Positions 1-64,000 of a DNA stretch of 64,000 nucleotides are shown piece by piece. The stretch comes from an uncultured Paracoccaceae bacterium (GTDB lineage Bacteria > Pseudomonadota > Alphaproteobacteria > Rhodobacterales > Rhodobacteraceae), in assembly GCA_947498645.1 (NCBI GenBank), contig CANMKS010000001.1, forward strand, positions 1,960,032 through 2,024,031, read 5' to 3'. Numbering within the stretch: position 1 is the first letter of the stretch; each line of letters begins with the position of its first letter. The position numbers were made by a program, and so were the translations under genes. The notes beneath the pieces were generated by a model, which saw nothing but the letters and a program-made list of their open reading frames with translations, was not told the origin of the DNA and did not search any database.

Positions 1-72
1 TTCACCAAAGATGATATCGTGCTTGATGCGTTCGTATGTGCTGGACCCAACTGTGGGTGCAGTTTGTGACAT
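1..72 (-). CDS. GntR-family transcriptional regulator, N-terminal fragment
   Basis: Reading the minus strand from an ATG at 72 gives 24 codons before the window edge: MSQTAPTVGSSTYERIKHDI and onward. The segment YERIKHDIIFGE is the start of the winged-helix domain of GntR regulators, where Tyr-x-x-I/L-x-x-x-I-x-x-G-x precedes the HTH. A purine-rich AAGAGG lies about 8 nt upstream of the ATG. The gene diverges from the catabolic operon that begins at 231, so it probably controls it. The effector-binding domain lies outside the window, so the subfamily (FCD or UTRA) cannot be told. Confidence 0.72.
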   Translation of the reverse strand, partial: MSQTAPTVGSSTYERIKHDIIFGE

Positions 73-113
73 GCCAAGCCTCTTGGATGATGTGTTTTGC
101 AGGTGATAGCATG

Positions 114-126
114 ATTATCCGATATT
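114..126. promoter_or_regulatory. candidate GntR operator, distal half of divergent promoter region
   Basis: The core TATCCGATA (116-124) is a palindrome about C120, and A114/T126 also pair. It matches the centre of the perfect palindrome at 1285-1301, which shares TATCCGATA. It lies between the divergent GntR gene and the Gfo/Idh gene. Assignment to the GntR protein is inference from position and repetition. Confidence 0.4.
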
Positions 127-157
127 CCTCAATACTGGATAAAATAGGCAAATATAA

Positions 158-175
158 AAAATATCATATATTATT
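158..175. promoter_or_regulatory. candidate GntR operator, proximal site
   Basis: AAAATATCATATATTAT starts with the same half-site AAAATATC as the 1285-1301 palindrome; the right half is degenerate. It is followed by the word TATTGCGAA (172-180), which also follows the 1285 palindrome (1310-1318). The shared arrangement suggests a duplicated promoter-operator module. Confidence 0.35.
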
Positions 176-230
176 GCGAATCTGCTGAACTCTGCTAGCG
201 TGCCATCGAGTTGAAGCGATGAGGGGCCGT

Positions 231-1286
231 ATGGGGCAACCAATTAAACTCGCCGTTGTGGGCGCCGGCCTCGTTGGGCAACGTCATATCGCAGCGATCG
301 AGCGTGTCGAAGGCGTTCAGCTTACCGCTGTTGTTGAGCCCGGCCCGACAGCGCAGAGCGTCCCCGTCTTCAAAAGTCTGGCCGAGATGTTCGAGCGCAC
401 GTCTGTTGACGGTGTCGTGCTGTCTACGCCAACGCTTTTGCATGTGGATGGTGGGATGGAATGTGTCACACATGATGTACCCGTCCTGATCGAGAAGCCG
501 TTGGCGGCATCGGCAGATCAAGCAGAAGGCTTGATCGACTTCGCGCAACAGCGCGGTGTTCCGATCCTTGTCGGCCATCACAGACGTCATAACCCGATCA
601 TTCAAAAGTCAGCGGGGCTGATCAAAGACGGAGCGATTGGGCAAGTGCGCGCAGCACAGGTCACGTGCTGGTTCTACAAACCTGACGACTACTTTGACGT
701 GGCGCCCTGGCGGAAGAAAACCGGCGCGGGGCCGATTTCTGTCAACCTTGTCCATGACGTTGATCTGATGCGCCATTTCCTTGGTGAGGTCGTCACCGTT
801 CAGGCCCAGATGGCCCCCTCTATGCGCGGTTATGAAAACGAAGACCTGGCCGCTGCCGTGCTTCGGTTCGAAAGCGGTGCTGTTTGTACAATCACCGTTT
901 CAGACAGCGTTGTGTCGCCCTGGAGTTGGGAGCTGACATCGCGCGAATACCCAATTTATCCGGCGACGAACGAATCCTGTTACTTGATCGGCGGATCCGA
1001 GGGGGCGTTGTCGATCCCCGATATGCGACTTTGGCAGCATGACGGCGGCACAAGCTGGTGGAACCCGATCAAGGCAACAGCGATGCCGGTCAGTTCCTCC
1101 GACCCGCTTATCAACCAGATTGCGCATTTCGAAGAGGTCATTCGCGGAAAGGCCGAACCTTTGGTCAACGGCGAAGAGGGGCTCAAGACCTTACGTGTTG
1201 TCGAGGCGATCCAAAAAGCTGCGATGACGCAAAAACTGATCCATCTCGGCGCGTTACAGGAGGAATCCACCACAGCTGCCGAATAA
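231..1286 (+). CDS. Gfo/Idh/MocA-family NAD(P)-dependent oxidoreductase
   Basis: 351 aa from ATG 231. An ATG at 219 is also in frame, but 231 is preferred because GAGGGG lies at a good distance before it and the family normally starts just before the Rossmann strand. The N-terminus shows the dinucleotide motif VVGAGLVGQRH. An EKP motif at about residues 87-89 carries the catalytic Lys, and VHDVDLMRHFLGE supplies the usual Asp/His near the active site. The family oxidises a hydroxyl of sugars, cyclitols or related acids with NAD(P). It is the first gene after the divergent GntR regulator and is followed by a TRAP transporter, so it probably performs an early oxidation of the imported substrate. 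The substrate cannot be told from sequence. Confidence 0.88.
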   Translation: MGQPIKLAVVGAGLVGQRHIAAIERVEGVQLTAVVEPGPTAQSVPVFKSLAEMFERTSVDGVVLSTPTLLHVDGGMECVTHDVPVLIEKPLAASADQAEGLIDFAQQRGVPILVGHHRRHNPIIQKSAGLIKDGAIGQVRAAQVTCWFYKPDDYFDVAPWRKKTGAGPISVNLVHDVDLMRHFLGEVVTVQAQMAPSMRGYENEDLAAAVLRFESGAVCTITVSDSVVSPWSWELTSREYPIYPATNESCYLIGGSEGALSIPDMRLWQHDGGTSWWNPIKATAMPVSSSDPLINQIAHFEEVIRGKAEPLVNGEEGLKTLRVVEAIQKAAMTQKLIHLGALQEESTTAAE

Positions 1287-1301
1287 AATATCCGATATTT
1301 T
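1285..1301. promoter_or_regulatory. perfect 17-bp palindrome before dctP, candidate GntR operator
   Basis: AAAATATC-C-GATATTTT is a perfect inverted repeat with 8-nt arms and a single central base, overlapping the stop codon end of the oxidoreductase gene and 91 nt before dctP. Related half-sites occur at 114-126, 158-175 and 6886-6902, each before a transcription-unit start in this cluster. This suggests a second regulated promoter for the transporter genes. Confidence 0.55.
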
Positions 1302-1391
1302 GTAAAATCTATTGCGAAATTAGGAAAATGAGGCATTAATCTGCCGCACAACCAGCCCGGAGGGGCATTACAAACGTCTGGGAGGACACCA

Positions 1392-2399
1392 ATGACACTG
1401 AATTTGACACGTCGCCTTGCGATGGCCGCCATGGTCGCAGCAGGCACTTTCGCAGGAACCGCTTCTTTCGCTGACGGCCATGCCATCCAACTGCGGATGT
1501 CGACATCTGGTTCTGAAACAGATGCGCGTTCTGTCGCCCTGGCCGAGGTTTTCGGCCCAGCGGTTTCCGGCTTTGCGTCTTACGAGCCAAGCTATAACGC
1601 GACGCTTTTTGACCAAGGCACAGAGCTAGACGCAATCAGCCGTGGCAACCTAGAGATGTCGATCACCTCTGCACAGGAACTGGCACAGTTCTTCCCAGAG
1701 TTTTCGATCTTTGCAACCGGCTATGTTCATCAGGACGCCGCGCATCAGGTCCGTGTATTCAACGATCCACTGATGGACCCGTTCAAAGCGAAGGTCGAAG
1801 AAGAGCTTGGCGTAAAGCTGCTGTCCGTCATGTATCTTGGTCGTCGTCACGTAAACCTGCGTCAGACACGTGAAGAGCTGGATGTGCAGACACCTGCGGA
1901 CCTCGCCGGGGTAAACTTACGTATGCCGGGCACAGACGCATGGCAGTTCCTGGGTGCGGCATTGGGTGCATCCCCGACGCCAATGGCCTTCTCAGAGGTC
2001 TACACCGGTTTGGCAACAGGCGCAGTTGACGGTCAGGACAACCCGCTGCCAACTGTTGTGGACCGCAAGTTCTACGAAGTTACAAAGCAGATCGCGCTGA
2101 CATCGCACCTTGTTGACCTGAACTACATCGCGATTTCCGCTGAGACCTTCAACAGCCTGACACCAGAACAGCAGCTGAAAGTTCAGACAGCCGCAGATGC
2201 GGCCGCGTCTGTTGGCCGTCTGCGTCAGCTTGAACTGGAAAACAGCCTTGCAGCCTTCATCGAAGAAAACGGTGTTGAGGTATATACACCTGATACGGCC
2301 GCATTCCGCGAGCACGTGCAGGCCCAGTATGTTGGCAGCGAATTTGCAGCAAGCTGGCCAGAGGGTGTGTTGGAACAGATCAACGCACTTGGTAACTAA
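1392..2399 (+). CDS. dctP: TRAP transporter substrate-binding protein, DctP family
   Basis: 335 aa with a signal peptide (residues 1 to about 27, basic start, hydrophobic core, ending near SFADGH). GGGAGGACACC before the ATG is a strong ribosome site. The sequence follows the DctP fold; VNLRMPG contains the conserved Arg that in this family pairs with the substrate carboxylate, and the PMAFSEVYTGLATGAVDGQDNP segment is typical of the second lobe. It captures a carboxylated substrate in the periplasm and delivers it to the DctQM membrane complex encoded directly downstream. The conserved Arg predicts an acidic substrate; its identity is unknown. Confidence 0.92.
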   Translation: MTLNLTRRLAMAAMVAAGTFAGTASFADGHAIQLRMSTSGSETDARSVALAEVFGPAVSGFASYEPSYNATLFDQGTELDAISRGNLEMSITSAQELAQFFPEFSIFATGYVHQDAAHQVRVFNDPLMDPFKAKVEEELGVKLLSVMYLGRRHVNLRQTREELDVQTPADLAGVNLRMPGTDAWQFLGAALGASPTPMAFSEVYTGLATGAVDGQDNPLPTVVDRKFYEVTKQIALTSHLVDLNYIAISAETFNSLTPEQQLKVQTAADAAASVGRLRQLELENSLAAFIEENGVEVYTPDTAAFREHVQAQYVGSEFAASWPEGVLEQINALGN

Positions 2400-2425
2400 A
2401 GGCCAGAACCAGCGAGAGGCACATA

Positions 2426-3028
2426 ATGAGAAATTTCTTCAAGTGGGTCTCTCGTATCTCTGACGCAATCGCAGCCACAATGTTGGCTGCGATTTTCTTT
2501 ATTTTTCTACTGCAAATCGGGTCGCGTTATGCGCCCCAGATTGTGGGTTACTTTGGCCTTGCCGAACCTTTCCCGATCCTCGCATCCATCAAGCCACTAG
2601 GCTGGACGCTGGAGTTGATCGCGATCCTGTGGGTTTGGGTCATCTTCTTCAGTTGCGCGTTTGTGGTCCGCGAGTATGACCATGTAAAATTCGATATTAT
2701 CTACCTGTCGGTATCGCGCCGTGTGCGCACGATCTTTGCCATCATTTCGGCGGTCGCGATTGTCGCTGGGATGCTCTACGCCTTTTTGCCGACTTGGGAC
2801 TACATCGACTGGATGAAGATCCGCAAAACCTCGACAGTGCGGAACCCGTTCACGGGCGACAAAATCCCGCTGCGCACGATCTTCTCTGTCTACGGCGCCT
2901 TCATGCTGGTTGTTGCGGCCCGCTACGCTTGGCTGGCCATTGATACCTACCGGTGGGGGCCACCCAAGACCGAGCTTGAGGTTGTGCTGGAAACCGAAGC
3001 GGCAGCAGAGAAGGAGCACAAGTCATGA
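2426..3028 (+). CDS. dctQ: TRAP transporter small permease, DctQ family
   Basis: 200 aa with about four hydrophobic segments (around residues 11-30, 55-80, 100-125, 145-170). The layout and length fit the small membrane subunit of TRAP transporters, here slightly long because of a charged C-terminal tail. It starts 26 nt after dctP and its stop overlaps the dctM start (ATGA at 3025-3028), giving translational coupling. The family scaffolds the large subunit in the inner membrane. Confidence 0.88.
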   Translation: MRNFFKWVSRISDAIAATMLAAIFFIFLLQIGSRYAPQIVGYFGLAEPFPILASIKPLGWTLELIAILWVWVIFFSCAFVVREYDHVKFDIIYLSVSRRVRTIFAIISAVAIVAGMLYAFLPTWDYIDWMKIRKTSTVRNPFTGDKIPLRTIFSVYGAFMLVVAARYAWLAIDTYRWGPPKTELEVVLETEAAAEKEHKS

Positions 3029-4320
3029 GCTTTGAACTCCTCTCCATGCTGATCACCCTGTTCTTTCTTGCAGGTATCGGTACGCCAATTGGCTATTCGA
3101 TTTTGCTCGCCTCGGTCGTTTACCTTGGGTTTGCGGGGCTTGATGTTGCCTTGGCAGGCGAGAAAATCCTGCAAGGCTTTTACAAAAGCGCCATTCTGCT
3201 TGCTGTGCCGCTGTTCATCGTTGCCGCTAACATCATGAATGCAGGCTCCATCACGGATCGCTTGTTGAACTTCTGCGTCGCAGTTGTTGGTCGTTTCAAA
3301 GGGGGGCTTGGGCACGTCAATGTGGTCGCGTCGCTGATATTCTCGGGCATGTCCGGTTCTGCCGTTGCTGACGCGGCAGGCATCGGAAAAATCATCATCT
3401 CCATGATGACGCGCGACGGGCGCTATTCGCGGGGATATGCCGCGGCCATCACGGCCGCCTCTGCCACGATAGGCCCGATTATACCGCCCTCTATCCCGAT
3501 GGTGCTGTATGCGCTGGTCTCGAATGCGTCTATCGGCGCGCTGTTCCTGGCGGGTATCTTGCCCGGCCTGATCATGGGCGTCGTTCTGATGGGCATGAAC
3601 GGATACCTTGCCCATAAACGCGGGTTTGCTGTGGAAGAGGCCGTTCCCCTGAAACAGCTGCCGCGCGCAACGGCCAATGCTTTTCCCGCGCTTTTGATGC
3701 CGGTCATCTTGCTCTACGGCATTTATGGCGGCGTCACGACACCGACAGAAGCTGCCGCTGTGGCCGCCTTCTATGCCCTTTTGCTGGCCGCGATGTTCTA
3801 CCGCGCAATCTCGCTCAGGGCGCTTTATCAGGTCTTTGTGGATAGCGCCCGCTCTTCTGCCGCAGTGGGCATCGTGATCGGGGGTGCATTTATCCTCAAC
3901 TACATCGTGATCACCGAACAGATCCCGCAAGCGATCTCGGCCTTCCTTGGCGAGGCAGATATCAGCCCGCTGATGTTCCTGATCATGGTGAACCTGCTGA
4001 TCCTGCTGTTGGGCTGTGTGCTGGACGCGACAACGATCATCCTTGTGATTGTTCCGCTGTTCATTCCAACCTGCGAGGCTTTGGGCATTGATCTGGTGCA
4101 TTTTGGCGTGCTGGTCGTGGTCAATTCCATGATCGGGCTGATCACGCCGCCCTATGGTATTCTGCTGTTCGTGATTAACGCCGTCACAGATATTCCGCTG
4201 CGCGAGATCATTTCCGAGATTTGGGCCTTTCTTGTTGTGTTGATCGGGGCATTGATCCTGATGATGCTGTCGCCCGGTCTTGTTCTGTGGCTGCCGCGTC
4301 TGCTGGGTTATCAGGGCTGA
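3025..4320 (+). CDS. dctM: TRAP transporter large permease, DctM family
   Basis: 431 aa, almost entirely hydrophobic, with the dense helix and hairpin pattern of DctM. Motifs such as FSGMSGSAVADAAGIG and the ATIGPIIPPSIPMV segment are family hallmarks (first and second half substrate/Na+ sites). It is coupled to dctQ by a 4-nt overlap, and its stop overlaps the start of the next gene (TGATG at 4318-4322), tying transport to catabolism. It is the Na+-coupled translocation subunit. Confidence 0.94.
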   Translation: MSFELLSMLITLFFLAGIGTPIGYSILLASVVYLGFAGLDVALAGEKILQGFYKSAILLAVPLFIVAANIMNAGSITDRLLNFCVAVVGRFKGGLGHVNVVASLIFSGMSGSAVADAAGIGKIIISMMTRDGRYSRGYAAAITAASATIGPIIPPSIPMVLYALVSNASIGALFLAGILPGLIMGVVLMGMNGYLAHKRGFAVEEAVPLKQLPRATANAFPALLMPVILLYGIYGGVTTPTEAAAVAAFYALLLAAMFYRAISLRALYQVFVDSARSSAAVGIVIGGAFILNYIVITEQIPQAISAFLGEADISPLMFLIMVNLLILLLGCVLDATTIILVIVPLFIPTCEALGIDLVHFGVLVVVNSMIGLITPPYGILLFVINAVTDIPLREIISEIWAFLVVLIGALILMMLSPGLVLWLPRLLGYQG

Positions 4321-6065
4321 TGCTGACGATCCCAACGCATGTTGTTCCGGGTGATCTGCGGGAAAAGTTGCGCGTGATTGCCAAGTGTGGGTTTGAGGCG
4401 ATTGATCTCAGTCTGACCGATGTTGCCCAATTTGACGGGGATCTTCCGGAACTGGCTGATCTGATTGCGGATGCGGGGCTGGCAATTGCCTCTGTGGGCC
4501 CATTGCAGGTTGGGGCGACACCCAATGTGATCAATGCGAAACTCAGGATTGCAAAAGAACTGAAAGCCGACCTGCTTGTCGTCGCAGTTGCGGATACCGC
4601 ATTGCCTGATTTTGAACCCCAAGCAGGTGTTCGTGTGGCGTTTCAACCGACGCGGATCGTCGAGGACGTCGTGACGGCCATGGTCACAGAACGGAATGAT
4701 CCGCAGATCGGCCTGGCCCTCAATGCCTTTGCTGTCCTGGGCGACGGCTCGCGCCCTGCGCGGCTGCGCGATCTGGACGGCGCGCGCGTGTTTCATGTGG
4801 CCCTGTGGGACGGGCCACAACAGCCGATGTTGCCGGGGCAGGGCACACTGAATTTGGGCGGCCTGGCCCGTGTCCTTGTGCGGGCAGGTTATCAAGGGCC
4901 ATGGTCCGTCGGTGCAACACCAGAGGGGCCTGATACGGTGCGCAATGCCTATCGGTCACTAGTCACGGCCCTGTCGGACGCTGGCATGAATGAACCGTTG
5001 TTGCGCAACGCGACGCCAGCATTGCCCGCAAAAGTGCCGGCCAGAGGTTTTGAGTTTATCGAATTTGCTGTGGATGCAAAGACCGCAGCGGAACTGGAAC
5101 GCACGCTGACGGCAATGGCGTTTCGCAGAGAACGCAAGCATCTTTCCAAGAATGTCACGCTTTGGCGGCAAGGTGCGGCCAATATTGTGATCAATCAGGA
5201 AGGATCGGGCCACGCAGGTCAGGCCTTTGCAGATCATGGGCCTTGCGTGTGTGACATGGGGCTGCGGGTACAGGACGCGGCGGAAACGGTTGCGCGGGCC
5301 AAGGCGCTTGGCACACAGGATTTCACCCAGTCGGTCGGATTAGGAGAATTGGACATTCCCGCCATTCGCGGTGTTGGTGGCAGTGTCATTCATTTCATTG
5401 ATGAGCAATCCGACTTGCACCGTGTCTGGGATATCGAATTTGAACCTGTCGCACGGACGCAGGCCGTGCCGCCCGCAGGGCTGCGCCGCATTGATCATGT
5501 CGCCCAGACCATGCGTTATGATGAGATGCAAAGCTGGCTGCTTTACTATCTTTCGACATTTCAGATGAGCAAAACACCAATTGTCAACGTCGCTGATCCT
5601 TCGGGCATCGTCCGCAGCCAAGCGATTGAAAGTCCAGAAGGCGAAGTCCGCCTGAACCTGAATGGTGCCGCGGATGCACAGACGCTGGCAGGGTCGTTTG
5701 TGTCGGGTCGGCCCGGGGCAGGGGTGCAGCATATCGCGTTTCAGACAGATGATATCTTTGAAACCTCTGCACAGTTGGAAACTGCTGGTTTTGCCCGTTT
5801 GGCGATCCCGCGGAATTACTACGCAGATACACAGGCCGCATTTGGCCTGGACGATGCAACAACAGCAGCATTGCAAGACCATAGTATCCTGTATGATCAG
5901 GATGAGGCCGGCAGCTACTTTCAGCTTTATGGGCAAGCGATTTTTGACGGTTTCTTTTTTGAAGTCGTCCAACGAAAGGGGCGCTACGCAGGATATGGCG
6001 CCCGCAATGCGCCGATCCGTCTGGCGGCGCAAACCCAGACACGCAAACTCAAAGGTGCCGCATGA
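4320..6065 (+). CDS. fusion of degenerate dehydroshikimate-dehydratase-like TIM barrel and HPPD-like VOC dioxygenase
   Basis: 581 aa from ATG 4320, which overlaps the dctM stop; the reading frame is open further upstream but that part lies inside dctM. Residues 1-225 resemble the sugar-phosphate isomerase/3-dehydroshikimate dehydratase barrel, and residues 243-565 resemble 4-hydroxyphenylpyruvate dioxygenase, the QuiC-type arrangement. In the barrel the four metal-ligand positions look substituted by motif alignment: Gln109 for Glu, Asn135 for Asp, Ala161 for Gln/His, Gly198 for Glu, and a loop before Gln109 seems shortened. In the C-terminal half the iron triad appears intact: His393 (IDHVAQ), His471 (GVQHIAF), Glu548 (FFFEVVQR). 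I infer a dead or structural N-terminal domain and a possibly active VOC dioxygenase. It overlaps the next gene by 4 nt. Confidence 0.78.
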   Translation: MLTIPTHVVPGDLREKLRVIAKCGFEAIDLSLTDVAQFDGDLPELADLIADAGLAIASVGPLQVGATPNVINAKLRIAKELKADLLVVAVADTALPDFEPQAGVRVAFQPTRIVEDVVTAMVTERNDPQIGLALNAFAVLGDGSRPARLRDLDGARVFHVALWDGPQQPMLPGQGTLNLGGLARVLVRAGYQGPWSVGATPEGPDTVRNAYRSLVTALSDAGMNEPLLRNATPALPAKVPARGFEFIEFAVDAKTAAELERTLTAMAFRRERKHLSKNVTLWRQGAANIVINQEGSGHAGQAFADHGPCVCDMGLRVQDAAETVARAKALGTQDFTQSVGLGELDIPAIRGVGGSVIHFIDEQSDLHRVWDIEFEPVARTQAVPPAGLRRIDHVAQTMRYDEMQSWLLYYLSTFQMSKTPIVNVADPSGIVRSQAIESPEGEVRLNLNGAADAQTLAGSFVSGRPGAGVQHIAFQTDDIFETSAQLETAGFARLAIPRNYYADTQAAFGLDDATTAALQDHSILYDQDEAGSYFQLYGQAIFDGFFFEVVQRKGRYAGYGARNAPIRLAAQTQTRKLKGAA

Positions 6066-6862
6066 CCGATGATGCCGATGCAATCCGCGCGTGGTGGCGC
6101 ACATCCATCATTGACATGGAACCCGGCAAGATCGCGTTTCGCGGGCACAGGGTTGAAGACCTGATTGGCAATGTGTCCTTTCCCCAGATGATCTGGCTGA
6201 TGACCGTTGGCCATTTGGCCTCAGCTGAAGAAGCCGCATTGCTGGAGGCCGCTTTGGTTGCGGGTGTCGATCATGGCCCGCAAGCGCCATCCATCGCAGC
6301 CGCCCGCATGACAGCGACCTGCGGGGTGGGGCTGAACAATGCAATGGCGAACGGTGTGAACATGCTGGGCGATGTGCACGGCGGTGCCGGAGAGCAATGC
6401 GCGGAGCTGTATTATGATATCGCAAGACGGATTGATGCTGGGGCCAGCTTGAAAGACGCCGTTCAAGCCGGCCTGGACCAGTGGCGCGCAGCGCATGGCA
6501 AGATTGTCAGCGGTTTTGGACACCGGTTCCATAAACCGGTTGATCCGCGCGCGCCGCGTTTGATGTCATTGGTGCGCGATGCTGCGCAGGCGGGAACCGT
6601 CACTGGTCGCTATGCCGAGATCGGAGAGGCGGTGCAGGCCAACCTGAACCAAAAGCACCCGCTCGCGATGAATATCGACGGCGCAACAGCCGTCATTTTC
6701 TGCGAGTTGGGTTTCCCGGCACCTTTGTCACGGGGGCTGTTCTGCCTGTCTCGCTCTGTCGGCATTCTGTCACATGCATGGGAGCAGATGCAGCAGGGCG
6801 GGCGCAACAAGGGGCCGATGCCACCTGCATATCTTCCAAAATACGAACCTGAGCCGCAGTGA
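6062..6862 (+). CDS. citryl-CoA lyase / citrate-synthase-like protein (single domain)
   Basis: 266 aa, much shorter than citrate synthase (about 430) and close to the stand-alone citryl-CoA lyase or ATP-citrate lyase C-terminal domain group. The catalytic triad of the superfamily can be seen: His106 (LGDVHGGAGE), His154 (GFGHRFHKPVDPRAP) and Asp206 (AMNIDGATA). Such enzymes cleave or form the C-C bond of a 3-hydroxy-3-carboxyacyl-CoA, giving an acyl-CoA such as acetyl-CoA and a 2-oxo acid. The start overlaps the stop of the fusion gene (ATGA). Between an HPPD-like protein and an acylating aldehyde dehydrogenase it may cleave a pathway-specific CoA ester; that is inference. Confidence 0.82.
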   Translation: MTDDADAIRAWWRTSIIDMEPGKIAFRGHRVEDLIGNVSFPQMIWLMTVGHLASAEEAALLEAALVAGVDHGPQAPSIAAARMTATCGVGLNNAMANGVNMLGDVHGGAGEQCAELYYDIARRIDAGASLKDAVQAGLDQWRAAHGKIVSGFGHRFHKPVDPRAPRLMSLVRDAAQAGTVTGRYAEIGEAVQANLNQKHPLAMNIDGATAVIFCELGFPAPLSRGLFCLSRSVGILSHAWEQMQQGGRNKGPMPPAYLPKYEPEPQ

Positions 6863-6885
6863 GATCACAAAACCATCTAATTCAT

Positions 6886-6902
6886 AAAATATCATAGATT
6901 TT
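6886..6902. promoter_or_regulatory. candidate GntR operator before the second enzyme unit
   Basis: AAAATATCATAGATTTT repeats the AAAATATC half-site of the 1285 palindrome. Ten bases later, AATATGATA is the reverse complement of the TATCATATT word near 161-171. It lies in the 91-nt gap between the citryl-CoA-lyase-like gene and the TIM-barrel gene, in a markedly AT-rich patch, suggesting an internal promoter under the same regulator. Confidence 0.38.
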
Positions 6903-6953
6903 TGAATACATAATATGATACTGCTACACGCAGAGATTATGAGGTGATTCAAA

Positions 6954-7853
6954 ATGCCAGATCAAGATGGGAACCCGCTCTATTCCCTTGCGCATCTCAC
7001 CCTGATCAACGCGACCGCGCCTGAGCTGATCTATATCGCCGCGCGTGCGGGCTATGACGCGGTCAGCCCGCGGTTTATCCAGATGAACGTGCCCGGTGAG
7101 TTCCATGAAAGCCCGGTGGACAAGGCGATGGTTTCGGCCACCAAGACGGCGCTGAAGACGACCGGGCTGAAGGTTTTGGATGTTGAACTGGCCCGCATCA
7201 CCGAGGACTGCGACCCAAGGAGTTTTGAACCCGCCTGCGCGCTGGGCGGCGAACTTGGTGCAACCCGCATGATCATGTCTGCATGGACGCCCACGCGGGA
7301 TGATCGCAACTTCATCGTCGATTGCTACGCCGAAACCTGTGAAATTGCAGCGCCTTACGGCCTGTCGGTTGATCTTGAGTTTCCCAGCTTCAGCCGCCTG
7401 CGGACGCTTGATGAAACGCTCGACATTGTGCGTGCCGCTGATCAACCAAACGCAGGCATTTTGGTTGATACACTCTATCTGCACCTGTCCCGCGTTGACC
7501 TTGCCGAACTTTTGCATGTTCCGGGTGCACTGCTGAATTTCCTGCACATTTCGGACGCTTTGCCTGGGATCGCGGACACACGCGAAGGCATGATCCAACT
7601 GGCCCGCGATGCCCGCCTTTATCCAGGCGAGGGGTGTATTGATTTTGCTGGGGTCATCGAACGGATGCCGCCGGTGGATTACTCCATCGAATTGCCAAAC
7701 CAGTCGCGTGTCGCAGAGCTTGGCTATGAAGAACACGCACGTCGCTGCCTGATCCACGCCAAACGCACCTTTGGGTCCGTCCGGTCACAGCGCCGTCACC
7801 ACCCTATTCCTCCACAAGAAAGTACAATGACAGATGGCCAAAGAGCTTACTGA
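6954..7853 (+). CDS. sugar phosphate isomerase/epimerase-family TIM-barrel protein
   Basis: 299 aa, start ATG 6954 with GAGGTGA upstream. It belongs to the xylose-isomerase-like TIM-barrel group (IolE/IolI/Hyi relatives). In contrast to the fusion protein upstream, the metal-ligand positions look intact: Glu in SVDLEFPSFS, Asp in GILVDTLYLH, His in NFLHISD, and Glu in YSIELPN. An isomerase, epimerase or dehydratase acting on an alpha-hydroxy-keto substrate is expected. The last 20 nt overlap the start of the aldehyde dehydrogenase gene in another frame, a sign of tight coupling. Substrate unknown. Confidence 0.82.
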   Translation: MPDQDGNPLYSLAHLTLINATAPELIYIAARAGYDAVSPRFIQMNVPGEFHESPVDKAMVSATKTALKTTGLKVLDVELARITEDCDPRSFEPACALGGELGATRMIMSAWTPTRDDRNFIVDCYAETCEIAAPYGLSVDLEFPSFSRLRTLDETLDIVRAADQPNAGILVDTLYLHLSRVDLAELLHVPGALLNFLHISDALPGIADTREGMIQLARDARLYPGEGCIDFAGVIERMPPVDYSIELPNQSRVAELGYEEHARRCLIHAKRTFGSVRSQRRHHPIPPQESTMTDGQRAY

Positions 7854-9243
7854 AGAAGACCGCCAATTGACCGCCGACATGATTGCGCGCGGCCGCAAGG
7901 CAATGGCTGCCATTGAAGACTGGTCGCAGGCAGAATTGGATCGCCTTGCACAGGCGATTGCCTGGTACGCAGGCAATGAAAAGACATTCACGCGGCTTGC
8001 CCATCAAGGTGTTGATGAAAGCGGTATTGGGGATCGTGAAGGGCGACCCGCGAAGCGCTTCAAAATCCAGATGGTGCTGCGCGATGTGCTGCGCACACCG
8101 TCAACGGGCGTTGTTGAGGTTGATGAGGCCAAGGGTCTGGTCAAATACGCCAAACCGGCTGGTGTGATTGCGTCCCTCATTCCGATGACAAACCCTGCGA
8201 TGACGCCGCCAGTGACGGGCGTTGCCGCCGCCAATGCGCGCAACGCTGTCATTTTCTCGCCGCATCCGCGCACGGCGCAGACCACATGGGAAATGACCGA
8301 AGTGATGCGCGCAGCCTGCCGCGCCGTTGGTGCGCCAGCCGATTTGTTCCAATGCGTCCGCTACCCATCCATTCCAATGACCCAACATCTGATGGAAGAA
8401 TGCGATTTGACGCTGGCAACCGGTGGTAAGCCTATGGTGAAAGCGGCGTATTCTTCTGGTCGCCCGGCCTATGGGGTTGGGGCGGGCAATTCTTCCATCG
8501 TGATTGATGAAACGGCGGATATCGAGATCGCCGCGCAGAACACGCGGATATCCAAGACTTCCGATTTCGGATCGGGCTGTTCAGCTGACGGCAACATCAT
8601 CATTCAGCAGTCGATCTATGACCGGATGGTCAAGGCGCTGGAGGCCGAGGGCGGGTATTTATGCAATGCTGACGAAACGGCTCTGCTTGAGAAAGCAATG
8701 TGGGATGAAAAGGGCAATCGCACGTTCTCGACCATCGCCTGCAAGCCGCAGCAGACGGCAGATGTGGCCGGGTTCAGTATTCCCGATGATCGCACGTTCC
8801 TCATGGTCGATAACCACGGCGCGATTGGCCCAGAACACAAGTTCAGCAAGGAAAAGTTGACGACTGTGATGGCGCTTTATCGGTTTGATACATTTGAAGA
8901 CGCGCTCGATACGGTCCGTGCTATCTACAACACCGGTGGCAAAGGCCACTCTTGCGGTATCTACAGCCACAGTGACGACAATATCGACGCACTGGCACGG
9001 GTTGCACCTGTCAGCCGCATGATGGTGCGCCAGCCGCAGTCCAAGGCGAATGCCGGCGCCTGGACCAATGGGATGCCCATGACCTCCAGCCTTGGTTGCG
9101 GGATCTGGGGCGGCAACATCACCAATGAAAATGTCACCATGAAACACATGATGAACTACACATGGGTCGCACGGCCCATCGCAGAGGACCGCCCGTCAGA
9201 GCAAGAGCTGTTCGGCGAATTCTATGGTCAGGAGGTCGCGTAA
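7834..9243 (+). CDS. acylating aldehyde dehydrogenase, SauS/AdhE-N-terminal-like
   Basis: 469 aa. It has the aldehyde dehydrogenase fold of the CoA-acylating branch: PAGVIASLIPMTNPAMTP near residues 108-126, nucleophile Cys249 in DFGSGCSADGN, and the C-terminal TNGMPMTSSLGCGIWGGN block that also occurs in the sauS-like gene at 21573, where the nucleophile is also residue 249. It should convert an aldehyde, CoA and NAD+ to an acyl-CoA. The start lies inside the preceding gene and the stop overlaps the next start (TAATG). The likely aldehyde comes from the ThDP enzyme or the aldolase encoded downstream; substrate not determinable. Confidence 0.87.
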   Translation: MAKELTEEDRQLTADMIARGRKAMAAIEDWSQAELDRLAQAIAWYAGNEKTFTRLAHQGVDESGIGDREGRPAKRFKIQMVLRDVLRTPSTGVVEVDEAKGLVKYAKPAGVIASLIPMTNPAMTPPVTGVAAANARNAVIFSPHPRTAQTTWEMTEVMRAACRAVGAPADLFQCVRYPSIPMTQHLMEECDLTLATGGKPMVKAAYSSGRPAYGVGAGNSSIVIDETADIEIAAQNTRISKTSDFGSGCSADGNIIIQQSIYDRMVKALEAEGGYLCNADETALLEKAMWDEKGNRTFSTIACKPQQTADVAGFSIPDDRTFLMVDNHGAIGPEHKFSKEKLTTVMALYRFDTFEDALDTVRAIYNTGGKGHSCGIYSHSDDNIDALARVAPVSRMMVRQPQSKANAGAWTNGMPMTSSLGCGIWGGNITNENVTMKHMMNYTWVARPIAEDRPSEQELFGEFYGQEVA

Positions 9244-11036
9244 TGGATGGAACGAAAATTACCGGAAAGACAGTTGCGGAACACATTGTTGATTTTCTGC
9301 AAAGACGCGAGGTGAAACATGTTTTTGGCCTGTGCGGCCATACAAACATTGCGGTTCTGGCGGCCCTTGCGGATAGCCCGATTGATTTCGTCACTGTGCG
9401 CCACGAACAAATCGCAAGCCATGCCGCGGACGCCTATGCACGGGTGACGGGGCGCGCGTCCGTTGTGCTGTCTCACCTGTCTCCTGGGTTGACGAACTGC
9501 GCGACGGGCGTGGCCAATGCGGCACTTGATTGCATTCCAATGGTCGTGATCGCGGGCGATATTCCCACGCATTACTACGGCAAGCATCCGCATCAGGAAG
9601 TGAACCTGCACGCAGATGCGGCGCAATGGGAAATCTATCGGCCCTTTGTCAAACGCGCCTGGCGCGTTGACCGTGCCGACTTGATGGCCGAGATCCTGGA
9701 AAAGGCGTTCCATCTGGCCGAAAGCGGCCAGCCCGGACCGGTTCTGGTCAATGTGCCCATGGATATCTTCAGCGAGGTGATCCCATCCGACACTTTTGAC
9801 CGGGTCGCCAAAAATACGAAGACTCTCGTCAAGCCATCCATGGATGATGAGACAGCCCGCCAGATTGTGAGTTGTCTGGCTGCGGCCCAAAATCCCGTCG
9901 CCTATGTGGGCGGCGGGATTTTGTTGGCGCAAGCATCCGAGGAACTGGATGCATTTGCGTCCCATATGGGCCTGCCCGTTGCGCATTCACTGATGGGCAA
10001 GGGCGCGCTGCGCGATGATCATCCGCTGGTGATGGGCATGACCGGTTTCTGGGGCACGGAACTTGTCAACCAAACCTGTCTGAACGCGGATGTCGTCTTT
10101 GCCGTGGGGACACGGTTCAAGGAGGCGGATTGCTCAAGCTGGTATCCCGGTTACACCTTCAACATCGGTGCAGATGGCAACGACACAAAGGTCATCCATA
10201 TCGACATCGAGCCGCAAGAGATCGGGCGTAACTACCCTACCGAGATTGGCGTTGTCGCCGATGCAAAAGCAGCCCTGCGTGTGCTGATCCGTGTGGCAAA
10301 GGAAATGCATCCGGATGGCTTTGCCCGCAAAGAGAAAAAGGCAGAAATTGCGGCATTCCGCGAGACGTTCAAAGCATCGAACGCCCAGATGCAAACCTCT
10401 GCGGCTTTCCCGATGATGCCCGAGCGCATTCTGGCTGATACACGCATTGCACTTCCTGATGATGCCATCATCACCACAGATGTGGGCTGGAACAAAAACG
10501 GGGTGGGGCAGCAATTTGATATCCTCACACCGGGCTCCATCCTGACGCCGGGTGGCTTTGCCACGATGGGCTTTGGCCCGCCGGCCGCGATTGGCGCAAA
10601 GCTGGCGGCGCCAGAGCGTGTGGTGCTCAGCCTAGTGGGTGACGGTGGGTTCGGGCAGAACCCGTCGATGCTTGCCACAGCGGTTGAGTTGAACCTCGGC
10701 ATCATCTGGCTGGTCATGAATAACAATGCATTCGGCACAATCGCAGGTTTGCAAAAGGCGCACTACGGCCTGACCTATGGCACGACTTTCCCGGGGAGTG
10801 CCCAAGCGCCTACAAACGGTCCCGGCTATGCCGAAATCGCGCGGGCTTACGGGGCCGAAGGTATGCGCGTCACCTCAGCCGATGCGTTGCTTCCAGCATT
10901 GCAGTCCGCGATTGCCAGCGGAAAGCCGACAGTATTGGATGTACCCATGATCAATAACCCGACACCAACAACAGGGCATTGGAACATCCTTGATATCTAT
11001 TCCCCAGACAAGGATGTCAGCCACGTCTCGACCTAA
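9243..11036 (+). CDS. thiamine-diphosphate-dependent enzyme, acetolactate-synthase-like
   Basis: 597 aa from ATG 9243, which overlaps the previous stop. The activating Glu55 is in TVRHEQIASHAADAYARVTG, and the ThDP/Mg2+ motif GDGGFGQ through NNN is at about residues 465-493. The domain order (PYR, central, PP) fits decarboxylases, carboligases and C-C hydrolases of the ILVB superfamily. It is not the sulfoacetaldehyde acetyltransferase Xsc: the N-terminal and phosphate-site sequences differ. In this operon it could decarboxylate a 2-oxo acid to the aldehyde used by the acylating dehydrogenase, or cleave a 1,2-diketone as IolD does. The choice is open. Confidence 0.87.
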   Translation: MDGTKITGKTVAEHIVDFLQRREVKHVFGLCGHTNIAVLAALADSPIDFVTVRHEQIASHAADAYARVTGRASVVLSHLSPGLTNCATGVANAALDCIPMVVIAGDIPTHYYGKHPHQEVNLHADAAQWEIYRPFVKRAWRVDRADLMAEILEKAFHLAESGQPGPVLVNVPMDIFSEVIPSDTFDRVAKNTKTLVKPSMDDETARQIVSCLAAAQNPVAYVGGGILLAQASEELDAFASHMGLPVAHSLMGKGALRDDHPLVMGMTGFWGTELVNQTCLNADVVFAVGTRFKEADCSSWYPGYTFNIGADGNDTKVIHIDIEPQEIGRNYPTEIGVVADAKAALRVLIRVAKEMHPDGFARKEKKAEIAAFRETFKASNAQMQTSAAFPMMPERILADTRIALPDDAIITTDVGWNKNGVGQQFDILTPGSILTPGGFATMGFGPPAAIGAKLAAPERVVLSLVGDGGFGQNPSMLATAVELNLGIIWLVMNNNAFGTIAGLQKAHYGLTYGTTFPGSAQAPTNGPGYAEIARAYGAEGMRVTSADALLPALQSAIASGKPTVLDVPMINNPTPTTGHWNILDIYSPDKDVSHVST

Positions 11037-11045
11037 GGATCCATC

Positions 11046-11810
11046 ATGAAAAACCCAAAGAACCAGTTCAAGGCGGCGCTGCACGCAGGACAGCGCCAAC
11101 TTGGCATCTGGAACACGATTGGTGGAAATACGGTTCCAGAGCTTTTGGGTGGGGCCGGTTTTGACTGGGTTTTGGTAGATTGTGAACATGCCGCGATCGA
11201 AACGATCGAGGTGTTGCCTGCATTGCAAGCCATAGGACAATACCCCGAAACCTCGGCTGTCGTGCGGCCGGCGGCAAATGATCCCACGCTTTTCAAACGC
11301 ATTCTCGACATGGGGGCGCAGACATTGCTTGTGCCTTATGTGCAAACGGCAGAAGAGGCCGCAGCAGCTGTTCACGCCATGCGCTATGGCCCCCACGGCA
11401 TGCGCGGCATGGCTGGAATGACGCGTGCGACACGTTACGGGCAGGTGGACAACTACTTTCAGGGCGCGTGGGATGAACTTTGTCTGGTCGTGCAGGTCGA
11501 GACCGTCAAAGGGTTAGAGAACTTGGAGGCCATTGCACGAACCGATGGCGTGGACGCGGTTTTCATCGGTCCTGCGGATCTCAGCGCCAGCATGGGGTTG
11601 GCTGGCCAGATGGATAATCCTGACGTTGATGCCGCTGTGACAAAAGCCATCAACGACCTGGTCCGGTTAGGGGTGCCTGCGGGCGTGATGGCCCTGGAGG
11701 CAGATGTTGCCAAGCGGCATCTGGAAAATGGTGCGACGTTTGTTGCCTTGGCCGTAGATCTGGTTCTCTTGGCTGATGCTGTAGCTGGTGTGAAAAGACG
11801 CTTTGGATAG
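11046..11810 (+). CDS. HpcH/HpaI-family class II aldolase
   Basis: 254 aa, typical for 4-hydroxy-2-oxoheptanedioate and 2-keto-3-deoxyglucarate aldolases. The catalytic His is in VLVDCEHAAIE; metal ligands are the Glu in VQVETVKGLEN and the Asp in FIGPADLSASMG. The family cleaves a 4-hydroxy-2-oxo acid to pyruvate and an aldehyde. AAGGATCC precedes the ATG, 9 nt after the ThDP gene. As last gene of the operon it probably performs the final chain cleavage to central metabolites. Confidence 0.9.
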   Translation: MKNPKNQFKAALHAGQRQLGIWNTIGGNTVPELLGGAGFDWVLVDCEHAAIETIEVLPALQAIGQYPETSAVVRPAANDPTLFKRILDMGAQTLLVPYVQTAEEAAAAVHAMRYGPHGMRGMAGMTRATRYGQVDNYFQGAWDELCLVVQVETVKGLENLEAIARTDGVDAVFIGPADLSASMGLAGQMDNPDVDAAVTKAINDLVRLGVPAGVMALEADVAKRHLENGATFVALAVDLVLLADAVAGVKRRFG

Positions 11811-12435
11811 ATCAGAGCGAACACTATCGTGCGCGTGGCCAAGTCTACGCACGCGATCTTCACCTGAATTCTTAGCAAAGACCCTTGGAGGCACACACCA
11901 CAGGAGTATCTCACTGCTGAGTTGAATTTTCTGGTGGCATAGGCCGTGAAAACTCAGCTCGTGACCAACAACCTCTCAGGCATCGCGCTTGAGGGTTGTG
12001 TAAACTTCGGGATTGGCACCAAAGCAGACTTTGGGTTTTCAGAATTCTAGATCAATCGAGTGGGGCTTTGCTGTCGCTCGATTCTTGCGCTTCGTTGATG
12101 CAGCGGTGCTTTGCAGGCGCGACGCGGCCATCATCGGTCATCCACATCACGGTTCAGGCCACAACCCAAAGACGTGCTTTTGCCGCGGCAAATACACACA
12201 AGCGCGAATATCGAACAGGCAGAATACGTGGACAAGAAGCCAACGAGATGAGCGAACTCGCTGTGAACTTGTGTTCCAAATGGTTAAAAAACCCCTAACA
12301 CCAGAGAAAACAAAAAGATTAACAAACATTTATTTGTCCGCTACTGTTCTCCTTAAGCCTGTGTTTTGTTCTTTTCGTGTGGTGAAGGTAACCAGTTGGC
12401 AGCGCTCTAAATTTCACAGGCCGTGGGGGCTTTCG
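11811..12435. other. 625-bp region without a supported gene
   Basis: No reading frame here has both a plausible start and a family resemblance. An open frame running from 12013 into the next gene has no recognisable protein features before 12436. Weak hairpins can be drawn (CGTGCG/CGCACG around 11828-11853; ACAACC/GGTTGT at 11968-11999) and may end the catabolic operon. The part from about 12280 is AT-rich and may carry the promoter of the membrane protein gene. No transposase remnant was recognised. Confidence 0.5.
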
Positions 12436-13095
12436 ATGCATGATCTGTTCACAACGCTGTTCAGCGATCCTGTCGTATTGTTGCGCAATATTCTGCGGTT
12501 GCTGCATTTCTTAGGACTGATGCTTGGGATTGGCGTTGCAACGATGCTTGACTTGGTCGTTTTGCGCTTTTTTATCGGAAAACGCATTTCACACGGGGCG
12601 TTTGATATTTTCAAATTTGGCTCAACGATCGTGAGCGTGGGCATTAGCGTGATTTGGTTGTCCGGCTTGGGTTTCCTGCTTTTCTACGCTGTGTTCGAGC
12701 CTATCAAACTGACGAATGAAAAAGTTTGGGCAAAGATGATCATTGTCCTGATATTGACGCTTAACGGCATCTTCATCCACAAGACCATCCTTCCCGCGCT
12801 TAAGGATCAGATCGGCAAGACCGTCTTTGAGGGACGCACAATGGCTGAGCGGCGGACATTCGTTTTTGCGGGCACAACATCTGTTGTGTCGTGGTATGCA
12901 CCGTTGATTATCGCAAGCCTGTCATCGCTGAATTTCAAAGTGCCCGTACTCGAAATTCTGGCCGCATATGCGATTTTTTTCGCATTTGTTCTGGCGATGT
13001 CGAATCTTGTATTGGCGATGAAATTCGCGCCCAGTTCTGATCTCAGAGGCGCGCAGAAAAGAACCAAAGGCACGCGGCAACCTGTCTGGCGTTGA
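12436..13095 (+). CDS. hypothetical multi-pass membrane protein
   Basis: 219 aa from ATG 12436, with GGGGG about 9 nt upstream. About five to six hydrophobic segments are seen (roughly residues 15-45, 60-90, 98-118, 140-160, 168-192). The opening LLRNILRLLHFLGLMLGIGVATMLD, with its His within a helix, resembles small DUF-type membrane proteins, but I cannot name a family. The coding stretch is more AT-rich than the neighbours. A basic tail ends the protein. It stands alone between the catabolic operon and a convergent cytochrome-like gene. Confidence 0.72.
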   Translation: MHDLFTTLFSDPVVLLRNILRLLHFLGLMLGIGVATMLDLVVLRFFIGKRISHGAFDIFKFGSTIVSVGISVIWLSGLGFLLFYAVFEPIKLTNEKVWAKMIIVLILTLNGIFIHKTILPALKDQIGKTVFEGRTMAERRTFVFAGTTSVVSWYAPLIIASLSSLNFKVPVLEILAAYAIFFAFVLAMSNLVLAMKFAPSSDLRGAQKRTKGTRQPVWR

Positions 13096-13126
13096 TGCCC
13101 CCAGACACATTTGCCTTTGCAATCAC

Positions 13127-13169
13127 GGCGATAGGACTATCGCCTGCGACGTTTGGAACGTCAGCAGGC
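13127..13169 (+). terminator. two adjacent hairpins after the membrane protein gene
   Basis: GGCGATAG-GA-CTATCGCC (13127-13144) is followed by a stronger hairpin at 13142-13169: a 12-bp stem (GCCTGC+GACGTT pairing with AACGTC+GCAGGC) with one bulged A and a TGG loop. The two share bases and so exclude each other. No U-run follows, so it is a transcript end or stabiliser rather than a textbook terminator. Confidence 0.45.
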
Positions 13170-13246
13170 CTGCTGCTGGCTCACTGAAACCTAAAGCCAG
13201 GACAGGCGCGTCAGTCTTGCGGTACTTTCAATTGTTAGGAGTGGGT

Positions 13247-13265
13247 GGCTGGCCACCGGCCAGCC
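13247..13265 (-). terminator. hairpin after the CXXCH protein gene
   Basis: GGCTGGCC-ACC-GGCCAGCC is a perfect 8-bp stem with a 3-nt loop, 17 nt past the stop of the minus-strand gene ending at 13282. No T-tract follows on the minus strand. It probably serves as the transcript end for the convergent pair. Confidence 0.42.
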
Positions 13266-13281
13266 GCTGATCAACGCGGAT

Positions 13282-13848
13282 TTATTCGCAGCCAGCCATT
13301 GCCCAGACGCGCAGGTTTTGCTTGAACGTCCCGCCGTAGGGGTGCTGTTTTGTCAGGTTTTCGGCACCAGCATCTGTCAGATAGGTATTTGCCTGAGTGC
13401 AAAGGTTTGCCTGCTCCCATTCATGGCAGTTCGAGCAGTCCTGCTCCTTCCAATAGGACTCTGGCAGGCCCTCAACCGGCGGGAAAAGTGGGCTGCCGAC
13501 GATCAGCTCTTCAATTGACTTGCCGACAATCTCCGGATCGCCCTCGGTCAATGGCGCGCTGAATGTAACGGCTATCGGATCCTGGCTGGTGGGTTCCCCG
13601 GTCTCGGCGTCCGTCACGGGCGCTGCCGCTGCCATCTCAACCCAAAGTAGATCAATCATGAGCGCTTGGGCATCTTTCGTGAACGCTCCGTTCGGATAAC
13701 GTTCGATAAAAGCAAAAACATCCGCAGATGCGTCGCTGTCTTTTACGGCTTCCCAAGCAAGCGCTTCTTCTGTGGAAGCCTCCTGTGCCGATGCGATTGT
13801 TGTAGTGGCCAACATGATTGCGCCCACCGACAGTATTCTTCGAAACAT
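13282..13848 (-). CDS. secreted protein with a cytochrome c CXXCH motif
   Basis: 188 aa with a clear Sec signal peptide (MFRRILSVGAIMLATTTIASAQEA). Residues 30-65 form a helical repeat-like stretch (AWEAVKDSDASADVFAFIERYPNGAF) of the kind found in caspase-like and SEL1-type secreted proteins. Near residue 140 the motif DCSNCHEWEQANLC fits covalent haem attachment (C-S-N-C-H). Two more Cys follow at the C-terminus, so disulfides are possible. A periplasmic mono-haem protein is inferred; whether haem is bound is not certain because the usual distal Met is not obvious. The family is not recognised. Confidence 0.72.
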   Translation of the reverse strand: MFRRILSVGAIMLATTTIASAQEASTEEALAWEAVKDSDASADVFAFIERYPNGAFTKDAQALMIDLLWVEMAAAAPVTDAETGEPTSQDPIAVTFSAPLTEGDPEIVGKSIEELIVGSPLFPPVEGLPESYWKEQDCSNCHEWEQANLCTQANTYLTDAGAENLTKQHPYGGTFKQNLRVWAMAGCE

Positions 13849-14116
13849 ATCGTTATCCTATCACTAACAAAGACTAGTCATATGACCGCCAGAACTGCCT
13901 TTCAAGAAGGGCAATGCTGTGGTCTCACTTATTCTACAATGATCTCTTACACGCCATAATGATCACATTTTGGTCTAAATTGTGATGTATTTATGTCTTA
14001 GCTCCAAACAAAGACAAGGTTCTCACTGGTGTAATCGAGGGCCTTTAATCCGGTCGGCCGCTTTGCAACCACTAGGCGGCGGGCATCGCAACTGAGTAAA
14101 CTGTTTGGAGAAAACT
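13849..14116. other. AT-rich divergent promoter region
   Basis: About 270 bp between the CXXCH protein gene and the OmpA-YceI gene, both transcribed outward. The middle part (about 13940-14000) is AT-rich and is expected to hold both promoters. No clear repeat or operator was seen. Confidence 0.4.
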
Positions 14117-15202
14117 GTGTTGACTATTATGAAAGTTGCTTCCGCGAAGTGGAAGCCTGTTTTGATCGCTGGTCTGGTCTGTCTTGGGCCGCAACAAGCC
14201 CTTTCACAAGAAAATGTTTTCGCCCCTGGTTGGACGATGAACGCTGATTCTTCCGCTCTCCGCTTTCAGTCGGTGAAGAATGAAACAAAGGTCGAATCCA
14301 GCACATTCGGCACCTACACGGGAACCATTGACGAAAACGGACTGGCCACAGTGCGTGTACTGCTTGATTCGGTGGATACGGCCGTGGATTTGCGGAACGT
14401 GCGCATGCGCTTCTTGCTTTTTGAAACATTCCAGTTCCCAGAAGCAGTCATCACAATGCAGATTGATCCGGCTCAGCTTGCTGACCTCAGAGATGTGCGT
14501 CGGAAAATCATAATGGCGCCATACACAATCGACCTGCACGGCGTAACGTCAGAGCGTGAGGCAGAGATCGCTGTCATGTTGCTTGATGATGATACTGTGT
14601 CTGTCACCTCCAGCACCCCGATTTCACTTCCGGTTGCTGATTTCGGGCTTGAAGGTGGCGTTGCCAAACTAGAGGAAGCCGCCAAAGTCGAAATTATCCC
14701 GTCTGCGACGGTGACCTTTGACTTCATGTTCAACCGCGCTGAATCCGCGGAAAGCTACATGATGGCGTCAACCGCAATGCTTGAGATGTCGGAAACCGAA
14801 ACCGTTGCCATGGAAGACGAAGGCGACTTTTCTCTGGCTGCCTGCAAAGGCCGGTTCGAGATCATGTCACGTACCGACAACATCTACTTTGCACGCAGCA
14901 GCGCTGCACTTGAAAGTCGCAGCGCGCCGTTGCTCGATAGCATCGTTGAAATCGTGAACCGCTGCCCAGAGCTTTCGATCAGGGTCGATGGTCACACGGA
15001 CTCTGATGGTAGCGCGGCCCTGAACCAAATTCTGTCAGAGGCTCGGGCAAGATCTGTTCGCGCGTATCTGGTAGATGCAGGTGCTGATGCTGACCGTATC
15101 GAAACGATCGGCTTCGGTGAAGCTGTGCCGATTGTTGCCAACGATTCCATTGAGAACAAGCGGCGTAACCGTCGGATCGAATTCACCGTGGTGAATGGCT
15201 GA
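14117..15202 (+). CDS. YceI-domain and OmpA-domain fusion, outer-membrane/periplasmic protein
   Basis: 361 aa if started at GTG 14117, placed 6 nt after GGAG; TTG 14120 and ATG 14129 are alternatives, and the signal peptide is the same in all. Signal peptide ends near ALSQEN. Residues about 35-215 look like a YceI beta-barrel (lipocalin-like, isoprenoid-binding family). Residues about 245-360 are an OmpA C-terminal peptidoglycan-binding domain: YFARSSAALES, DGHTDSDG, and NQILSEARARSVRAYL with the Asp and Arg that hold diaminopimelate. The combination suggests a lipid or quinone-binding domain tethered to the cell wall. It opens a cassette of four envelope genes. Confidence 0.83.
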   Translation: MLTIMKVASAKWKPVLIAGLVCLGPQQALSQENVFAPGWTMNADSSALRFQSVKNETKVESSTFGTYTGTIDENGLATVRVLLDSVDTAVDLRNVRMRFLLFETFQFPEAVITMQIDPAQLADLRDVRRKIIMAPYTIDLHGVTSEREAEIAVMLLDDDTVSVTSSTPISLPVADFGLEGGVAKLEEAAKVEIIPSATVTFDFMFNRAESAESYMMASTAMLEMSETETVAMEDEGDFSLAACKGRFEIMSRTDNIYFARSSAALESRSAPLLDSIVEIVNRCPELSIRVDGHTDSDGSAALNQILSEARARSVRAYLVDAGADADRIETIGFGEAVPIVANDSIENKRRNRRIEFTVVNG

Positions 15203-15223
15203 ACTGGCCTGCAAACATAAAGG

Positions 15224-15244
15224 GCGGCCCCCATTTCGGGCCGC
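15224..15244 (+). terminator. hairpin after the YceI-OmpA gene
   Basis: GCGGCCC-CCATTTC-GGGCCGC, 7-bp perfect stem, 21 nt past the stop codon. No T-run follows. May partly separate this gene from the next OmpA gene. Confidence 0.4.
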
Positions 15245-15381
15245 TCATCACCGCTACCTGAATAGAAGAACCAGTTCAAAATCTCTGCGGCTGTCGCTAC
15301 GCCTGTTGCGATTGCCGCAAGGCACCAGACAGACGCGATGGTCTACGATGGTTGTAGAGAACGTTAACTAGGAATACCAAA

Positions 15382-16593
15382 ATGCGACTATCTCTTATTT
15401 GTAGTGTCTTGGCTTTGACGGCGCTGATATTCTTTGCCGCTTTGCGATCCATTCCAGCAACCGACAACACAGCAACTGCTGAAAGTGCTGCTGCCGGGCT
15501 GGAAGAAGCAACCGCCCAGATTGAAGCGAACCAGAGTGAATTTGATCAACAAATCGCCGCGGCAAATCAAACGATTGCCGATCTTCGGGACGAAAACGCG
15601 GATCAATCCACCACGCTGGAAGCGACCGCGACCGAGCGCGATGAACTTCAGTCCCAACTGGAGAACATGAATGAACAGCTGGGCGTCGTGGAAGCGGCAA
15701 ATGCCGCCCTGGAATCCGACAAGAACAGCCTAACGCAGGAACTTGCAGCGCTTACGGCGGGTCTGGAAAGCAGTGAAAACGCGACACGCGAGGCAGAGGT
15801 CAACATCCAATCCCTCAATGATGCAATTGTCGAAGGACGCGAGGAAGCTCAGACGTTGCAGGCCAGAATTGCCGCACTTGAAAGCGAAAGAGATCAACTC
15901 ACCCAACAACTTGCAGAGCAGGAAAACAACGCTGTCGCACTGTCCGCGGCGGAAAACGATGAAGTGGCACAGGCCCAAGCGCTCCTCGAGCAGCGCGCCC
16001 AGGATCTTGCCGCAGCAGAGGACCGTATCGCAGCTTTGACCGAAATGACGACCGCACAAGAGCAGACGACCTCGGCACTGACGGAACAGATTGAAGGTCT
16101 TGAACTGCAGGTGACGTCGCTGTCTGGCGAAGCATCCGGTCTGGCTGATGAAGTGGCGAAGCGCGACACCGTCATTGCAGGGCTTATCGCGCGGACAGGT
16201 GGCGGCGTCACGTCGCCTGTGGCAGGCTGTCAGGAAAAGACAGATGCTGTGCTTGCCGAGGCAAAGGTAAGCTTTGAAGCCGGTTCAACGACGATCGACA
16301 GCAGCTCACTGCCGCTTCTGGAAATACTTGCTGCCATTGCATCTGATTGCGTGCAGCAGAATCTGACGCTTGAGATCGAGGGTCACACCGGCAGCGCCGG
16401 CGGGGTCGCCAGCAATCTGCTGCTCAGTGACGGGCAGGCAAAAGCTGTGCGTGATTTCCTGATTGAAAAGGGTGTGCAGGCATCATCCGTGCGCGCCGTC
16501 GGATTTGGGGGAAGCGATCCCATCGCAGATAACGAAACCAGCGATGGCCAGTCACTCAACCAGCGCATCGTTTTTGATTGGGAGCAGAGCTAA
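15382..16593 (+). CDS. OmpA-family protein with N-terminal anchor and long coiled coil
   Basis: 403 aa. A hydrophobic N-terminal segment (residues 2-22) serves as signal anchor. Residues about 35-270 are a heptad-rich coiled coil (LEEATAQIEANQSEFDQQIAA and similar, rich in Glu, Gln, Ala, Leu). The C-terminal 120 residues form an OmpA peptidoglycan-binding domain (VSFEAGSTTIDSSSLPLL, EGHTGSAGG, SDGQAKAVRDFL). The usual HTD is HTG here, and the Arg of the NxxLSxxRAxxV motif is replaced by Gln, so the canonical diaminopimelate contacts are altered. It may span from inner membrane to cell wall. GGAATACCAAA precedes the ATG; the next gene follows within 45 nt. Confidence 0.83.
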   Translation: MRLSLICSVLALTALIFFAALRSIPATDNTATAESAAAGLEEATAQIEANQSEFDQQIAAANQTIADLRDENADQSTTLEATATERDELQSQLENMNEQLGVVEAANAALESDKNSLTQELAALTAGLESSENATREAEVNIQSLNDAIVEGREEAQTLQARIAALESERDQLTQQLAEQENNAVALSAAENDEVAQAQALLEQRAQDLAAAEDRIAALTEMTTAQEQTTSALTEQIEGLELQVTSLSGEASGLADEVAKRDTVIAGLIARTGGGVTSPVAGCQEKTDAVLAEAKVSFEAGSTTIDSSSLPLLEILAAIASDCVQQNLTLEIEGHTGSAGGVASNLLLSDGQAKAVRDFLIEKGVQASSVRAVGFGGSDPIADNETSDGQSLNQRIVFDWEQS

Positions 16594-16637
16594 CCCTCCG
16601 CTCGCCCCATGTTGCCATATCTAATGTTGGAGTAACC

Positions 16638-16892
16638 ATGTCTACGCAACTGATCTTAATCCTAGGCTACTTGTCGTCCACCTTCCTCTTGGGTTTGGCC
16701 CTTGGCTGGCTCATTTGGCAATTCGGTCGCTCCAAGGAATTGGAGTCGATGGCGGCTGATACACAGTATTGGAAGCAGCGCCTTGAGCAGTCCCGTTTCG
16801 AACGCAATATCGATTTGGATCGGGTAACAGCGCTCGAAACTGAACGGGACAATCTGAAACGGCGTCTGAAGTCGGCCGCATCCGGCAATTAG
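16638..16892 (+). CDS. small membrane protein with C-terminal coiled coil
   Basis: 84 aa from ATG 16638 with GGAGTAACC just upstream; an earlier in-frame start has no such site. One transmembrane helix (residues 5-28, LILGYLSSTFLLGLALGWLIW) is followed by a charged coiled coil (residues 32-80) ending in the cytoplasm or periplasm. The architecture echoes the coiled coil of the preceding OmpA protein, and the two may interact. No family recognised. Confidence 0.72.
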   Translation: MSTQLILILGYLSSTFLLGLALGWLIWQFGRSKELESMAADTQYWKQRLEQSRFERNIDLDRVTALETERDNLKRRLKSAASGN

Positions 16893-16913
16893 AAATGACA
16901 GAGTTCTCTGATC

Positions 16914-17300
16914 ATGACCATTTCCTCCGTCTATCAAAAGCCCCTGGATGCGACGCCGTCCCCTACAAAGAAGCACGATCTCATGAAGCCAGAATCTGAA
17001 TGCGGTATTAAGTTACCAACCAACTATCATGAGATTATCTTGGGTGCTTTGTTCGTTGGACTAGGGCAGATGGTGCTTTTCCTGGGCGCACCCAAGTTTT
17101 ACGCCTTGTTGTCCAAGGATAGCGAGAACATCAGCACCGGTCCTGCAACGAATGACTTCCCGGTAGAGGCGTTGAGACCGCTCATGCAGTGGCTCCTTGA
17201 AAACGTTGGCGCATTTGGTGCATCTTCCCTGGTTGCAGCTGCTGGCATAGGGTTCATTTTTCTGGGGTGGAAAGAGTTTTTGAGCGACAAACTCGATTAA
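16914..17300 (+). CDS. hypothetical two-helix membrane protein
   Basis: 128 aa starting 21 nt after the previous gene. A polar N-terminal 38 residues precede one transmembrane segment (about 40-62, IILGALFVGLGQMVLFLGAP) and a second near the C-terminus (about 102-122, SSLVAAAGIGFIFLGW). It is the last member of the four-gene envelope cassette and could form its inner-membrane part. No family recognised; alternative start at the Met near residue 24 is possible. Confidence 0.62.
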   Translation: MTISSVYQKPLDATPSPTKKHDLMKPESECGIKLPTNYHEIILGALFVGLGQMVLFLGAPKFYALLSKDSENISTGPATNDFPVEALRPLMQWLLENVGAFGASSLVAAAGIGFIFLGWKEFLSDKLD

Positions 17301-17386
17301 GAAACCTGCACGGGAAAACGCGCTGGGCTGTGCAAACACTAACCTAGAATGCGCAGAGTGGTGTCCGGCGCTTATCGCCAGTAACA

Positions 17387-18415
17387 CTACGACACAGCTG
17401 CACTGGATCTCCGTTGAATAAACTCTGGTGCGCAGTTCAAACTCCCAAAATGGCCCGAAGCAGGATCAATGATTGCAGAGACCAATGCGTTGCCCGCTTC
17501 TTGTCCTATGCGACGTGCAGGCAGCCGCACAGTTGTCAATGCAGGTTCGATTTCCGAGGAACCCTTGAAATCGCCAATGCCAACAACCGTGACATCATCC
17601 GGAACCGAAAGCCCGCTTGCAGTCGCCCCGTAAAGCGCGCCGGTCGCAAGAATATCGTTGCCGCAGATCAGCGCCGTAGGGCGATCATCCTGAGTGAAAA
17701 GCGCCCTTGAATCCTGCTTTGAGTCAGAGATGCTGTAAACGGTTTCTAGCATCCATTCCTCTGGAACCTCGATCCCGGACGCGCGCAATGTATCAAGAAC
17801 GATTTCCCGCCTCGCCAATGCGCGATCATTCCCGTTGGTTGGGGGAAACATGCAGGCAATACGGCGATGGCCAAGGGCAAGGACATGCTCTGCGATAAGC
17901 TTGCCCGCTTGTTCGTTATCCGCCCCGATTGATGGAAATCGTGAGGTCGCAGAGTAGTTCCACATCAAGACGCAAGGAATTTCCTGACTGTCGAGCAGTT
18001 GAAAGACAGCCTCGTCATGGTCCAACCCGGTCAGGACAACGCCATCAACGCGATGTTCAAGGAACTTGCGCAAGATCGCATATTCGCGTTGCAGGTCATA
18101 TCCATGCGACGCCAGCAGAATGGTAAAACCTTGTGTCGAGACTGTATCGGAAAAGGCCTGAACCACCTCTGCAAAGATTGCGTGGTCCAAGGTTGGCACC
18201 AGAACACCAATGGTTCCAGACCTGATCCCATGAATGGTTTGCGCGGCCCGATTGCGGATGTAACCTGTCCTGCGCACCGCGGAATCGATCCTCTTGCGGG
18301 TGGCGGATTTCAACAGCTCTGGGTGGTTGAAATAGCGTGACACTGTCGATGGGGACACGCGCGCCGCTTTTGATACGGTGAAAATATCTGCTTTTTTCGG
18401 CTTACTATCAGACAC
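17387..18415 (-). CDS. LacI-family transcriptional regulator of the adjacent tct-sau genes
   Basis: 342 aa. The N-terminal HTH (FTVSKAARVSPSTVSRYFNHPELL) and the hinge with GTIGVLVPTLDHAIFAEVV are standard for LacI proteins; the periplasmic-binding-like core with QDDRPTALICGNDILA and DDVTVVGIGDFKGSSEIEPALTTVRLP follows. It is transcribed divergently from tctABC-sauS-sauT with a 99-bp gap containing an inverted repeat, so it most likely represses that operon in the absence of its ligand, perhaps sulfoacetate or a derived intermediate. The effector is inferred from context only. Confidence 0.92.
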   Translation of the reverse strand: MSDSKPKKADIFTVSKAARVSPSTVSRYFNHPELLKSATRKRIDSAVRRTGYIRNRAAQTIHGIRSGTIGVLVPTLDHAIFAEVVQAFSDTVSTQGFTILLASHGYDLQREYAILRKFLEHRVDGVVLTGLDHDEAVFQLLDSQEIPCVLMWNYSATSRFPSIGADNEQAGKLIAEHVLALGHRRIACMFPPTNGNDRALARREIVLDTLRASGIEVPEEWMLETVYSISDSKQDSRALFTQDDRPTALICGNDILATGALYGATASGLSVPDDVTVVGIGDFKGSSEIEPALTTVRLPARRIGQEAGNALVSAIIDPASGHFGSLNCAPEFIQRRSSAAVS

Positions 18416-18439
18416 TTAATCCACCACATCAGCGATTTT

Positions 18440-18467
18440 ATGAAAACATTTGCAAAACTATTTTCAT
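18440..18467. promoter_or_regulatory. candidate LacI-family operator in the divergent promoter
   Basis: ATGAAAA (18440-18446) and TTTTCAT (18461-18467) form a perfect 7-bp inverted repeat around the central palindrome TTTGCAAA (18449-18456). The wider half-sites GCGAT...ATGAAAA and TTTTCATCGC extend the symmetry. The site lies between the LacI gene and tctA. Confidence 0.5.
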
Positions 18468-18514
18468 CGCTTAGCGTAAATGGTCAAGCCTAAGTTTGGG
18501 AGGCATTGGGCCAG

Positions 18515-20044
18515 ATGGAATTCCTGTATTACATGGGCGATGTGTTCACCCCGATTAACTTCGGGCTGCTATTGCTGGGGACCATCGGTGGTCTGATCTT
18601 GGGTGCGACGCCCGGACTATCGCCGACCATGGCCGTGGCCTTGCTCATTCCGTTTACCTTTCAGCTTGAGCCGCAGCAGGGTCTGATCCTTCTGGGCGCT
18701 GCCTACACCTCTACCGTTGCCGGTGGTGCGGTCAGTGCGATCCTGCTGAAAATTCCCGGCGCGCCTGCCAATATCGCCACCACGCTGGACGGTCACACGA
18801 TGGCGATGAAAGGCGAGGGGGCAAAAGCCCTGCAACTGTCGTTTATTGCATCGGCCATTGGTGGGGTCTTTGGCGTCTTGCTATTGATCTTTCTGACGCC
18901 GGTATTGGCACAATGGGCGCTGGCGTTTGGTCCGTCCCATCTGTTCTGGCTGGCAATCCTCGGCGTTACCGTGATCGGGACACTCGATTCAAGCTCGGTC
19001 GTGAAAGGTCTGTTGTCGGGCTGTATCGGCCTATGGCTGGCCACGATTGGCTTTGATGACATCATGGGCGCGCAACGCTTCATCTTTCACCCCGCGGTGA
19101 GCGGAGGCATCAATGTGATCCCCGCGTTGATCGGCCTCTTTGCCATTCCGCAGGTGATCACAATGTTCACAAAGGGCCGGTGCAGTGATGACGCAGAGAT
19201 CATCAGCGTCCAGAAACACCCGATCCGCCTTGCCTTTGTCGAGGTTTTCAAGCGCAAGACTGCACTTGCCATCGGAACGATCACTGGCTCTATCATCGGT
19301 CTGATCCCCGGCGTGGGCGGGCAGATTGCCGGGCTCGTTGCCTATGACCAGTCCAAGAAATTCAGCAAAGAAAGCGAGAAATTCGGGACCGGGCACAGCG
19401 AAGGTGTGATCGCAGCCGAAAGTGCGAACAACGCGATGGTTGGCCCGTCACTGGTGCCATTGCTGACGCTCTCGATACCGGGTTCGCCGACCGCGGCGGT
19501 TCTGCTGGGCGGTCTTTTGATCCACGGCATTTTTCCCGGCCCCGATCTGTTCATGAACTACCCGCAGGTCGCATGGACCTTCATCGACTCGATGTTGATT
19601 GGCCAGGTGCTGATGTGCATCTTCGGGCTCTATATCGCCGGTTTGGCGGCAAGCGTCGCACGGGTGCCGCATGCGGTGATGGCTGCAATCGTTTTGGGGC
19701 TTGCTGTTTTTGGTAGCTACTCTGTCCAGAACTCTATCGGCGACGTTTACGTCATGGCGACCTTGGGTCTGGCGATGTACTTTCTAGAGCGGTTTGGTTT
19801 CTCGGCGGCGCCGCTTGTCCTTGGTCTGATCCTTGGCCCTATCGCAGAAGCGAACTTTATCCAGGGCTCAATGATCGCAAATGCAACAGTGGGCACCGGA
19901 ACCTACTTCTTTACCGGTTGGCTCAACTGGCTGTTGATCCTGATCGTGCTGGCATCAATCACCTACTCGGTATGGATGGAGATCATGGCCCGCCGCTATA
20001 CCACCAAAGACGATGCTGTCGCAAAAGAAGAGGCACTGTCATGA
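18515..20044 (+). CDS. tctA: tripartite tricarboxylate transporter large membrane subunit TctA
   Basis: 509 aa from ATG 18515 with GGGAGG 11 nt before it; a TTG at 18506 lies too close to that site. The protein is a polytopic TctA: PGLSPTMAVALLIPFTF, the signature GLIPGVGGQIAGLVAYDQSKK, and SGSPTAAVLLGG-like LTLSIPGSPTAAV segments. It forms the proton- or sodium-driven channel for a carboxylate bound by TctC. The stop overlaps the tctB start (ATGA at 20041). The order here is tctA-tctB-tctC, the reverse of the classic Salmonella tctCBA order. Confidence 0.93.
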   Translation: MEFLYYMGDVFTPINFGLLLLGTIGGLILGATPGLSPTMAVALLIPFTFQLEPQQGLILLGAAYTSTVAGGAVSAILLKIPGAPANIATTLDGHTMAMKGEGAKALQLSFIASAIGGVFGVLLLIFLTPVLAQWALAFGPSHLFWLAILGVTVIGTLDSSSVVKGLLSGCIGLWLATIGFDDIMGAQRFIFHPAVSGGINVIPALIGLFAIPQVITMFTKGRCSDDAEIISVQKHPIRLAFVEVFKRKTALAIGTITGSIIGLIPGVGGQIAGLVAYDQSKKFSKESEKFGTGHSEGVIAAESANNAMVGPSLVPLLTLSIPGSPTAAVLLGGLLIHGIFPGPDLFMNYPQVAWTFIDSMLIGQVLMCIFGLYIAGLAASVARVPHAVMAAIVLGLAVFGSYSVQNSIGDVYVMATLGLAMYFLERFGFSAAPLVLGLILGPIAEANFIQGSMIANATVGTGTYFFTGWLNWLLILIVLASITYSVWMEIMARRYTTKDDAVAKEEALS

Positions 20045-20505
20045 CCGATCTACCCCGCAATCAGCATATTGTTGCATCCGGCCTGATAGCGGTTGTCGGC
20101 CTGAGCATTGCCTACATCAGCTTTACGCAGGAACCGGCGGACGCTTTCATATTTCCGCGCCTGATTTCATCTGTCTTCGCTGTCTTGGCGATCTGGACCT
20201 TTGTAAAGGCCATCCTGGGGCGAACAAAGGTCGGCAATGGGATCAGCGGTGCCGCGATGCGCAACATGCTGCCCGGTTTGATCGTGGCGATCATCTATGT
20301 CTATTGGGCCGCCAAGGCGCTTGGTTTCTATACGGCCACGACGATTGCCTTTTTTATCCTGCTTTCACTTTACGACCCGGCCCCGCATTCAGAATTGAAA
20401 AGCTGGGTCAAGCGTCTGTTGATCACCGCCGGTTTCATGGCGGTCATGTACGGTCTTTTCGCGCAACTGCTGAATGTCTTCACACCGCGAGAGATTTTTT
20501 TCTGA
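20041..20505 (+). CDS. tctB: tripartite tricarboxylate transporter small membrane subunit TctB
   Basis: 154 aa, starting at the ATG that overlaps the tctA stop; the frame is open upstream but lies inside tctA. Four hydrophobic segments (about residues 10-27, 38-58, 75-100, 125-145) fit TctB. It partners TctA in the inner membrane. Confidence 0.88.
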   Translation: MTDLPRNQHIVASGLIAVVGLSIAYISFTQEPADAFIFPRLISSVFAVLAIWTFVKAILGRTKVGNGISGAAMRNMLPGLIVAIIYVYWAAKALGFYTATTIAFFILLSLYDPAPHSELKSWVKRLLITAGFMAVMYGLFAQLLNVFTPREIFF

Positions 20506-20543
20506 ACCGCAAAGGCGGCAGAGTTAACCCTAGGGAGGATACT

Positions 20544-21515
20544 ATGAAAAAATGGATTGCAGGGGCCGCATTGGCCTTGGCCACAATGACGGGAACGGCG
20601 TTCGCTGACGGTCATGGCGATTATCCGGAACGGCCAATCATGATGATGGTCAGCTATGGCGCTGGTGGCGCGACGGACTTTCAGGCGCGCATCGTGACGA
20701 TGACAGCCGGCAACGAAGATGCGCTTGGCATGCCAATCGCAATCGTTAACCGCCCCGGTGCGGGTGGCCGTGTCGGATGGAACTGGTTTGCGACAGAGGC
20801 AGAGGCCGATGGTTACACGCTTGGTGCCTACAACATCCCGCACTTTGTGGCACAGTCTATCGAGGGTGGGGTGTCCTACTCGTCAGAGAGCTTTGAGCCG
20901 ATCGCAAACTGGGGTGCAGACCCGGCTGTGTTTGTCGTTGGTGCCGATAGCGAATTCAATTCGATGGAAGACGTGGTCAACTATGCCAAGGAAAACCCAG
21001 GTGGTCTGACTTTCTCTGGCGCTGGCCTCTTTGTGGGTCACCACATCGCAGCGCTGCAGCTTGAAAAAGCGGCCGGTGTGAAACTGGCCTATATTCCAAA
21101 CAACGCAGGTGGCGCAGGTGCGATGCGCGCCGTGATCGCGGGCGAGGTTCTGGGCGGCGTGAACAACCTGTCTGATGCATTCCGCGCGCAGGCCGCCGGG
21201 AACGTGAAAATCCTTGGGGTGTTCGACCTGGAGCGCAATACAGAATTCCTGCCAGACGTCCCGACAATGATGGAACAAGGCTTTGACATCGACAACGCAT
21301 CGGTCAACTTCCGCGGTGTCATGGTGCCCAAGGGTACACCACAACCGATCATCGACAAGCTGGCCGCGACCGTGCCTGCGATGTTCGAAAACAGCCGCGT
21401 ACAAAGCCGTATGGCGGCCGGTGGTTCGCCAATGCACATCATGACGCGCGACGAAGTGATTGCGATGTGGGCTGCGCGTCAGGAAACGCTCGAAGAGCTT
21501 CTGTCTGGCCTATAA
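20544..21515 (+). CDS. tctC: tripartite tricarboxylate transporter substrate-binding protein TctC
   Basis: 323 aa from ATG 20544, preceded by the strong site AGGGAGGATACT. Signal peptide residues 1-22 (KKWIAGAALALATMTGTAFA). The mature part begins with DYPERPIMMMVSYGAGGATD, the conserved TctC/Bug start where the P-x-R/G-G-x-x-D elements bind a carboxylate. NRPGAGGRVGW and PKGTPQPIIDKL are further family marks. It is the periplasmic receptor of the system, with sulfoacetate the probable ligand given sauS-sauT downstream. Confidence 0.92.
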   Translation: MKKWIAGAALALATMTGTAFADGHGDYPERPIMMMVSYGAGGATDFQARIVTMTAGNEDALGMPIAIVNRPGAGGRVGWNWFATEAEADGYTLGAYNIPHFVAQSIEGGVSYSSESFEPIANWGADPAVFVVGADSEFNSMEDVVNYAKENPGGLTFSGAGLFVGHHIAALQLEKAAGVKLAYIPNNAGGAGAMRAVIAGEVLGGVNNLSDAFRAQAAGNVKILGVFDLERNTEFLPDVPTMMEQGFDIDNASVNFRGVMVPKGTPQPIIDKLAATVPAMFENSRVQSRMAAGGSPMHIMTRDEVIAMWAARQETLEELLSGL

Positions 21516-21522
21516 ACCGAAT

Positions 21523-21550
21523 GCGCAGCACCCTCTCTGGGGTGCTGCGC
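21523..21550 (+). terminator. 11-bp hairpin between tctC and sauS (attenuator or mRNA stabiliser)
   Basis: GCGCAGCACCC and GGGTGCTGCGC form a perfect 11-bp stem with a 6-nt loop, 8 nt after the tctC stop. No T-run follows and the sauS ribosome site comes just afterwards, so it more likely stabilises the binding-protein mRNA or reduces read-through than fully ends transcription. Such hairpins are common behind periplasmic binding protein genes. Confidence 0.6.
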
Positions 21551-21572
21551 CCTCAAAAACAGGTAACGCCCC

Positions 21573-22976
21573 ATGAATTCCATTGATCCCATCGCTGAGG
21601 TTGAAGCCATCGTCGCCCGTGCGCGTACGGCCCAAAACGCCTTTGAGCGTCATGGATCACAAAAGGCCTATGACCGTGCAGCGCAAGCCGCAGCTTGGGC
21701 GATCATGGAACCCTCTCGCAACCGCCATCTGGCGGAACTCGCGGTCCAGACGACGGGTCTGGGAAATGTGCCCGACAAGATTACCAAGAACCATCGCAAG
21801 ACGCTTGGTCTGATGCGCGATATCCAGCACGCAAAGACCCATGGTATCATCAGCGATGATCCAGCGACCGGCATCACCGAGGTCGCGCGCCCGATCGGTG
21901 TGATCGGGGCGGTTGTGCCGTCCACGAACCCCGGTGCAACGCCTGCGAATAACGTCATCAACGCTCTTAAATGCGGAAATGCAATTGTCGTATCGCCATC
22001 ACCAAAAGGTGTGCCAACCTGCGAGGCATTGCTGGGCTATATCCACGCAGAATTCGATAAGCTGGGCATTGACCGTGATCTGGTCCAGATGATTCCGGGG
22101 CGCGGATCAAAGGAAAAGACCCAGCGCCTATTGGAAATTGCTGATCTGATTGTCGTCACAGGCAGCCAGAACAACGTCAAACGGGCCTATACATCCGGCA
22201 CGCCGGCGCTGGCCGTTGGGGCTGGCAATGTGGCGGTCATTGTCGATGAAACCGCAGACCTGGCTGCGGCTGCCGAGAAGATAAAAGCGTCCAAGACCTT
22301 TGACAACGCGACCTCTTGCTCGTCCGAGAATGCAATCGTTGTTGTCGATGAGATATATGATGCCTTTGCCGCCGAAATGGCCCGCACTGGTGGCGCGCTG
22401 ATCAGGGATGAGACCAAGGTTACCTCGAAGCTTTGGGTGAAAGGTCACCTGAACCCCCAAGCGATTGCGCAAGACGCAGACAAGATGATTGCAGCCCTTG
22501 GCCTGACTGATGAAGTGCCACCTGACACCGCCTATATCGCGGTCGAGACGACAGGCATTGGCCCCGAACACCCGCTGTCGGGCGAGAAACTAAGCCGTGT
22601 TCTGACAGTTTATCGTGCGAAGGACTTTGACGATGCTGTCCGCATAACCCATGCAATCGAAACGCACCAAGGGGCGGGTCACTCCGTTGGCCTGCATACA
22701 CAAACCCAAGACCGGCCGCTGATACTTGCCAAAGCCATCCCCACCAGCCGCGTGATTGTGAACCAGGCACATACCTTTGCGACGGGTGGTTCCTTTACCA
22801 ACGGCATGCCGTTCTCATTGTCGATGGGCTGTGGGTCTTGGGGTGGCAATTCAATTGATACCAATCTGCACTGGCGGCATTTCATGCAGACCACCAAGAT
22901 TGTCCGAGAGATCCCCGCCAATGAACCAGCCGTCGAAGATATCTTTGGCGATTATTGGAGTGAGGCCGGCCAATGA
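21573..22976 (+). CDS. sauS: acylating sulfoacetaldehyde dehydrogenase-like protein
   Basis: 467 aa. CoA-acylating aldehyde dehydrogenase: PIGVIGAVVPSTNPGATPANN (residues 107-127), nucleophile Cys249 in FDNATSCSSENA, and SMGCGSWGGNS near the C-terminus. SauS reduces sulfoacetyl-CoA to sulfoacetaldehyde. The name rests on the overlapping CoA-ligase gene (4-nt overlap at 22973-22976) and the carboxylate importer upstream, which reproduce the SauS-SauT pairing. A related dehydrogenase for another small acid aldehyde is possible. The next step, Xsc, is not in the window. Confidence 0.72.
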   Translation: MNSIDPIAEVEAIVARARTAQNAFERHGSQKAYDRAAQAAAWAIMEPSRNRHLAELAVQTTGLGNVPDKITKNHRKTLGLMRDIQHAKTHGIISDDPATGITEVARPIGVIGAVVPSTNPGATPANNVINALKCGNAIVVSPSPKGVPTCEALLGYIHAEFDKLGIDRDLVQMIPGRGSKEKTQRLLEIADLIVVTGSQNNVKRAYTSGTPALAVGAGNVAVIVDETADLAAAAEKIKASKTFDNATSCSSENAIVVVDEIYDAFAAEMARTGGALIRDETKVTSKLWVKGHLNPQAIAQDADKMIAALGLTDEVPPDTAYIAVETTGIGPEHPLSGEKLSRVLTVYRAKDFDDAVRITHAIETHQGAGHSVGLHTQTQDRPLILAKAIPTSRVIVNQAHTFATGGSFTNGMPFSLSMGCGSWGGNSIDTNLHWRHFMQTTKIVREIPANEPAVEDIFGDYWSEAGQ

Positions 22977-24460
22977 TATTTGAAGCGGCGGCACCACCCA
23001 AGGGCACCGTAAAAGATTGGTTGGACGCGCGGGCGTCAGAAGATGGCACTGCCATTGTTTTCCCCGAAACACGCGAAACTCTTGGCTGGCGCGCGTTGCG
23101 TGATCAGGCGCGCAGTATGGCGCAAGGGCTGATCGGGCGCGGGATCAAACAGGGCGAAAGCGTCGCCATCGTCCATCCAAATGGACGAGAAGGGGTCTTG
23201 TCAGTTTATGCCGCGCTTTATGGCGGCTTCCGGGCGACGATGATCAATCTGGCAGCTGGCCCCGATGCCATCGCCTATGCGCTCGCACATAGTGGCGCGC
23301 AATTTGCCTTCGTCCACGACAGCCAAACCGACGCGATTGCCAAGGTCGCCCCCGCAGACATGCAAATGATCACCCCTGCCATACTGCAGGAAAAGGCAGA
23401 TATCCCCGCTTTCACAAGCAACCAACATGCGCTCTTGATGTATACATCCGGCACAACCGGACAGCCCAAAGGCGTTGTGCATTCCCATGCCAGCCTTCTG
23501 GCCGGAGGGTGGACAACCGCGATCGCACATGACTTGTCGCGCGCGGATCGAGGGTTTTGTGTGCTGCCGATCTATCACATCAACGGGCTATGCGTCACGA
23601 TGATGGGCGCGCTTGTTTCAGGCGGGTCACTGGCGATGACTGCGAAATTCTCGGCCAGCAAGTTTTGGAATCAGGCTGACGAGGCAAAAGTCACTTGGTT
23701 CTCGGTCGTGCCAACAATCATTAGCCACCTTCTTCACAATGAAGCGGACCCGGCGCGCGAAGTCCTCGAACGGCTCAGGTTTGGCCGTTCTGCTTCATCG
23801 GCCTTGGCGGTCGAAACGCAATCTGCATTCGAAGAGCGGTTCAACGTCCCCATCATAGAAACGATGGGCCTGACAGAAACAGCCGCGCAAATACTGTCAA
23901 ACCCGCTTCCGCCCGGCGTCCGCAAAATTGGATCGCCTGGGGTTGGTTACGGCAATGAGGTCTGCATTTTTGGACCCGACCTCGCGCCCGTACCACCCTT
24001 CCAAGAGGGAGAGATCGCAGTCCGCGGTCCCAATGTCATGGTTGAATACCTGCATGATCCAAAAGCAACCCAAAAGACATTTGCTGGCGAATGGCTGCGT
24101 ACCGGCGATTTGGGGCATGTTGATGAAGATGGTTACGTCTTTGTAACTGGTCGCTTGAAAGAGCTGATCATCAAAGGTGGCGAAAACATCGCGCCGCGCG
24201 AAATTGATGAGGTTCTCTACTCTGAACCCGACATCATCGAAGCGGCCGCCTTTGCGCGGTCTTGCAAGAACTATGGCGAAACGGTGGAAGCAGCGGTCGC
24301 CGTCAAACCAGGATCGCAGTTGTCAGAAAAGGCGCTGATCGCACTTTGTCAGGAACGCCTCGGGAAATTCAAATCACCTGACACCATTCATTTCTTGCCG
24401 GAGTTGCCAAAAGGGCCGTCAGGTAAGATCCAAAGGCTAAAATTGGCCGACCTCGTCTAG
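22973..24460 (+). CDS. sauT: acid-CoA ligase, probable sulfoacetate-CoA ligase
   Basis: 495 aa of the adenylate-forming family: P-loop MYTSGTTGQPKGVVHSH near residue 155, MGLTETAAQI near 302, the GEWLRTGDLGHVDEDG hinge, and the C-terminal catalytic Lys in GPSGKIQRLKL. It should form an acyl-AMP and then an acyl-CoA. Its overlap with sauS and the TTT importer upstream point to activation of an imported small carboxylate, most likely sulfoacetate. The assignment to sulfoacetate is contextual; motif inspection alone gives only acyl-CoA ligase. Confidence 0.7.
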   Translation: MIFEAAAPPKGTVKDWLDARASEDGTAIVFPETRETLGWRALRDQARSMAQGLIGRGIKQGESVAIVHPNGREGVLSVYAALYGGFRATMINLAAGPDAIAYALAHSGAQFAFVHDSQTDAIAKVAPADMQMITPAILQEKADIPAFTSNQHALLMYTSGTTGQPKGVVHSHASLLAGGWTTAIAHDLSRADRGFCVLPIYHINGLCVTMMGALVSGGSLAMTAKFSASKFWNQADEAKVTWFSVVPTIISHLLHNEADPAREVLERLRFGRSASSALAVETQSAFEERFNVPIIETMGLTETAAQILSNPLPPGVRKIGSPGVGYGNEVCIFGPDLAPVPPFQEGEIAVRGPNVMVEYLHDPKATQKTFAGEWLRTGDLGHVDEDGYVFVTGRLKELIIKGGENIAPREIDEVLYSEPDIIEAAAFARSCKNYGETVEAAVAVKPGSQLSEKALIALCQERLGKFKSPDTIHFLPELPKGPSGKIQRLKLADLV

Positions 24461-24703
24461 CGTGACATGTTGAACGTACCCACACATCCGCTTGTGTCGC
24501 AACGCCGCTGGCCGGGAAAGACATGCGAACAGGCACGCTCACGGCAACTGCGACCCGCCCATTCCGAAGAAAAGAGGCACGATGACAAACCACGGATGAC
24601 TGGCATTATCTACCCATATCGCATTTGTTCGTCATTTTTCGATCGGGCGAGATCTGCGCATCTTGACCTCAAATCGCAGGTGGAATAGATGCCCTAGAAG
24701 GTC
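24461..24703. other. 243-bp spacer between sauT and tRNA-Gly
   Basis: Nothing identified. It should contain the end of the sau transcript and the promoter of the tRNA gene, but no clear hairpin or promoter elements were seen. Confidence 0.35.
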
Positions 24704-24777
24704 GCGGGCGTTGTGTAATGGTAAGACCTCAGATTTCCAATCTGATGATAGGGGTTCGATTCCCCTCGCCCGCTCCA
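24704..24777 (+). tRNA. tRNA-Gly (anticodon TCC)
   Basis: A full cloverleaf can be drawn: acceptor stem GCGGGCG/CGCCCGC, anticodon stem TCAGA/TCTGA with loop TTTCCAA (anticodon TCC at 24736-24738), T arm GGGG-TTCGATT-CCCC, and an encoded TCCA 3' end. It reads GGA and GGG glycine codons. No adjacent integrase or repeated 3' end was seen, so no sign of an integrated element here. Confidence 0.95.
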
Positions 24778-24955
24778 GAAATTCTTTTCCACCACAATGC
24801 TGACAACATGAATGCATCGGCGCTGCTATGTAATTGACTTGAATGGATTTTGAGGGCTGCGGCCTCAAAGCCGGCTAGAAATTCAGTAGCGGTGCCAGCA
24901 ATGGTCAGGCGTCATCAAGGGCGCCAATGCTGAAAATGGGCCTGCCACTTCCACC

Positions 24956-27643
24956 TCATCTTTGTGGCGTGGGATGCTTGTCAGCAGTGCGACGGTGGCG
25001 CGGGCGCTCCAAATCACCAAGGTTTCGTGAAAGTGGCGCTATGGCCGAGGATGCAATTGGATCTGATACCAAAGCGTCCGATCCAAATCCAACCTTCGCA
25101 GAAGTTACCAGTTTCTCGAAGGGCATTGGCCGGGCTAGATGATACCCTTGCAGCGTGTCGCATCCCAGTTCCCTCAGGATCGCGGCGTGGGTTGCCGTTT
25201 CAACACCTTCGGCGGTCACCGTAATGTCCAGCGCACGGCCCATGTCGATCATGGACTTGACCAGTTCACGCGCCGTATTTGAGGTGTCGATGGGGCGTAC
25301 CAGGCTCATATCCAGCTTCATCCCGTCAGGGCGCATGGAACGTAGCCCCACAACCGAAGCGTGGCCTGAACCAAAATCATCTACCTCAATGCGGAACCCT
25401 GCCAAACGCAGATCAGCCAAACGCGCAAGGAATCCGCTCCCCTGATCTTCGACAAGAACGCTTTCCAGCATCTCCAGCGTGACTTCGGTTTTTCCAAGGT
25501 CCCACGTCTTGATGGTTTCTTCCAGGCGCTGATTCATGATCTGATGGGCACCAACATTGAAGGATATGCGCGGAATTGGCGTGCCTGCATCATTCATCGC
25601 CGATATCTTGTTCAGGCCATATGCAAACACTGCCTTGTCAATGTCCGGGATCAAGCGCAGTTGCGCGGCAACAGGCAGAAAGCTCGCAGGGCTAAGGATG
25701 CCATGATCGGGATGCTGCCAACGGGCAAGGGCCTCGACACCAACGATTTCATTGGTTTGGGCATCAAATTGAGGCTGAAACCACGCCAGAAACTCGCCAT
25801 TTGCAATGCCCCGCTCAATGTCGGCCGTCAGCGTGCGCTTGGCAAGAACAGACGTGTGGATTTGCGGGCTGTAAAGAACCGTGGCGCCACGCCCGGCCTC
25901 TTTGGCCAGATACAGGGCAGCGTCGGCGCTTTTGAGCAGGTCCTTGTTGGAAATGAACCCACCCTGTGTTGAGGCGATCCCGAAACTTGCACCAATGCGG
26001 CAGGCATGGCCATCGATCTCCATCTCAGAAGAGATGTCGCGGCCCAGCCGATCAGCGAGCCGCCTCGCGCTTTCCAATGTTGCGCCCTGGGCCAGCAGGA
26101 CGACAAATTCGTCACCGCCCACGCGCGCGGCAAGATCGTCACCGCGGGTTCGATTAACCAGATGTTCGGCAACGTTGCACAAGACCGCATCGCCAGCGGC
26201 ATGGCCCAGCGTGTCGTTCACGCTCTTGAAGTGGTCCAGGTCGACGCGGATCAGCACGCGCGGTTGTTCCGTTTTGGGCGCCAGTTCATCGAGGGCATCG
26301 TCAAGCGCGCGGCGGTTCGGCAGCGCGGTAAGCGGGTCATGGCGGGCTTGCTGGCGGGCCTGTTCGCGCGCCGCGAGCAGTTCATCCCGCGCTTCTTTGG
26401 CTTCTGTGATATCGGTCACAATGGCCGCGAATTGCACGTCTTCTTCTTGTCCCGTCGTCATCGGCGAAATGCTAAGGCGAATCCAGCAGGGCGTGTTGTT
26501 CTTGCGATAGTAAAGAATTTCAGCCTGAATGGGTTCGCGCCTTTCCAGCGCGCACAGGATGCGCTTGCCAACGGCCAGATCGGTGTCTGGACCATGAAGC
26601 AAGTCGTCGAGTTTCTTGCCCAGCGCCTCTTGCGTTGTGTATCCGGTGATCTTGGCGAATGCCGCATTTGTCCACAGAATATGGCCGGGTACATTGGTCA
26701 CAACGACGCCTTCATTGGCCATTTGCGCGATTTGCGCAAGGCGCGCCAATTCACGCGACTTGTCACTTAATTCAGCCTTCGACAGCTCCAACGCACGATG
26801 GGGGTCCACGATGGCCTGCATTCCAAGGACGCCCATCAAACCGAACGGCACGGCCAAGGCGGCGACAGCGACAAGGATGGCCTTTCGGATAAGCGATTGA
26901 CCTATGGTCTTTATGGCTTGCGCGTCAGAATCGGCCAGCAGGGAAAAGGTTGTGCCAGGCACTTCCATCGCGACTGGTGGTGCCTGAAACGGTGCCCATT
27001 CTTGTTGGTTCGCCAACTGGAATTGGGTGACAATCCGCGTGACGGGGGCGTCTCCCTCCTCGCGCAGAACATTGGTCAGGTCCACCACAGTCTCAGCCGT
27101 CAGTATGCCTTCTGTGATACCGGCGCGCTGGACCGGCATGGACACCAGAAAATGGGCGCTGTGCAGTGCGTCCCCCGGCCTGTAGCTGATGCGCGGCACA
27201 GGTGACCGCGCACCGGACACCCAGTCGTTCAGGCCTTCGACATACTCGATGGGCAGATACCGGTCGGCTTGGTTCAGCGTTTCCGGATCTCTGATCGACA
27301 GAAGCGGGCGGCCCTTATAGTCGAACAGGGCCACCGACCTGAACCTCGGGTTGGCCAGGATGGCGTCCTCGGCGCGCAGGGACGTCTTGGTTTCCCCAAG
27401 GGTATAGTTTTGAATATCGGGGTTCCGGGTCAATAGCCGGACATCCAGTACCAGTTCATCCAGAATGTCACGCAGGATGCTGCTTTTGGTGGCAAGATGG
27501 GATCGTTTGGCGTCCGCTTGCATGGTCTTGAGTGCCGGCGCAGACGCGAATTGGACGGCCGCCGCCACCGCCAGAATGGCGGCGCAATAGCCCAAGGCGA
27601 TCAGCGACAGATAGCGGACAGTTACACTGGTTCCCTCTCGCAT
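24956..27643 (-). CDS. membrane-bound GGDEF-EAL protein with periplasmic sensor and PAS domain
   Basis: 895 aa. TM1 about residues 10-30, a periplasmic domain of about 225 residues, TM2 about 257-280 (ILVAVAALAVPFGLMGVLG), PAS about 300-425, GGDEF about 430-600 and EAL about 610-865. The cyclase motif GGDEF is intact (about residue 510) with an inhibitory RxxD site (RGDD) five residues before it. The phosphodiesterase motif EAL is intact, and the later catalytic residues appear present (FNVG Asn, VDDFGSG Asp-Asp, MKLD Lys, TAEGVET Glu). It can therefore both make and break c-di-GMP. Its start overlaps the stop of the upstream periplasmic binding protein gene (TGATG), suggesting that protein delivers the periplasmic signal. 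Confidence 0.9.
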   Translation of the reverse strand: MREGTSVTVRYLSLIALGYCAAILAVAAAVQFASAPALKTMQADAKRSHLATKSSILRDILDELVLDVRLLTRNPDIQNYTLGETKTSLRAEDAILANPRFRSVALFDYKGRPLLSIRDPETLNQADRYLPIEYVEGLNDWVSGARSPVPRISYRPGDALHSAHFLVSMPVQRAGITEGILTAETVVDLTNVLREEGDAPVTRIVTQFQLANQQEWAPFQAPPVAMEVPGTTFSLLADSDAQAIKTIGQSLIRKAILVAVAALAVPFGLMGVLGMQAIVDPHRALELSKAELSDKSRELARLAQIAQMANEGVVVTNVPGHILWTNAAFAKITGYTTQEALGKKLDDLLHGPDTDLAVGKRILCALERREPIQAEILYYRKNNTPCWIRLSISPMTTGQEEDVQFAAIVTDITEAKEARDELLAAREQARQQARHDPLTALPNRRALDDALDELAPKTEQPRVLIRVDLDHFKSVNDTLGHAAGDAVLCNVAEHLVNRTRGDDLAARVGGDEFVVLLAQGATLESARRLADRLGRDISSEMEIDGHACRIGASFGIASTQGGFISNKDLLKSADAALYLAKEAGRGATVLYSPQIHTSVLAKRTLTADIERGIANGEFLAWFQPQFDAQTNEIVGVEALARWQHPDHGILSPASFLPVAAQLRLIPDIDKAVFAYGLNKISAMNDAGTPIPRISFNVGAHQIMNQRLEETIKTWDLGKTEVTLEMLESVLVEDQGSGFLARLADLRLAGFRIEVDDFGSGHASVVGLRSMRPDGMKLDMSLVRPIDTSNTARELVKSMIDMGRALDITVTAEGVETATHAAILRELGCDTLQGYHLARPMPFEKLVTSAKVGFGSDALVSDPIASSAIAPLSRNLGDLERPRHRRTADKHPTPQR

Positions 27644-28914
27644 CAGTCGCGGCCCGGATTGCCATGATGCTGCGCCAGGTCCAATTGGTCCGGCTGGACA
27701 GGGTCACGGCGCTCAAAAACCGGCTTTAGGTTTCCGTTCCGTGCCACCCGCGTCATGCACAGATCTTCGCGCCCCAGCGCTTCGTGTCCATCTGGGGTCT
27801 GTGGTGTCACTGGCTGAAAAGGCTGCTGGTAGTTGGTGATCAACCCTTCATATGTGCCGTCAAGGTTATGAAATGCACGGCGCAATGCGTCACGTTGCGC
27901 ATCGATGCCTTGATGCCATTGTGCGTCCAGACGTGCGCGGTCAAGTGCAAGCAGGAACAGGCGCCCCAGATCAAAGGCGTGATAGAACCCATGAGGTGCC
28001 GGATGTTCGCGCGGGTGCAAAGCGTCCGGAAAGTGCCGCTCCGCGGCGATATGATGCGAAACACGGGCAGCATATTGATGAAGACCACATGTACCTAAAA
28101 TTTCCAAACCTGTCGCCGTGATGCCGTCAAAGTCGATACGCTCTGTGATGCGGCCTCCAAGGATCCCCCAATGACTGATGATCTTTGGCGGTGCGTCGGC
28201 ATTGGCAAGATGTGCTATGATGGTCGAAATCAGCTCGAACCCGGCAACAATAATGACACAATCTGCCTCAGCTTGCGCGACCCTCTTTACAGCATCACTC
28301 ACGGTCCGCTCACCGGCAGTGTTGTGCAAAACAACCGCCTCGGACAGGACCTGGGCCCGCGTATAGGCTGCTTTTTGCAACTCTGACATATTGTACCGGC
28401 CCCACGGGTTATCCACCGCGATGGCCGCCGGTCGCTGGCACCCGCGTTCCAGTGCGACAGAGTAGAGATGATCAGCCGCTTTCCGGTCATCAACTGACAG
28501 GCGAAAGACCCAGTTCTGATCGCCGTGCGCGCCACGGGTCAATGGCCCCGCCGCGGACCACGGCAAAAGCAACGGCAGGCCACTTTTGTTGATCTGCTCA
28601 AGATTGACGAGATAATGGGGTGAGTGCATGCCCCCAAACACGGCAACAGCGGTCGGGTCATTGCGCGCGGCATCAAGTGTGTCGTTCGAACGCCGCGCAT
28701 TGGCGCGGTTGTCGATTGCGACCACGCGCACATTTGCTGGGGTAGGGTGGCTGCTGATTGCCGCCAGAAGGCCGGCCTCAATCGCCTCGGCAGGGTGCTG
28801 GGTCAGCGTGTAATCCGCGTCAATATAGACAGTTACCTGATCCTGGGACGATGCGATGCCGGGCAGCACCAACGCCAGACAGAGCATAAGCCACTTGAGA
28901 GAAAACCTGACCAT
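27643..28914 (-). CDS. periplasmic binding protein (branched-chain amino acid type), probable sensor partner
   Basis: 423 aa with a signal peptide (VRFSLKWLMLCLALVLPGIA, cleavage near SSQ). The body resembles the type I periplasmic ligand-binding fold of the LivJ group: VFGGMHSPHYLVNLEQINKS, PLLLPWSAAGPLTRG, NWVFRLSVDDRKAADHL, AIAVDNPWGRYNMSELQKA. No ABC permease or ATPase gene is nearby. Instead the stop overlaps the start of the GGDEF-EAL gene, so it is likely a periplasmic sensor for that enzyme rather than an uptake component. The C-terminal tail is unusually polar and charged. Confidence 0.8.
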   Translation of the reverse strand: MVRFSLKWLMLCLALVLPGIASSQDQVTVYIDADYTLTQHPAEAIEAGLLAAISSHPTPANVRVVAIDNRANARRSNDTLDAARNDPTAVAVFGGMHSPHYLVNLEQINKSGLPLLLPWSAAGPLTRGAHGDQNWVFRLSVDDRKAADHLYSVALERGCQRPAAIAVDNPWGRYNMSELQKAAYTRAQVLSEAVVLHNTAGERTVSDAVKRVAQAEADCVIIVAGFELISTIIAHLANADAPPKIISHWGILGGRITERIDFDGITATGLEILGTCGLHQYAARVSHHIAAERHFPDALHPREHPAPHGFYHAFDLGRLFLLALDRARLDAQWHQGIDAQRDALRRAFHNLDGTYEGLITNYQQPFQPVTPQTPDGHEALGREDLCMTRVARNGNLKPVFERRDPVQPDQLDLAQHHGNPGRD

Positions 28915-29077
28915 ATCGAAAACCTCTGCGTGAGCGTAGCTCGCGTTTTAGAGGCAATGGTTTTCAACGCCCTAAAGGAAGCCGCAGAAAATGTGGAAAA
29001 ATTGAAGAGTGTTTTAGCGGTGGTCAGGACCAGTTCATTTCGCCCTACCAGCAGTCACCTTTCGGGCAAATCTGCGC

Positions 29078-31483
29078 TCATGTGCCGCGTGGCTTGGCGC
29101 GTAACGTGGGGTCGGCCTGGGTGGGGTCGTCAGGCCAGGGATGGCGCGGATAGCGCCCGCGCATATCGCGGCGCACATCGGCGTAGGACGTCGCCCAGAA
29201 TCCGACAATGTCCTGCGTGACCTGCACTGGCTTTTGCCCGGGCGACAACAGCGTGACCCGCAAGGGCGTCTTTCCAACCTTTGGATGCGTCGTGACACCG
29301 AACATCTCTTGCAGACGCAGCGTGATGCCGGGTGCTTCTCCGGCATAGTCGATGGGTATCTTGCGCCCCAGAGGGGTCTCAAAATGCGCTGGCGCGGCCC
29401 GGTCGAGGCGTTGCATCTGATCCCAATCCAACATCGCGCGCAAGGCGGGCAGCAGATCAAAGCGCTTCCAATCCTCTGCGGACCGCACGCCGGACAGATG
29501 CGGCAAAAGCCAATCCTCCAGATGATTGATCAAGGTGGCGTCATCCATTGCGGGCAGACCATCCACCAAGGCCACGCGGGCCCGGAACCGTGCGGCTGCG
29601 TCCGATGGATACAAGCCCAGCTGGCGCACCCCCTCCAACATCGCCTGTGCGACCGCCTCAGGCGGTGCATCGGACCAGACCCGGTCATCCAGCACAAGGG
29701 CGCCGAAACATTCCTGCTGGCGGGTCAGCACGCGGCGGTCGCGTTTGGACCATGTGCAAAGATCGGTCCAGAAAATCTGATTCTGAAAGATGTCACGCAG
29801 TTCCGCCTCGGTGATTGCGGCCGCCTGCCTGATCCGGGCCTCGCGGGTGTCGCCATCCAGATCGGTCGCCACCAGCAAACGGACCCCGGCAAGCGGATCG
29901 GCGGCATCCAGATAGGCGCCCTTGCCACCAGAGAGCACATAGCGCGGGTCGTCACCCTTGCGGCGCAACCCGATGCGGTCGGGATAGGCAAGGGCCGCTT
30001 GTTGGCCAAGGCTTAGCGGCGCTTGGTCTTTCAGTCCACGAGCCAATCGCGGCACCTCGGCCTTGATCTGGGCGACAGCGCCGGGGTGCAACTGTCCGGG
30101 ACCATCATAGCGTTTTTGAAGCGCGGCCATCCGCAGTGACAGGTCAACCGGGGCACCGCGCAACGGGTCGCGCGCGGCCAGCAGGGCGGCCAGCGGAGCG
30201 GCCTGTTTGCCCGCCTTGTGCAACATATGGGCAAGGCGCGGATGCAACGGTAGCCTGGCCAGATCGCGACCGTGATCGGTGATCCGGTCTGCGGCATCCA
30301 GCCCACCAAGGCTTCTCAGCAATGCGCGGGCTTCGGCCAAGGCTCCTGCTGGTGGTGGCGTGAGGAATGCCAGGTCATCACTGCCCCAGGCAGCCATCTC
30401 CAGGGCAAGGCCGGTCAGGTCTGCGGCTTCAATTTCGGTCGGGGCGAAGGCGGGCAGTGCGCCATGCTCGCCCTTGGTCCACAAGCAAAAGGCATCGCCC
30501 GGCGCCACACGGCCTGCGCGCCCGGCGCGCTGGGTGGCCTCTGCCTTGCTGACCTTTTCGGTCACCAGCCGGGACATGCCGGAGGCAGGATCAAACCGGG
30601 CGCGACGGGCGCGGCCAGCATCCACGACAACGCGGATATCCTCGATGGTCAGCGAGGTTTCCGCGATTGAAGTCGACAGGACGATCTTGCGGCCGGATGT
30701 GACCGGGGCGATAGCCTTGCGTTGTTCGGCAAAGGGCAGGGCGCCATAAAGCGGGCGGATGTGGCACCCATCGGGCAGGCGCCCGGCCAATTGTGCGGCA
30801 ACGCGGCGGATCTCACCTTCTCCCGGAAGAAAGGCCAGCACGCCCCCGGTGGTCCGGGCCACGGCATCTAGGATCAGATCGGCGGTTGCGGTCTCAAGCC
30901 GGGTGCCTTTGGGCAGGTTGCGGTCCAGATAATGGGTGGTGACAGGAAAGGCACGGCCTTCGGAGGTGACGACAGGGGCATCATCGAGCATGGCGGCCAC
31001 CGGTGCGGCATCCAGCGTGGCGGACATGACCAGCAGGATCAGATCAGGGCGGAGCACGGCGCGGGCTTCCCACGCCAGGGCAAGGCCCAGATCGGCGTTC
31101 AGGGACCGTTCATGGAATTCGTCAAAGATCACAACGCCAATGCCGGAAAGGGCTGGATCGGTCTGGATCATGCGGGTCAGGATACCTTCGGTGACCACTT
31201 CGATACGGTCACCCGCCGTGCTGTCACCCCGCATGCGGTAGCCGACGGTCTGGCCCGGTTTTTCGCCCAAACCTTCGGCCAGACGTTCGGCCGCGGCGCG
31301 CGCAGCAAGGCGGCGGGGCTCCAGCATGATGATCTTGCCGGGGGTGAGATCGGCATCCAGCATGGCCAGCGGAACGCGGGTGGTCTTGCCCGCACCGGGT
31401 GGGGCCTGCAAGACGGCACGGCCCTGCGATGCGAGGGCCGCGAACAGGTCAGGCAAGGCAGGATCAATAGGCAGAGCGGTCAT
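29078..31483 (-). CDS. hrpB: ATP-dependent RNA helicase HrpB
   Basis: 801 aa, the usual length. Walker A QAPPGAGKTTRVPLAML near residue 25, DEAH-type box IFDEFHERSLNADLGLAL, SAT motif VMSATLDAAP, and motif VI TQRAGRAGRVAPG are visible. The C-terminal HrpB domain follows (LLSPGQKPVQVTQDIVGFW). DExH helicase, non-essential in most bacteria; exact RNA targets are not known. No good ribosome-binding site is visible before the ATG at 31483. Confidence 0.93.
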   Translation of the reverse strand: MTALPIDPALPDLFAALASQGRAVLQAPPGAGKTTRVPLAMLDADLTPGKIIMLEPRRLAARAAAERLAEGLGEKPGQTVGYRMRGDSTAGDRIEVVTEGILTRMIQTDPALSGIGVVIFDEFHERSLNADLGLALAWEARAVLRPDLILLVMSATLDAAPVAAMLDDAPVVTSEGRAFPVTTHYLDRNLPKGTRLETATADLILDAVARTTGGVLAFLPGEGEIRRVAAQLAGRLPDGCHIRPLYGALPFAEQRKAIAPVTSGRKIVLSTSIAETSLTIEDIRVVVDAGRARRARFDPASGMSRLVTEKVSKAEATQRAGRAGRVAPGDAFCLWTKGEHGALPAFAPTEIEAADLTGLALEMAAWGSDDLAFLTPPPAGALAEARALLRSLGGLDAADRITDHGRDLARLPLHPRLAHMLHKAGKQAAPLAALLAARDPLRGAPVDLSLRMAALQKRYDGPGQLHPGAVAQIKAEVPRLARGLKDQAPLSLGQQAALAYPDRIGLRRKGDDPRYVLSGGKGAYLDAADPLAGVRLLVATDLDGDTREARIRQAAAITEAELRDIFQNQIFWTDLCTWSKRDRRVLTRQQECFGALVLDDRVWSDAPPEAVAQAMLEGVRQLGLYPSDAAARFRARVALVDGLPAMDDATLINHLEDWLLPHLSGVRSAEDWKRFDLLPALRAMLDWDQMQRLDRAAPAHFETPLGRKIPIDYAGEAPGITLRLQEMFGVTTHPKVGKTPLRVTLLSPGQKPVQVTQDIVGFWATSYADVRRDMRGRYPRHPWPDDPTQADPTLRAKPRGT

Positions 31484-31935
31484 GTCTGATCATTGCCATA
31501 AGGTGGGTCAAGACGCCACCTTACAGGCGGCCCCGGTCGGGGGCTTATTTCAGGTGAGCTTTGCCAAAGTGAAGGCCGTTCTGTTGGCATCGCACTGATC
31601 TCGCGCGGCATATGAAGCGCAATGAATATGAAATCAGCCGTTCATGTTTGATGTTGTGAACGCTGGCGGACAGCTCAAACGGTTGACGTGTCAACGACTG
31701 TCGCACCGCAACCTCGCACCATATCAGTTATCGAAAAACAGTGTCTCCGCCCGTTGGGGCGGACGACAAGAACGGCCTGATCGGTAGATCGTCCTTCGAA
31801 ACAACCAATCAGGAGATCCCGATACGACTTCGCCAACAAATAACAAGCTCACCAACAAACTAAGAAACGCGCGCCCTTTCGGAATCGAACACTCCACGAT
31901 GGCACGATGTGAAAATCCAAAAGAAAGAAACACCA
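31484..31935. other. 450-bp intergenic region with several hairpins
   Basis: No gene supported. Three structures are visible: TAAGGTGG/CCACCTTA (31499-31523), just upstream of hrpB; GTTGAC-GT-GTCAAC (31682-31695), a 14-bp palindrome; and TCCGCCC-GTTG-GGGCGGA (31746-31763). A GCCCC/GGGGC stem followed by TTATTT lies at 31530-31550. These may be regulatory sites for hrpB and the downstream lipoprotein. Confidence 0.4.
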
Positions 31936-32118
31936 ATGAAGAAACTTATTACCCTTGCCGTTCTTGGCCTCTGCGCTTGCGAAACACCTGCAGAGATCTC
32001 TGCACGCAATCAGCTTGACGCTGCCTGTGTCAACGGAGACCTGCAAGCGTGCAGGGCGGTGCAAGAGAGGGTGGCCGCAGAAAATCAATCCCTAGCGATA
32101 AGTGTCGCCGGGCTTTGA
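31936..32118 (+). CDS. small putative lipoprotein
   Basis: 60 aa starting at ATG 31936 (MKKLITLAVLGLCAC). A longer in-frame start at 31909 adds a polar leader that would spoil the signal peptide. LCAC fits a loose lipobox with the second Cys as the lipidated residue. The mature part has two more Cys (DAACVNGDLQACRAVQERVA), a pattern reminiscent of SEL1-like short repeats. Function unknown. Confidence 0.55.
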   Translation: MKKLITLAVLGLCACETPAEISARNQLDAACVNGDLQACRAVQERVAAENQSLAISVAGL

Positions 32119-32382
32119 GTAAGGCGGTCGATGGCTGTCGAATAGGTATTGGCAGACCGCAAGGGTCTTCATCAATCCTATGAAAACTTGGGTAGCGGAG
32201 TCGAAGGAACTCTCTTGTCTTCGCTGCTCAAACGCATCTTTGGGACTGTCCTTAACCAGCATCAACCATGCTATCCCGCGATGGCGGCGAACTGTGCCCC
32301 GACAATCAAGGCACAGGATTGCACTCCCCTCGCGGGCGGGGCACATCACCCTATCTGAAAGAAAAGGGCAACCGGGCGCCGA

Positions 32383-33540
32383 ATGACATTTGACATCTCT
32401 ATCAGCATGATCACGACAGGCATTTGTTTGTTTTGCGCACATCTTTTGCTGCTCAGGCGGCAAGACACCGGGGTATACCTACCCCTCGCATTGCTGTTCC
32501 TGTTCCAAGGCACCTCGACCGGCGTTGCCGCAATAGCCCAGACATATGATCCCGATAGTTTGGGCATCTTATTCCGTATCAGCGTCCTTGTCGGCGGTTT
32601 GGAAATCACCCTCCCGTTCCTTCTTTGGGCCTATGTCCGGGCACTGACGACAGAAGGCCCAACGGAACGCATCCCGAAATTGTGGTATCACGTGATCCCA
32701 ATCATCTTTGTGTTGGCTTCTTTCTGGTCCCTTTTGTTTCTGCCGGACGGGTTTGCAGAAATGGAGTTGGACGATGATGACCCGCGGGCGTTGGGGTTTG
32801 TCGTCATTGCGCTGGCTGTTCTGCTCGCCGATGTTGTGTTCAAAGCGATGATAGCAACCTACATTTACCTGATCATCCGCCGCCTCATGGCTTATCGGAC
32901 CCGTCTTAAGGATGTGTTTGCCAGTACAGAAAACCGAGAGTTGACCTGGATTTGGGTGATCTTGATATGTATGGCTTTCTACCTCTGCGTGAGCATCGCA
33001 TTGACTGTATCGGTTTTGTCGGGTCTCTTTGCCGAAGATACATATGACACATGGTTGCCGACACTGAACAGCACAGCACTGCTCGCCTTATTCTGGGCCA
33101 TTGGTGTTTGGGGGTTGCGGCAGCGACCGGGATTGTCCCGCCGGCCCGTTGTTCTTCCTCCAGAACCCGAACGTCCCGAGCCGCGAAAGTATGAGAAATC
33201 CGCGCTTGATAATGATCGGCTAGAGCGCATTGCCCGTAAGGTTGAGGCGGCGATGGCAAAGGACGTGCTCTACCGTGACCCAAATTTGTCGCTTTGGGAT
33301 TTGGCAAAGCACATTGGCGTCACGTCTCATTATGTGTCTCAGGCTCTGAACACCCATCTGAACAAAAGTTTCTTTGATCTTGTGAATGGGTGGCGGATCA
33401 AGGATGCGATCGAACAGTTGACTGCAACAGACGAGACGATCCTTGTGATTGCCTACGATGTCGGCTTCAACTCCCGTTCTGCGTTTTACAAAGCGTTCAA
33501 ACGCGAAACAGGAAGAACACCGTCTGATCTAAGAAATTAA
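32383..33540 (+). CDS. membrane-anchored AraC-family transcriptional regulator
   Basis: 385 aa. The first about 245 residues contain some seven hydrophobic helices (ISISMITTGICLFCAHLLLL onward), and the last 100 residues form an AraC HTH domain: LSLWDLAKHIGVTSHYVSQALN and ILVIAYDVGFNSRSAFYKAFKRETGRTPSDLR. Such proteins sense a signal at or in the membrane and bind DNA from there. No partner is evident; the neighbours are a lipoprotein and rpmB. The stop codon lies inside the arm of a very long hairpin. Confidence 0.88.
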   Translation: MTFDISISMITTGICLFCAHLLLLRRQDTGVYLPLALLFLFQGTSTGVAAIAQTYDPDSLGILFRISVLVGGLEITLPFLLWAYVRALTTEGPTERIPKLWYHVIPIIFVLASFWSLLFLPDGFAEMELDDDDPRALGFVVIALAVLLADVVFKAMIATYIYLIIRRLMAYRTRLKDVFASTENRELTWIWVILICMAFYLCVSIALTVSVLSGLFAEDTYDTWLPTLNSTALLALFWAIGVWGLRQRPGLSRRPVVLPPEPERPEPRKYEKSALDNDRLERIARKVEAAMAKDVLYRDPNLSLWDLAKHIGVTSHYVSQALNTHLNKSFFDLVNGWRIKDAIEQLTATDETILVIAYDVGFNSRSAFYKAFKRETGRTPSDLRN

Positions 33541-33587
33541 AGCGTTTCGAAATCACCTTGTGTCTCAAGTTGATTTCGAAACGCTTT
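33539..33587 (+). terminator. long perfect hairpin overlapping the AraC stop codon
   Basis: Arms of 17 nt at 33539-33555 and 33571-33587 are exactly complementary, beginning AAAGCGTTTCG and ending CGAAACGCTTT. After one mismatch a further 4-bp CTTG/CAAG stem closes a 5-nt TGTCT loop, giving 21 pairs. The A-rich start and T-rich end make it bidirectional. The first two bases belong to the TAA stop codon. Confidence 0.7.
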
Positions 33588-33669
33588 AGATCACTTGGCG
33601 CACCATGTGTTTGGCATAGCAAAATGCAACCGCCTTCGGCCAAGGATGCGAGACGGTGCACATGCGTAA

Positions 33670-33687
33670 GGTGGGCTTTAGCCCACC
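33670..33687. repeat. GGTGGGC-TTTA-GCCCACC palindromic repeat unit
   Basis: A perfect 7-bp stem with a TTTA loop, preceded by GCGTAA. The context GCGTA(A/G)GGTGGG recurs at 47286-47296 within a larger inverted repeat after nadK. It looks like a dispersed REP-type element. Confidence 0.5.
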
Positions 33688-33702
33688 CACCCGGAAAAGA
33701 GA

Positions 33703-33734
33703 AAGGCCCGCTGATCTTGCGATCACCGGGCCTT
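33703..33734 (-). terminator. rho-independent terminator of rpmB
   Basis: AAGGCCCG-C-TGATC pairs with GATCA-C-CGGGCCTT: 13 pairs with one C-C mismatch and a 4-nt loop. On the minus strand it is followed by a pyrimidine-rich tail (TTTCTCTTTTCC). It lies about 20 nt after the rpmB stop. Confidence 0.72.
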
Positions 33735-33755
33735 CAATCGGCAAAATTGATGGGC

Positions 33756-34040
33756 TTATGCTGCCGTCGCTTTTGCAATCTCTTTCTTGATCTTCAGCGC
33801 GTCAGTTGAAAGCTCAGCATCTTTCGCTTTCGCCATGAACGCATCCAGACCACCACGGTGGTCAACGGTGCGCAGGGCCGCGTTTGAAATCTTCAGTTTG
33901 AAAGACCGGCCCAGCACGTCGGACATCAATGTCACGTCCTGCAGGTTTGGCAAAAAACGGCGGCGGGTACGGTTTTTGGCGTGGCTGACATTGTTGCCAG
34001 ACATTGGGCCTTTTCCAGTCAGTTCGCAACGGCGCGACAT
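33756..34040 (-). CDS. rpmB: 50S ribosomal protein L28
   Basis: 94 aa starting at [20 protein letters not shown], the standard L28 N-terminus; an upstream in-frame start at 34049 adds MML and is not favoured, since AAGGA sits suitably before 34040. The [13 protein letters not shown] segment binds 23S rRNA. A strong terminator follows. Confidence 0.96.
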
Positions 34041-34194
34041 GAGCATCATCCTTGTTGTTCGACATCACACACCCGGACGGCGGGACATCTTGTGATACGG
34101 GGTTAGAACCCCGCATCCGCAGGGTCGGTATAAGATCAGCGCGAGATAGGCGGATTCCTTGATCCCGTCAACCCGGTTTGCCCGCAGCGGCCGA

Positions 34195-34833
34195 TCATTT
34201 TGCCCATGCCAAGGGGGCGGACAAGGATACCGCTGCGTAATCCACCCGCAACACCCGGCGCGCAGATGGTTTGCTTGCAGGCAGCGAACGGTGCAGTGTC
34301 AACATATCCATAGTCAGAACATCTCCGCGTTGCGCCTGACAAACATGACCGGGATAGCGCTGCGCCTCTGCCGCGGCACTCTCGGTGTCAACTTTTCCCG
34401 CCTGATGGCTGCCTATCGCGATTTCCATCGCCCCACCATCACGATCACAGTCATCCAGATGCACGCGTACAAATAGCATCTGCTGCAACAAGGACACTGG
34501 CGGCTCGCAATGCCAGACACCATCCTTGCGGGTCCAGTTGTCATAACCGCTGACGTCATGTCTTTCCGCGACCGCGATCACCCTGTCCTGATGCCAGGGC
34601 AGCGCCCAGTTGGACTGGGCGGTCTTGTCAAACGCCACAAGCCGCACAGGTGCCATATCGGGCACGACGTGTTGGACGCAGGCATCGACAGGGCGCAAGG
34701 CCGTGAGGATCGCGTGGCCAAGCTCGATACGCCGGCCGGGTTTGGCATTCACCGCGCTGACGCTGTCCAGCGCCGCAAGCTCCTGTTCGGTCAATACGCC
34801 ACGCCGCCACGACACGCCGTCAAATCGGGTCAT
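34195..34833 (-). CDS. phytanoyl-CoA dioxygenase (PhyH)-like protein
   Basis: 212 aa from ATG 34833, chosen over 34842 because AGGATGGG gives better ribosome spacing. The non-haem iron facial triad is visible: His and Asp in PWHQDRVI and the distal His in LTLHRSLPASKPSARRVLRVDY, where the following Arg would hold 2-oxoglutarate. The middle part has VHLDDCDRDGGAMEIAIGSH, a PhyH hallmark. It is a 2-oxoglutarate-dependent oxygenase of unknown substrate. The gene lies 10 nt after meaB on the same strand, so they are probably cotranscribed. Confidence 0.82.
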   Translation of the reverse strand: MTRFDGVSWRRGVLTEQELAALDSVSAVNAKPGRRIELGHAILTALRPVDACVQHVVPDMAPVRLVAFDKTAQSNWALPWHQDRVIAVAERHDVSGYDNWTRKDGVWHCEPPVSLLQQMLFVRVHLDDCDRDGGAMEIAIGSHQAGKVDTESAAAEAQRYPGHVCQAQRGDVLTMDMLTLHRSLPASKPSARRVLRVDYAAVSLSAPLAWAK

Positions 34834-34843
34834 TGCACCCATC

Positions 34844-35839
34844 CTACTGCAATCGGCGCCGGATCGGGTCCAGGACCTCTGCCGCAGCAAGCGTCGGGGT
34901 TTTCAGACCTGCCGCGACAGCAGCCTCTGCCTGCTGCAACCGTGCCACATGGTCCGGGTCATCCTGTAACAGTTGCAGCAATCCATGGCGCACATCCTCG
35001 GCAAACCAATAACGGGCCTGTTCCTGCCGGGTCTGCGCCCAGATGCCCGCATTCTGGCGCCATGTGGCCAATGTTGCCATCTCCTCCCAGGCGGTTTGCA
35101 GACCTTCCGTCTCCAGCGCTGAAATCGTCAGCGCCTTGGGAAACCCCTGAGGGTCCTGCATCCGCTTGCGCAGCAACCGCAAGGCACCGGCATAATCGGC
35201 ACAGGTCCGGGTGGCTTGTGCCTTGAGGTCACCATCGGCCTTGTTCACAAGGATCAGATCAGCCATTTCCATGATGCCGCGCTTGACCCCTTGCAACTCA
35301 TCCCCGCCCGCAGGGGCCAGCAGCAACACAAAAAGGTCGGCCATCTGCGCCACCACAGTCTCGGACTGGCCAACGCCGACCGTCTCGATCAGCACCACGT
35401 CAAACCCTGCCGCCTCACACAATGCGACTGCCTCGCGCGTGCGCCGGGCCACACCACCCAATTGGGTCTGACTGGGCGAGGGGCGGATAAAGGCGTTGGG
35501 ATCGCGCGCCAGCTGGTCCATGCGTGTCTTGTCGCCCAGAATGGAGCCACCGGAACGCGCCGAGGAGGGATCAACCGCCAACACCGCCACCCGCTTGCCC
35601 ATGCCTGTCAGCATCAGCCCGAAACTTTCGATAAAGGTCGACTTGCCCACACCGGGCGTGCCCGACAGGCCAATGCGCAGGGCCTCTTTGGTGCGGTCCA
35701 GCGCGCCGAGCAGCGCCAATGCCTCTTCGCGGTGGTCGGCACGCCCGCTTTCGACCAATGTGATCGCACGGGCCAGGGCGCGGCGGTCGCCTGTTTGCAC
35801 TTTGGCCGCAAGGGCAGGGATGTCAGTGGTCTTGTTCAT
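34844..35839 (-). CDS. meaB: methylmalonyl-CoA mutase-associated GTPase MeaB
   Basis: 331 aa. G1 P-loop [18 protein letters not shown], followed by [22 protein letters not shown] and the switch segment [19 protein letters not shown], then NKAD (guanine specificity). MeaB protects and reloads adenosylcobalamin-dependent methylmalonyl-CoA mutase. It fits with propionyl-CoA metabolism signalled by prpE elsewhere in the window; the mutase itself is not in the window. Confidence 0.93.
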
Positions 35840-35883
35840 GCCCCTTTCTTATCTGGCCGCAGGGAAAGGTCCAGCCCCGCCGG

Positions 35884-36555
35884 TCAGACAAGCCCGGCAA
35901 CCCATTCGGGGACGACCACTGTTGCCGGGCCGATCAGGTGATCGTCAAAGGCATTGGCCTGCGCCGAAGGGGCAAGGTTGATTTCCAACGTGCGGCCTTG
36001 GGCAATCTCCACCAAACCAGCCGCCGGATAGACCTCGGCAGCGGTGCCGATAGCCACAAAAAGATCGGCTTTGCTGACGGTTTCGGCAATCTGGTCCATA
36101 TGATAGGGGATCTCGCCAAACCAGACGATATCAGGGCGGGTGGCGCGGGCCGCACAATCCGGGCAGGGGTCATCCGCAGCCATCACCAAAGGGGCCGCCC
36201 AGGTTGCGCGACAAACGGCACAGGTGGCCCGCGTCAGGGAGCCATGCATATGGATGACGGCCTGTGATCCGGCGCGTTCATGCAGATCGTCGACATTCTG
36301 GGTGATCAGGGTCACGTCATGCGCACCGTTCTCCAGCCGGGCCAGCGCTTCATGGGCGGCATTGGGCGTGGCCTGCACACAATTGGCGCGGCGGGCGTTG
36401 TAGAAATCATGCACCAGCGCCGGATTGCGGGCAAAGCCCTGCGGTGTTGCGACCTCGTCCAGATCGTATCTGGTCCACAACCCGTCCTTGTCGCGAAACG
36501 TGCCAAGCCCGCTTTCAGCCGACACACCGGCCCCTGTCAAAATCGCGATTTTCAT
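35884..36555 (-). CDS. cobB: NAD-dependent sirtuin deacylase
   Basis: 223 aa. GAGVSAESGLGTFR binds NAD; QNVDDLHERAG and the catalytic His in IHMHGS are present; two Cys pairs (CAVC, CPDC) bind zinc. Tyr52 and Arg55 in HDFYNARR match the pair that in E. coli CobB and human SIRT5 accepts succinyl- and malonyl-lysine, so desuccinylase activity is predicted in addition to deacetylation. Confidence 0.92.
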   Translation of the reverse strand: MKIAILTGAGVSAESGLGTFRDKDGLWTRYDLDEVATPQGFARNPALVHDFYNARRANCVQATPNAAHEALARLENGAHDVTLITQNVDDLHERAGSQAVIHMHGSLTRATCAVCRATWAAPLVMAADDPCPDCAARATRPDIVWFGEIPYHMDQIAETVSKADLFVAIGTAAEVYPAAGLVEIAQGRTLEINLAPSAQANAFDDHLIGPATVVVPEWVAGLV

Positions 36556-36654
36556 GGGGGCAAGTCTGGTGGAGCTTCGGGGGGCAAGGCAAGACAGAAT
36601 AGCCTCAATGCCGATGGTTTGCTATCATCGCCGCAACAACAGGGAGGAAAGACC

Positions 36655-37086
36655 ATGACCAGGACACCCATTCACCTGTGGATCGTCGGGATCGTGTCGC
36701 TTTTGTGGAATGCGGGCGGTGCGATGGATTATCTGATGACGCGGATGAACAGCGCGGACTACCTCGCCGCCCAACCCGAGGCGCGGCTGATGTTGCTGGA
36801 GCAGGCGCCGCTGTGGTTTGACTTTACATGGGCCATCGGCGTTTGGCTTTCGGTCATTGGATCGGTGCTGTTGCTGCTGCGGTCACGCTTTGCGAGTGCC
36901 GCCTTTGGGCTGTCACTGCTTGGGTTGATCGGATCATCTGTCTATACCTACCTGATCGCCGATGGGGGCAACATGACGGCGGCGGCGGGGATGGGCGCTG
37001 TGATCTTCAGCATTGCAATCCCGATCATTCTGATTGGGTTGTGGCTCTATGCCCGCGCGATGACACGCAAAGGGGTGTTGCGCTGA
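36655..37086 (+). CDS. hypothetical four-helix membrane protein
   Basis: 143 aa from ATG 36655, preceded by AGGGAGGAAAGACC; the frame is open for 375 nt upstream but that part is antisense to the sirtuin gene. Four hydrophobic segments (about residues 7-28, 57-78, 84-105, 114-136). Resembles small sugar-transporter-annotated membrane proteins of Proteobacteria; no function is known. It overlaps the following phosphatase gene by 4 nt. Confidence 0.78.
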   Translation: MTRTPIHLWIVGIVSLLWNAGGAMDYLMTRMNSADYLAAQPEARLMLLEQAPLWFDFTWAIGVWLSVIGSVLLLLRSRFASAAFGLSLLGLIGSSVYTYLIADGGNMTAAAGMGAVIFSIAIPIILIGLWLYARAMTRKGVLR

Positions 37087-37514
37087 AACGCATCGTTTTT
37101 GTCTGTCTGGGAAACATCTGCCGCTCGCCTGCCGCAGAAGGGATGATGCGGGCGCTTGCCCCTGATCTGACGCTGGACAGTGCCGGAACCGGGGGCTGGC
37201 ATGTGGGTGATCCGCCCTACGGGCCGATGCAGGCGGCGGCACAGGCGCGGGGGATCGATCTGAGTGATCTGCGCGCCCGCCAGTTCACGGCGGCTGATTT
37301 CGCGGCCTTTGATCTGATTGTCGCGATGGATCGCCAGAACCTTGCCGATATCGAAAGGTTACGGCCTGCGGGCAATGACACAGCCGTCAGGTTGATGGCG
37401 GATGCAGATGTGCCCGACCCTTACTATACCCGCGACTTTGACGGCGCGCTGGACATGATCGAGGGGGCGGCTAGGCGTCTACTGGCTGACATATCTGGGT
37501 CGCCAGCTCGGTAA
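37083..37514 (+). CDS. low-molecular-weight protein tyrosine phosphatase
   Basis: 143 aa. Catalytic loop VCLGNICRSPAAEG (C-x5-R-S) near the N-terminus and general acid Asp in VPDPYYTRDFDGAL. The likely start is the CTG at 37083, overlapping the upstream stop (CTGA), because no ATG, GTG or TTG lies nearby in frame and family members begin right before this strand. GGGG lies about 6 nt upstream. The 3' end overlaps the convergent small lipoprotein gene by 44 nt. Confidence 0.85.
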   Translation: MKRIVFVCLGNICRSPAAEGMMRALAPDLTLDSAGTGGWHVGDPPYGPMQAAAQARGIDLSDLRARQFTAADFAAFDLIVAMDRQNLADIERLRPAGNDTAVRLMADADVPDPYYTRDFDGALDMIEGAARRLLADISGSPAR

Positions 37515-37797
37515 AGGCCTTGTAGCGATCCCAAAAACGTTCATCACTGCGGCGGTCTGACTGGCGGGTGTCCTGTGCCAACTGAGGGTCAGAAAAGAAG
37601 GCCGCGGCGCGCGCCCGATCCCCGTTTGAGAGCGACTGATTGGCCACCTGCTGCACGCAGGAACATAAGGCGGGCGACGCCGCGCGGCGATCCGCCTCAA
37701 GACAGGCCCGCGAAATATCACCGGTCGCACCACGGGAACCACCACCACAGGCCGCGACTGAGGCCACAGCCCCGATCATCAAGAAATACCGCATCAC
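37471..37797 (-). CDS. small Cys-containing lipoprotein
   Basis: 108 aa (or 107, from the second Met). Lipobox VAAC at residues 14-17. The mature part is Arg-rich with three further Cys (SRACLEAD, LCSCVQQVAN) and Cys near the end. It resembles small Rhodobacterales proteins often labelled arginine transporter, without evidence for transport. It overlaps the phosphatase gene convergently. Confidence 0.66.
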   Translation of the reverse strand: MMRYFLMIGAVASVAACGGGSRGATGDISRACLEADRRAASPALCSCVQQVANQSLSNGDRARAAAFFSDPQLAQDTRQSDRRSDERFWDRYKAFTELATQICQPVDA

Positions 37798-38036
37798 ATC
37801 GTCCTCTGCCCGGCCTCCGGGTTGTTCCCGGATGGTCCAATAAGGTTATGCCCCACCCAAGAAGTATGACGATGACGTCGAGGTGATGCAATGGCTTGGT
37901 CGGCATTTCCAACCTCTGCCAACATTCGGAAAAAGGGTGATCATGGGCTGGATTTCAATCAGAATGGCTTGTTTTATCGCCCATAGGTTGTTCAAGTACT
38001 GCCAATATTTGATTTAAGTACGGGAGATTGCTCAAA
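37798..38036. other. 239-bp spacer with promoter region
   Basis: No gene seen. The part next to 38000 is AT-rich and should drive the large secreted protein gene; no recognisable operator. Confidence 0.3.
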
Positions 38037-39617
38037 GTGCGCCTATTGATACTCACCACAGTCTTGATCTTCAATTTTTCGATGGCTTTTGGACAAACTA
38101 CCGTCGACCAACTGCGCGAGTGGGCATTGGCTGGCGATTTCGAACAGATCGAGCGGCGTCTTTCATTGGCGCATATGCAAAATGTGCGTGGCGAAATCAG
38201 CTATGACGCGCTGCGCCAGATGGTCGACGGTGTCGCGGTCACGCATCCCGACATTGTAAAAACCGTTGATGCTTGGCTTTTGGCCTTGCCGCAATCACCC
38301 TATGCGAATTCCGTCCGGGCAAGGCAGCTATTCAGCGCGTCTTGGGGATGGAGGGGGGACGGGTTTGCCCGTGACACAAACCGAGACGCGGCCGTTGCGT
38401 TCAGCCAAGCACAATACCGGGCCATGGAGCATGCAGTTGTTGCCTATGAGCAGGCACCTGACTTTGTGCCCGCCTCCGACATGATCCTGTTATTGCAACC
38501 GACGACTAGCTATTTCTCGCGTTACGTTTTCCTAGGCATTTTGTCCGACATCATGGAACGCACGCCAAATGTCCGTTCATTGCGAAATGCGCGTTTCTTT
38601 ACAGTCCGCGGCTGGAGGGGACGTGGCGCAAGCGACATAAATTTGATTTGCGAGACACACGCAGACAGTATCCCCGACGAGAGTTTTGATGTGGATATCT
38701 GCAAAGTCTTGTTTGTCGGAAACAGAGCCCCACGCGAGGTTCAGGCGAGCGGGTTGGACAGCTTGGGAGACCGATATCATCCATCGCTCGACTATCAACG
38801 TGCGTGGTACATCACCAATGCCTTTGACCGGCCACGTACCGATGCAGAAAGGCAGGTCATTCACGACTATTTGCAAGGTGATGGGAACGAAAAAGTCGAA
38901 ATCGCAGAGCGGTACATGCGAAGCTTCCCTCGAACGGCAGAAATGGAAGCCGTACTCGTAGATGTGGCGATTGAAGCAAAAGAGCAGGCAAGAGATACGC
39001 TTGTCCATGATCCCTACAACATTGACGCCATCGAGACGGTGCTGCTGAGGGGCCTGCTGCTTTCGACAATTGACTTTGACTTTCAACGCGACGTTCGCAG
39101 AGAAAACACCGAAATCCTGAATGCCCGACTTGCCGTTGCCCGACCTTTTGATTCAGATGTTTGGCTCAATATCGCCCACGGCTACAGCGGTAACTACGAA
39201 TATGCAAAAGAAGGGCGCGCCATGCCATTCTATCAGAACGCCATTTTCTATAGTGATCACGAACCATGGGTCATTGAAGCAACACAGTTTCATATGATGG
39301 ATCTGTTGGGCTACGCCCACTATGAGCGCAATCCAAGCGACCCCGTGATCAAGATAACCAGTGATTTACCACAGGACGTCGTTTGTGAATTTGTGCGTTT
39401 GGACAGGATACTGAACCATCAATGCCGTAGTGTAGGTGAAAAGTACGGAAGCTGCCCTTCGATCCAGGAAATACAGCCAGACTACTCCCGTTTCGTCTCA
39501 GAGGCGAATGCGACGGGGTTATGCTCTGCTGTCATCAGTAGCTCTATTGCTGATCTCAAGTATCAACCCACGCAAGTTTTGCTTGAGCGGCTGGCACAGC
39601 CCCTTGATTGGGACTGA
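38037..39617 (+). CDS. large secreted hypothetical protein, DUF4034-like
   Basis: 526 aa from GTG 38037 (GGGAG 11 nt upstream); a TTG at 38028 sits too close to that site. Signal peptide RLLILTTVLIFNFSMAFGQ. The region VDQLREWALAGDFEQIERRL through LPQSPYANSVRARQLFSASWGWRGDG resembles DUF4034 helical-repeat proteins, where a small residue pattern surrounds a P-x-S-x-A and W-x-x-RG element. Eight or so Cys occur mainly in the last 120 residues and could form disulfides. Codon use is more AT-rich than the neighbours. Exported, function unknown; the domain name is from memory of the pattern. Confidence 0.68.
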   Translation: MRLLILTTVLIFNFSMAFGQTTVDQLREWALAGDFEQIERRLSLAHMQNVRGEISYDALRQMVDGVAVTHPDIVKTVDAWLLALPQSPYANSVRARQLFSASWGWRGDGFARDTNRDAAVAFSQAQYRAMEHAVVAYEQAPDFVPASDMILLLQPTTSYFSRYVFLGILSDIMERTPNVRSLRNARFFTVRGWRGRGASDINLICETHADSIPDESFDVDICKVLFVGNRAPREVQASGLDSLGDRYHPSLDYQRAWYITNAFDRPRTDAERQVIHDYLQGDGNEKVEIAERYMRSFPRTAEMEAVLVDVAIEAKEQARDTLVHDPYNIDAIETVLLRGLLLSTIDFDFQRDVRRENTEILNARLAVARPFDSDVWLNIAHGYSGNYEYAKEGRAMPFYQNAIFYSDHEPWVIEATQFHMMDLLGYAHYERNPSDPVIKITSDLPQDVVCEFVRLDRILNHQCRSVGEKYGSCPSIQEIQPDYSRFVSEANATGLCSAVISSSIADLKYQPTQVLLERLAQPLDWD

Positions 39618-39768
39618 AGCCGGTAGGAGGTGAAGCGCAGAGCGCCACCCATTGATTGTTTCGTTTTGGGCGTGGTTACTGCGATTGATGTGTCTTGAAA
39701 AAACCGGACAGGGATACCGCCACACCATCCCACTTGACCGCCCCCCAAAACCCCCTCATATCCCTGCT

Positions 39769-41568
39769 ATGACAGACCTATCGCACATCCGTAATTTCTC
39801 TATCGTCGCCCATATCGACCACGGGAAATCGACCCTCGCTGACCGCCTCATCCAGTCCACCAACACGGTGGCTGACCGGGATATGAAGGCGCAGCTTCTT
39901 GACAGCATGGATATCGAGCGGGAACGCGGGATCACCATCAAAGCGAACACCGTGCGCATCGACTACACAGCCGATAATGGTGAGGCTTATGTGCTTAACC
40001 TGATCGACACGCCCGGCCACGTCGATTTCGCCTATGAGGTGTCGCGGTCGATGCGCGCCGTCGAAGGGTCATTGCTGGTGGTTGACAGCACCCAGGGGGT
40101 CGAGGCGCAGACGCTTGCCAATGTCTACCAAGCCATTGATGCCGATCATGAAATCGTGCCGGTGCTGAACAAGATCGACCTGCCGGCCGCGGAATGTGAC
40201 CGGGTGGCGGAGCAAATCGAGGATGTGATCGGGATCGACGCCTCCGGCGCCATTCGGGTCAGCGCCAAAACAGGGGTCGGGATCCATGACACGCTTGAGG
40301 CCATCGTCAACCTGCTGCCCGCACCCAAAGGCGACCGGGATGCACCGCTCAAGGCGATGCTGGTGGATAGCTGGTACGACAGCTACCTCGGGGTGATCGT
40401 TCTGGTGCGTGTCATCGACGGCGTGATGAAGAAAAACGACCGCGTCAAATTCATGTCCAACGGCACGGTGCACGGGATCGACAAGATCGGGGTGTTCCGG
40501 CCCCAAATGCAGGACGTGGCCGAACTGGGACCGGGCGAGATCGGGTTTATCACCGCCTCGATCAAACAGGTGCGTGACACGCGGGTGGGCGACACGATCA
40601 CATCCGAACGCAAAGGAACCGAGGTGGCGCTGCCCGGCTTTAAGCCCGCGCAGCCGGTGGTGTTCTGCGGGCTGTTCCCCGTAGACAGTTCCGAATTCGA
40701 GGATCTGCGCGACGCCATCGACAAACTGGCACTGAACGACGCCTCTTTCAGTAACGAGATGGAGACATCAGCCGCACTTGGCTTTGGCTTCCGCTGTGGT
40801 TTCCTGGGGCTCTTGCACCTTGAAGTGATCCGCGACCGGATTGAGCGGGAATACAACATCGAGTTGATCACGACCGCGCCCTCGGTTGTCTATCACGTCT
40901 ATATGCGCGACGGCGAAATGATCGACCTGCACAACCCCGCCGACATGCCCGACCTGACCCATGTGGACCACCTGGAAGAACCGCGGATCAAGGCGACGAT
41001 CCTTGTGCCGGATGAGTATCTGGGTGACGTGCTGAAACTCTGCCAGGACCGGCGCGGCGTACAGCTTGACCTGACCTATGCCGGGTCGCGGGCAATGGTG
41101 GTGTACGACCTGCCCCTGAACGAGGTGGTGTTTGACTTCTACGACCGCCTGAAATCTGTCACCAAGGGCTATGCGAGTTTTGACTATCAGATGACGGGCT
41201 ATCAGCAGGATAATCTGGTAAAAATGTCGGTGCTGGTGAACGACGAACCGGTTGATGCGCTGTCGATGATGGTACACCGCGACCGGGCCGAAATGCGGGG
41301 CCGGGCGATGGTCGAAAAGCTCAAAGACCTGATCCCGCGCCACATGTTCAAAATCCCGATCCAGGCGGCGATTGGCGGCAAAGTGATCGCCCGCGAGACG
41401 CTCTCAGCGTTGCGCAAAGACGTGACGGCCAAATGCTACGGCGGGGACGCCACGCGGAAACGCAAGCTGCTGGACAAGCAGAAGGCGGGGAAGAAGAAGA
41501 TGCGGCAGTTCGGGAAAGTTGATATACCACAGGAGGCGTTCATTTCCGCTCTTAAAATGGACAGCTAA
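39769..41568 (+). CDS. lepA: elongation factor 4 (LepA)
   Basis: 599 aa, the canonical length. GTPase motifs [29 protein letters not shown] and NKIDLP are present; the C-terminal [20 protein letters not shown] is the LepA signature that binds tRNA/rRNA. Start ATG 39769; no convincing Shine-Dalgarno sequence precedes it (CCCTCATATCCCTGCT), although the frame is open upstream. Ribosome-bound back-translocase used under stress. Confidence 0.97.
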
Positions 41569-41659
41569 GCTGGTCATTTTGGGAGCGTGTGCGGGGAAGC
41601 GATAGGCGGCCGCACCGGGTGGCGGTTTGGCGCGCCTTGGTTATGAAGGTGGGCGATGA

Positions 41660-42391
41660 CTAGCCAAAGAGGTCGGGTTGTGCATCGTCAGAGTATCGAT
41701 CATCGTCCGATGTGTCCTTTTCAGGCTTGATATTTGGGTCCGCTTCAAGAATTGCTTTCGCTTTGTTATATCCATCAACAAATGTCTCTAACATTTCACG
41801 CTTACGCGAATTGCTCAATCTAGGTACATCTGCTGCATTCAAGGTGTCCAGCGTGCGAGCGCTTTTTGAATCATTCGCACTAAAATCCAGAATCTCAAAT
41901 ACAATATCATCAAAGTCGGGATCGTCCTCCAGAACCTCATGCACAAGCGTGGTGAACAATGACAAATTTTCATCACGAAGAGGATTGACCCTCCAAAAAC
42001 TAAACCAAGGAAAGTGCAGACGCCCACCGACACCGTAAATCAACGGTGGAGTAAAAGGCACACTAAGATCTTGTCCAAACGAGTACATTCTTGAACTAAC
42101 CGGATTCACAAAGTCCGGAGATACATTTTGGAAATGGTCGTGTATTAGTGGGACAATTTCTAGAAAGTTCTTTCGGACGAGTTCTCGTTTCTCTTTTCGC
42201 CGAATTCCCTCCATCACTTCTTCTAAGGGTTGTTTGAAGTGCAAAAGATCAAATGCAGCTGAATAAACGCTATTATAATTAAACATCGGCGGATTTTTCA
42301 CTAGCCTAACCAAGTCACGGCTAATGACCCCACTGTCGTTTTTCCAATTTCGAGACAGATGCTGAAGTGACGGAACTCTTAGCTTAGCCAT
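41660..42391 (-). CDS. unknown protein paired with Panacea-domain antitoxin candidate
   Basis: 243 aa, no recognised fold. No signal peptide or membrane segment. The middle contains FHFKQPLEEVMEGIRRKEKRELVRKN-like charged helices and an aromatic stretch (RLHFPWFSFWRVNPLRDENL); the C-terminal 35 residues are highly acidic and end in QPDLFG. The DNA is clearly more AT-rich than lepA or the PhnA gene around it. It follows the Panacea gene by 2 nt on the same strand, the arrangement of Panacea-type toxin-antitoxin pairs, so it may be the toxin or effector. That role is inference from position only. Confidence 0.6.
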   Translation of the reverse strand: MAKLRVPSLQHLSRNWKNDSGVISRDLVRLVKNPPMFNYNSVYSAAFDLLHFKQPLEEVMEGIRRKEKRELVRKNFLEIVPLIHDHFQNVSPDFVNPVSSRMYSFGQDLSVPFTPPLIYGVGGRLHFPWFSFWRVNPLRDENLSLFTTLVHEVLEDDPDFDDIVFEILDFSANDSKSARTLDTLNAADVPRLSNSRKREMLETFVDGYNKAKAILEADPNIKPEKDTSDDDRYSDDAQPDLFG

Positions 42392-42393
42392 AC

Positions 42394-42894
42394 TTATTGA
42401 ATCCTATGAGACGGGTCAGCCTTGGAGTAAAAGTCCAAGATACTATCGTCTTGAATTTTCATTCCTGGATTTACCTTTCCGTCATAATGCCAAACCTTGT
42501 CCCATGGGCCGCCACTTTCGTGGCTCAATTCCACCAAGTCCCACGGCTGTAACTTCCCATAAAACGATACTACTCGCTCCACCCGATCTTTAACATGGTC
42601 AGGGAGGTCAACGGTTACAACCTTTTGGGTTCCGTCAAATGGATCCAACTTAGTTGCTCTTGATGTAATAGGGTTAGCTTCGAAGTTGCGAAATTGACGA
42701 TAAATATACTGCAATACCGGGCCGTGCTGCCACGCTTCAAACTGATGCTTTACAAGAGGCTCACCCTCTTCGACCAAGTTCCAAGCATGACAAAAAAACA
42801 GGATTTTTTGGAGCACCAAATTGCTCATAGGAATCCGCTCTTTTTCTGCGCAATCAAGAATTAAGTTTGCGACCGCTCTTCCATCGTAGGGCAT
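42394..42894 (-). CDS. Panacea-domain (DUF4065, SocA/GepA-like) protein, candidate antitoxin
   Basis: 166 aa. The start PYDGRAVANLILDCAEKERI, the segment MSNLVLQKILFFCHAWNLVEEGEPLVKHQFEAWQHGPV, and YIYRQF are the signature of the Panacea domain (DUF4065), known as a promiscuous antitoxin fold (SocA) and as the phage-associated GepA family. Here it stands 5' of an unrecognised 243-aa gene with a 2-nt gap. AT-rich composition and placement between housekeeping genes suggest an acquired module. Confidence 0.8.
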   Translation of the reverse strand: MPYDGRAVANLILDCAEKERIPMSNLVLQKILFFCHAWNLVEEGEPLVKHQFEAWQHGPVLQYIYRQFRNFEANPITSRATKLDPFDGTQKVVTVDLPDHVKDRVERVVSFYGKLQPWDLVELSHESGGPWDKVWHYDGKVNPGMKIQDDSILDFYSKADPSHRIQ

Positions 42895-43037
42895 GGTGTA
42901 TCTCTAGATTGTTCTTACTTTGTTCTATCGGTGTTGTTCAGTCATGTCAATGATGGGTTATGTTCTGGTATCGCCTCGTCAAATTGGGTCGCGCCCCCAC
43001 CTTCCATCTCCCACCAAACCCGCCTACACCTCGCCCC

Positions 43038-43544
43038 ATGCCATGCCCCCTTTGCACCACGCCTGACGTTCCGTCGACCTCTCATCTTGTCTCTGGTGGG
43101 CCTGCGGATGCTGCGGTCACGATTTGTATCACCTGTGCTGATGCCCTAGACGCCCCTGCGGGCGATCATTTTCGCGTGCTGGCGTCCACCATGTGGTCGG
43201 ATGACAGGGCGGTGCAGGTGCTTGCCGCGCGCACGCTGGCCAAGCTCGACACCCCTTGGGCGCGTGATTTGTTTGATCAGCTTTATCTGGATGACGACAC
43301 GCAGGCCTGGGCCGATAATGTGGCCGCTGTGACCGCCCACAAAGATGCCCACGGTGCGCCGCTACAGGCCGGCGATACGGTTGTTTTGATCAAGGACTTG
43401 CCGGTCAAAGGTGCAGGCTTTACCGCCAAGCGCGGGACGGCTGTGCGCGGCATCACATTGGTCCCCGATAACGCGGCCCATATCGAAGGCCGCGTGGAGG
43501 GTCAGCGCATTGTCATTCTGACCGAATTTGTAAAGCGCAAGTAG
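43038..43544 (+). CDS. PhnA/YjdM-like zinc-ribbon protein
   Basis: 168 aa from ATG 43038; an upstream in-frame ATG at 42960 adds a Pro-rich leader and is less likely. An N-terminal zinc ribbon has CPLC and CITC pairs, and the C-terminal PhnA domain is visible (GDTVVLIKDLPVKGAGFTAKRGTAVRGI and VEGQRIVILTEFVKRK). PhnA proteins are named from an E. coli phosphonate locus but their role is unclear. Confidence 0.8.
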   Translation: MPCPLCTTPDVPSTSHLVSGGPADAAVTICITCADALDAPAGDHFRVLASTMWSDDRAVQVLAARTLAKLDTPWARDLFDQLYLDDDTQAWADNVAAVTAHKDAHGAPLQAGDTVVLIKDLPVKGAGFTAKRGTAVRGITLVPDNAAHIEGRVEGQRIVILTEFVKRK

Positions 43545-43547
43545 TGT

Positions 43548-43661
43548 CTACAGCGCGTTGTCGATCGCTTGCCCGGCGTTCGAGATATCACGCCCGACCC
43601 CTTGCACGGTTTCACAGGCGGACAGGCCAAGGACAGTCAGGACAAGGGCGATACGGATCAT
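43548..43661 (-). CDS. entericidin-like small lipoprotein
   Basis: 37 aa. The minus strand from ATG 43661 reads MIRIALVLTVLGLSACETV, then QGVGRDISNAGQAIDNAL and stop. Lipobox LSAC, then the ETVQGVGRDISNAGQAI tail typical of the EcnA/EcnB family, small membrane lipoproteins linked to stress-induced lysis in Enterobacteria. AGAGG precedes the ATG. It stands alone; no antidote/toxin pair is seen. Confidence 0.82.
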   Translation of the reverse strand: MIRIALVLTVLGLSACETVQGVGRDISNAGQAIDNAL

Positions 43662-43731
43662 GGGGAACCTCTTTGTTCAATCTGATGAACGCAGCCTAAC
43701 GGGCGGTGCGTGGCAGGGCAAGACGGCGGAG

Positions 43732-43743
43732 CTGTACGTACAG
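43732..43743. promoter_or_regulatory. TGTAC palindrome cluster upstream of the entericidin-like gene
   Basis: CTGTACGTACAG is a perfect 12-bp palindrome. Within the next 25 bases another TGTAC (43749-43753) and a palindrome CTGTACAG (43757-43764) follow. The cluster lies in the spacer upstream of the minus-strand entericidin-like gene and downstream of the hydrolase gene. A dyad-binding repressor or activator is plausible. Confidence 0.4.
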
Positions 43744-43770
43744 TGTATGTACGCTGTCTGTACAGGATGT

Positions 43771-44508
43771 TTACGCCAGAAATGCCGTCACCGCCGCCTC
43801 AAATTCGCGCGGTTTTTCGGCGTGCAGCCAGTGCCCTGCGCCGGGGATTTTGGCAAATTTGGCTTGCGGGAACAGCTCTTTGATCCGGGGCCGCGCGTCG
43901 CGCTGGACATAGTCAGAGTTGCCCCCGGACAGAAACAGCGTCGGCCCGTCGAATTGGCCTGAAACCTCTGGAAACCCGATGATTTTGTCCATCTCCGCGC
44001 TCAGCACATCCAAATTTAGGCGCCAGCGTTTCTCTTTCAGATCAAGGCTTTGCAGCAGGAAATCATCCACGCCCGGTTCCAGATCGCCCAGCTGCGCCTT
44101 GGCCTCTGCCCGGCTGCTCACGCTGTCCAGATCCACACGCCGCATCGCCTCAATCGGCCCCATCTGTGTGTGGCCGTAGGCCACAGGTGCGATATCCGCG
44201 ACGATCAGTTTTCGAACCATTTCAGGGTGGTGCAGCGCCAGTACCATCGCAGCCTTGCCCCCCATCGAGTGCCCAAGCACATCCGCAGGCCCGTCCAGCA
44301 CCTGTGCCAGATCGTCTGCAAGCTCTTGATAAGAGTGGCTATTTTGCCAATCGCTTTGCCCATGATTGCGCATATCGACTGCAACGACAGGCCGCGTCGC
44401 CGACAGCCGCTTGGCGATCACGCCCCAGTTGCGCGCCGACCCAAACAGCCCATGTGCGATCAACAAGGGCACATCTGTTGGCCCGTCATATCTTACCGTG
44501 TTCAACAT
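43771..44508 (-). CDS. alpha/beta-fold hydrolase
   Basis: 245 aa. Nucleophile Ser in LGHSMGGKAAM, oxyanion-hole segment LLIAHGLFGSARNWG, and catalytic His in IPGAGHWLHAEKP. The Asp of the triad is likely in the FLSGGNSDYV strand. Similar to YbfF-type esterases acting on acyl-CoA or acyl esters. Single gene; substrate unknown. Confidence 0.88.
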   Translation of the reverse strand: MLNTVRYDGPTDVPLLIAHGLFGSARNWGVIAKRLSATRPVVAVDMRNHGQSDWQNSHSYQELADDLAQVLDGPADVLGHSMGGKAAMVLALHHPEMVRKLIVADIAPVAYGHTQMGPIEAMRRVDLDSVSSRAEAKAQLGDLEPGVDDFLLQSLDLKEKRWRLNLDVLSAEMDKIIGFPEVSGQFDGPTLFLSGGNSDYVQRDARPRIKELFPQAKFAKIPGAGHWLHAEKPREFEAAVTAFLA

Positions 44509-44586
44509 GCATCTACTGGTAGCCTTCCGCGCGGGCAGGGGCCAGAGGGATTGAGCAATCGGGCGCGAGCAATTACCGGGTGGCCC

Positions 44587-44955
44587 ATGGCGATGACGTT
44601 ACAACAGATGGTGGACGAGGTGCAGGCCGCTTTGGAGGGCAAGCTGCGGGTGCGCGGGCGGTCATTGGCTGCGCAAATCCGCAAGGCCGGGCGCCTGTTG
44701 CCGCGTCGTGTCCGCAGTGACGCGACCTATCTAGCGCAGGCGGTTGTCCTTTCGGAAAACCCCAAGCTACAGCGCATGGTCGATATGGCAGGGGCCAAGC
44801 AGGCGCATCGCCGCGTGATGGGCTTTCTGGAGGGTGTCGATCCGGGTGCGCGACGGCGGACGGCGGCGCTTAACATGGCAGCCTCGATTGCCTTTGCCCT
44901 GCTGGTGACCGGCGCGTTGCTGCTGTTTGTTCTGGTGCAGCGTGGATTCGTCTAG
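44587..44955 (+). CDS. hypothetical single-pass membrane protein
   Basis: 122 aa from ATG 44587. A basic helical N-terminal part (LQQMVDEVQAALEGKLRVRGRSLAAQIRKAGRLLPRRVR) is followed by a transmembrane helix at about residues 98-118. Found in Rhodobacterales as a conserved protein of unknown role. The long upstream open frame is antisense to the hydrolase gene and is not used. Confidence 0.72.
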   Translation: MAMTLQQMVDEVQAALEGKLRVRGRSLAAQIRKAGRLLPRRVRSDATYLAQAVVLSENPKLQRMVDMAGAKQAHRRVMGFLEGVDPGARRRTAALNMAASIAFALLVTGALLLFVLVQRGFV

Positions 44956-44972
44956 CTGAACCGTATGCGGAT

Positions 44973-44992
44973 GCCCGGCCGGTTGGCCAGGC
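44973..44992 (-). terminator. short hairpin between convergent genes
   Basis: GCC-C-GGCC-GGTT-GGCC-A-GGC, 7 pairs with one mismatch, between the membrane protein and glyA ends. No T-run. May terminate both converging transcripts. Confidence 0.35.
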
Positions 44993-45002
44993 AGAGCAAG
45001 TC

Positions 45003-46298
45003 TTAGAGGTTTGGATAAATCGGGAAGCGGTCGCACAGTGCTTCGACTTCTGCTTTCACCTTTTCCTCGACCGCGCCATTGCCGTCTTCGCCATTGGCGG
45101 CCAGTCCTTCGGTCACTTCCACGATCCAGTCGGCGATCTGGCGGAACTCGGTTTCACCAAAGCCGCGTGTCGTCCCCGCAGGAGACCCCAGGCGGATACC
45201 TGATGTGACCATCGGCTTTTCAGGGTCAAACGGGATGCCGTTTTTGTTGCAAGTGATATGGGCGCGGCCCAGGGCCTTTTCGGTTGCGTTGCCTTTCACA
45301 CCTTTGGGTCGCAGATCGACCAGCATCACATGGCTGTCAGTTCCGCCAGTGACGATATCAAGGCCGCCCTTCATCAGTTGATCGGCCAGCGCCTGTGCGT
45401 TCTTCACAACCTGTTCCTGATAGGCCTTGAATTCGGGGCGCAGCGCCTCGCCAAAGGCCACGGCTTTGCCTGCGATCACATGCATCAGCGGACCACCCTG
45501 AATGCCGGGGAAAATGGCAGAGTTGCATTTCTTTGCAATCGCCTCGTCATTGGTGACAATCATGCCGCCACGCGGGCCGCGCAGGGTTTTGTGTGTGGTT
45601 GTCGTGGCAACATGCGCGTGAGGGAAGGGCGACGGATAAAGACCGCAAGCAACAAGGCCCGCAAAATGGGCCATATCAACCAGCAGGTAGGCGCCAACAC
45701 TATCTGCAATCTCGCGCATCCTTGCAAAATCAATGATGCGCGGAATGGCAGAGCCACCGGCGATGATCATCTTGGGCTGATGTTCGGTCGCAAGGCGCTG
45801 CACTTCGTCATAGTCCAGCATGCTGTCCTGCTTGCGGACGCCATATTGCACGGCGTTGAACCATTTGCCCGATTGGTTTGGCTTTGCCCCGTGGGTCAGG
45901 TGGCCACCTGCATCCAGCGACATGCCAAGGATCGTATCGCCGGGCTGCAAGAGCGCCTGAAACACACCTTGGTTGGCCTGCGAGCCAGAGTTTGGCTGCA
46001 CATTGGCAAAGTCGCAGTTGAACAGCTTCTTGGCGCGCTCAATGGCAAGGTTTTCGGCCACGTCCACGTGTTCACACCCGCCATAGTAACGGCGTCCGGG
46101 ATAGCCTTCGGCGTATTTGTTTGTCATTACGCCGCCCTGCGCCTCCATCACGGCGGCAGAGACGATGTTTTCCGATGCGATCAGTTCAATCTCTTTGCGC
46201 TGGCGCTTCAGTTCGGCCTGCATCGCCGCGTGAATTTCCGGATCACGTGTTTCCAGTGTTTCAGTGAAAAAACCGTCGTCGCGGACAGTGGCGTTCAT
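45003..46298 (-). CDS. glyA: serine hydroxymethyltransferase
   Basis: 431 aa. PLP lysine in [51 protein letters not shown]. Converts serine and tetrahydrofolate to glycine and 5,10-methylene-tetrahydrofolate. Standard length; divergent from nadK across about 180 bp. The GTTCGTT-like upstream part could hold a folate- or glycine-responsive control, but no riboswitch fold was seen. Confidence 0.96.
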
Positions 46299-46476
46299 CG
46301 GTGCGTCCCCCTTGGGCGTGTTGTATCCTGCGCCCTCATATCCCAGCGTGCCTGCGGGCTAAAGCACCAAAACGACCATGATCTTTATGAGTGCGTCACG
46401 CGGGGTTTCCGATCTGCGGCTTGCGTTTCAGGGCTGATCCCCGCACAACTTATGGGAACGAAAAGGTTATTTGCTT

Positions 46477-47241
46477 ATGCCCCGCCCCAAGATCGCCTTT
46501 GTGGCCAGTCCCGTGCCCATCGCCCAGACCGCCCTGCGCGAGTTGGCCGCGACCCATGGGGACGTGCCACAGGCAGAGGCGGACGTGATTGTCGCCTTGG
46601 GGGGCGATGGTTTCATGCTGCAAACGCTCCATGCCACGCAAGGGCTGGACGTGCCAGTTTACGGGATGAACCGTGGCACTGTCGGGTTCTTGATGAACGC
46701 CTATGGCGATGCGGATCTGCGTGCCCGGCTGGACGCCGCAGAGGAAGAGGTGATCAACCCCTTGACCATGACCGCGTTGACAGTGGATGGCACGATGCAT
46801 GATGCGCTGGCCATCAATGAGGTCAGCCTGCTGCGTGCAGGCCCGCAGGCGGCCAAACTGCGGATCACAGTGGATGGTCGCATGCGTATGGATGAACTGG
46901 TTTGCGATGGCGCGCTGGTGGCAACACCTGCGGGGTCCACGGCCTATAACTATTCTGCGCACGGGCCGATCCTGCCGATTGGGTCTGATGTGCTGGCGCT
47001 GACGGCCATGTCGGCCTTTCGACCCCGGCGCTGGCGCGGGGCGCTGTTGCCCAAAAAGGCCGTGGTGCGGTTTGACGTCATCGACCCCGGCAAACGGCCC
47101 GTGATGGCCGATGCAGACGGGAAATCGGTGCGGGATGTGGTGAGCGTGGAAATACACTCTGAGCCCGCGGTGCGGCACCGGATCTTGTTTGATCCGGGGC
47201 ATGGGTTGGAAGAACGGTTGATCAGGGAGCAGTTTGCGTGA
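46477..47241 (+). CDS. nadK: NAD kinase
   Basis: 254 aa from ATG 46477. GGDGFMLQTLH is the ATP/NAD-binding GGDG motif; GMNRGTVGFLMN and PAGSTAYNYSAHGPILP are the other family signatures. Phosphorylates NAD to NADP. The last seven codons (LIREQFA) are duplicated downstream at 47268-47290, next to an inverted repeat. Confidence 0.95.
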   Translation: MPRPKIAFVASPVPIAQTALRELAATHGDVPQAEADVIVALGGDGFMLQTLHATQGLDVPVYGMNRGTVGFLMNAYGDADLRARLDAAEEEVINPLTMTALTVDGTMHDALAINEVSLLRAGPQAAKLRITVDGRMRMDELVCDGALVATPAGSTAYNYSAHGPILPIGSDVLALTAMSAFRPRRWRGALLPKKAVVRFDVIDPGKRPVMADADGKSVRDVVSVEIHSEPAVRHRILFDPGHGLEERLIREQFA

Positions 47242-47246
47242 CGGCG

Positions 47247-47307
47247 CGTGGGTTTCACCCACCCTACTGATCAGAGAGCAACTTGCGTAGGGTGGGTGAA
47301 ACCCACG
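47247..47307. repeat. perfect 21-bp inverted repeat after nadK
   Basis: Arms at 47247-47267 and 47287-47307 are exact reverse complements. Each arm contains its own small palindrome, GTGGGTTTCACCCAC. The 19-nt centre together with the first bases of arm 2 repeats the nadK 3' end. Sits between convergent nadK and prpE and can form a strong hairpin, so it may also end both transcripts. It shares GCGTAGGGTGGG with the repeat at 33665-33687. Confidence 0.75.
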
Positions 47308-47321
47308 TGCCCGCACCCAAA

Positions 47322-49214
47322 TCACGCCTCCGCATACCCCAGCGGTTTCAACGCCTCCCTGATCTCATCCAAGATCGCCGGATCATCAATCGTTGCGGGC
47401 ATTTTGAACTCTTGCCCATCTGCAATTTTCACCATCGTGGCACGCAGGATCTTGCCTGACCGCGTTTTTGGCAACCTGTCCACCACGGCGACCAGTTTGA
47501 AGGCCGCCACCGGCCCGATGGTATCGCGCACCGATTTGATGACCTCTTTCGCGATCTCTTCATGCGGTCTGTCACAGCCCTTGTTGAGGCAGACAAACCC
47601 CATGGGCAGTTGTCCTTTCAACTCATCCGTCACCCCAATCACGGCACATTCGCCGACGTCGGGGTGGCCTGCGAGTACTTCTTCCATTGCTCCGGTTGAA
47701 AGCCGGTGGCCTGCCACGTTGATCACGTCGTCTGTGCGCGCCATGATGTAGAGGTAGCCGTCCTCGTCGATCATGCCCGCATCGCCCGTTTCATAATAGC
47801 CGGGGAAGGTGTTGAGGTAGGATTTGACGAACCGCTCTTCCGCGTTCCACAGCGTCGGCAGCGTGCCGGGTGGCAGGGGAAGTTTGACGGCGATAGCGCC
47901 CAGTTCCCCGGCTGGCATCGGATGGCCGGCTTCGTCCAGAATCTGCACGTCGTAGCCCGGCATCGCCACGGTGGGTGATCCTATTTTGACTGGCAGCGCC
48001 TCGATCCCGGCAGGGTTGCCTGCGATGGTGTAGCCCGTCTCGGTCTGCCACCAGTGATCATAGACCGGGACATTCATGACGCGCTGCGCCCATTCAATCG
48101 TGTCGGGATCTGCCCGTTCGCCCGCCAGATACAATGCGTGCAGGTGCGAGATGTCATAGTCCTTGATCATTTTGCCCTCGGGGTCTTCGCGTTTGATCGC
48201 GCGGAACGCCGTCGGGGCGGTAAAGAATGATTTGACCTTATGTTCCTCGATAACCCGCCAGAATGTGCCAGCGTCGGGGGTGCCAATGGGTTTGCCTTCA
48301 AACACCACGGTTGTGTTGCCGTGGATCAGGGGCGCGTAGCAGATGTAGGAATGGCCAACGACCCAGCCCACGTCAGAGGCCGCCCAAAACACATCGCCGG
48401 GGTCGACGTTGTAGATCGCCTTCATGGTCCAGTTGAGCGCGACCAGATGGCCCGCCGTCGGGCGCACAACGCCTTTGGGTGCGCCGGTAGTACCGGATGT
48501 ATAAAGGATGTAGGCCGGGTGATCGCCCTGGACGGGGACGCATTCGGCCGGGGTGACGCCCTGTTGCATGGCGTGCCAGTCGTAATCACGCCCATCAATC
48601 AGGGTGGCGGTGTGTTGTGCGCGTTGCAGGATCACGCAGAAATCGGGTTTGTGGTCGGCCAGCGCGATCGCGCCATCCAGCAGGGGTTTGTATTCCACGA
48701 TGCGCCCCGGCTCGATCCCGCAGGAGCCTGCGATGATCGCCTTGGGGGTCGCGTCATCAATCCGCACGGCAAGTTCGTTGGCGGCAAAACCACCAAAAAC
48801 GACGGAGTGGATCGCGCCCAGACGGGCACAGGCAAGCATCGCCTCGAGCGCTTCGGGGATCATCGGCATGTAGATGATCACCCGGTCGCCTTTGGTCACG
48901 CCCTTGTCACGCAGCGCCCCGGCGAGCGTGGCCACGCGGGTCTGCAATTGGGCATAGGTGATCGTGGACTTGGTGTCGGTAACGGGGCTGTCATAGATGA
49001 TGGCCGCCTGATCACCGCGCCCGTTTTCGACGTGGCGGTCGACGGCGTTATAGCAGGTGTTCACCTTTGCATCGGTGAACCAGCGGTAAAGCGGGGCATT
49101 ACTATCGTCGAGCGCGCGCGATGGCGGTGTCACCCAGTCGATTGCCTTGGCCTGATCCATCCAGAACCCTTCTGGGTTGTCTTTCCAACTGGCGTATACG
49201 TCGCGATATTTCAT
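47322..49214 (-). CDS. prpE: propionyl-CoA synthetase
   Basis: 630 aa, typical for PrpE/acetyl-CoA-synthetase-like ligases. Opening YRDVYASWKDNPEGFWMDQA, P-loop YTSGTTGAPKGVVRPTAGH, hinge and C-terminal Lys in KTRSGKILRATM. Activates propionate to propionyl-CoA. Its location with meaB in the same window agrees with a methylmalonyl-CoA or related route. Confidence 0.92.
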   Translation of the reverse strand: MKYRDVYASWKDNPEGFWMDQAKAIDWVTPPSRALDDSNAPLYRWFTDAKVNTCYNAVDRHVENGRGDQAAIIYDSPVTDTKSTITYAQLQTRVATLAGALRDKGVTKGDRVIIYMPMIPEALEAMLACARLGAIHSVVFGGFAANELAVRIDDATPKAIIAGSCGIEPGRIVEYKPLLDGAIALADHKPDFCVILQRAQHTATLIDGRDYDWHAMQQGVTPAECVPVQGDHPAYILYTSGTTGAPKGVVRPTAGHLVALNWTMKAIYNVDPGDVFWAASDVGWVVGHSYICYAPLIHGNTTVVFEGKPIGTPDAGTFWRVIEEHKVKSFFTAPTAFRAIKREDPEGKMIKDYDISHLHALYLAGERADPDTIEWAQRVMNVPVYDHWWQTETGYTIAGNPAGIEALPVKIGSPTVAMPGYDVQILDEAGHPMPAGELGAIAVKLPLPPGTLPTLWNAEERFVKSYLNTFPGYYETGDAGMIDEDGYLYIMARTDDVINVAGHRLSTGAMEEVLAGHPDVGECAVIGVTDELKGQLPMGFVCLNKGCDRPHEEIAKEVIKSVRDTIGPVAAFKLVAVVDRLPKTRSGKILRATMVKIADGQEFKMPATIDDPAILDEIREALKPLGYAEA

Positions 49215-49551
49215 GTGTGCCTCCCTGACCTGGAAATTAGTAAAGCAGGTGCATTCTGTTCGGCAACACAGGAATGCGGTCAGGATCGGAACGGTGTAAA
49301 TTTATTTACCATCCGGTCACAGTGATCCGTGCGGTGGTGCACAGCTTATCCTGCACGACGGACTGCATGTGTTTAAGTAACTGTTATATAATTAAAAAAC
49401 TTCATTCTCCCGCAATTTGCAAATTGCAGTGAGCGGCATGTGACTTGCGACTGCGCCGACACATTCATAGCTGTGGGCTCGCATTCGATGACCAGTGCAT
49501 TTGATCCAATTGCCGGTATTGCGCGGCTTAGAAACACAAAGGAAGAACCAA
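49215..49551. other. 337-bp divergent promoter region
   Basis: No gene. Contains the 16-bp palindrome at 49412-49427 and an AT-rich block around 49375-49405 that may hold a promoter. It drives prpE leftward and the YHS protein rightward. Confidence 0.45.
49412..49427. promoter_or_regulatory. perfect 16-bp palindrome GCAATTTGCAAATTGC
   Basis: Perfect dyad with TTTGCAAA as its centre, the same core as in the LacI-family operator at 18449-18456. It lies 125 nt before the YHS gene and 198 nt before prpE. Regulator unknown. Confidence 0.45.
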
Positions 49552-50028
49552 ATGAAAAACGTACTGAAAACCGGCATCGCAGCAATCGCCCTTGCAGCAA
49601 GTTTTGCCTCTACCGCCTTTGCAGGCGAATTTGATGTCAACGTCACCAGCACCGATCTTGCGCTGCGCGGGGTCGATCCAACGTCATACTTCACACAAGG
49701 CGAGCCGCAGCAAGGTCAGGTGAACATCACCGCCGAGCACAATGGCGCCGTCTATCGGTTTGCATCCGAAGAAACCAAAGCCCTGTTCGAGGCCGACCCT
49801 GAGCATTACGCGCCACAGTATGGCGGGTTCTGCGCCTTTGGCCTGGCCAACGGGTTCAAATTCGACGGTGATCCAGATGTTTGGAAGATCGTAGACGACC
49901 GTCTGTACCTTAACCTTTCGCCAGCCGTTTCTGAAATCTGGCAGGAAGACATCCCCGGCCACATCGAAACAGCCGAGACCTATTGGGTCGACGTGAAGGA
50001 TGCTGACCCAGCAGACCTGAACCCCTAA
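49552..50028 (+). CDS. secreted YHS-domain protein
   Basis: 158 aa from ATG 49552 with AGGAAGAACC upstream. Signal peptide ends at AFAGEF. YHS domain core: RGVDPTSYFTQGEPQQGQ, FASEETKALFEADPEHYAPQYGGFCAFG. YHS domains are small metal-linked folds; exported versions occur in many marine Proteobacteria. The Cys in GGFCAFG may bind metal. A strong hairpin follows. Confidence 0.86.
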   Translation: MKNVLKTGIAAIALAASFASTAFAGEFDVNVTSTDLALRGVDPTSYFTQGEPQQGQVNITAEHNGAVYRFASEETKALFEADPEHYAPQYGGFCAFGLANGFKFDGDPDVWKIVDDRLYLNLSPAVSEIWQEDIPGHIETAETYWVDVKDADPADLNP

Positions 50029-50037
50029 GATCAAGTT

Positions 50038-50068
50038 GCTGGCGGGGTTCTGTCCCAACCCCGCCAGC
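50038..50068. terminator. bidirectional terminator hairpin between yhs gene and maeB
   Basis: GCTGGCGGGGTT and AACCCCGCCAGC form a perfect 12-bp stem with a 7-nt loop. It ends 3 nt before the maeB stop and 10 nt after the YHS stop, so it may terminate both transcripts. Confidence 0.65.
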
Positions 50069-50070
50069 CC

Positions 50071-52350
50071 CTATTCGTAGTGAGCCACCGGTGTTCCTGC
50101 GACAGCGGACATATTCAGCAGCCCCCGTGCAGTAATGGACGGCGTCACGATATGGCAGCGGTTGCCCATGCCCATCAGGATTGGCCCAACCTCAAGCCCA
50201 CCTGCCTTTTGTTTCAGTGCGTTTCGAACGCCGGATGCCGCATCAGTATTGGCAAAGACGAGCGTATTGGCGGCACCGGGCAGATGCGCGGCGGGGAAAA
50301 CGCGGTTGCGCAACTCTTCGTCAAGGGCTGCGTCCACGTGCATTTCCCCTTCATAATCAAAGTCACGCGGCGCGCTATCGAGGATTGCCATCGCCGCCCG
50401 CATACGTCGCCCGCTATCACTATCCAGGTTGCCGAACTGACTGTGCGAACACAGGGCAATTTTCGGATCGACGCCAAAACGGCGCACATGGCGTGCCGCG
50501 CCAATGACCGCTTCGGCGATTTGTTCTGGCGTGGGTTCCGGGTGGACCTGGGTGTCGGCCACAAACAGCGGCCCGTCTTCAAGGATCATCAGCGAGAGTG
50601 CGGCGACAGGGCGATAGGCCTCTGTGCCCAGAATTTCGCAAACGTATTTCAGGTGCCAAAGGTACTGGCCGAATGTGCCGCAGATCATGCTGTCGGCCTC
50701 TTCGCGCTGCACCATGACGGCGGCAATCGCGGTCGTGTTGGTGCGCATGATGGCCTTGGCCAGATCGGGCGTCACGCCCTTTCGCGCCATCAGATCGTGG
50801 TACGTCCCCCAGTAGTCGCGATAGCGCGGATCGTTTTCGGGATTTACGATCGAAAAATCGACACCGGGACGAATTTTCAGACCTGCCCGTTCGCAGCGCC
50901 TTTCGATGACCTCTGGGCGCCCGATCAGGATGGGAAGGTCGGTGGTTTCCTCCATGATCGCCTGTGAGGCACGCAGCACACGCTCGTCCTCGCCCTCGGC
51001 AAAGACGATCCGGCGGGCGGCGGTGCGGGCCGCGTCAAAGACGGGGCGCATGATCATGGCGGATTTGAAGACAGAGCCGTCAAGGTTCGCCTTGTAGGCA
51101 GGCATATCAGCGATGGGGCGCTGGGCAACGCCTGTTTCAATCGCGGCCCCTGCCACGGCGCTAGCAACGACACCCATCAGGCGTGGGTCAAAGGGCTTGG
51201 GGATCAGGTACTCCGGGCCGAATGTCAGCTGCTCACCTTTGTAGGCTGCCGCCGCCTCGGCGCTTGTGGTTGCGCGGGCGAGGGCGGCGATACCTTCGAC
51301 GCAGGCGATCTTCATTTCGTCGTTAATCTCTGTCGCGCCGACATCCAATGCGCCGCGGAAAATGAAGGGAAAGCACAGTACGTTATTGACCTGATTGGGA
51401 AAATCACTGCGGCCAGTGGCGATGATGGCATCGGGATTGGCGGCGCGGGCATCCTCTGGGCTGATTTCCGGGTTTGGGTTAGCCAGCGCAAAGATGATTG
51501 GGCGGGCGGCCATTTTCTTGACCATTTCGGATTTCAGGACGCCGGGGCCAGACAGCCCCAGAAACAGGTCAGCACCATCAATGACATCATCCAGGGTGGC
51601 CGCTGTGGTGCCCTGGGCGTATTCCGCCTTTTGCGGGGTCATATCCTTTTCGCGACCTTCGTAAACCAGGCCTTCGATATCGCAGAGATAGACGTTTTCG
51701 CGCTTTACCCCAAGTTTGAGCAGCATGTTCAGGCAGGCAATCCCCGCCGCACCGCCGCCGGTGCTGACAATCTTGATATCCTGAAATTTCTTGCCCGCAA
51801 CGCGCAGGGCATTGGTCGCAGCGGCCCCCACAACAATAGCTGTGCCGTGTTGGTCATCGTGAAAGACAGGGATGTTCATCCGTTCATTGCACAGCTTTTC
51901 AACGATAAAGCAGTCCGGTGCTTTGATATCTTCCAGATTGATTGCGCCAAATGTGGGTTCCAGCGCGCAGACGATATCGGCCAGCTTTTCGGGATCAGGT
52001 TCGTTCAGTTCAATATCAAAGCAGTCGATATTGGCGAACTTCTTGAACAGGACCGCCTTACCTTCCATGACCGGTTTGGAGGCCAGCGCGCCGATATTTC
52101 CAAGGCCAAGAACGGCTGATCCATTGGTGACAACCGCCACCAGATTGCCCCGCGCCGTGTAATCGCGCGCTGTATCGGCGTTTTCCTTGATCTCAAGGCA
52201 GGCCTCGGCCACGCCGGGGGAGTAAGCGCGCGCCAGATCGCGGCCGTTGGCCATGGGTTTGGTTGCGCGGATTTCAAGTTTTCCGGGTCTGGGGAACTTG
52301 TGATAGTCCAATGCAGCTTGGCGCAGGCGGTCGTTATTGTCATCGGTCAT
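50071..52350 (-). CDS. maeB: NADP-dependent malic enzyme with phosphotransacetylase-like domain
   Basis: 759 aa. N-terminal malic enzyme ([45 protein letters not shown]) and C-terminal phosphate-acetyltransferase-like domain ([29 protein letters not shown]). Decarboxylates malate to pyruvate producing NADPH; the C-terminal part is thought to be regulatory. The promoter carries a 22-bp perfect palindrome just before the ribosome site. Confidence 0.95.
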
Positions 52351-52364
52351 TCGCGTTCTCCCAG

Positions 52365-52386
52365 AATGGTTTAATATTAAACCATT
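52365..52386. promoter_or_regulatory. perfect 22-bp palindrome in the maeB promoter
   Basis: The sequence is its own reverse complement over 22 bases, with core GGTTTAATATTAAACC. It starts 15 nt upstream of the maeB start codon, directly next to the GGGAG ribosome site, so a bound protein would block initiation or transcription. It also lies 88 nt before the divergent VOC-cupin gene. Confidence 0.7.
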
Positions 52387-52473
52387 TTATTTTGATGGCG
52401 AAAAGCCCAATTTCAACTTGGCCGCCCGCCGCCACCCTTGCAAATTAATTGCGGCAGCGACAGGGTGCAAACC

Positions 52474-53562
52474 ATGACTGACATGACAGATATCCGGGCA
52501 GAGGTGTGTTTGCCCACGGTTGATTTACGTGCCGATCTTGGGTTTTTCGGCGGCACACTGGGGATGCGGCTGGATATGATCTATCTGGCAGACAACCCCA
52601 GCGTTGCAGTTTATTCGGGGTATGGTCTGCGTGTCAGGCTGGATCAGTCGGTGGGCGGTGCGCCTGGGATCCTGCGCATTTTGACTGATGACGCGGGTTT
52701 TGCGGGGGGGGAAACGCTGCTGACAGCGCCCGGTGGGACACGTATCGAGGTGCATCCGTTGAATGCTCCGTTAGAGATGCCGCAAACCGACCATGCCTTT
52801 GTCGTGCGCCGTCTGGCTGATCAGGCCCCGTGGGTCATTGGCCGCGCTGGCATGCACTATCGCGATTTGATCCCCAGTCGCCTGGGTGGGTCGATCATCG
52901 CAAGCCATATTCGCATTCCCGATGGCGGCCCGGTCCCTGACATGGTGCATTTCCACAAGGTCGGGTTTCAGCTGATCTTTTGCTATCGTGGCTGGGTTGA
53001 TGTCGTCTATGAGGATCAGGGGCCGCCGATCCGGCTGACTGCTGGCGATTGTTTTATCCAGCCCCCCGAAATCCGGCACCGCGTGCTTGAGGCATCCGAA
53101 GGGATCGAAGTGATCGAAATCGGCGTGCCTGCTGAACATGTCACTGAGATTGATCATGAGATGGAGCTGCCCACCCCGCACCTGCGCCCTGATCGCGAAT
53201 GGCAGGGGCAGCGTTTTGTTTTCAATGAAGCGGCAAAAGCCGATTGGCGTCCTGCCCGTTTGCCGGGGTTCATTGCGCGCGATACGACAATTGCGGCGAA
53301 CACCAAGGATGTCGCCGGCGTTAACGTGATCCGCAAGGGCGATGGCGCGCCGGTTTGGGCCAGCCATGATGCCGACATTCACTTTACCTTTGTGATGGAA
53401 GGTTCGATGACATTGGAGGGCGAGGGTAAGGAGCCTTACGTGCTGTCGCCCGGTGATGCCTTTGTCACGCCGCCTGATATGCAGACGCGGTACAGCGATC
53501 CATCCGATGATCTTGAGCTGCTGGAGGTGGCACTGCCGGGTGCCTTCGCGACAACGCTCTAG
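52474..53562 (+). CDS. VOC-domain and double-cupin fusion protein
   Basis: 362 aa from ATG 52474. Residues about 5-110 resemble a glyoxalase/VOC domain; residues about 155-245 and 285-360 are cupins. Cupin 1 retains metal-binding His (VHFHKVGFQLIF and IRHRVL). Cupin 2 has SHDADIHFTFV but lacks the late His (MQTRY instead), so it may not bind metal. An isomerase- or oxygenase-like role on a small acid is possible; no close family name recalled. Divergent from maeB. Confidence 0.72.
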   Translation: MTDMTDIRAEVCLPTVDLRADLGFFGGTLGMRLDMIYLADNPSVAVYSGYGLRVRLDQSVGGAPGILRILTDDAGFAGGETLLTAPGGTRIEVHPLNAPLEMPQTDHAFVVRRLADQAPWVIGRAGMHYRDLIPSRLGGSIIASHIRIPDGGPVPDMVHFHKVGFQLIFCYRGWVDVVYEDQGPPIRLTAGDCFIQPPEIRHRVLEASEGIEVIEIGVPAEHVTEIDHEMELPTPHLRPDREWQGQRFVFNEAAKADWRPARLPGFIARDTTIAANTKDVAGVNVIRKGDGAPVWASHDADIHFTFVMEGSMTLEGEGKEPYVLSPGDAFVTPPDMQTRYSDPSDDLELLEVALPGAFATTL

Positions 53563-53622
53563 GCACTTGCATCCTGCCGCGTCCCGTCACACTCTGCCAA
53601 AACCCTTATGACCGGAGGTCCC

Positions 53623-54015
53623 ATGTCGCTGATCGCTGCTGCCCGTGCCGTGCGTGAAAACGCCCACGCGCCCTATTCGAAGTTCAAGGTTGGTGCCGCA
53701 CTGACGGCGGCTTCGGGCGCGGTCTATGTGGGCTGTAACGTCGAAAACGTGGCCTACCCTGAAGGCACCTGCGCCGAAGCCGGGGCAATTGCCGCGATGG
53801 TGGCCGCTGGTGATACAGCGATCAAAGAGATTGCCGTCATTGCCGACAGTCCCAAACCAGTGAGCCCCTGTGGCGGCTGCCGTCAGAAGATTGCCGAGTT
53901 CGCCGAAGGCGACGTCAAAGTCACCCTGGCAACGATCGACGGCATTGTGCATGAAACCACAATCGCGGCCTTGTTGCCGGGCAGTTTTGATGCCGACTAC
54001 ATGAGCCGCGTCTGA
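53623..54015 (+). CDS. cdd: cytidine deaminase
   Basis: 130 aa from ATG 53623 with GGAGG nearby; an earlier in-frame start at 53608 is not favoured. Zinc motif NVENVAYPEGTCAEAGAI (Cys-Ala-Glu) and PCGGCRQ. Converts cytidine to uridine. First gene of a nucleoside salvage operon. Confidence 0.95.
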   Translation: MSLIAAARAVRENAHAPYSKFKVGAALTAASGAVYVGCNVENVAYPEGTCAEAGAIAAMVAAGDTAIKEIAVIADSPKPVSPCGGCRQKIAEFAEGDVKVTLATIDGIVHETTIAALLPGSFDADYMSRV

Positions 54016-54016
54016 C

Positions 54017-55321
54017 GTGGATGCCCGCGCCATCATAGCCGCGGTGCGCCGCCACCAAACGCCCAGCCTGGAGGAGCTGACGTGGTTCGCAGATGGTCTT
54101 GCCAACGGGTCCGTCAGTGATGCGCAGGCCGGTGCCTTTGCCATGGCGGTGGTGCTGAACGGCCTGTCCGACGCGGGCCGCGTCGCCCTGACCCAAGGGA
54201 TGCGTGACAGCGGCGATGTGCTGCAATGGGATTTGCCGGGCCCGGTGCTTGATAAGCATTCGACAGGCGGTGTGGGCGATTGCGTTTCATTGATTCTCGC
54301 CCCGGTACTGGCGGCGTGCGGCGCCTATGTGCCGATGGTGTCAGGGCGCGGTCTTGGCCATACTGGCGGCACGCTGGACAAGCTGGAGGCCATTCCCGGT
54401 TTGAAAATCAATGTCGCAGAGGCCCAATTGCGCCAGATCACCCGCGACGTGGGCTGTGCGATTGTCAGCGCCACGGGCAAGATCGCACCGGCTGACCGCC
54501 GCCTTTATGCCATTCGTGATGTCACCGCCACGGTAGAAAGCGTTGATCTGATCACCGCCTCGATCCTGTCCAAAAAACTGGCGGCAGGGTTGGGAAGCCT
54601 CGTTCTGGATGTCAAATGCGGCTCTGGTGCCTTCATGAAAACGCCTGAGGATGCGTTGGAGCTTGCGCAGGCTTTGGTCAGCACGGCCAATGGGGCCGGG
54701 TGCAAGACAGCGGCCCTGATCACCGACATGAACGAACCGCTGGCGCCCGCATTGGGCAACGCGGTTGAGGTTGCTGTGTGCATGGAGGTGCTGGCGGGCA
54801 ATACGATTGCCGCACCCCGTCTTTATGATCTGACGGTGGCGCTCTGCGCAAAGCTACTGGTCATGCAGGGCGAAGACCCGGTGGATGCCGCAGACCGGGT
54901 CACGGTTGCCATCAGCTCCGGTAAGGCGATGGAGCATTTCGCCCGGATGATCACAGCCCTTGGCGGCCCGCCTGATATGGCGCAGGACTGGCACACGCAT
55001 TTGCCCAAAGCGCCCATCGTGGGCGATGTCACGGCACCGGCCACGGGGCGGATCACGTCGATTGATGGTGAGGCGCTGGGACTGGCCGTTGTGGGCCTTG
55101 GTGGCGGACGCAATGTTGAAACCGACCCGATTAACCCTGCGGTAGGCTTGACCGAGATGGTGGGTTTGGGCGACAGCGTCTCGCGTGGCGATCCGCTTTG
55201 TGTGGTGCATGCCGCCGATGAAGATGCAGCCGTAGCGGCCGCCATGGCCGTGCAGGCCGCCATTTCAATTGGTGATGACGTCGCACCGACCGGACCGCTC
55301 ATTTTGCAGGAGGTGACCTGA
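54017..55321 (+). CDS. deoA: thymidine phosphorylase
   Basis: 434 aa starting at GTG 54017, one base after the cdd stop codon. Signature KHSTGGVGDCVSL and SGRGLGHTGGTLDKLE. Splits thymidine to thymine and deoxyribose-1-phosphate. Overlaps deoB (TGATG). Confidence 0.95.
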   Translation: MDARAIIAAVRRHQTPSLEELTWFADGLANGSVSDAQAGAFAMAVVLNGLSDAGRVALTQGMRDSGDVLQWDLPGPVLDKHSTGGVGDCVSLILAPVLAACGAYVPMVSGRGLGHTGGTLDKLEAIPGLKINVAEAQLRQITRDVGCAIVSATGKIAPADRRLYAIRDVTATVESVDLITASILSKKLAAGLGSLVLDVKCGSGAFMKTPEDALELAQALVSTANGAGCKTAALITDMNEPLAPALGNAVEVAVCMEVLAGNTIAAPRLYDLTVALCAKLLVMQGEDPVDAADRVTVAISSGKAMEHFARMITALGGPPDMAQDWHTHLPKAPIVGDVTAPATGRITSIDGEALGLAVVGLGGGRNVETDPINPAVGLTEMVGLGDSVSRGDPLCVVHAADEDAAVAAAMAVQAAISIGDDVAPTGPLILQEVT

Positions 55322-56496
55322 TGCCACGCGCATTTCTGATTGTGATCGACAGTGTGGGCATCGGCGGTGCGCCGGATGCCGCACAGTTCTTTAACGGTGA
55401 TCACCCCGATACCGGCGCGAATACGGTTGCGCATATCGCACGCGATGCGGGGCTGCGTGTGCCTGTGATGGATGCGCTTGGCCTTGGGGCAGCGGTGACG
55501 CTTGCCTCTGGCGATGTGGCGCCGGGGCTGGATGCCACGCCAACCGGGGCATGGGGCGCTGCGACAGAGGTGTCGATTGGCAAGGATACGCCTTCGGGCC
55601 ATTGGGAACTGACGGGCGTGCCGGTGCCCTGGGAATGGCACGTCTTTCCCAAGACCGAACCTGCCTTCCCGGATGCTGTGACCAAGCGGATTTGTGCGTT
55701 GGCGGGTACAGATGGCATTCTGGCCAATCGCCATGCGTCAGGTACCGCCGTGATCGACGAAGAAGGGCCTGCGCACCTCAAGAGCGGTTGGCCGATTTGC
55801 TATACCTCTGTCGATAGCGTCTTGCAGATTGCGGCCCATGAAGAGGTCTTTGGACTGGAACGCTTGCACAAGCTCTGCGCTGATCTGGCACCCATGCTGC
55901 ATGAGATGAAGGTCGGGCGCGTCATTGCGCGCCCGTTTACAGGCGAAGCGGGGAATTTCAAACGCACGGCAAATCGCAAGGATTTTGCCATCGCGCCACC
56001 AGCGCCGACGCTGTGTGACTATGTGCATGACGCTGGGCGCACCGTGCATGCGGTGGGCAAGATCGGTGACATCTTTTCGATGCGCGGGATTGATGATCTG
56101 CGCAAAGGGCCCGACAAGGCACTGATGGGGCATTTGCACGATTTGATGGGTGAAGCCGCAGATGGGGCTTTTGTTTTCGCCAACCTTGTGGAATTTGACA
56201 GCGAATACGGTCACAGACGAAACCCGCAAGGATATGGGGCACATCTTGACTGGTTTGACGCTGAACTTGGCGAACTGCTGGACCATGCGCGCGCGGGTGA
56301 TCTGGTGATTGTCACTGCCGATCACGGGAATGATCCCACTTGGATTGGAACCGACCACACACGCGAGCGCGTACCAGTATTGGTGCATGGGATCGGCACA
56401 AAGGCGCTGGGCCAGTTGGCCTTTACCGATGTCGCGGCCAGCATCGCAGACCACCTGTCGGTGCCCTATTCCGGTGAAGGAGCCAGCTTTCTATGA
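55321..56496 (+). CDS. deoB: phosphopentomutase
   Basis: 391 aa. Metal-binding opening FLIVIDSVGIGGAPDA, GKDTPSGHWE with the active-site Thr, and the C-terminal TADHGNDPTWIGTDHTRERVP. Interconverts (deoxy)ribose-1- and 5-phosphates produced by DeoA. Overlaps add by 4 nt. Confidence 0.96.
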   Translation: MPRAFLIVIDSVGIGGAPDAAQFFNGDHPDTGANTVAHIARDAGLRVPVMDALGLGAAVTLASGDVAPGLDATPTGAWGAATEVSIGKDTPSGHWELTGVPVPWEWHVFPKTEPAFPDAVTKRICALAGTDGILANRHASGTAVIDEEGPAHLKSGWPICYTSVDSVLQIAAHEEVFGLERLHKLCADLAPMLHEMKVGRVIARPFTGEAGNFKRTANRKDFAIAPPAPTLCDYVHDAGRTVHAVGKIGDIFSMRGIDDLRKGPDKALMGHLHDLMGEAADGAFVFANLVEFDSEYGHRRNPQGYGAHLDWFDAELGELLDHARAGDLVIVTADHGNDPTWIGTDHTRERVPVLVHGIGTKALGQLAFTDVAASIADHLSVPYSGEGASFL

Positions 56497-57485
56497 GTTT
56501 TCAATCCATCCCCAAAGTCGAACTGCACACGCATCTTGAAGGTTGTGCTCCGCCTGCCTTCATCCGTGGGCTCGCTGCTGAAAAGAACATTGATATCAGC
56601 GGGATTTTTGACGATGACGGCGGCTATGCCTTCCGTGATTTTGATCACTTCCTGCAAGTCTATGAGGCCGCCTGTACGACATTGCAAACGCCCGAAGATT
56701 TCCGCCGTCTGACCATGGCGGTGCTGGAAGAAACCGCAGCGCATGGCGTGGTTTACATGGAAACCTTCGTGTCACCAGACTTTTGCGGCGGCGGCGATTT
56801 GACCGCCTGGAAAGACTACCTTGCCGCAATGAAAGACGCAGCAGATGAGGCCGAGACCAAGCTAGGTATCACGCTCAAGGGGATCGTCACGGGCATCCGC
56901 CATTTCGGACCGGAGGCCAGCAAACCCGCCGCCCATTGCGCGGCTGAGACCTTTGGCGATTTCATTACCGGCTACGGGATGGCCGGGGGCGAAATGGTCG
57001 GCCGTCCGGGCGATTACGCCTACAGTTTTGACATGGCGCGCGAGGCGGGCCTGCCGCTGACCTGTCATGCGGGCGAATGGGGTGGACCCTCTATGGTGGC
57101 CGAGACGCTTCGCGATCTGAAAGTCTCGCGGATCGGACATGGGATCGGCGCGATTGCGGACCTGGCATTGGTGGATGAGATTGCCGAGCAGGGCGTCGTG
57201 CTAGAGGTCTGTCCTGGTTCGAACGTGGTCCTCAAAGCGGTGAAAGGCTGGGCCGACCACCCGATTGAGAAACTGCGCGAGCGGGGCGTGAAAGTGACCG
57301 TGTCAACCGATGACCCCCCATTCTTTCACACCACTATGACAGCGGAGTATCAGATGCTGCATCGCACCTTTGGCTGGAACGAAGATGATTTTGCCAGCCT
57401 GAACCAAACCGCCCTTGCTGCTGCATTCTGCGATGAAGAGACCCGCGCCCGTGTGGCCAAACGCCTGGAGCCTGCCAATGACTGA
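56493..57485 (+). CDS. add: adenosine deaminase
   Basis: 330 aa. HTHLEG zinc motif near the N-terminus, [15 protein letters not shown] and [10 protein letters not shown] near the C-terminus. Converts adenosine to inosine. Overlaps upp by 8 nt. Confidence 0.94.
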
Positions 57486-58110
57486 ACACGTCACCCACGT
57501 CACCCACCCGCTGGTGCAGCATAAGCTGACGCTGATGCGCCAGACCGACACATCGACCGCCAGCTTTCGCCAGCTATTGCGCGAAATCAGTCAGTTGCTG
57601 GCCTATGAGGTGACGCGTGGTCTGCCCATGACAACCCGGCGGATCAATACCCCGCTGGAGCCGATGGATGCACCTGTGATTGATGGCAAGAAGCTGGCAC
57701 TTGTGTCGATCCTGCGGGCGGGCAATGGGCTTTTGGATGGTGTGCTGGAGCTGATCCCGTCGGCGCGTGTGGGGTTTGTTGGGCTGTACCGGGATGAGGA
57801 AACGCTCACACCTGTGCAGTATTACTTCAAGGTGCCGACAGAATTGGAGGACCGCCTTGTCATTGCGGTTGATCCGATGTTGGCCACGGGCAATTCTTCG
57901 GTTGCGGCGATTGATTTGTTGAAGAAGGCAGGCGCCAAGAACATTCGTTTCCTGTGCCTGCTGGCCGCCCCGGAAGGCATTGCGCGCATGAAAGAGGCGC
58001 ATCCTGACGTACCGATTGTCACGGCAGCGATCGACAGCCACCTGAACGAAAACGGCTATATCGTGCCGGGTCTGGGTGATGCGGGCGACCGGATGTTCGG
58101 CACCAAATAG
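57478..58110 (+). CDS. upp: uracil phosphoribosyltransferase
   Basis: 210 aa from ATG 57478. Motifs [36 protein letters not shown] and the C-terminal [17 protein letters not shown]. Converts uracil and PRPP to UMP. Last gene of the cdd-deoA-deoB-add-upp operon. Confidence 0.96.
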
Positions 58111-58115
58111 AGCGG

Positions 58116-59135
58116 TCAGTTGTTGCAGATATTCTGCAACGCCACCCATGCGCTGTCGTTCAGGATCAGGGGCACCGTTGCCTCATCAATGGGGTCTGCA
58201 CCGAGGTCGGGCATGGAACCGGTGCGTTGATCAACGGCATTCAGATACGGCGTTTGGGGGATCTGTGTTGTCGCCATCAACGCCTGCAACACCGTCGGAT
58301 CAACGACGGGTGACGTTTCGGCTGAGGCAAGTTCTGTCGCGACGCCTTGCAGGATGTGCTGTGGGATCTCTCCTGTTGTCAAAAGCCGGAATGTGACGCC
58401 CAGACCGGCATCCTCAAGCAGGTTTTGCATGGGGTCATCGCCAACGACTGCCGCGCGGGCCGCCAGAACAAAGCCCGCGGCAACCGCCGGATCGTTTGCC
58501 TGCCCGAGCATTTGGCTGTCCAGTGCGATCAGGCCGCCGGGCAACGCGATGCTGCCGGCGGCGAGTTTGGGCAACACAACGATCTGCACCATGGTGCCGG
58601 CACCGAACAGCCGCGCGGCCAGATCGCGGGTGGCCTGCTCTGCCATGGGCGCGCGGCAAGGGGCACCTGTCACCGCCTGCATGTGGCCCAGGATCGTCGC
58701 CCCAATCTCGATCCGCTTGGGTGCGGGCACAACGGCAAGCGTTTGCCGGGTCAGCGCTCCGGGCAGCCAAAAAATCGCCAATGCGACGACAAGCAACGTG
58801 ATCGTACCCGTCAGCCAATGACGCAGCTTGCCGGGGTGTGGGCGAGACTTGGCAAGCGCTTTGCGCACTTCTTCGATGGCCTCGATCATCGTCGGGTCTG
58901 CGATCTCAAGAAGCTCGCTCGCCGCATCATCCGGCGCGTAGATGGCAGGTGTCTCATCGGGATTTTGTCGGATCAAGGCCGGCAGTGACCAATGGGCCAG
59001 TGGGCGACCGGCACCGTCAGAAATCACCAATGTGGCGTCGCCAAAGGAAATCGTGACATCGCGCCGCTGCGCATCGGGCCCCGCGCGCCACAACGCATCG
59101 CTTTCCAGCCGCACATATCTGTCCAGTGCTGTCAT
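58116..59135 (-). CDS. M48-peptidase-like membrane protein lacking the zinc motif
   Basis: 339 aa from ATG 59135 (a TTG at 59159 would add eight residues). An N-terminal cytoplasmic domain of about 100 residues precedes a transmembrane helix (about 104-124, LTGTITLLVVALAIFWLPG). The stretch GSIALPGGLIALDSQML matches the ALPGG region of M48 metalloproteases, but where HExxH should follow the sequence is VLAARAAVVG. So a degenerate M48-like protein is inferred; function unknown. A hairpin at 58122-58140 overlaps its 3' end. Confidence 0.7.
   Translation of the reverse strand: MTALDRYVRLESDALWRAGPDAQRRDVTISFGDATLVISDGAGRPLAHWSLPALIRQNPDETPAIYAPDDAASELLEIADPTMIEAIEEVRKALAKSRPHPGKLRHWLTGTITLLVVALAIFWLPGALTRQTLAVVPAPKRIEIGATILGHMQAVTGAPCRAPMAEQATRDLAARLFGAGTMVQIVVLPKLAAGSIALPGGLIALDSQMLGQANDPAVAAGFVLAARAAVVGDDPMQNLLEDAGLGVTFRLLTTGEIPQHILQGVATELASAETSPVVDPTVLQALMATTQIPQTPYLNAVDQRTGSMPDLGADPIDEATVPLILNDSAWVALQNICNN
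58122..58140. terminator. hairpin between convergent upp and M48-like gene
   Basis: GTTGCAGA-TAT-TCTGCAAC: 8-bp perfect stem, 12 nt past the upp stop and inside the final codons of the opposite gene. No T-run on the plus strand. Confidence 0.5.
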
Positions 59136-59224
59136 CTGCCCAACTGCCTTTTCTTTCAAAGGTAACGCGGTGGATGCAGATTGTCATGCTGGAAACGACC
59201 TTGCACCCCAAGGGAGACGCGGCA

Positions 59225-59456
59225 GCGCCGGACCCTCCGGGGGAAGTTTGATTGGACATGGAAAGACGAGGTTAGCATTGCCTTAACGAAGCTGCGTTAA
59301 GTTGGGTGGGCGGTACAGGCGGAAGCGTTGATGACCGTGACGTGGAAAGACGCGCTGTCGGGGATCTGACCCGATCAGCCTGTAGTGGGCAACCCGACAG
59401 CGCGCATCCTTCATCTTTCTGCGTCCAATCAAACTTCCGCCGGAGGCATCCGGCGC
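59225..59456. repeat. nested inverted-repeat element before the DmdB-like gene end
   Basis: The left arm (59225-59256) and right arm (59424-59456) are reverse complements of each other with 1 mismatch in a 23-nt core plus an outer 8-bp match GCGCCGGA/TCCGGCGC. Similarity continues inward for about 20 bases. Inside, CGCGCTGTCGGG (59351-59362) pairs exactly with 59393-59404. No gene is present. It fits a MITE or a structured RNA; the stop codon of the DmdB-like gene is 4 bp away. Confidence 0.68.
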
Positions 59457-59460
59457 GGGC

Positions 59461-61086
59461 TTAAAGCGCCTTGGCCAGTTTGCGCAGCGCGAACTTCTGG
59501 ATTTTTCCTGTCGATGTCTTGGGCAGTTCCTGAAACACCACCTTTTTGGGGCATTTGAACCCCGCCAGCCGTTCGCGGGTGAAGGCGATGATCTCGGCCT
59601 CCTGGGCAGTGGCCCCGTCTTTCAGTTCAACAAAGGCGCAAGGCACTTCGCCCCATTTGTCATCGGGTTTGGCCACAACGGCGCAAAGGTTGACGGCAGC
59701 GTGGTGCATCAACGCGCCTTCAACCTCGACGGAACTGATGTTTTCCCCACCCGAGATGATGATGTCCTTGGCCCGGTCCGATATCTGGATCGCGCCACCG
59801 GGGTGCTGGATTGCAAGATCTTCAGAGTGGAAATATCCGCCAGAGAACGCTTTTTGCGTGGCTTCCGGGTTCTTGAGATAGCCTTTCATTACCGCATTGC
59901 CACGCATCACGATCTCGCCCTGGGTTGCACCGTCCCGCGCCACCTGACCCATGTGGTCGTCTACCACGGTCACGTCCTCCATCATCGGGAAGGCCACACC
60001 TTGTCGCGCCTTGATGGCGGATTGGTCGTCTTCGGACAGCGTATTCCATGCGTCGTCCCAGATGCATTCGGTCACATGCCCATAGGTTTCGGTCAGCCCG
60101 TAAACCTGTTTGATGTTGAACCCCAGTTTGCCAATAGCGGCCAGCGTTGCCGGGGCAGGGGGCGCGCCTGCGGTGAACACCTCGACCACATGGTCAAAGC
60201 TGCGCCGTTCTTCTTCCTTTGCGTTCACGATGAGGTTCAGAACAATCGGCGCGCCGCCAAAATGCGTCACCCCCTCGTCGCCAATCGCGTCATAGATCGC
60301 CTTGGCCGAGATATCGCGGCAGCACACCACGGTGCCACCCAGCGCAGGCATCATCCAGGTGTGGTTCCAGCCGTTGCAGTGAAACAGCGGCACGATTTGC
60401 AGGTAGCGCATGAAAAGCGGCAATTCCCAGCTGATCGGTGTGCCCATGGTCATCAGGTATGCGCCACGATGATGATAGACCACGCCCTTGGGCCGTCCGG
60501 TTGTGCCGGATGTGTAGTTCAGCGCAAGGCTTTCCCATTCGTCTTCTGGCAGGAGCCATGAGAAACCGGGGTCGCCCGTGGCCAGAAAATCCTCATAATT
60601 TTGTTGTTCGCCCATCGCGTGGACCCCGGCCTGATCGTCGGGAACTTCGATGATCAGCGGGGCTGTGCCTTCCATCTGGTCGATGGCCGCCATCGCGAGC
60701 GGCAGGAATTGGCTGTCCACAAGGGCGACCTTTGCCTCGCCGTGGTCAAAGATGTAGGCGACAGTATCCACATCGAGCCTTGTGTTGATGGTGTTCAGCA
60801 CCGCCCCACATGCAGGAACGCCAAAGGCGGCCTCGGACTGGGCAGGGATATTGGGCAGGATCGTTGCAACAACGTCGCCCGGCGTGACGCCGACCTTTGT
60901 GAGGGCAGAGGCAAGCCGCGACACACGCCTGTAGTAGTCGGCATAGCTCAGCCGGGTTGCGCCATACACAACCGCCTCGCGATCGGCAAAGATCAGTGCC
61001 GCGCGCTGCAAATGCGACAGGGGCGTCAGCGGCACATAGTTTGCCGCACATTTCCCAAGACCGGTTTCGTCTCGCATCCAACCCAT
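59461..61086 (-). CDS. acyl-CoA ligase, DmdB-like
   Basis: 541 aa. Adenylation motifs: LALNYTSGTTGRPKGVVYHHRGAY, QVYGLTETYGHVTEC, and the C-terminal Lys in KTSTGKIQKFALR. The start GWMRDETGLGKCAANYVPLTPLSHL resembles 3-methylmercaptopropionyl-CoA ligases (DmdB) of Roseobacter strains, which activate the DMSP product 3-methylthiopropionate; other medium-chain acyl-CoA ligases share the family. No dmdC or dmdD is adjacent, so the name stays provisional. Confidence 0.8.
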   Translation of the reverse strand: MGWMRDETGLGKCAANYVPLTPLSHLQRAALIFADREAVVYGATRLSYADYYRRVSRLASALTKVGVTPGDVVATILPNIPAQSEAAFGVPACGAVLNTINTRLDVDTVAYIFDHGEAKVALVDSQFLPLAMAAIDQMEGTAPLIIEVPDDQAGVHAMGEQQNYEDFLATGDPGFSWLLPEDEWESLALNYTSGTTGRPKGVVYHHRGAYLMTMGTPISWELPLFMRYLQIVPLFHCNGWNHTWMMPALGGTVVCCRDISAKAIYDAIGDEGVTHFGGAPIVLNLIVNAKEEERRSFDHVVEVFTAGAPPAPATLAAIGKLGFNIKQVYGLTETYGHVTECIWDDAWNTLSEDDQSAIKARQGVAFPMMEDVTVVDDHMGQVARDGATQGEIVMRGNAVMKGYLKNPEATQKAFSGGYFHSEDLAIQHPGGAIQISDRAKDIIISGGENISSVEVEGALMHHAAVNLCAVVAKPDDKWGEVPCAFVELKDGATAQEAEIIAFTRERLAGFKCPKKVVFQELPKTSTGKIQKFALRKLAKAL

Positions 61087-61178
61087 GTTGCCCTCCCGCT
61101 GTCTGCGTCGCTTTGAGGGTTGAGTATTGCGTCATGTTGGTGACTTTGGAAGACAGGAAATGAGAGCAGAGCAACCCA

Positions 61179-62072
61179 ATGACACAACACATCGCCCCGA
61201 CCCGTGCCGCCCTGTGCATTCTGGCAGGAATGGCAGCTTTGGGGCTGAGCGATAACTTCACGCTCTACGTGACTGAAGACGGCTCGTTATGGCAGTTTCA
61301 TTTGCTGCGCAGCGGGGTGGCTTTGGCGATCATGGTGGGTCTTGCGCTCTTTGGGATTGGCGCAATCCGGCCAAGGCGCCCTTGGGCGGTACTGGCGCGC
61401 AGTGCCATTCAGGCGATTGCCATGCTGATTTATTTTGGCTGTCTGGCAGTCCTGCCTATTGGCTTGGTTGTCGCGGGGTTCTTTACCTCGCCGCTGTTTG
61501 TCGCCTTGATTGCCGTTGTGTTTCAAGGCAAGCGGATCACCTTGCTGCATGGCTGCGCAATCGTCCTGGGGTTTGTCGGTGCTTTGCTGGTGATCCGGCC
61601 TGATCCGGCAAATCTTGATTGGGTGGCCTTCCTGCCCATTCTGGCCGGGATGTTCTATGCCATTGGCGCAGTAGCAACCCGTGCCTGGTGCGAGGGTGAG
61701 GGTACTGTTGCCCTGAGCGCGGGGTTCTTTGTGATGCTGGCGGTCATGGGTGCGGTCGGCTGCCTGATGTTTCCCGGCGTTGGCGTTGGTGCCGACGGCT
61801 TTGCCCTGCGCGGGTGGATGCCCTTGAATGGCGGCTTGATGTTCTGGATTGCGATGCAGGCTGTTGGGACGCTGATCGGCATCATGTTGTTGTTTCGTGG
61901 CTATCAGATTGGTGAGGCAAGTTCGGTGGCGGTTTTCGAGTTCTCGCTCCTGATCTTTGCCAGCGCATGGGCCTGGTATCTGTGGGGGCAGGCGGTGCCG
62001 CCGCTGGGCTTGTTTGGCATGGCGTTGATTATGCTGTCCGGTGCCGCAATCGCCATCCGCAGGCCCGCATGA
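61179..62072 (+). CDS. EamA/DMT-family transporter
   Basis: 297 aa with ten predicted helices, two EamA repeats (the first ends near LVIRPDPAN, the second near the C-terminus). Exports or imports small metabolites across the inner membrane; substrate unknown. Divergent from the DmdB-like ligase and overlapping the sulfotransferase gene by 4 nt (ATGA). Confidence 0.88.
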   Translation: MTQHIAPTRAALCILAGMAALGLSDNFTLYVTEDGSLWQFHLLRSGVALAIMVGLALFGIGAIRPRRPWAVLARSAIQAIAMLIYFGCLAVLPIGLVVAGFFTSPLFVALIAVVFQGKRITLLHGCAIVLGFVGALLVIRPDPANLDWVAFLPILAGMFYAIGAVATRAWCEGEGTVALSAGFFVMLAVMGAVGCLMFPGVGVGADGFALRGWMPLNGGLMFWIAMQAVGTLIGIMLLFRGYQIGEASSVAVFEFSLLIFASAWAWYLWGQAVPPLGLFGMALIMLSGAAIAIRRPA

Positions 62073-62704
62073 TTATCTCGCCCAAGCGCCGCTTTGTCTT
62101 TGTGCATATTCCCAAGACGGGTGGGACCAGCCTCGCGCTGGCCCTGGAGGATCGCGCGGCGGCGGATGATATTCTGATTGGTGATACCCCAAAGGCCAAG
62201 CGCCGCAGAGGCCGGCTCAAGACGCTGAATGCGCCCGGTCGATTGTGGAAGCACAGCACCTTGCGCGATATTGCCGGGCTATTTGGGGCGGATTTTTTCG
62301 TGGTCACGCTGGTGCGTAATCCATGGGACCGGATGGTGAGTTATTATCATTGGCTGCGAGTGCAGCGCTTTGACCACCCGGCTGTCATGCTGGCGCAGCA
62401 GTATGAGTTTGCCGGGTTTTTGCGCCAGGAGTTGATCCAATCAACGCTCAGGCGGTCGCCATATGCCAGCTATGTCACTGACATCAATGGGGAGGACCGC
62501 TGCACGCTCTATGCTCGGTTGGAGCATCCTGAGGATCTTGCGCCTTTTTGCGAACACTTAGGTTTTGAGCTAAGTATCCCGCATGTGAATAAATCGGAAC
62601 GTCGGACCGATTGGCGCAGCTACTATGACGCGGAAGGGTTTGAAATCGTGCGGGGAATTGCGGCAGTTGATATCGAACGCTTCGGGTACCAGACAGCGCT
62701 GTGA
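62069..62704 (+). CDS. sulfotransferase-family protein
   Basis: 211 aa from ATG 62069; the frame is open further upstream but lies inside the transporter gene. PAPS 5'-phosphosulfate loop HIPKTGGTSLALAL at the start and the 3'-phosphate site LVRNPWDRMVSYYHW fit sulfotransferases of the Sulfotransfer_2/3 type. Possible substrates include exported glycans or lipids. Translational coupling with the EamA transporter suggests the two act together. Confidence 0.82.
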   Translation: MIISPKRRFVFVHIPKTGGTSLALALEDRAAADDILIGDTPKAKRRRGRLKTLNAPGRLWKHSTLRDIAGLFGADFFVVTLVRNPWDRMVSYYHWLRVQRFDHPAVMLAQQYEFAGFLRQELIQSTLRRSPYASYVTDINGEDRCTLYARLEHPEDLAPFCEHLGFELSIPHVNKSERRTDWRSYYDAEGFEIVRGIAAVDIERFGYQTAL

Positions 62705-62707
62705 TTT

Positions 62708-62733
62708 GGCGCACCCCCGTTTGGGTATGCGCC
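62708..62733. terminator. bidirectional hairpin between sulfotransferase and fadB genes
   Basis: GGCGCA-CCC and GGG-TA-TGCGCC pair as a 9-bp stem with a 2-nt bulge, just after both stop codons of the convergent genes. Confidence 0.5.
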
Positions 62734-62740
62734 GAATGGT

Positions 62741-64000
62741 TTAGGCGGCTTTCGCAGCAGAGCCGAAACGCTTGTAGAAATCCTGACCTTTGTCAGCCAT
62801 TTCGCGCAGCAAGTCGGGCGTTTTGAAACGATCGCCGAATGCGGCGGTCAGCTGATCACAGCGTTCTGCCGCATAGGGCGCGCCGATGATGTCGAGCCAG
62901 CTGAACGGCCCGCCCGACCATGGTGCAAAGCCCCAGCCAAGGATCGCACCAACGTCGCCTTCGCGGATATCTTCCAACACGCCCTCTTCCAGCGCGCGCA
63001 CCGCTTCCAGCGTTTGCGCGAACAGCAGGCGGTGCTGCACGGTGATCAGGTCGGGCTGTTCATCCGCGACAGGGTATTGTGCGGCAAGGCCATCCCAGAG
63101 GCCACCGCGTTTGCCCTTGTCGTCGTAGCTGTAGAAACCGGCGTTGGATTTCCGGCCAAGACGGTCTTGATCGAACATCCAGAACAGAACCTCGTCGACC
63201 TCGCCGTCAGGGTAGGCATCGCCCATCGCAGCGCGCGTGGCTTTGGCAATCTTCACGCCCAGATCAACCGAAGTTTCATCAACCAGTTGCAGCGGGCCAA
63301 GTGGCATACCAACCAATTTGGCCGCGTTTTCGATCAGCGCAGGTTCGACGCCTTCCTTCACCATCCGAATGCCTTCGTTGATGTAGGGAATGATGCAGCG
63401 GTTGGCGTAGAAAAACCGTTCATCGTTGACGACAATCGGTGTTTTCTTGATCTGGCGCACATAGTCGAGCGCCTTTGCCACTGCCACATCACCAGTCTCT
63501 TTGCCTTTGATGATTTCCACCAGCAGCATTTTGTCGACGGGGCTAAAGAAGTGGATGCCGATGAATTTCTCGGCGTCGGCGGATGCCTTTGCCAGTTCGG
63601 TGATTGGCAGGGTCGATGTGTTGGTGGCGAAGATGCAATCAGGCCCGGTGACGGCCTGCACCTTGGCAGTGACGTCAGCTTTGACACCCACGTCCTCGAA
63701 GACGGCTTCGACAATCAGGTCGCACCCTTTGAGCGCGTCATAGTCTGTCGTGGCGTTGATCAGGCCCAACACGGCCTCTTTCTTTTCTTCCGTCACTTTC
63801 TTGCGGGCGATGCCCTTGTCCAAGTGAGCAGTGGTGTAGGACTTGCCTTTGTCCGCGGCCTCTTGCGTGCTGTCGATCAGGACAACTTCGATCCCTGCGA
63901 GAGCCGAGACAAGCGAAATGCCAGCGCCCATCATGCCCGCGCCGATGACGCCAACCTTTTTGACCTTTTGGTCGGGGGCGTCTGGGCGGTTGGCCCCTTT
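62741..64000 (-). CDS. fadB: fatty-acid oxidation multienzyme subunit, 3-hydroxyacyl-CoA dehydrogenase part (5' end outside)
   Basis: 420 codons in the window; the frame is open to the edge, with VKKVGVIGAGMMGAGI (NAD-binding) after a linker rich in Pro and Asp, so the N-terminal enoyl-CoA hydratase domain lies beyond 64000. Dehydrogenase marks: ATNTSTLPITELA, GIHFFSPVDKMLLVEII, FFYANRCIIPYINEG. The C-terminal half continues to a full second dehydrogenase lobe. Two-domain FadB/FadJ-type protein for beta-oxidation. Confidence 0.92.
   Translation of the reverse strand, partial: KGANRPDAPDQKVKKVGVIGAGMMGAGISLVSALAGIEVVLIDSTQEAADKGKSYTTAHLDKGIARKKVTEEKKEAVLGLINATTDYDALKGCDLIVEAVFEDVGVKADVTAKVQAVTGPDCIFATNTSTLPITELAKASADAEKFIGIHFFSPVDKMLLVEIIKGKETGDVAVAKALDYVRQIKKTPIVVNDERFFYANRCIIPYINEGIRMVKEGVEPALIENAAKLVGMPLGPLQLVDETSVDLGVKIAKATRAAMGDAYPDGEVDEVLFWMFDQDRLGRKSNAGFYSYDDKGKRGGLWDGLAAQYPVADEQPDLITVQHRLLFAQTLEAVRALEEGVLEDIREGDVGAILGWGFAPWSGGPFSWLDIIGAPYAAERCDQLTAAFGDRFKTPDLLREMADKGQDFYKRFGSAAKAA

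Follow-up and report, generated by a model that had tools for sequence, protein, structure and literature searches.

The window analyzed here, a stretch of 64,000 nucleotides, begins with a tightly packed ten-gene operon and a divergent GntR gene. We propose, with a probability of about 0.55, that this operon serves the uptake and non-aromatizing breakdown of quinate, or of a closely related cyclitol carboxylate with 3-dehydroquinate as an intermediate. A first-pass annotation of the same DNA had described a carboxylate-type catabolic operon with GntR control and import by TRAP, and the present analysis supports that description. The packing and overlaps it reported are there as well, but its nine genes are in fact ten, all on the same strand between positions 219 and 11810, and its domain assignments for them hold in domain profile matches. 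The features are as follows.

1..72, minus strand: 5' end of the divergent GntR/FCD regulator gene, mostly outside the window (L002, 11410-12072)
113..127, no strand: palindrome, possible GntR operator 1, 3 mismatches, 5' of Gfo
159..173, no strand: palindrome, possible GntR operator 2, 3 mismatches, 5' of Gfo
219..1286, plus strand: Gfo/Idh/MocA dehydrogenase, proposed cyclitol-acid dehydrogenase
1286..1300, no strand: exact palindrome AAATATCCGATATTT, possible operator 3, Gfo/DctP
1392..2399, plus strand: DctP, TRAP solute-binding protein closely related to PDB 4PF6
2426..3028, plus strand: DctQ, TRAP small permease
3025..4320, plus strand: DctM, TRAP large permease
4320..6065, plus strand: QuiC/QsuB-like fusion (QuiC-HPPD) of a dehydratase domain without metal ligands and an HPPD-like VOC domain
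6062..6862, plus strand: citryl-CoA-lyase-family protein (CCL), proposed homocitryl-CoA lyase
6887..6901, no strand: palindrome, possible operator 4, 3 mismatches, CCL/TIM
6954..7853, plus strand: TIM-barrel (AP_endonuc_2) enzyme with an E/D/H/E site, proposed IolE/QuiC-like dehydratase converting 3-dehydroquinate to a 1,2-diketone
7834..9243, plus strand: CoA-acylating-type aldehyde dehydrogenase (ALDH), proposed homocitrate-semialdehyde dehydrogenase
9246..11036, plus strand: ThDP enzyme with a G-H-x-N motif common to IolD, proposed ring hydrolase
11046..11810, plus strand: HpaI-family aldolase, accessory

Overlaps join DctQ to DctM (4 bp), DctM to QuiC-HPPD (1 bp, the fusion starting at the ATG at 4320), QuiC-HPPD to CCL (4 bp) and TIM to ALDH (20 bp), and the ALDH-ThDP spacing is 2 bp if ThDP starts at the ATG at 9246. 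Each of the two wider intergenic spaces, 105 bp at Gfo/DctP and 91 bp at CCL/TIM, contains a palindrome. Matches to AAATATC(C/G)GATATTT with at most 3 mismatches number five in the 64 kb against 0.74 expected, a count reached in 0 of 100 shuffles of the 64-kb window, the sequence to which this control applies. Four of them, at 113, 159, 1286 and 6887, fall at three intergenic points of the operon (before Gfo, Gfo/DctP and CCL/TIM), and the first-pass annotation had likewise noted regulator-like palindromes recurring at three internal points; the fifth, at 18382, lies outside the operon. Among 27 other loci scanned, chosen by us from the 83 described below for a GntR gene, Gfo or a like layout, 21 have a match in at least one of these or an equivalent spot, and none was found at these spots in L026, L061, L065, L074, L076 and L087.

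Genomic neighborhood analysis reveals that the core of the operon, consisting of the TIM-barrel enzyme, the acylating ALDH, the ThDP enzyme and an acyl-CoA lyase, is conserved across most of 83 loci, mainly in Alphaproteobacteria. The synteny search that the first-pass annotation had called for thus finds a recurrent gene set, and the chance co-occurrence in a single strain that it had considered does not apply. Genes for shikimate/quinate dehydrogenase or 3-dehydroquinate dehydratase (AroE/AroQ/AroD) lie nearby in 32 of these loci, which points to 3-dehydroquinate. None was found in the examined flanks of the other 51 or in the window, which counts against quinate; where an Aro gene is lacking, the Gfo/Idh protein would be the dehydrogenase. 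In the window, the best NCBIfam match of this protein is the inositol 2-dehydrogenase IolG, at 117 bits against a cut-off of 355.

In the proposed pathway, quinate would first be oxidized to 3-dehydroquinate by a dehydrogenase, of the Gfo/Idh type here and of the AroE family in many relatives. The TIM-barrel enzyme would then remove water between the two ring carbons beside the ketone, the type of reaction catalyzed by IolE and dehydroshikimate dehydratase. As 3-dehydroquinate, unlike dehydroshikimate, has no C1=C2 double bond, this step would yield a cyclic 1,2-diketone instead of protocatechuate. Hydrolysis of the bond between the two carbonyls by the ThDP enzyme, in the manner of IolD, would give homocitrate semialdehyde, HOOC-CH2-CH2-C(OH)(COOH)-CH2-CHO, which the acylating ALDH would convert to homocitryl-CoA; Streptomyces would reach the same thioester by an ordinary aldehyde dehydrogenase and then a CoA-transferase. 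The citryl-CoA-lyase-family protein would finally cleave homocitryl-CoA to acetyl-CoA and 2-oxoglutarate, for a balance of C7 = C2 + C5 with no loss of CO2, no use of O2 and two NAD(P)H made. We infer the substrate, every intermediate and the regiochemistry of ring cleavage from a logic built on the linkage to Aro genes, the lyase and thioester replacements described below, and a host genome without LigB and without PcaH above its cut-off. The first-pass outline of oxidation, isomerization, C-C cleavage and conversion of an aldehyde to an acyl-CoA largely survives, although it named no substrate, and its C-C cleavage is better read as ring hydrolysis by the ThDP enzyme followed by acyl-CoA lyase cleavage. 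The HpaI aldolase that it included in the enzyme set has the stated domain (Pfam HpcH_HpaI above its cut-off; 288 bits to TIGR02311, 4-hydroxy-2-oxoheptanedioate aldolase, below the cut-off of 369) but is peripheral, being present in 9 of the 83 loci. HpaI, the HPPD-like domain and c7, c8 and c13 are left out of the proposed steps.

The operon resembles the first half of myo-inositol catabolism (IolG, IolE, IolD) in its Gfo/Idh dehydrogenase, its TIM-barrel and ThDP enzymes and the G-H-x-N motif; it differs in its import by TRAP, in a ThDP clade apart from IolD, and in the replacement of the later Iol steps by the acylating ALDH and the acyl-CoA lyase. The TIM-barrel enzyme has the AP_endonuc_2 fold and a metal-type site, with E142, D172 and E246 in 59 of 59 aligned rows and H198 in 56 of 59. 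The structural neighbors of its model are Lmo2234 (top), which we take to be a member of a quinate/shikimate gene cluster in Listeria, IolI, QuiC1 and IolE. Sugar epimerases have Z scores similar to or above that of IolE (24.4 vs 23.7), which argues against a dehydratase; a dehydratase rather than an epimerase is nevertheless what we propose.

The ThDP enzyme carries the G-H-x-N motif near its N terminus, as do the aligned IolD copies. As a whole, the sequence is nearest to acetolactate synthases, which speaks against an IolD-like reading, and the IolD model TIGR04377 (cut-off 715) is not among its best 25 matches, which end at 286 bits; the true IolD in L087 reaches 836 bits on this model. 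Kinship with IolD is not supported: a tree with long branches and warnings places the clades apart, and the motif alone is common to them. Cyclohexane-1,2-dione hydrolase (2PGN) belongs to the same ThDP family and shares with our proposal the hydrolysis of a cyclic 1,2-diketone. It matches the window enzyme at 171 bits (rank 42) and did not appear in the alignments shown or the best 60 rows of a search with an N-terminal ThDP fragment; the active sites of the two are presumably alike.

CCL matches the citryl-CoA lyase model NF004864 at 432 bits, above the cut-off of 261, and its best solved match is the citryl-CoA lyase 6HXP, with which it has the family and the conserved His/His/Arg/Asp positions in common. 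These residues (H106, H154, R163 and D206) are kept in 62 of 62 rows and, from knowledge of citrate synthase, are presumably catalytic. Unlike that of 6HXP, the context of CCL suggests a homocitryl-CoA-like substrate delivered by the acylating ALDH, and we propose that CCL would cleave homocitryl-CoA and not citryl-CoA. Across the 83 loci, 59 have a lyase from the citrate-synthase family and 12 one from the HMG-CoA-lyase family, the two occurring together in one locus only. The HMG-CoA-lyase family (1YDO), absent from the window operon, replaces CCL in the HMGL-type loci with its key residues kept, and its proposed substrate is again homocitryl-CoA. No lyase was found in 13 of the 83 loci, of which eight have less than 3 kb upstream of ThDP and L061 ends beside QuiC-HPPD; in L011, L020, L049 and L078, none was found within the examined flank.

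Thioester formation is the second step with an exclusive replacement. The three loci without an acylating dehydrogenase (the CaiB loci) have a CoA-transferase, and since the Streptomyces locus encodes an ordinary aldehyde dehydrogenase, they are not simply devoid of aldehyde oxidation. About 90 residues 5' of ThDP in Nonomuraea (L005) weakly match aldehyde dehydrogenase models (25 bits), and no annotated aldehyde dehydrogenase was found in 31.7 kb of the Azoarcus cluster. In the ALDH family of the window, C249 is kept in 74 of 74 rows, and the nearest solved relatives are acylating, 8CEI and 5J78 first.

Other routes for quinate and shikimate are the protocatechuate route and anaerobic reduction. 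The former (QuiC1 of Pseudomonas putida, QsuB of Corynebacterium glutamicum) shares with the window operon a two-domain QuiC-type fusion, whose dehydratase residues bind a metal, and with the 32 related loci an AroE-family dehydrogenase and AroQ/AroD. PMC7442255 gives the QuiC/QsuB dehydratase active site as Glu134, Asp165, Gln191 and Glu239, calls the role of the HPPD-like domain unknown, with oligomerization proposed by the authors, and reports no activity of QsuB on protocatechuate ascribable to its C-terminal domain. Aligned to 5HMQ, the window fusion has Q, N, A and G at the four sites, so all four metal ligands are lost; the full EDQE set is present in 6 of 66 relatives and incomplete in the other 60. 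The His/His/Glu triad of the HPPD half is kept in 66 of 66 relatives and also in the window fusion, so 'degenerate', the first-pass term for this fusion, suits the dehydratase half but not the HPPD half. Five HMGL-type loci and L005 have the full QuiC site and may also make protocatechuate.

The host genome gives further context. The window fusion scores 334 bits on NF042435, below the cut-off of 1200; this is a weak test, as the Corynebacterium glutamicum control, although it has QsuB, does not exceed the cut-off either. For the same reason, the finding that none of four QuiC matches in the host genome is above this cut-off is hardly informative on single-domain dehydratases encoded at other sites. 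The host has 0 LigB domains, no PcaH above the cut-off (the match to the PcaH model, at 8.6e-24, is below it) and one Dioxygenase_C domain (65 bits), a single remaining intradiol enzyme; by the PcaH cut-off and LigB, neither protocatechuate 3,4- nor 4,5-dioxygenase was found. Within the family sample, 7 of 15 carriers lack PcaH, hardly a higher share than the 66 of 183 among the remaining genomes, with absence in three of the seven (G497, G506 and G514) taken from the lack of an entry among PcaH matches.

Classical conversion of quinate to protocatechuate, with the other genes as extras, would accommodate the QuiC-like fusion, the AroE/AroQ/AroD genes, the few relatives with an EDQE site and the presence of PcaH above the cut-off in 8 of the 15 family-sample carriers. 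We consider it very improbable, given the loss of metal ligands in the window fusion and in most relatives and the dioxygenase result for the host, and it leaves the ALDH, the ThDP enzyme and the lyase over. Appreciable, if clearly minor, probability goes to the same chemistry, with ThDP cleavage of a ring or a chain, but with another ring acid as the natural substrate of the window-type operon: a stereoisomer or a methylated or esterified form of quinate, or an ulosonic acid such as KDO. The closest solved relative of DctP is 4PF6 (Roseobacter denitrificans RD1_0742; EFI-510239), followed by sialic-acid-binding SiaP proteins, and the 4PF6 ligand, which we take to be KDO and not quinate, counts against quinate. 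KDO is kept as a rival substrate since its pyranose resembles quinate, with a tertiary C(OH)(COOH), a CH2 and two CHOH. Window-type operons, moreover, use Gfo/Idh, often without AroE, and type B operons have two further Gfo/Idh genes and, in most, protein c13. Against this, L087 has an AroE-family gene directly beside its TRAP genes and in the same orientation, and the DctP there is 61% identical to that of the window; the open form of KDO lacks a tertiary carbinol, and its chemistry would not need AroE/AroQ. KDO, suggested by the closeness of DctP to 4PF6, is nevertheless not the preferred substrate, as it leaves the AroE/AroQ/AroD genes without explanation.

Two further readings reinterpret the ThDP enzyme. 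A biosynthetic operon, with a carboligating acetolactate-synthase-type ThDP enzyme and the lyase family acting as a synthase, would fit the overall likeness of the former and the citrate-synthase fold of CCL; it is improbable, as TRAP import, the GntR gene and the acylating ALDH suggest catabolism, while CCL, at 266 residues, is well short of the some 370-430 of citrate synthases, and its best solved match is 6HXP. Still less weight, very little, falls on a sulfonate pathway via sulfoacetaldehyde, with a SauS-like dehydrogenase and an Xsc-like ThDP enzyme. The best match of ALDH is indeed SauS (NF047625, acylating sulfoacetaldehyde dehydrogenase; 425 bits), ThDP has 286 bits to Xsc, and TauE-type and sulfate-exporter genes lie near the Azoarcus cluster, but both scores are under their cut-offs (600 and 676), and neither the AroE/AroQ/AroD linkage nor a citrate-synthase-type lyase fits. 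ThDP decarboxylation with malyl-CoA-type cleavage was set aside on paper, since it would leave both the dehydratase and the AroE/AroQ genes without a role.

The preferred reading therefore remains degradation of quinate, or a near relative, through 3-dehydroquinate. That all its parts hold jointly, namely diketone ring opening, two unrelated lyase families, two ways to the thioester and an HPPD-like domain that may be active in ring chemistry, is a more tentative claim, to which we give slightly less than even odds. Among open-licence PMC papers, no paper was found for 'homocitryl-CoA', for quinate together with citryl-CoA lyase, or for the combined pathway terms, and no such pathway appeared by title or abstract start among the matches listed. 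The first-pass statement that no described pathway has this content is in line with this literature, where no one-for-one match to a characterized pathway was found.

If correct, the proposal would describe a full catabolic route, independent of oxygen, for a widespread plant metabolite, in which about five steps would bring quinate carbon into the TCA cycle with none of it lost. It would also provide substrates for proteins annotated by family only: a citryl-CoA lyase subfamily, an acetolactate-synthase-like clade, a TIM-barrel clade and an acylating dehydrogenase. The role of the HPPD-like domain in dehydroshikimate dehydratases would become directly testable, and quinate-type substrates would be predicted for a marine roseobacter TRAP transporter.

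The window (positions 1,960,032-2,024,031 on a contig of 3.24 Mb, from a host genome of 3.38 Mb that is 99.99% complete) carries what its gene content predicts to be a cyclitol-type catabolic operon:

Window 219-11810: the operon, ten genes on the same strand
Operon genes: Gfo/Idh dehydrogenase, DctP, DctQ, DctM, QuiC-type fusion (window 4320-6065), citryl-CoA-lyase-family protein (CCL)
Operon genes, remainder: TIM-barrel enzyme, acylating-type aldehyde dehydrogenase (ALDH), ThDP enzyme, HpaI-family aldolase

A GntR/FCD regulator gene, largely beyond the window, is divergent from the first operon gene. Upstream of it, a separate and seemingly unrelated cluster (L002 3331-11317) precedes the operon; Pfam assigns it a glutamine synthetase, an aldehyde dehydrogenase, an iron alcohol dehydrogenase and a solute-binding protein, and ABC transporter genes were recognized by eye.

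A search of genome contigs with the ThDP protein returned at least 579 confirmed relatives, of which the best 80 loci, the nearest relatives of the window protein rather than a random sample, were combined with three plasmid-collection records (Azoarcus L003, Streptomyces L004, Nonomuraea L005). These 83 loci are mostly from Alphaproteobacteria (L053 and L061 are titled Gammaproteobacteria, L065 SAR324). At identity and length thresholds of our own choosing, ALDH is present in 78, the TIM-barrel enzyme in 72, an HMG-CoA-lyase-family protein (HMGL) in 12, HpaI in 9 and a CaiB CoA-transferase in 4. The ThDP gene is accompanied by CCL in 59/83 loci and by the QuiC-type fusion, or part of it, in 67/83, conserved synteny of the kind that the first-pass annotation had proposed to look for. 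All nine carriers outside the 83 from the phylum, family and class samples retain TIM-ALDH-ThDP with exactly one lyase (7 CCL, 2 HMGL). The ThDP clade is rare in these samples, occurring in 5/398 genomes of the phylum (all in the window's family), 15/198 of the family and 6/385 of the class (three outside the family). In a 22-protein tree, the 12 operon members, including those of Azoarcus and Streptomyces, form one clade (support 100/99).

The recurrent palindrome described earlier was also recovered, with two copies before the Gfo/Idh gene, an exact copy between Gfo/Idh and DctP and one copy between CCL and TIM; of the five matches in the window (0.74 expected), one falls beyond the operon. 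Among 27 other loci hand-picked by layout from the 83, 21 carry it in at least one of these spots or an equivalent, and it is absent there from L026, L061, L065, L074, L076 and L087.

With Gfo/Idh, a TIM-barrel dehydratase and a ThDP hydrolase, the proposed route would open as inositol degradation does, repeating its first three reactions. By this type of chemistry, 3-dehydroquinate (C7H10O6, from quinate, C7H12O6) would yield a cyclic 1,2-diketone (C7H8O5), whose hydrolysis would give an open chain (C7H10O6) in which CH2-CHO adjoins a tertiary C(OH)(COOH). The aldehyde would lie beside CH2-C(OH) because the lyase requires this regiochemistry. Conversion to the CoA thioester would produce homocitryl-CoA, the kind of substrate expected to suit a citryl-CoA-lyase or HMG-CoA-lyase fold. 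By hand, the acid (C7H10O7) balances as 2-oxoglutarate (C5H6O5) plus acetate (C2H4O2). We infer all intermediates of this pathway. Conserved residues include the E/D/H/E site of the TIM-barrel enzyme (E, D and E in 59/59 rows, H in 56/59), the four key CCL positions (62/62) and the ALDH Cys (74/74). The ThDP enzyme has a G-H-x-N motif that recurs in only one of the host's six other ThDP proteins, the one that groups with IolD. Near the operon of Thioclava pacifica lie inositol genes (L087 16387-20255): IolD, confirmed at 836 bits, and a fusion of kinase and aldolase, each scoring above its cut-off.

Proteins are exchanged at the last two steps of the proposed route. CCL is the only lyase in 58 of the 83 loci and HMGL in 11; the two occur together in one locus, L004 (37% identity), and 13 have neither. 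Eight of these 13 have <3 kb upstream of ThDP, L061 stops beside the fusion, and no lyase was found within the examined flanks of L011, L020, L049 and L078. The best solved matches are citryl-CoA lyase (6HXP) for CCL and HMG-CoA lyase (1YDO) for HMGL, and both families use tertiary 3-hydroxyacyl-CoA thioesters. For thioester formation, 77 loci carry acylating ALDH and no CaiB, and three (L003, L004, L005) the reverse; L059 has both, and two truncated loci have neither. In Streptomyces, an ordinary aldehyde dehydrogenase (365 bits to the lactaldehyde dehydrogenase model, under its cut-off) precedes ThDP, so that aldehyde would pass through the acid to the CoA ester in place of the single acylating step. 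In Nonomuraea, no more than a short stretch before ThDP matches aldehyde dehydrogenases weakly, and none is annotated in the 31.7 kb of Azoarcus. Because unrelated proteins replace one another at two successive steps, these loci point to formation of an acyl-CoA followed by its splitting. Separately, plasmids of Ruegeria sp. THAF33 (L006) and Methylobacterium nodulans (L007) pair CCL-family genes with a CaiB CoA-transferase, alongside TTT or DASS transporters and without an operon-type ThDP gene; these pairs perhaps act on other tertiary hydroxy acids of the homocitrate or citramalate type.

The link to 3-dehydroquinate comes from neighboring genes. An AroE-family, AroQ or AroD gene occurs in 32/83 loci and in none of the DNA examined for 51/83, set against about one match per 83 loci expected from host AroQ/AroE numbers, a figure that gives scale and is no p-value because related loci are not independent. 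AroE is present in 3/9 further loci. Among the 83, its placement varies, from the fusion/CCL interval to beside the TRAP genes in L087 (Thioclava pacifica). Two type II 3-dehydroquinate dehydratases directly follow ThDP in the SAR324 locus (L065); AroQ and AroE come after ThDP in L086, and AroE and a type I dehydratase do so in Azoarcus. The window has no AroE-family, AroQ or AroD gene (the genome's one AroQ and one AroE lie elsewhere), and Gfo/Idh would act as its dehydrogenase. Azoarcus also carries a second TIM-barrel gene (L003 30021-30854; 37% identical to the window's) near an IclR regulator, ~13 kb from ThDP. In the two actinobacteria, the CaiB and CCL genes have PQQ-type dehydrogenase genes nearby (L004 5176-7332; L005 5505-7646 and 18372-20444); the one copy scanned from each matched PQQ models of the alcohol and glucose/quinate/shikimate kinds without reaching the cut-off.

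We found no sign of an aromatic route through protocatechuate in this host. Its genome has one intradiol dioxygenase domain, under the PcaH cut-off, and no LigB domain. The QuiC model matches four host proteins, none over its cut-off: the fusion and the TIM-barrel enzyme of the operon, a protein of HPPD length and one weak candidate. The Corynebacterium glutamicum control falls short of this cut-off too, so the host may have a dehydratase elsewhere. The operon occurs both with and without PcaH, since PcaH is over cut-off in 8/15 family-sample carriers and not in 7/15 (three of the 7 by absence from the match list); 66/183 non-carriers also have none over cut-off.

Several observations fit the homocitryl-CoA route poorly. 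DctP is 72% identical over 292 aligned residues to 4PF6, whose ligand we take to be KDO. In sequence, the closest relatives of the ThDP protein are acetolactate synthases, and in the tree it stands apart from IolD. Because epimerases sit as close to the TIM model as IolE does, or closer, we only infer the dehydration. In this route no step falls to the HPPD-like half, to HpaI or, in the type B operons (which have two more Gfo/Idh genes), to proteins c7, c8 and c13. The conserved protein c13 (~224 residues; L072 5765-6436; 21 loci) is encoded between two Gfo/Idh genes, has no Pfam or NCBIfam match at the limits used and looks cupin-like by eye.

Such a pathway was not found among the results listed by searches of open-licence PMC literature. 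On this evidence, the operon's parts belong to known families, and their combination and the proposed homocitryl-CoA route are new. The dehydratase half of the fusion, previously called degenerate, is indeed so: at the dehydroshikimate dehydratase active-site positions Glu134, Asp165, Gln191 and Glu239 given in PMC7442255, which leaves the joint role of the two domains unresolved, it aligns Q, N, A and G. Full EDQE is kept in 6/66 relatives (L005 and five HMGL-type loci) and the first Glu in 12/66; all 66 keep the His/His/Glu triad in their HPPD-like half. In Azoarcus the two halves are separate genes, the HPPD-like protein lacking the second His in this alignment. Judged by these residues, the fusion is losing its dehydratase half while keeping the HPPD-like triad, and would offer a natural separation of the two domains.
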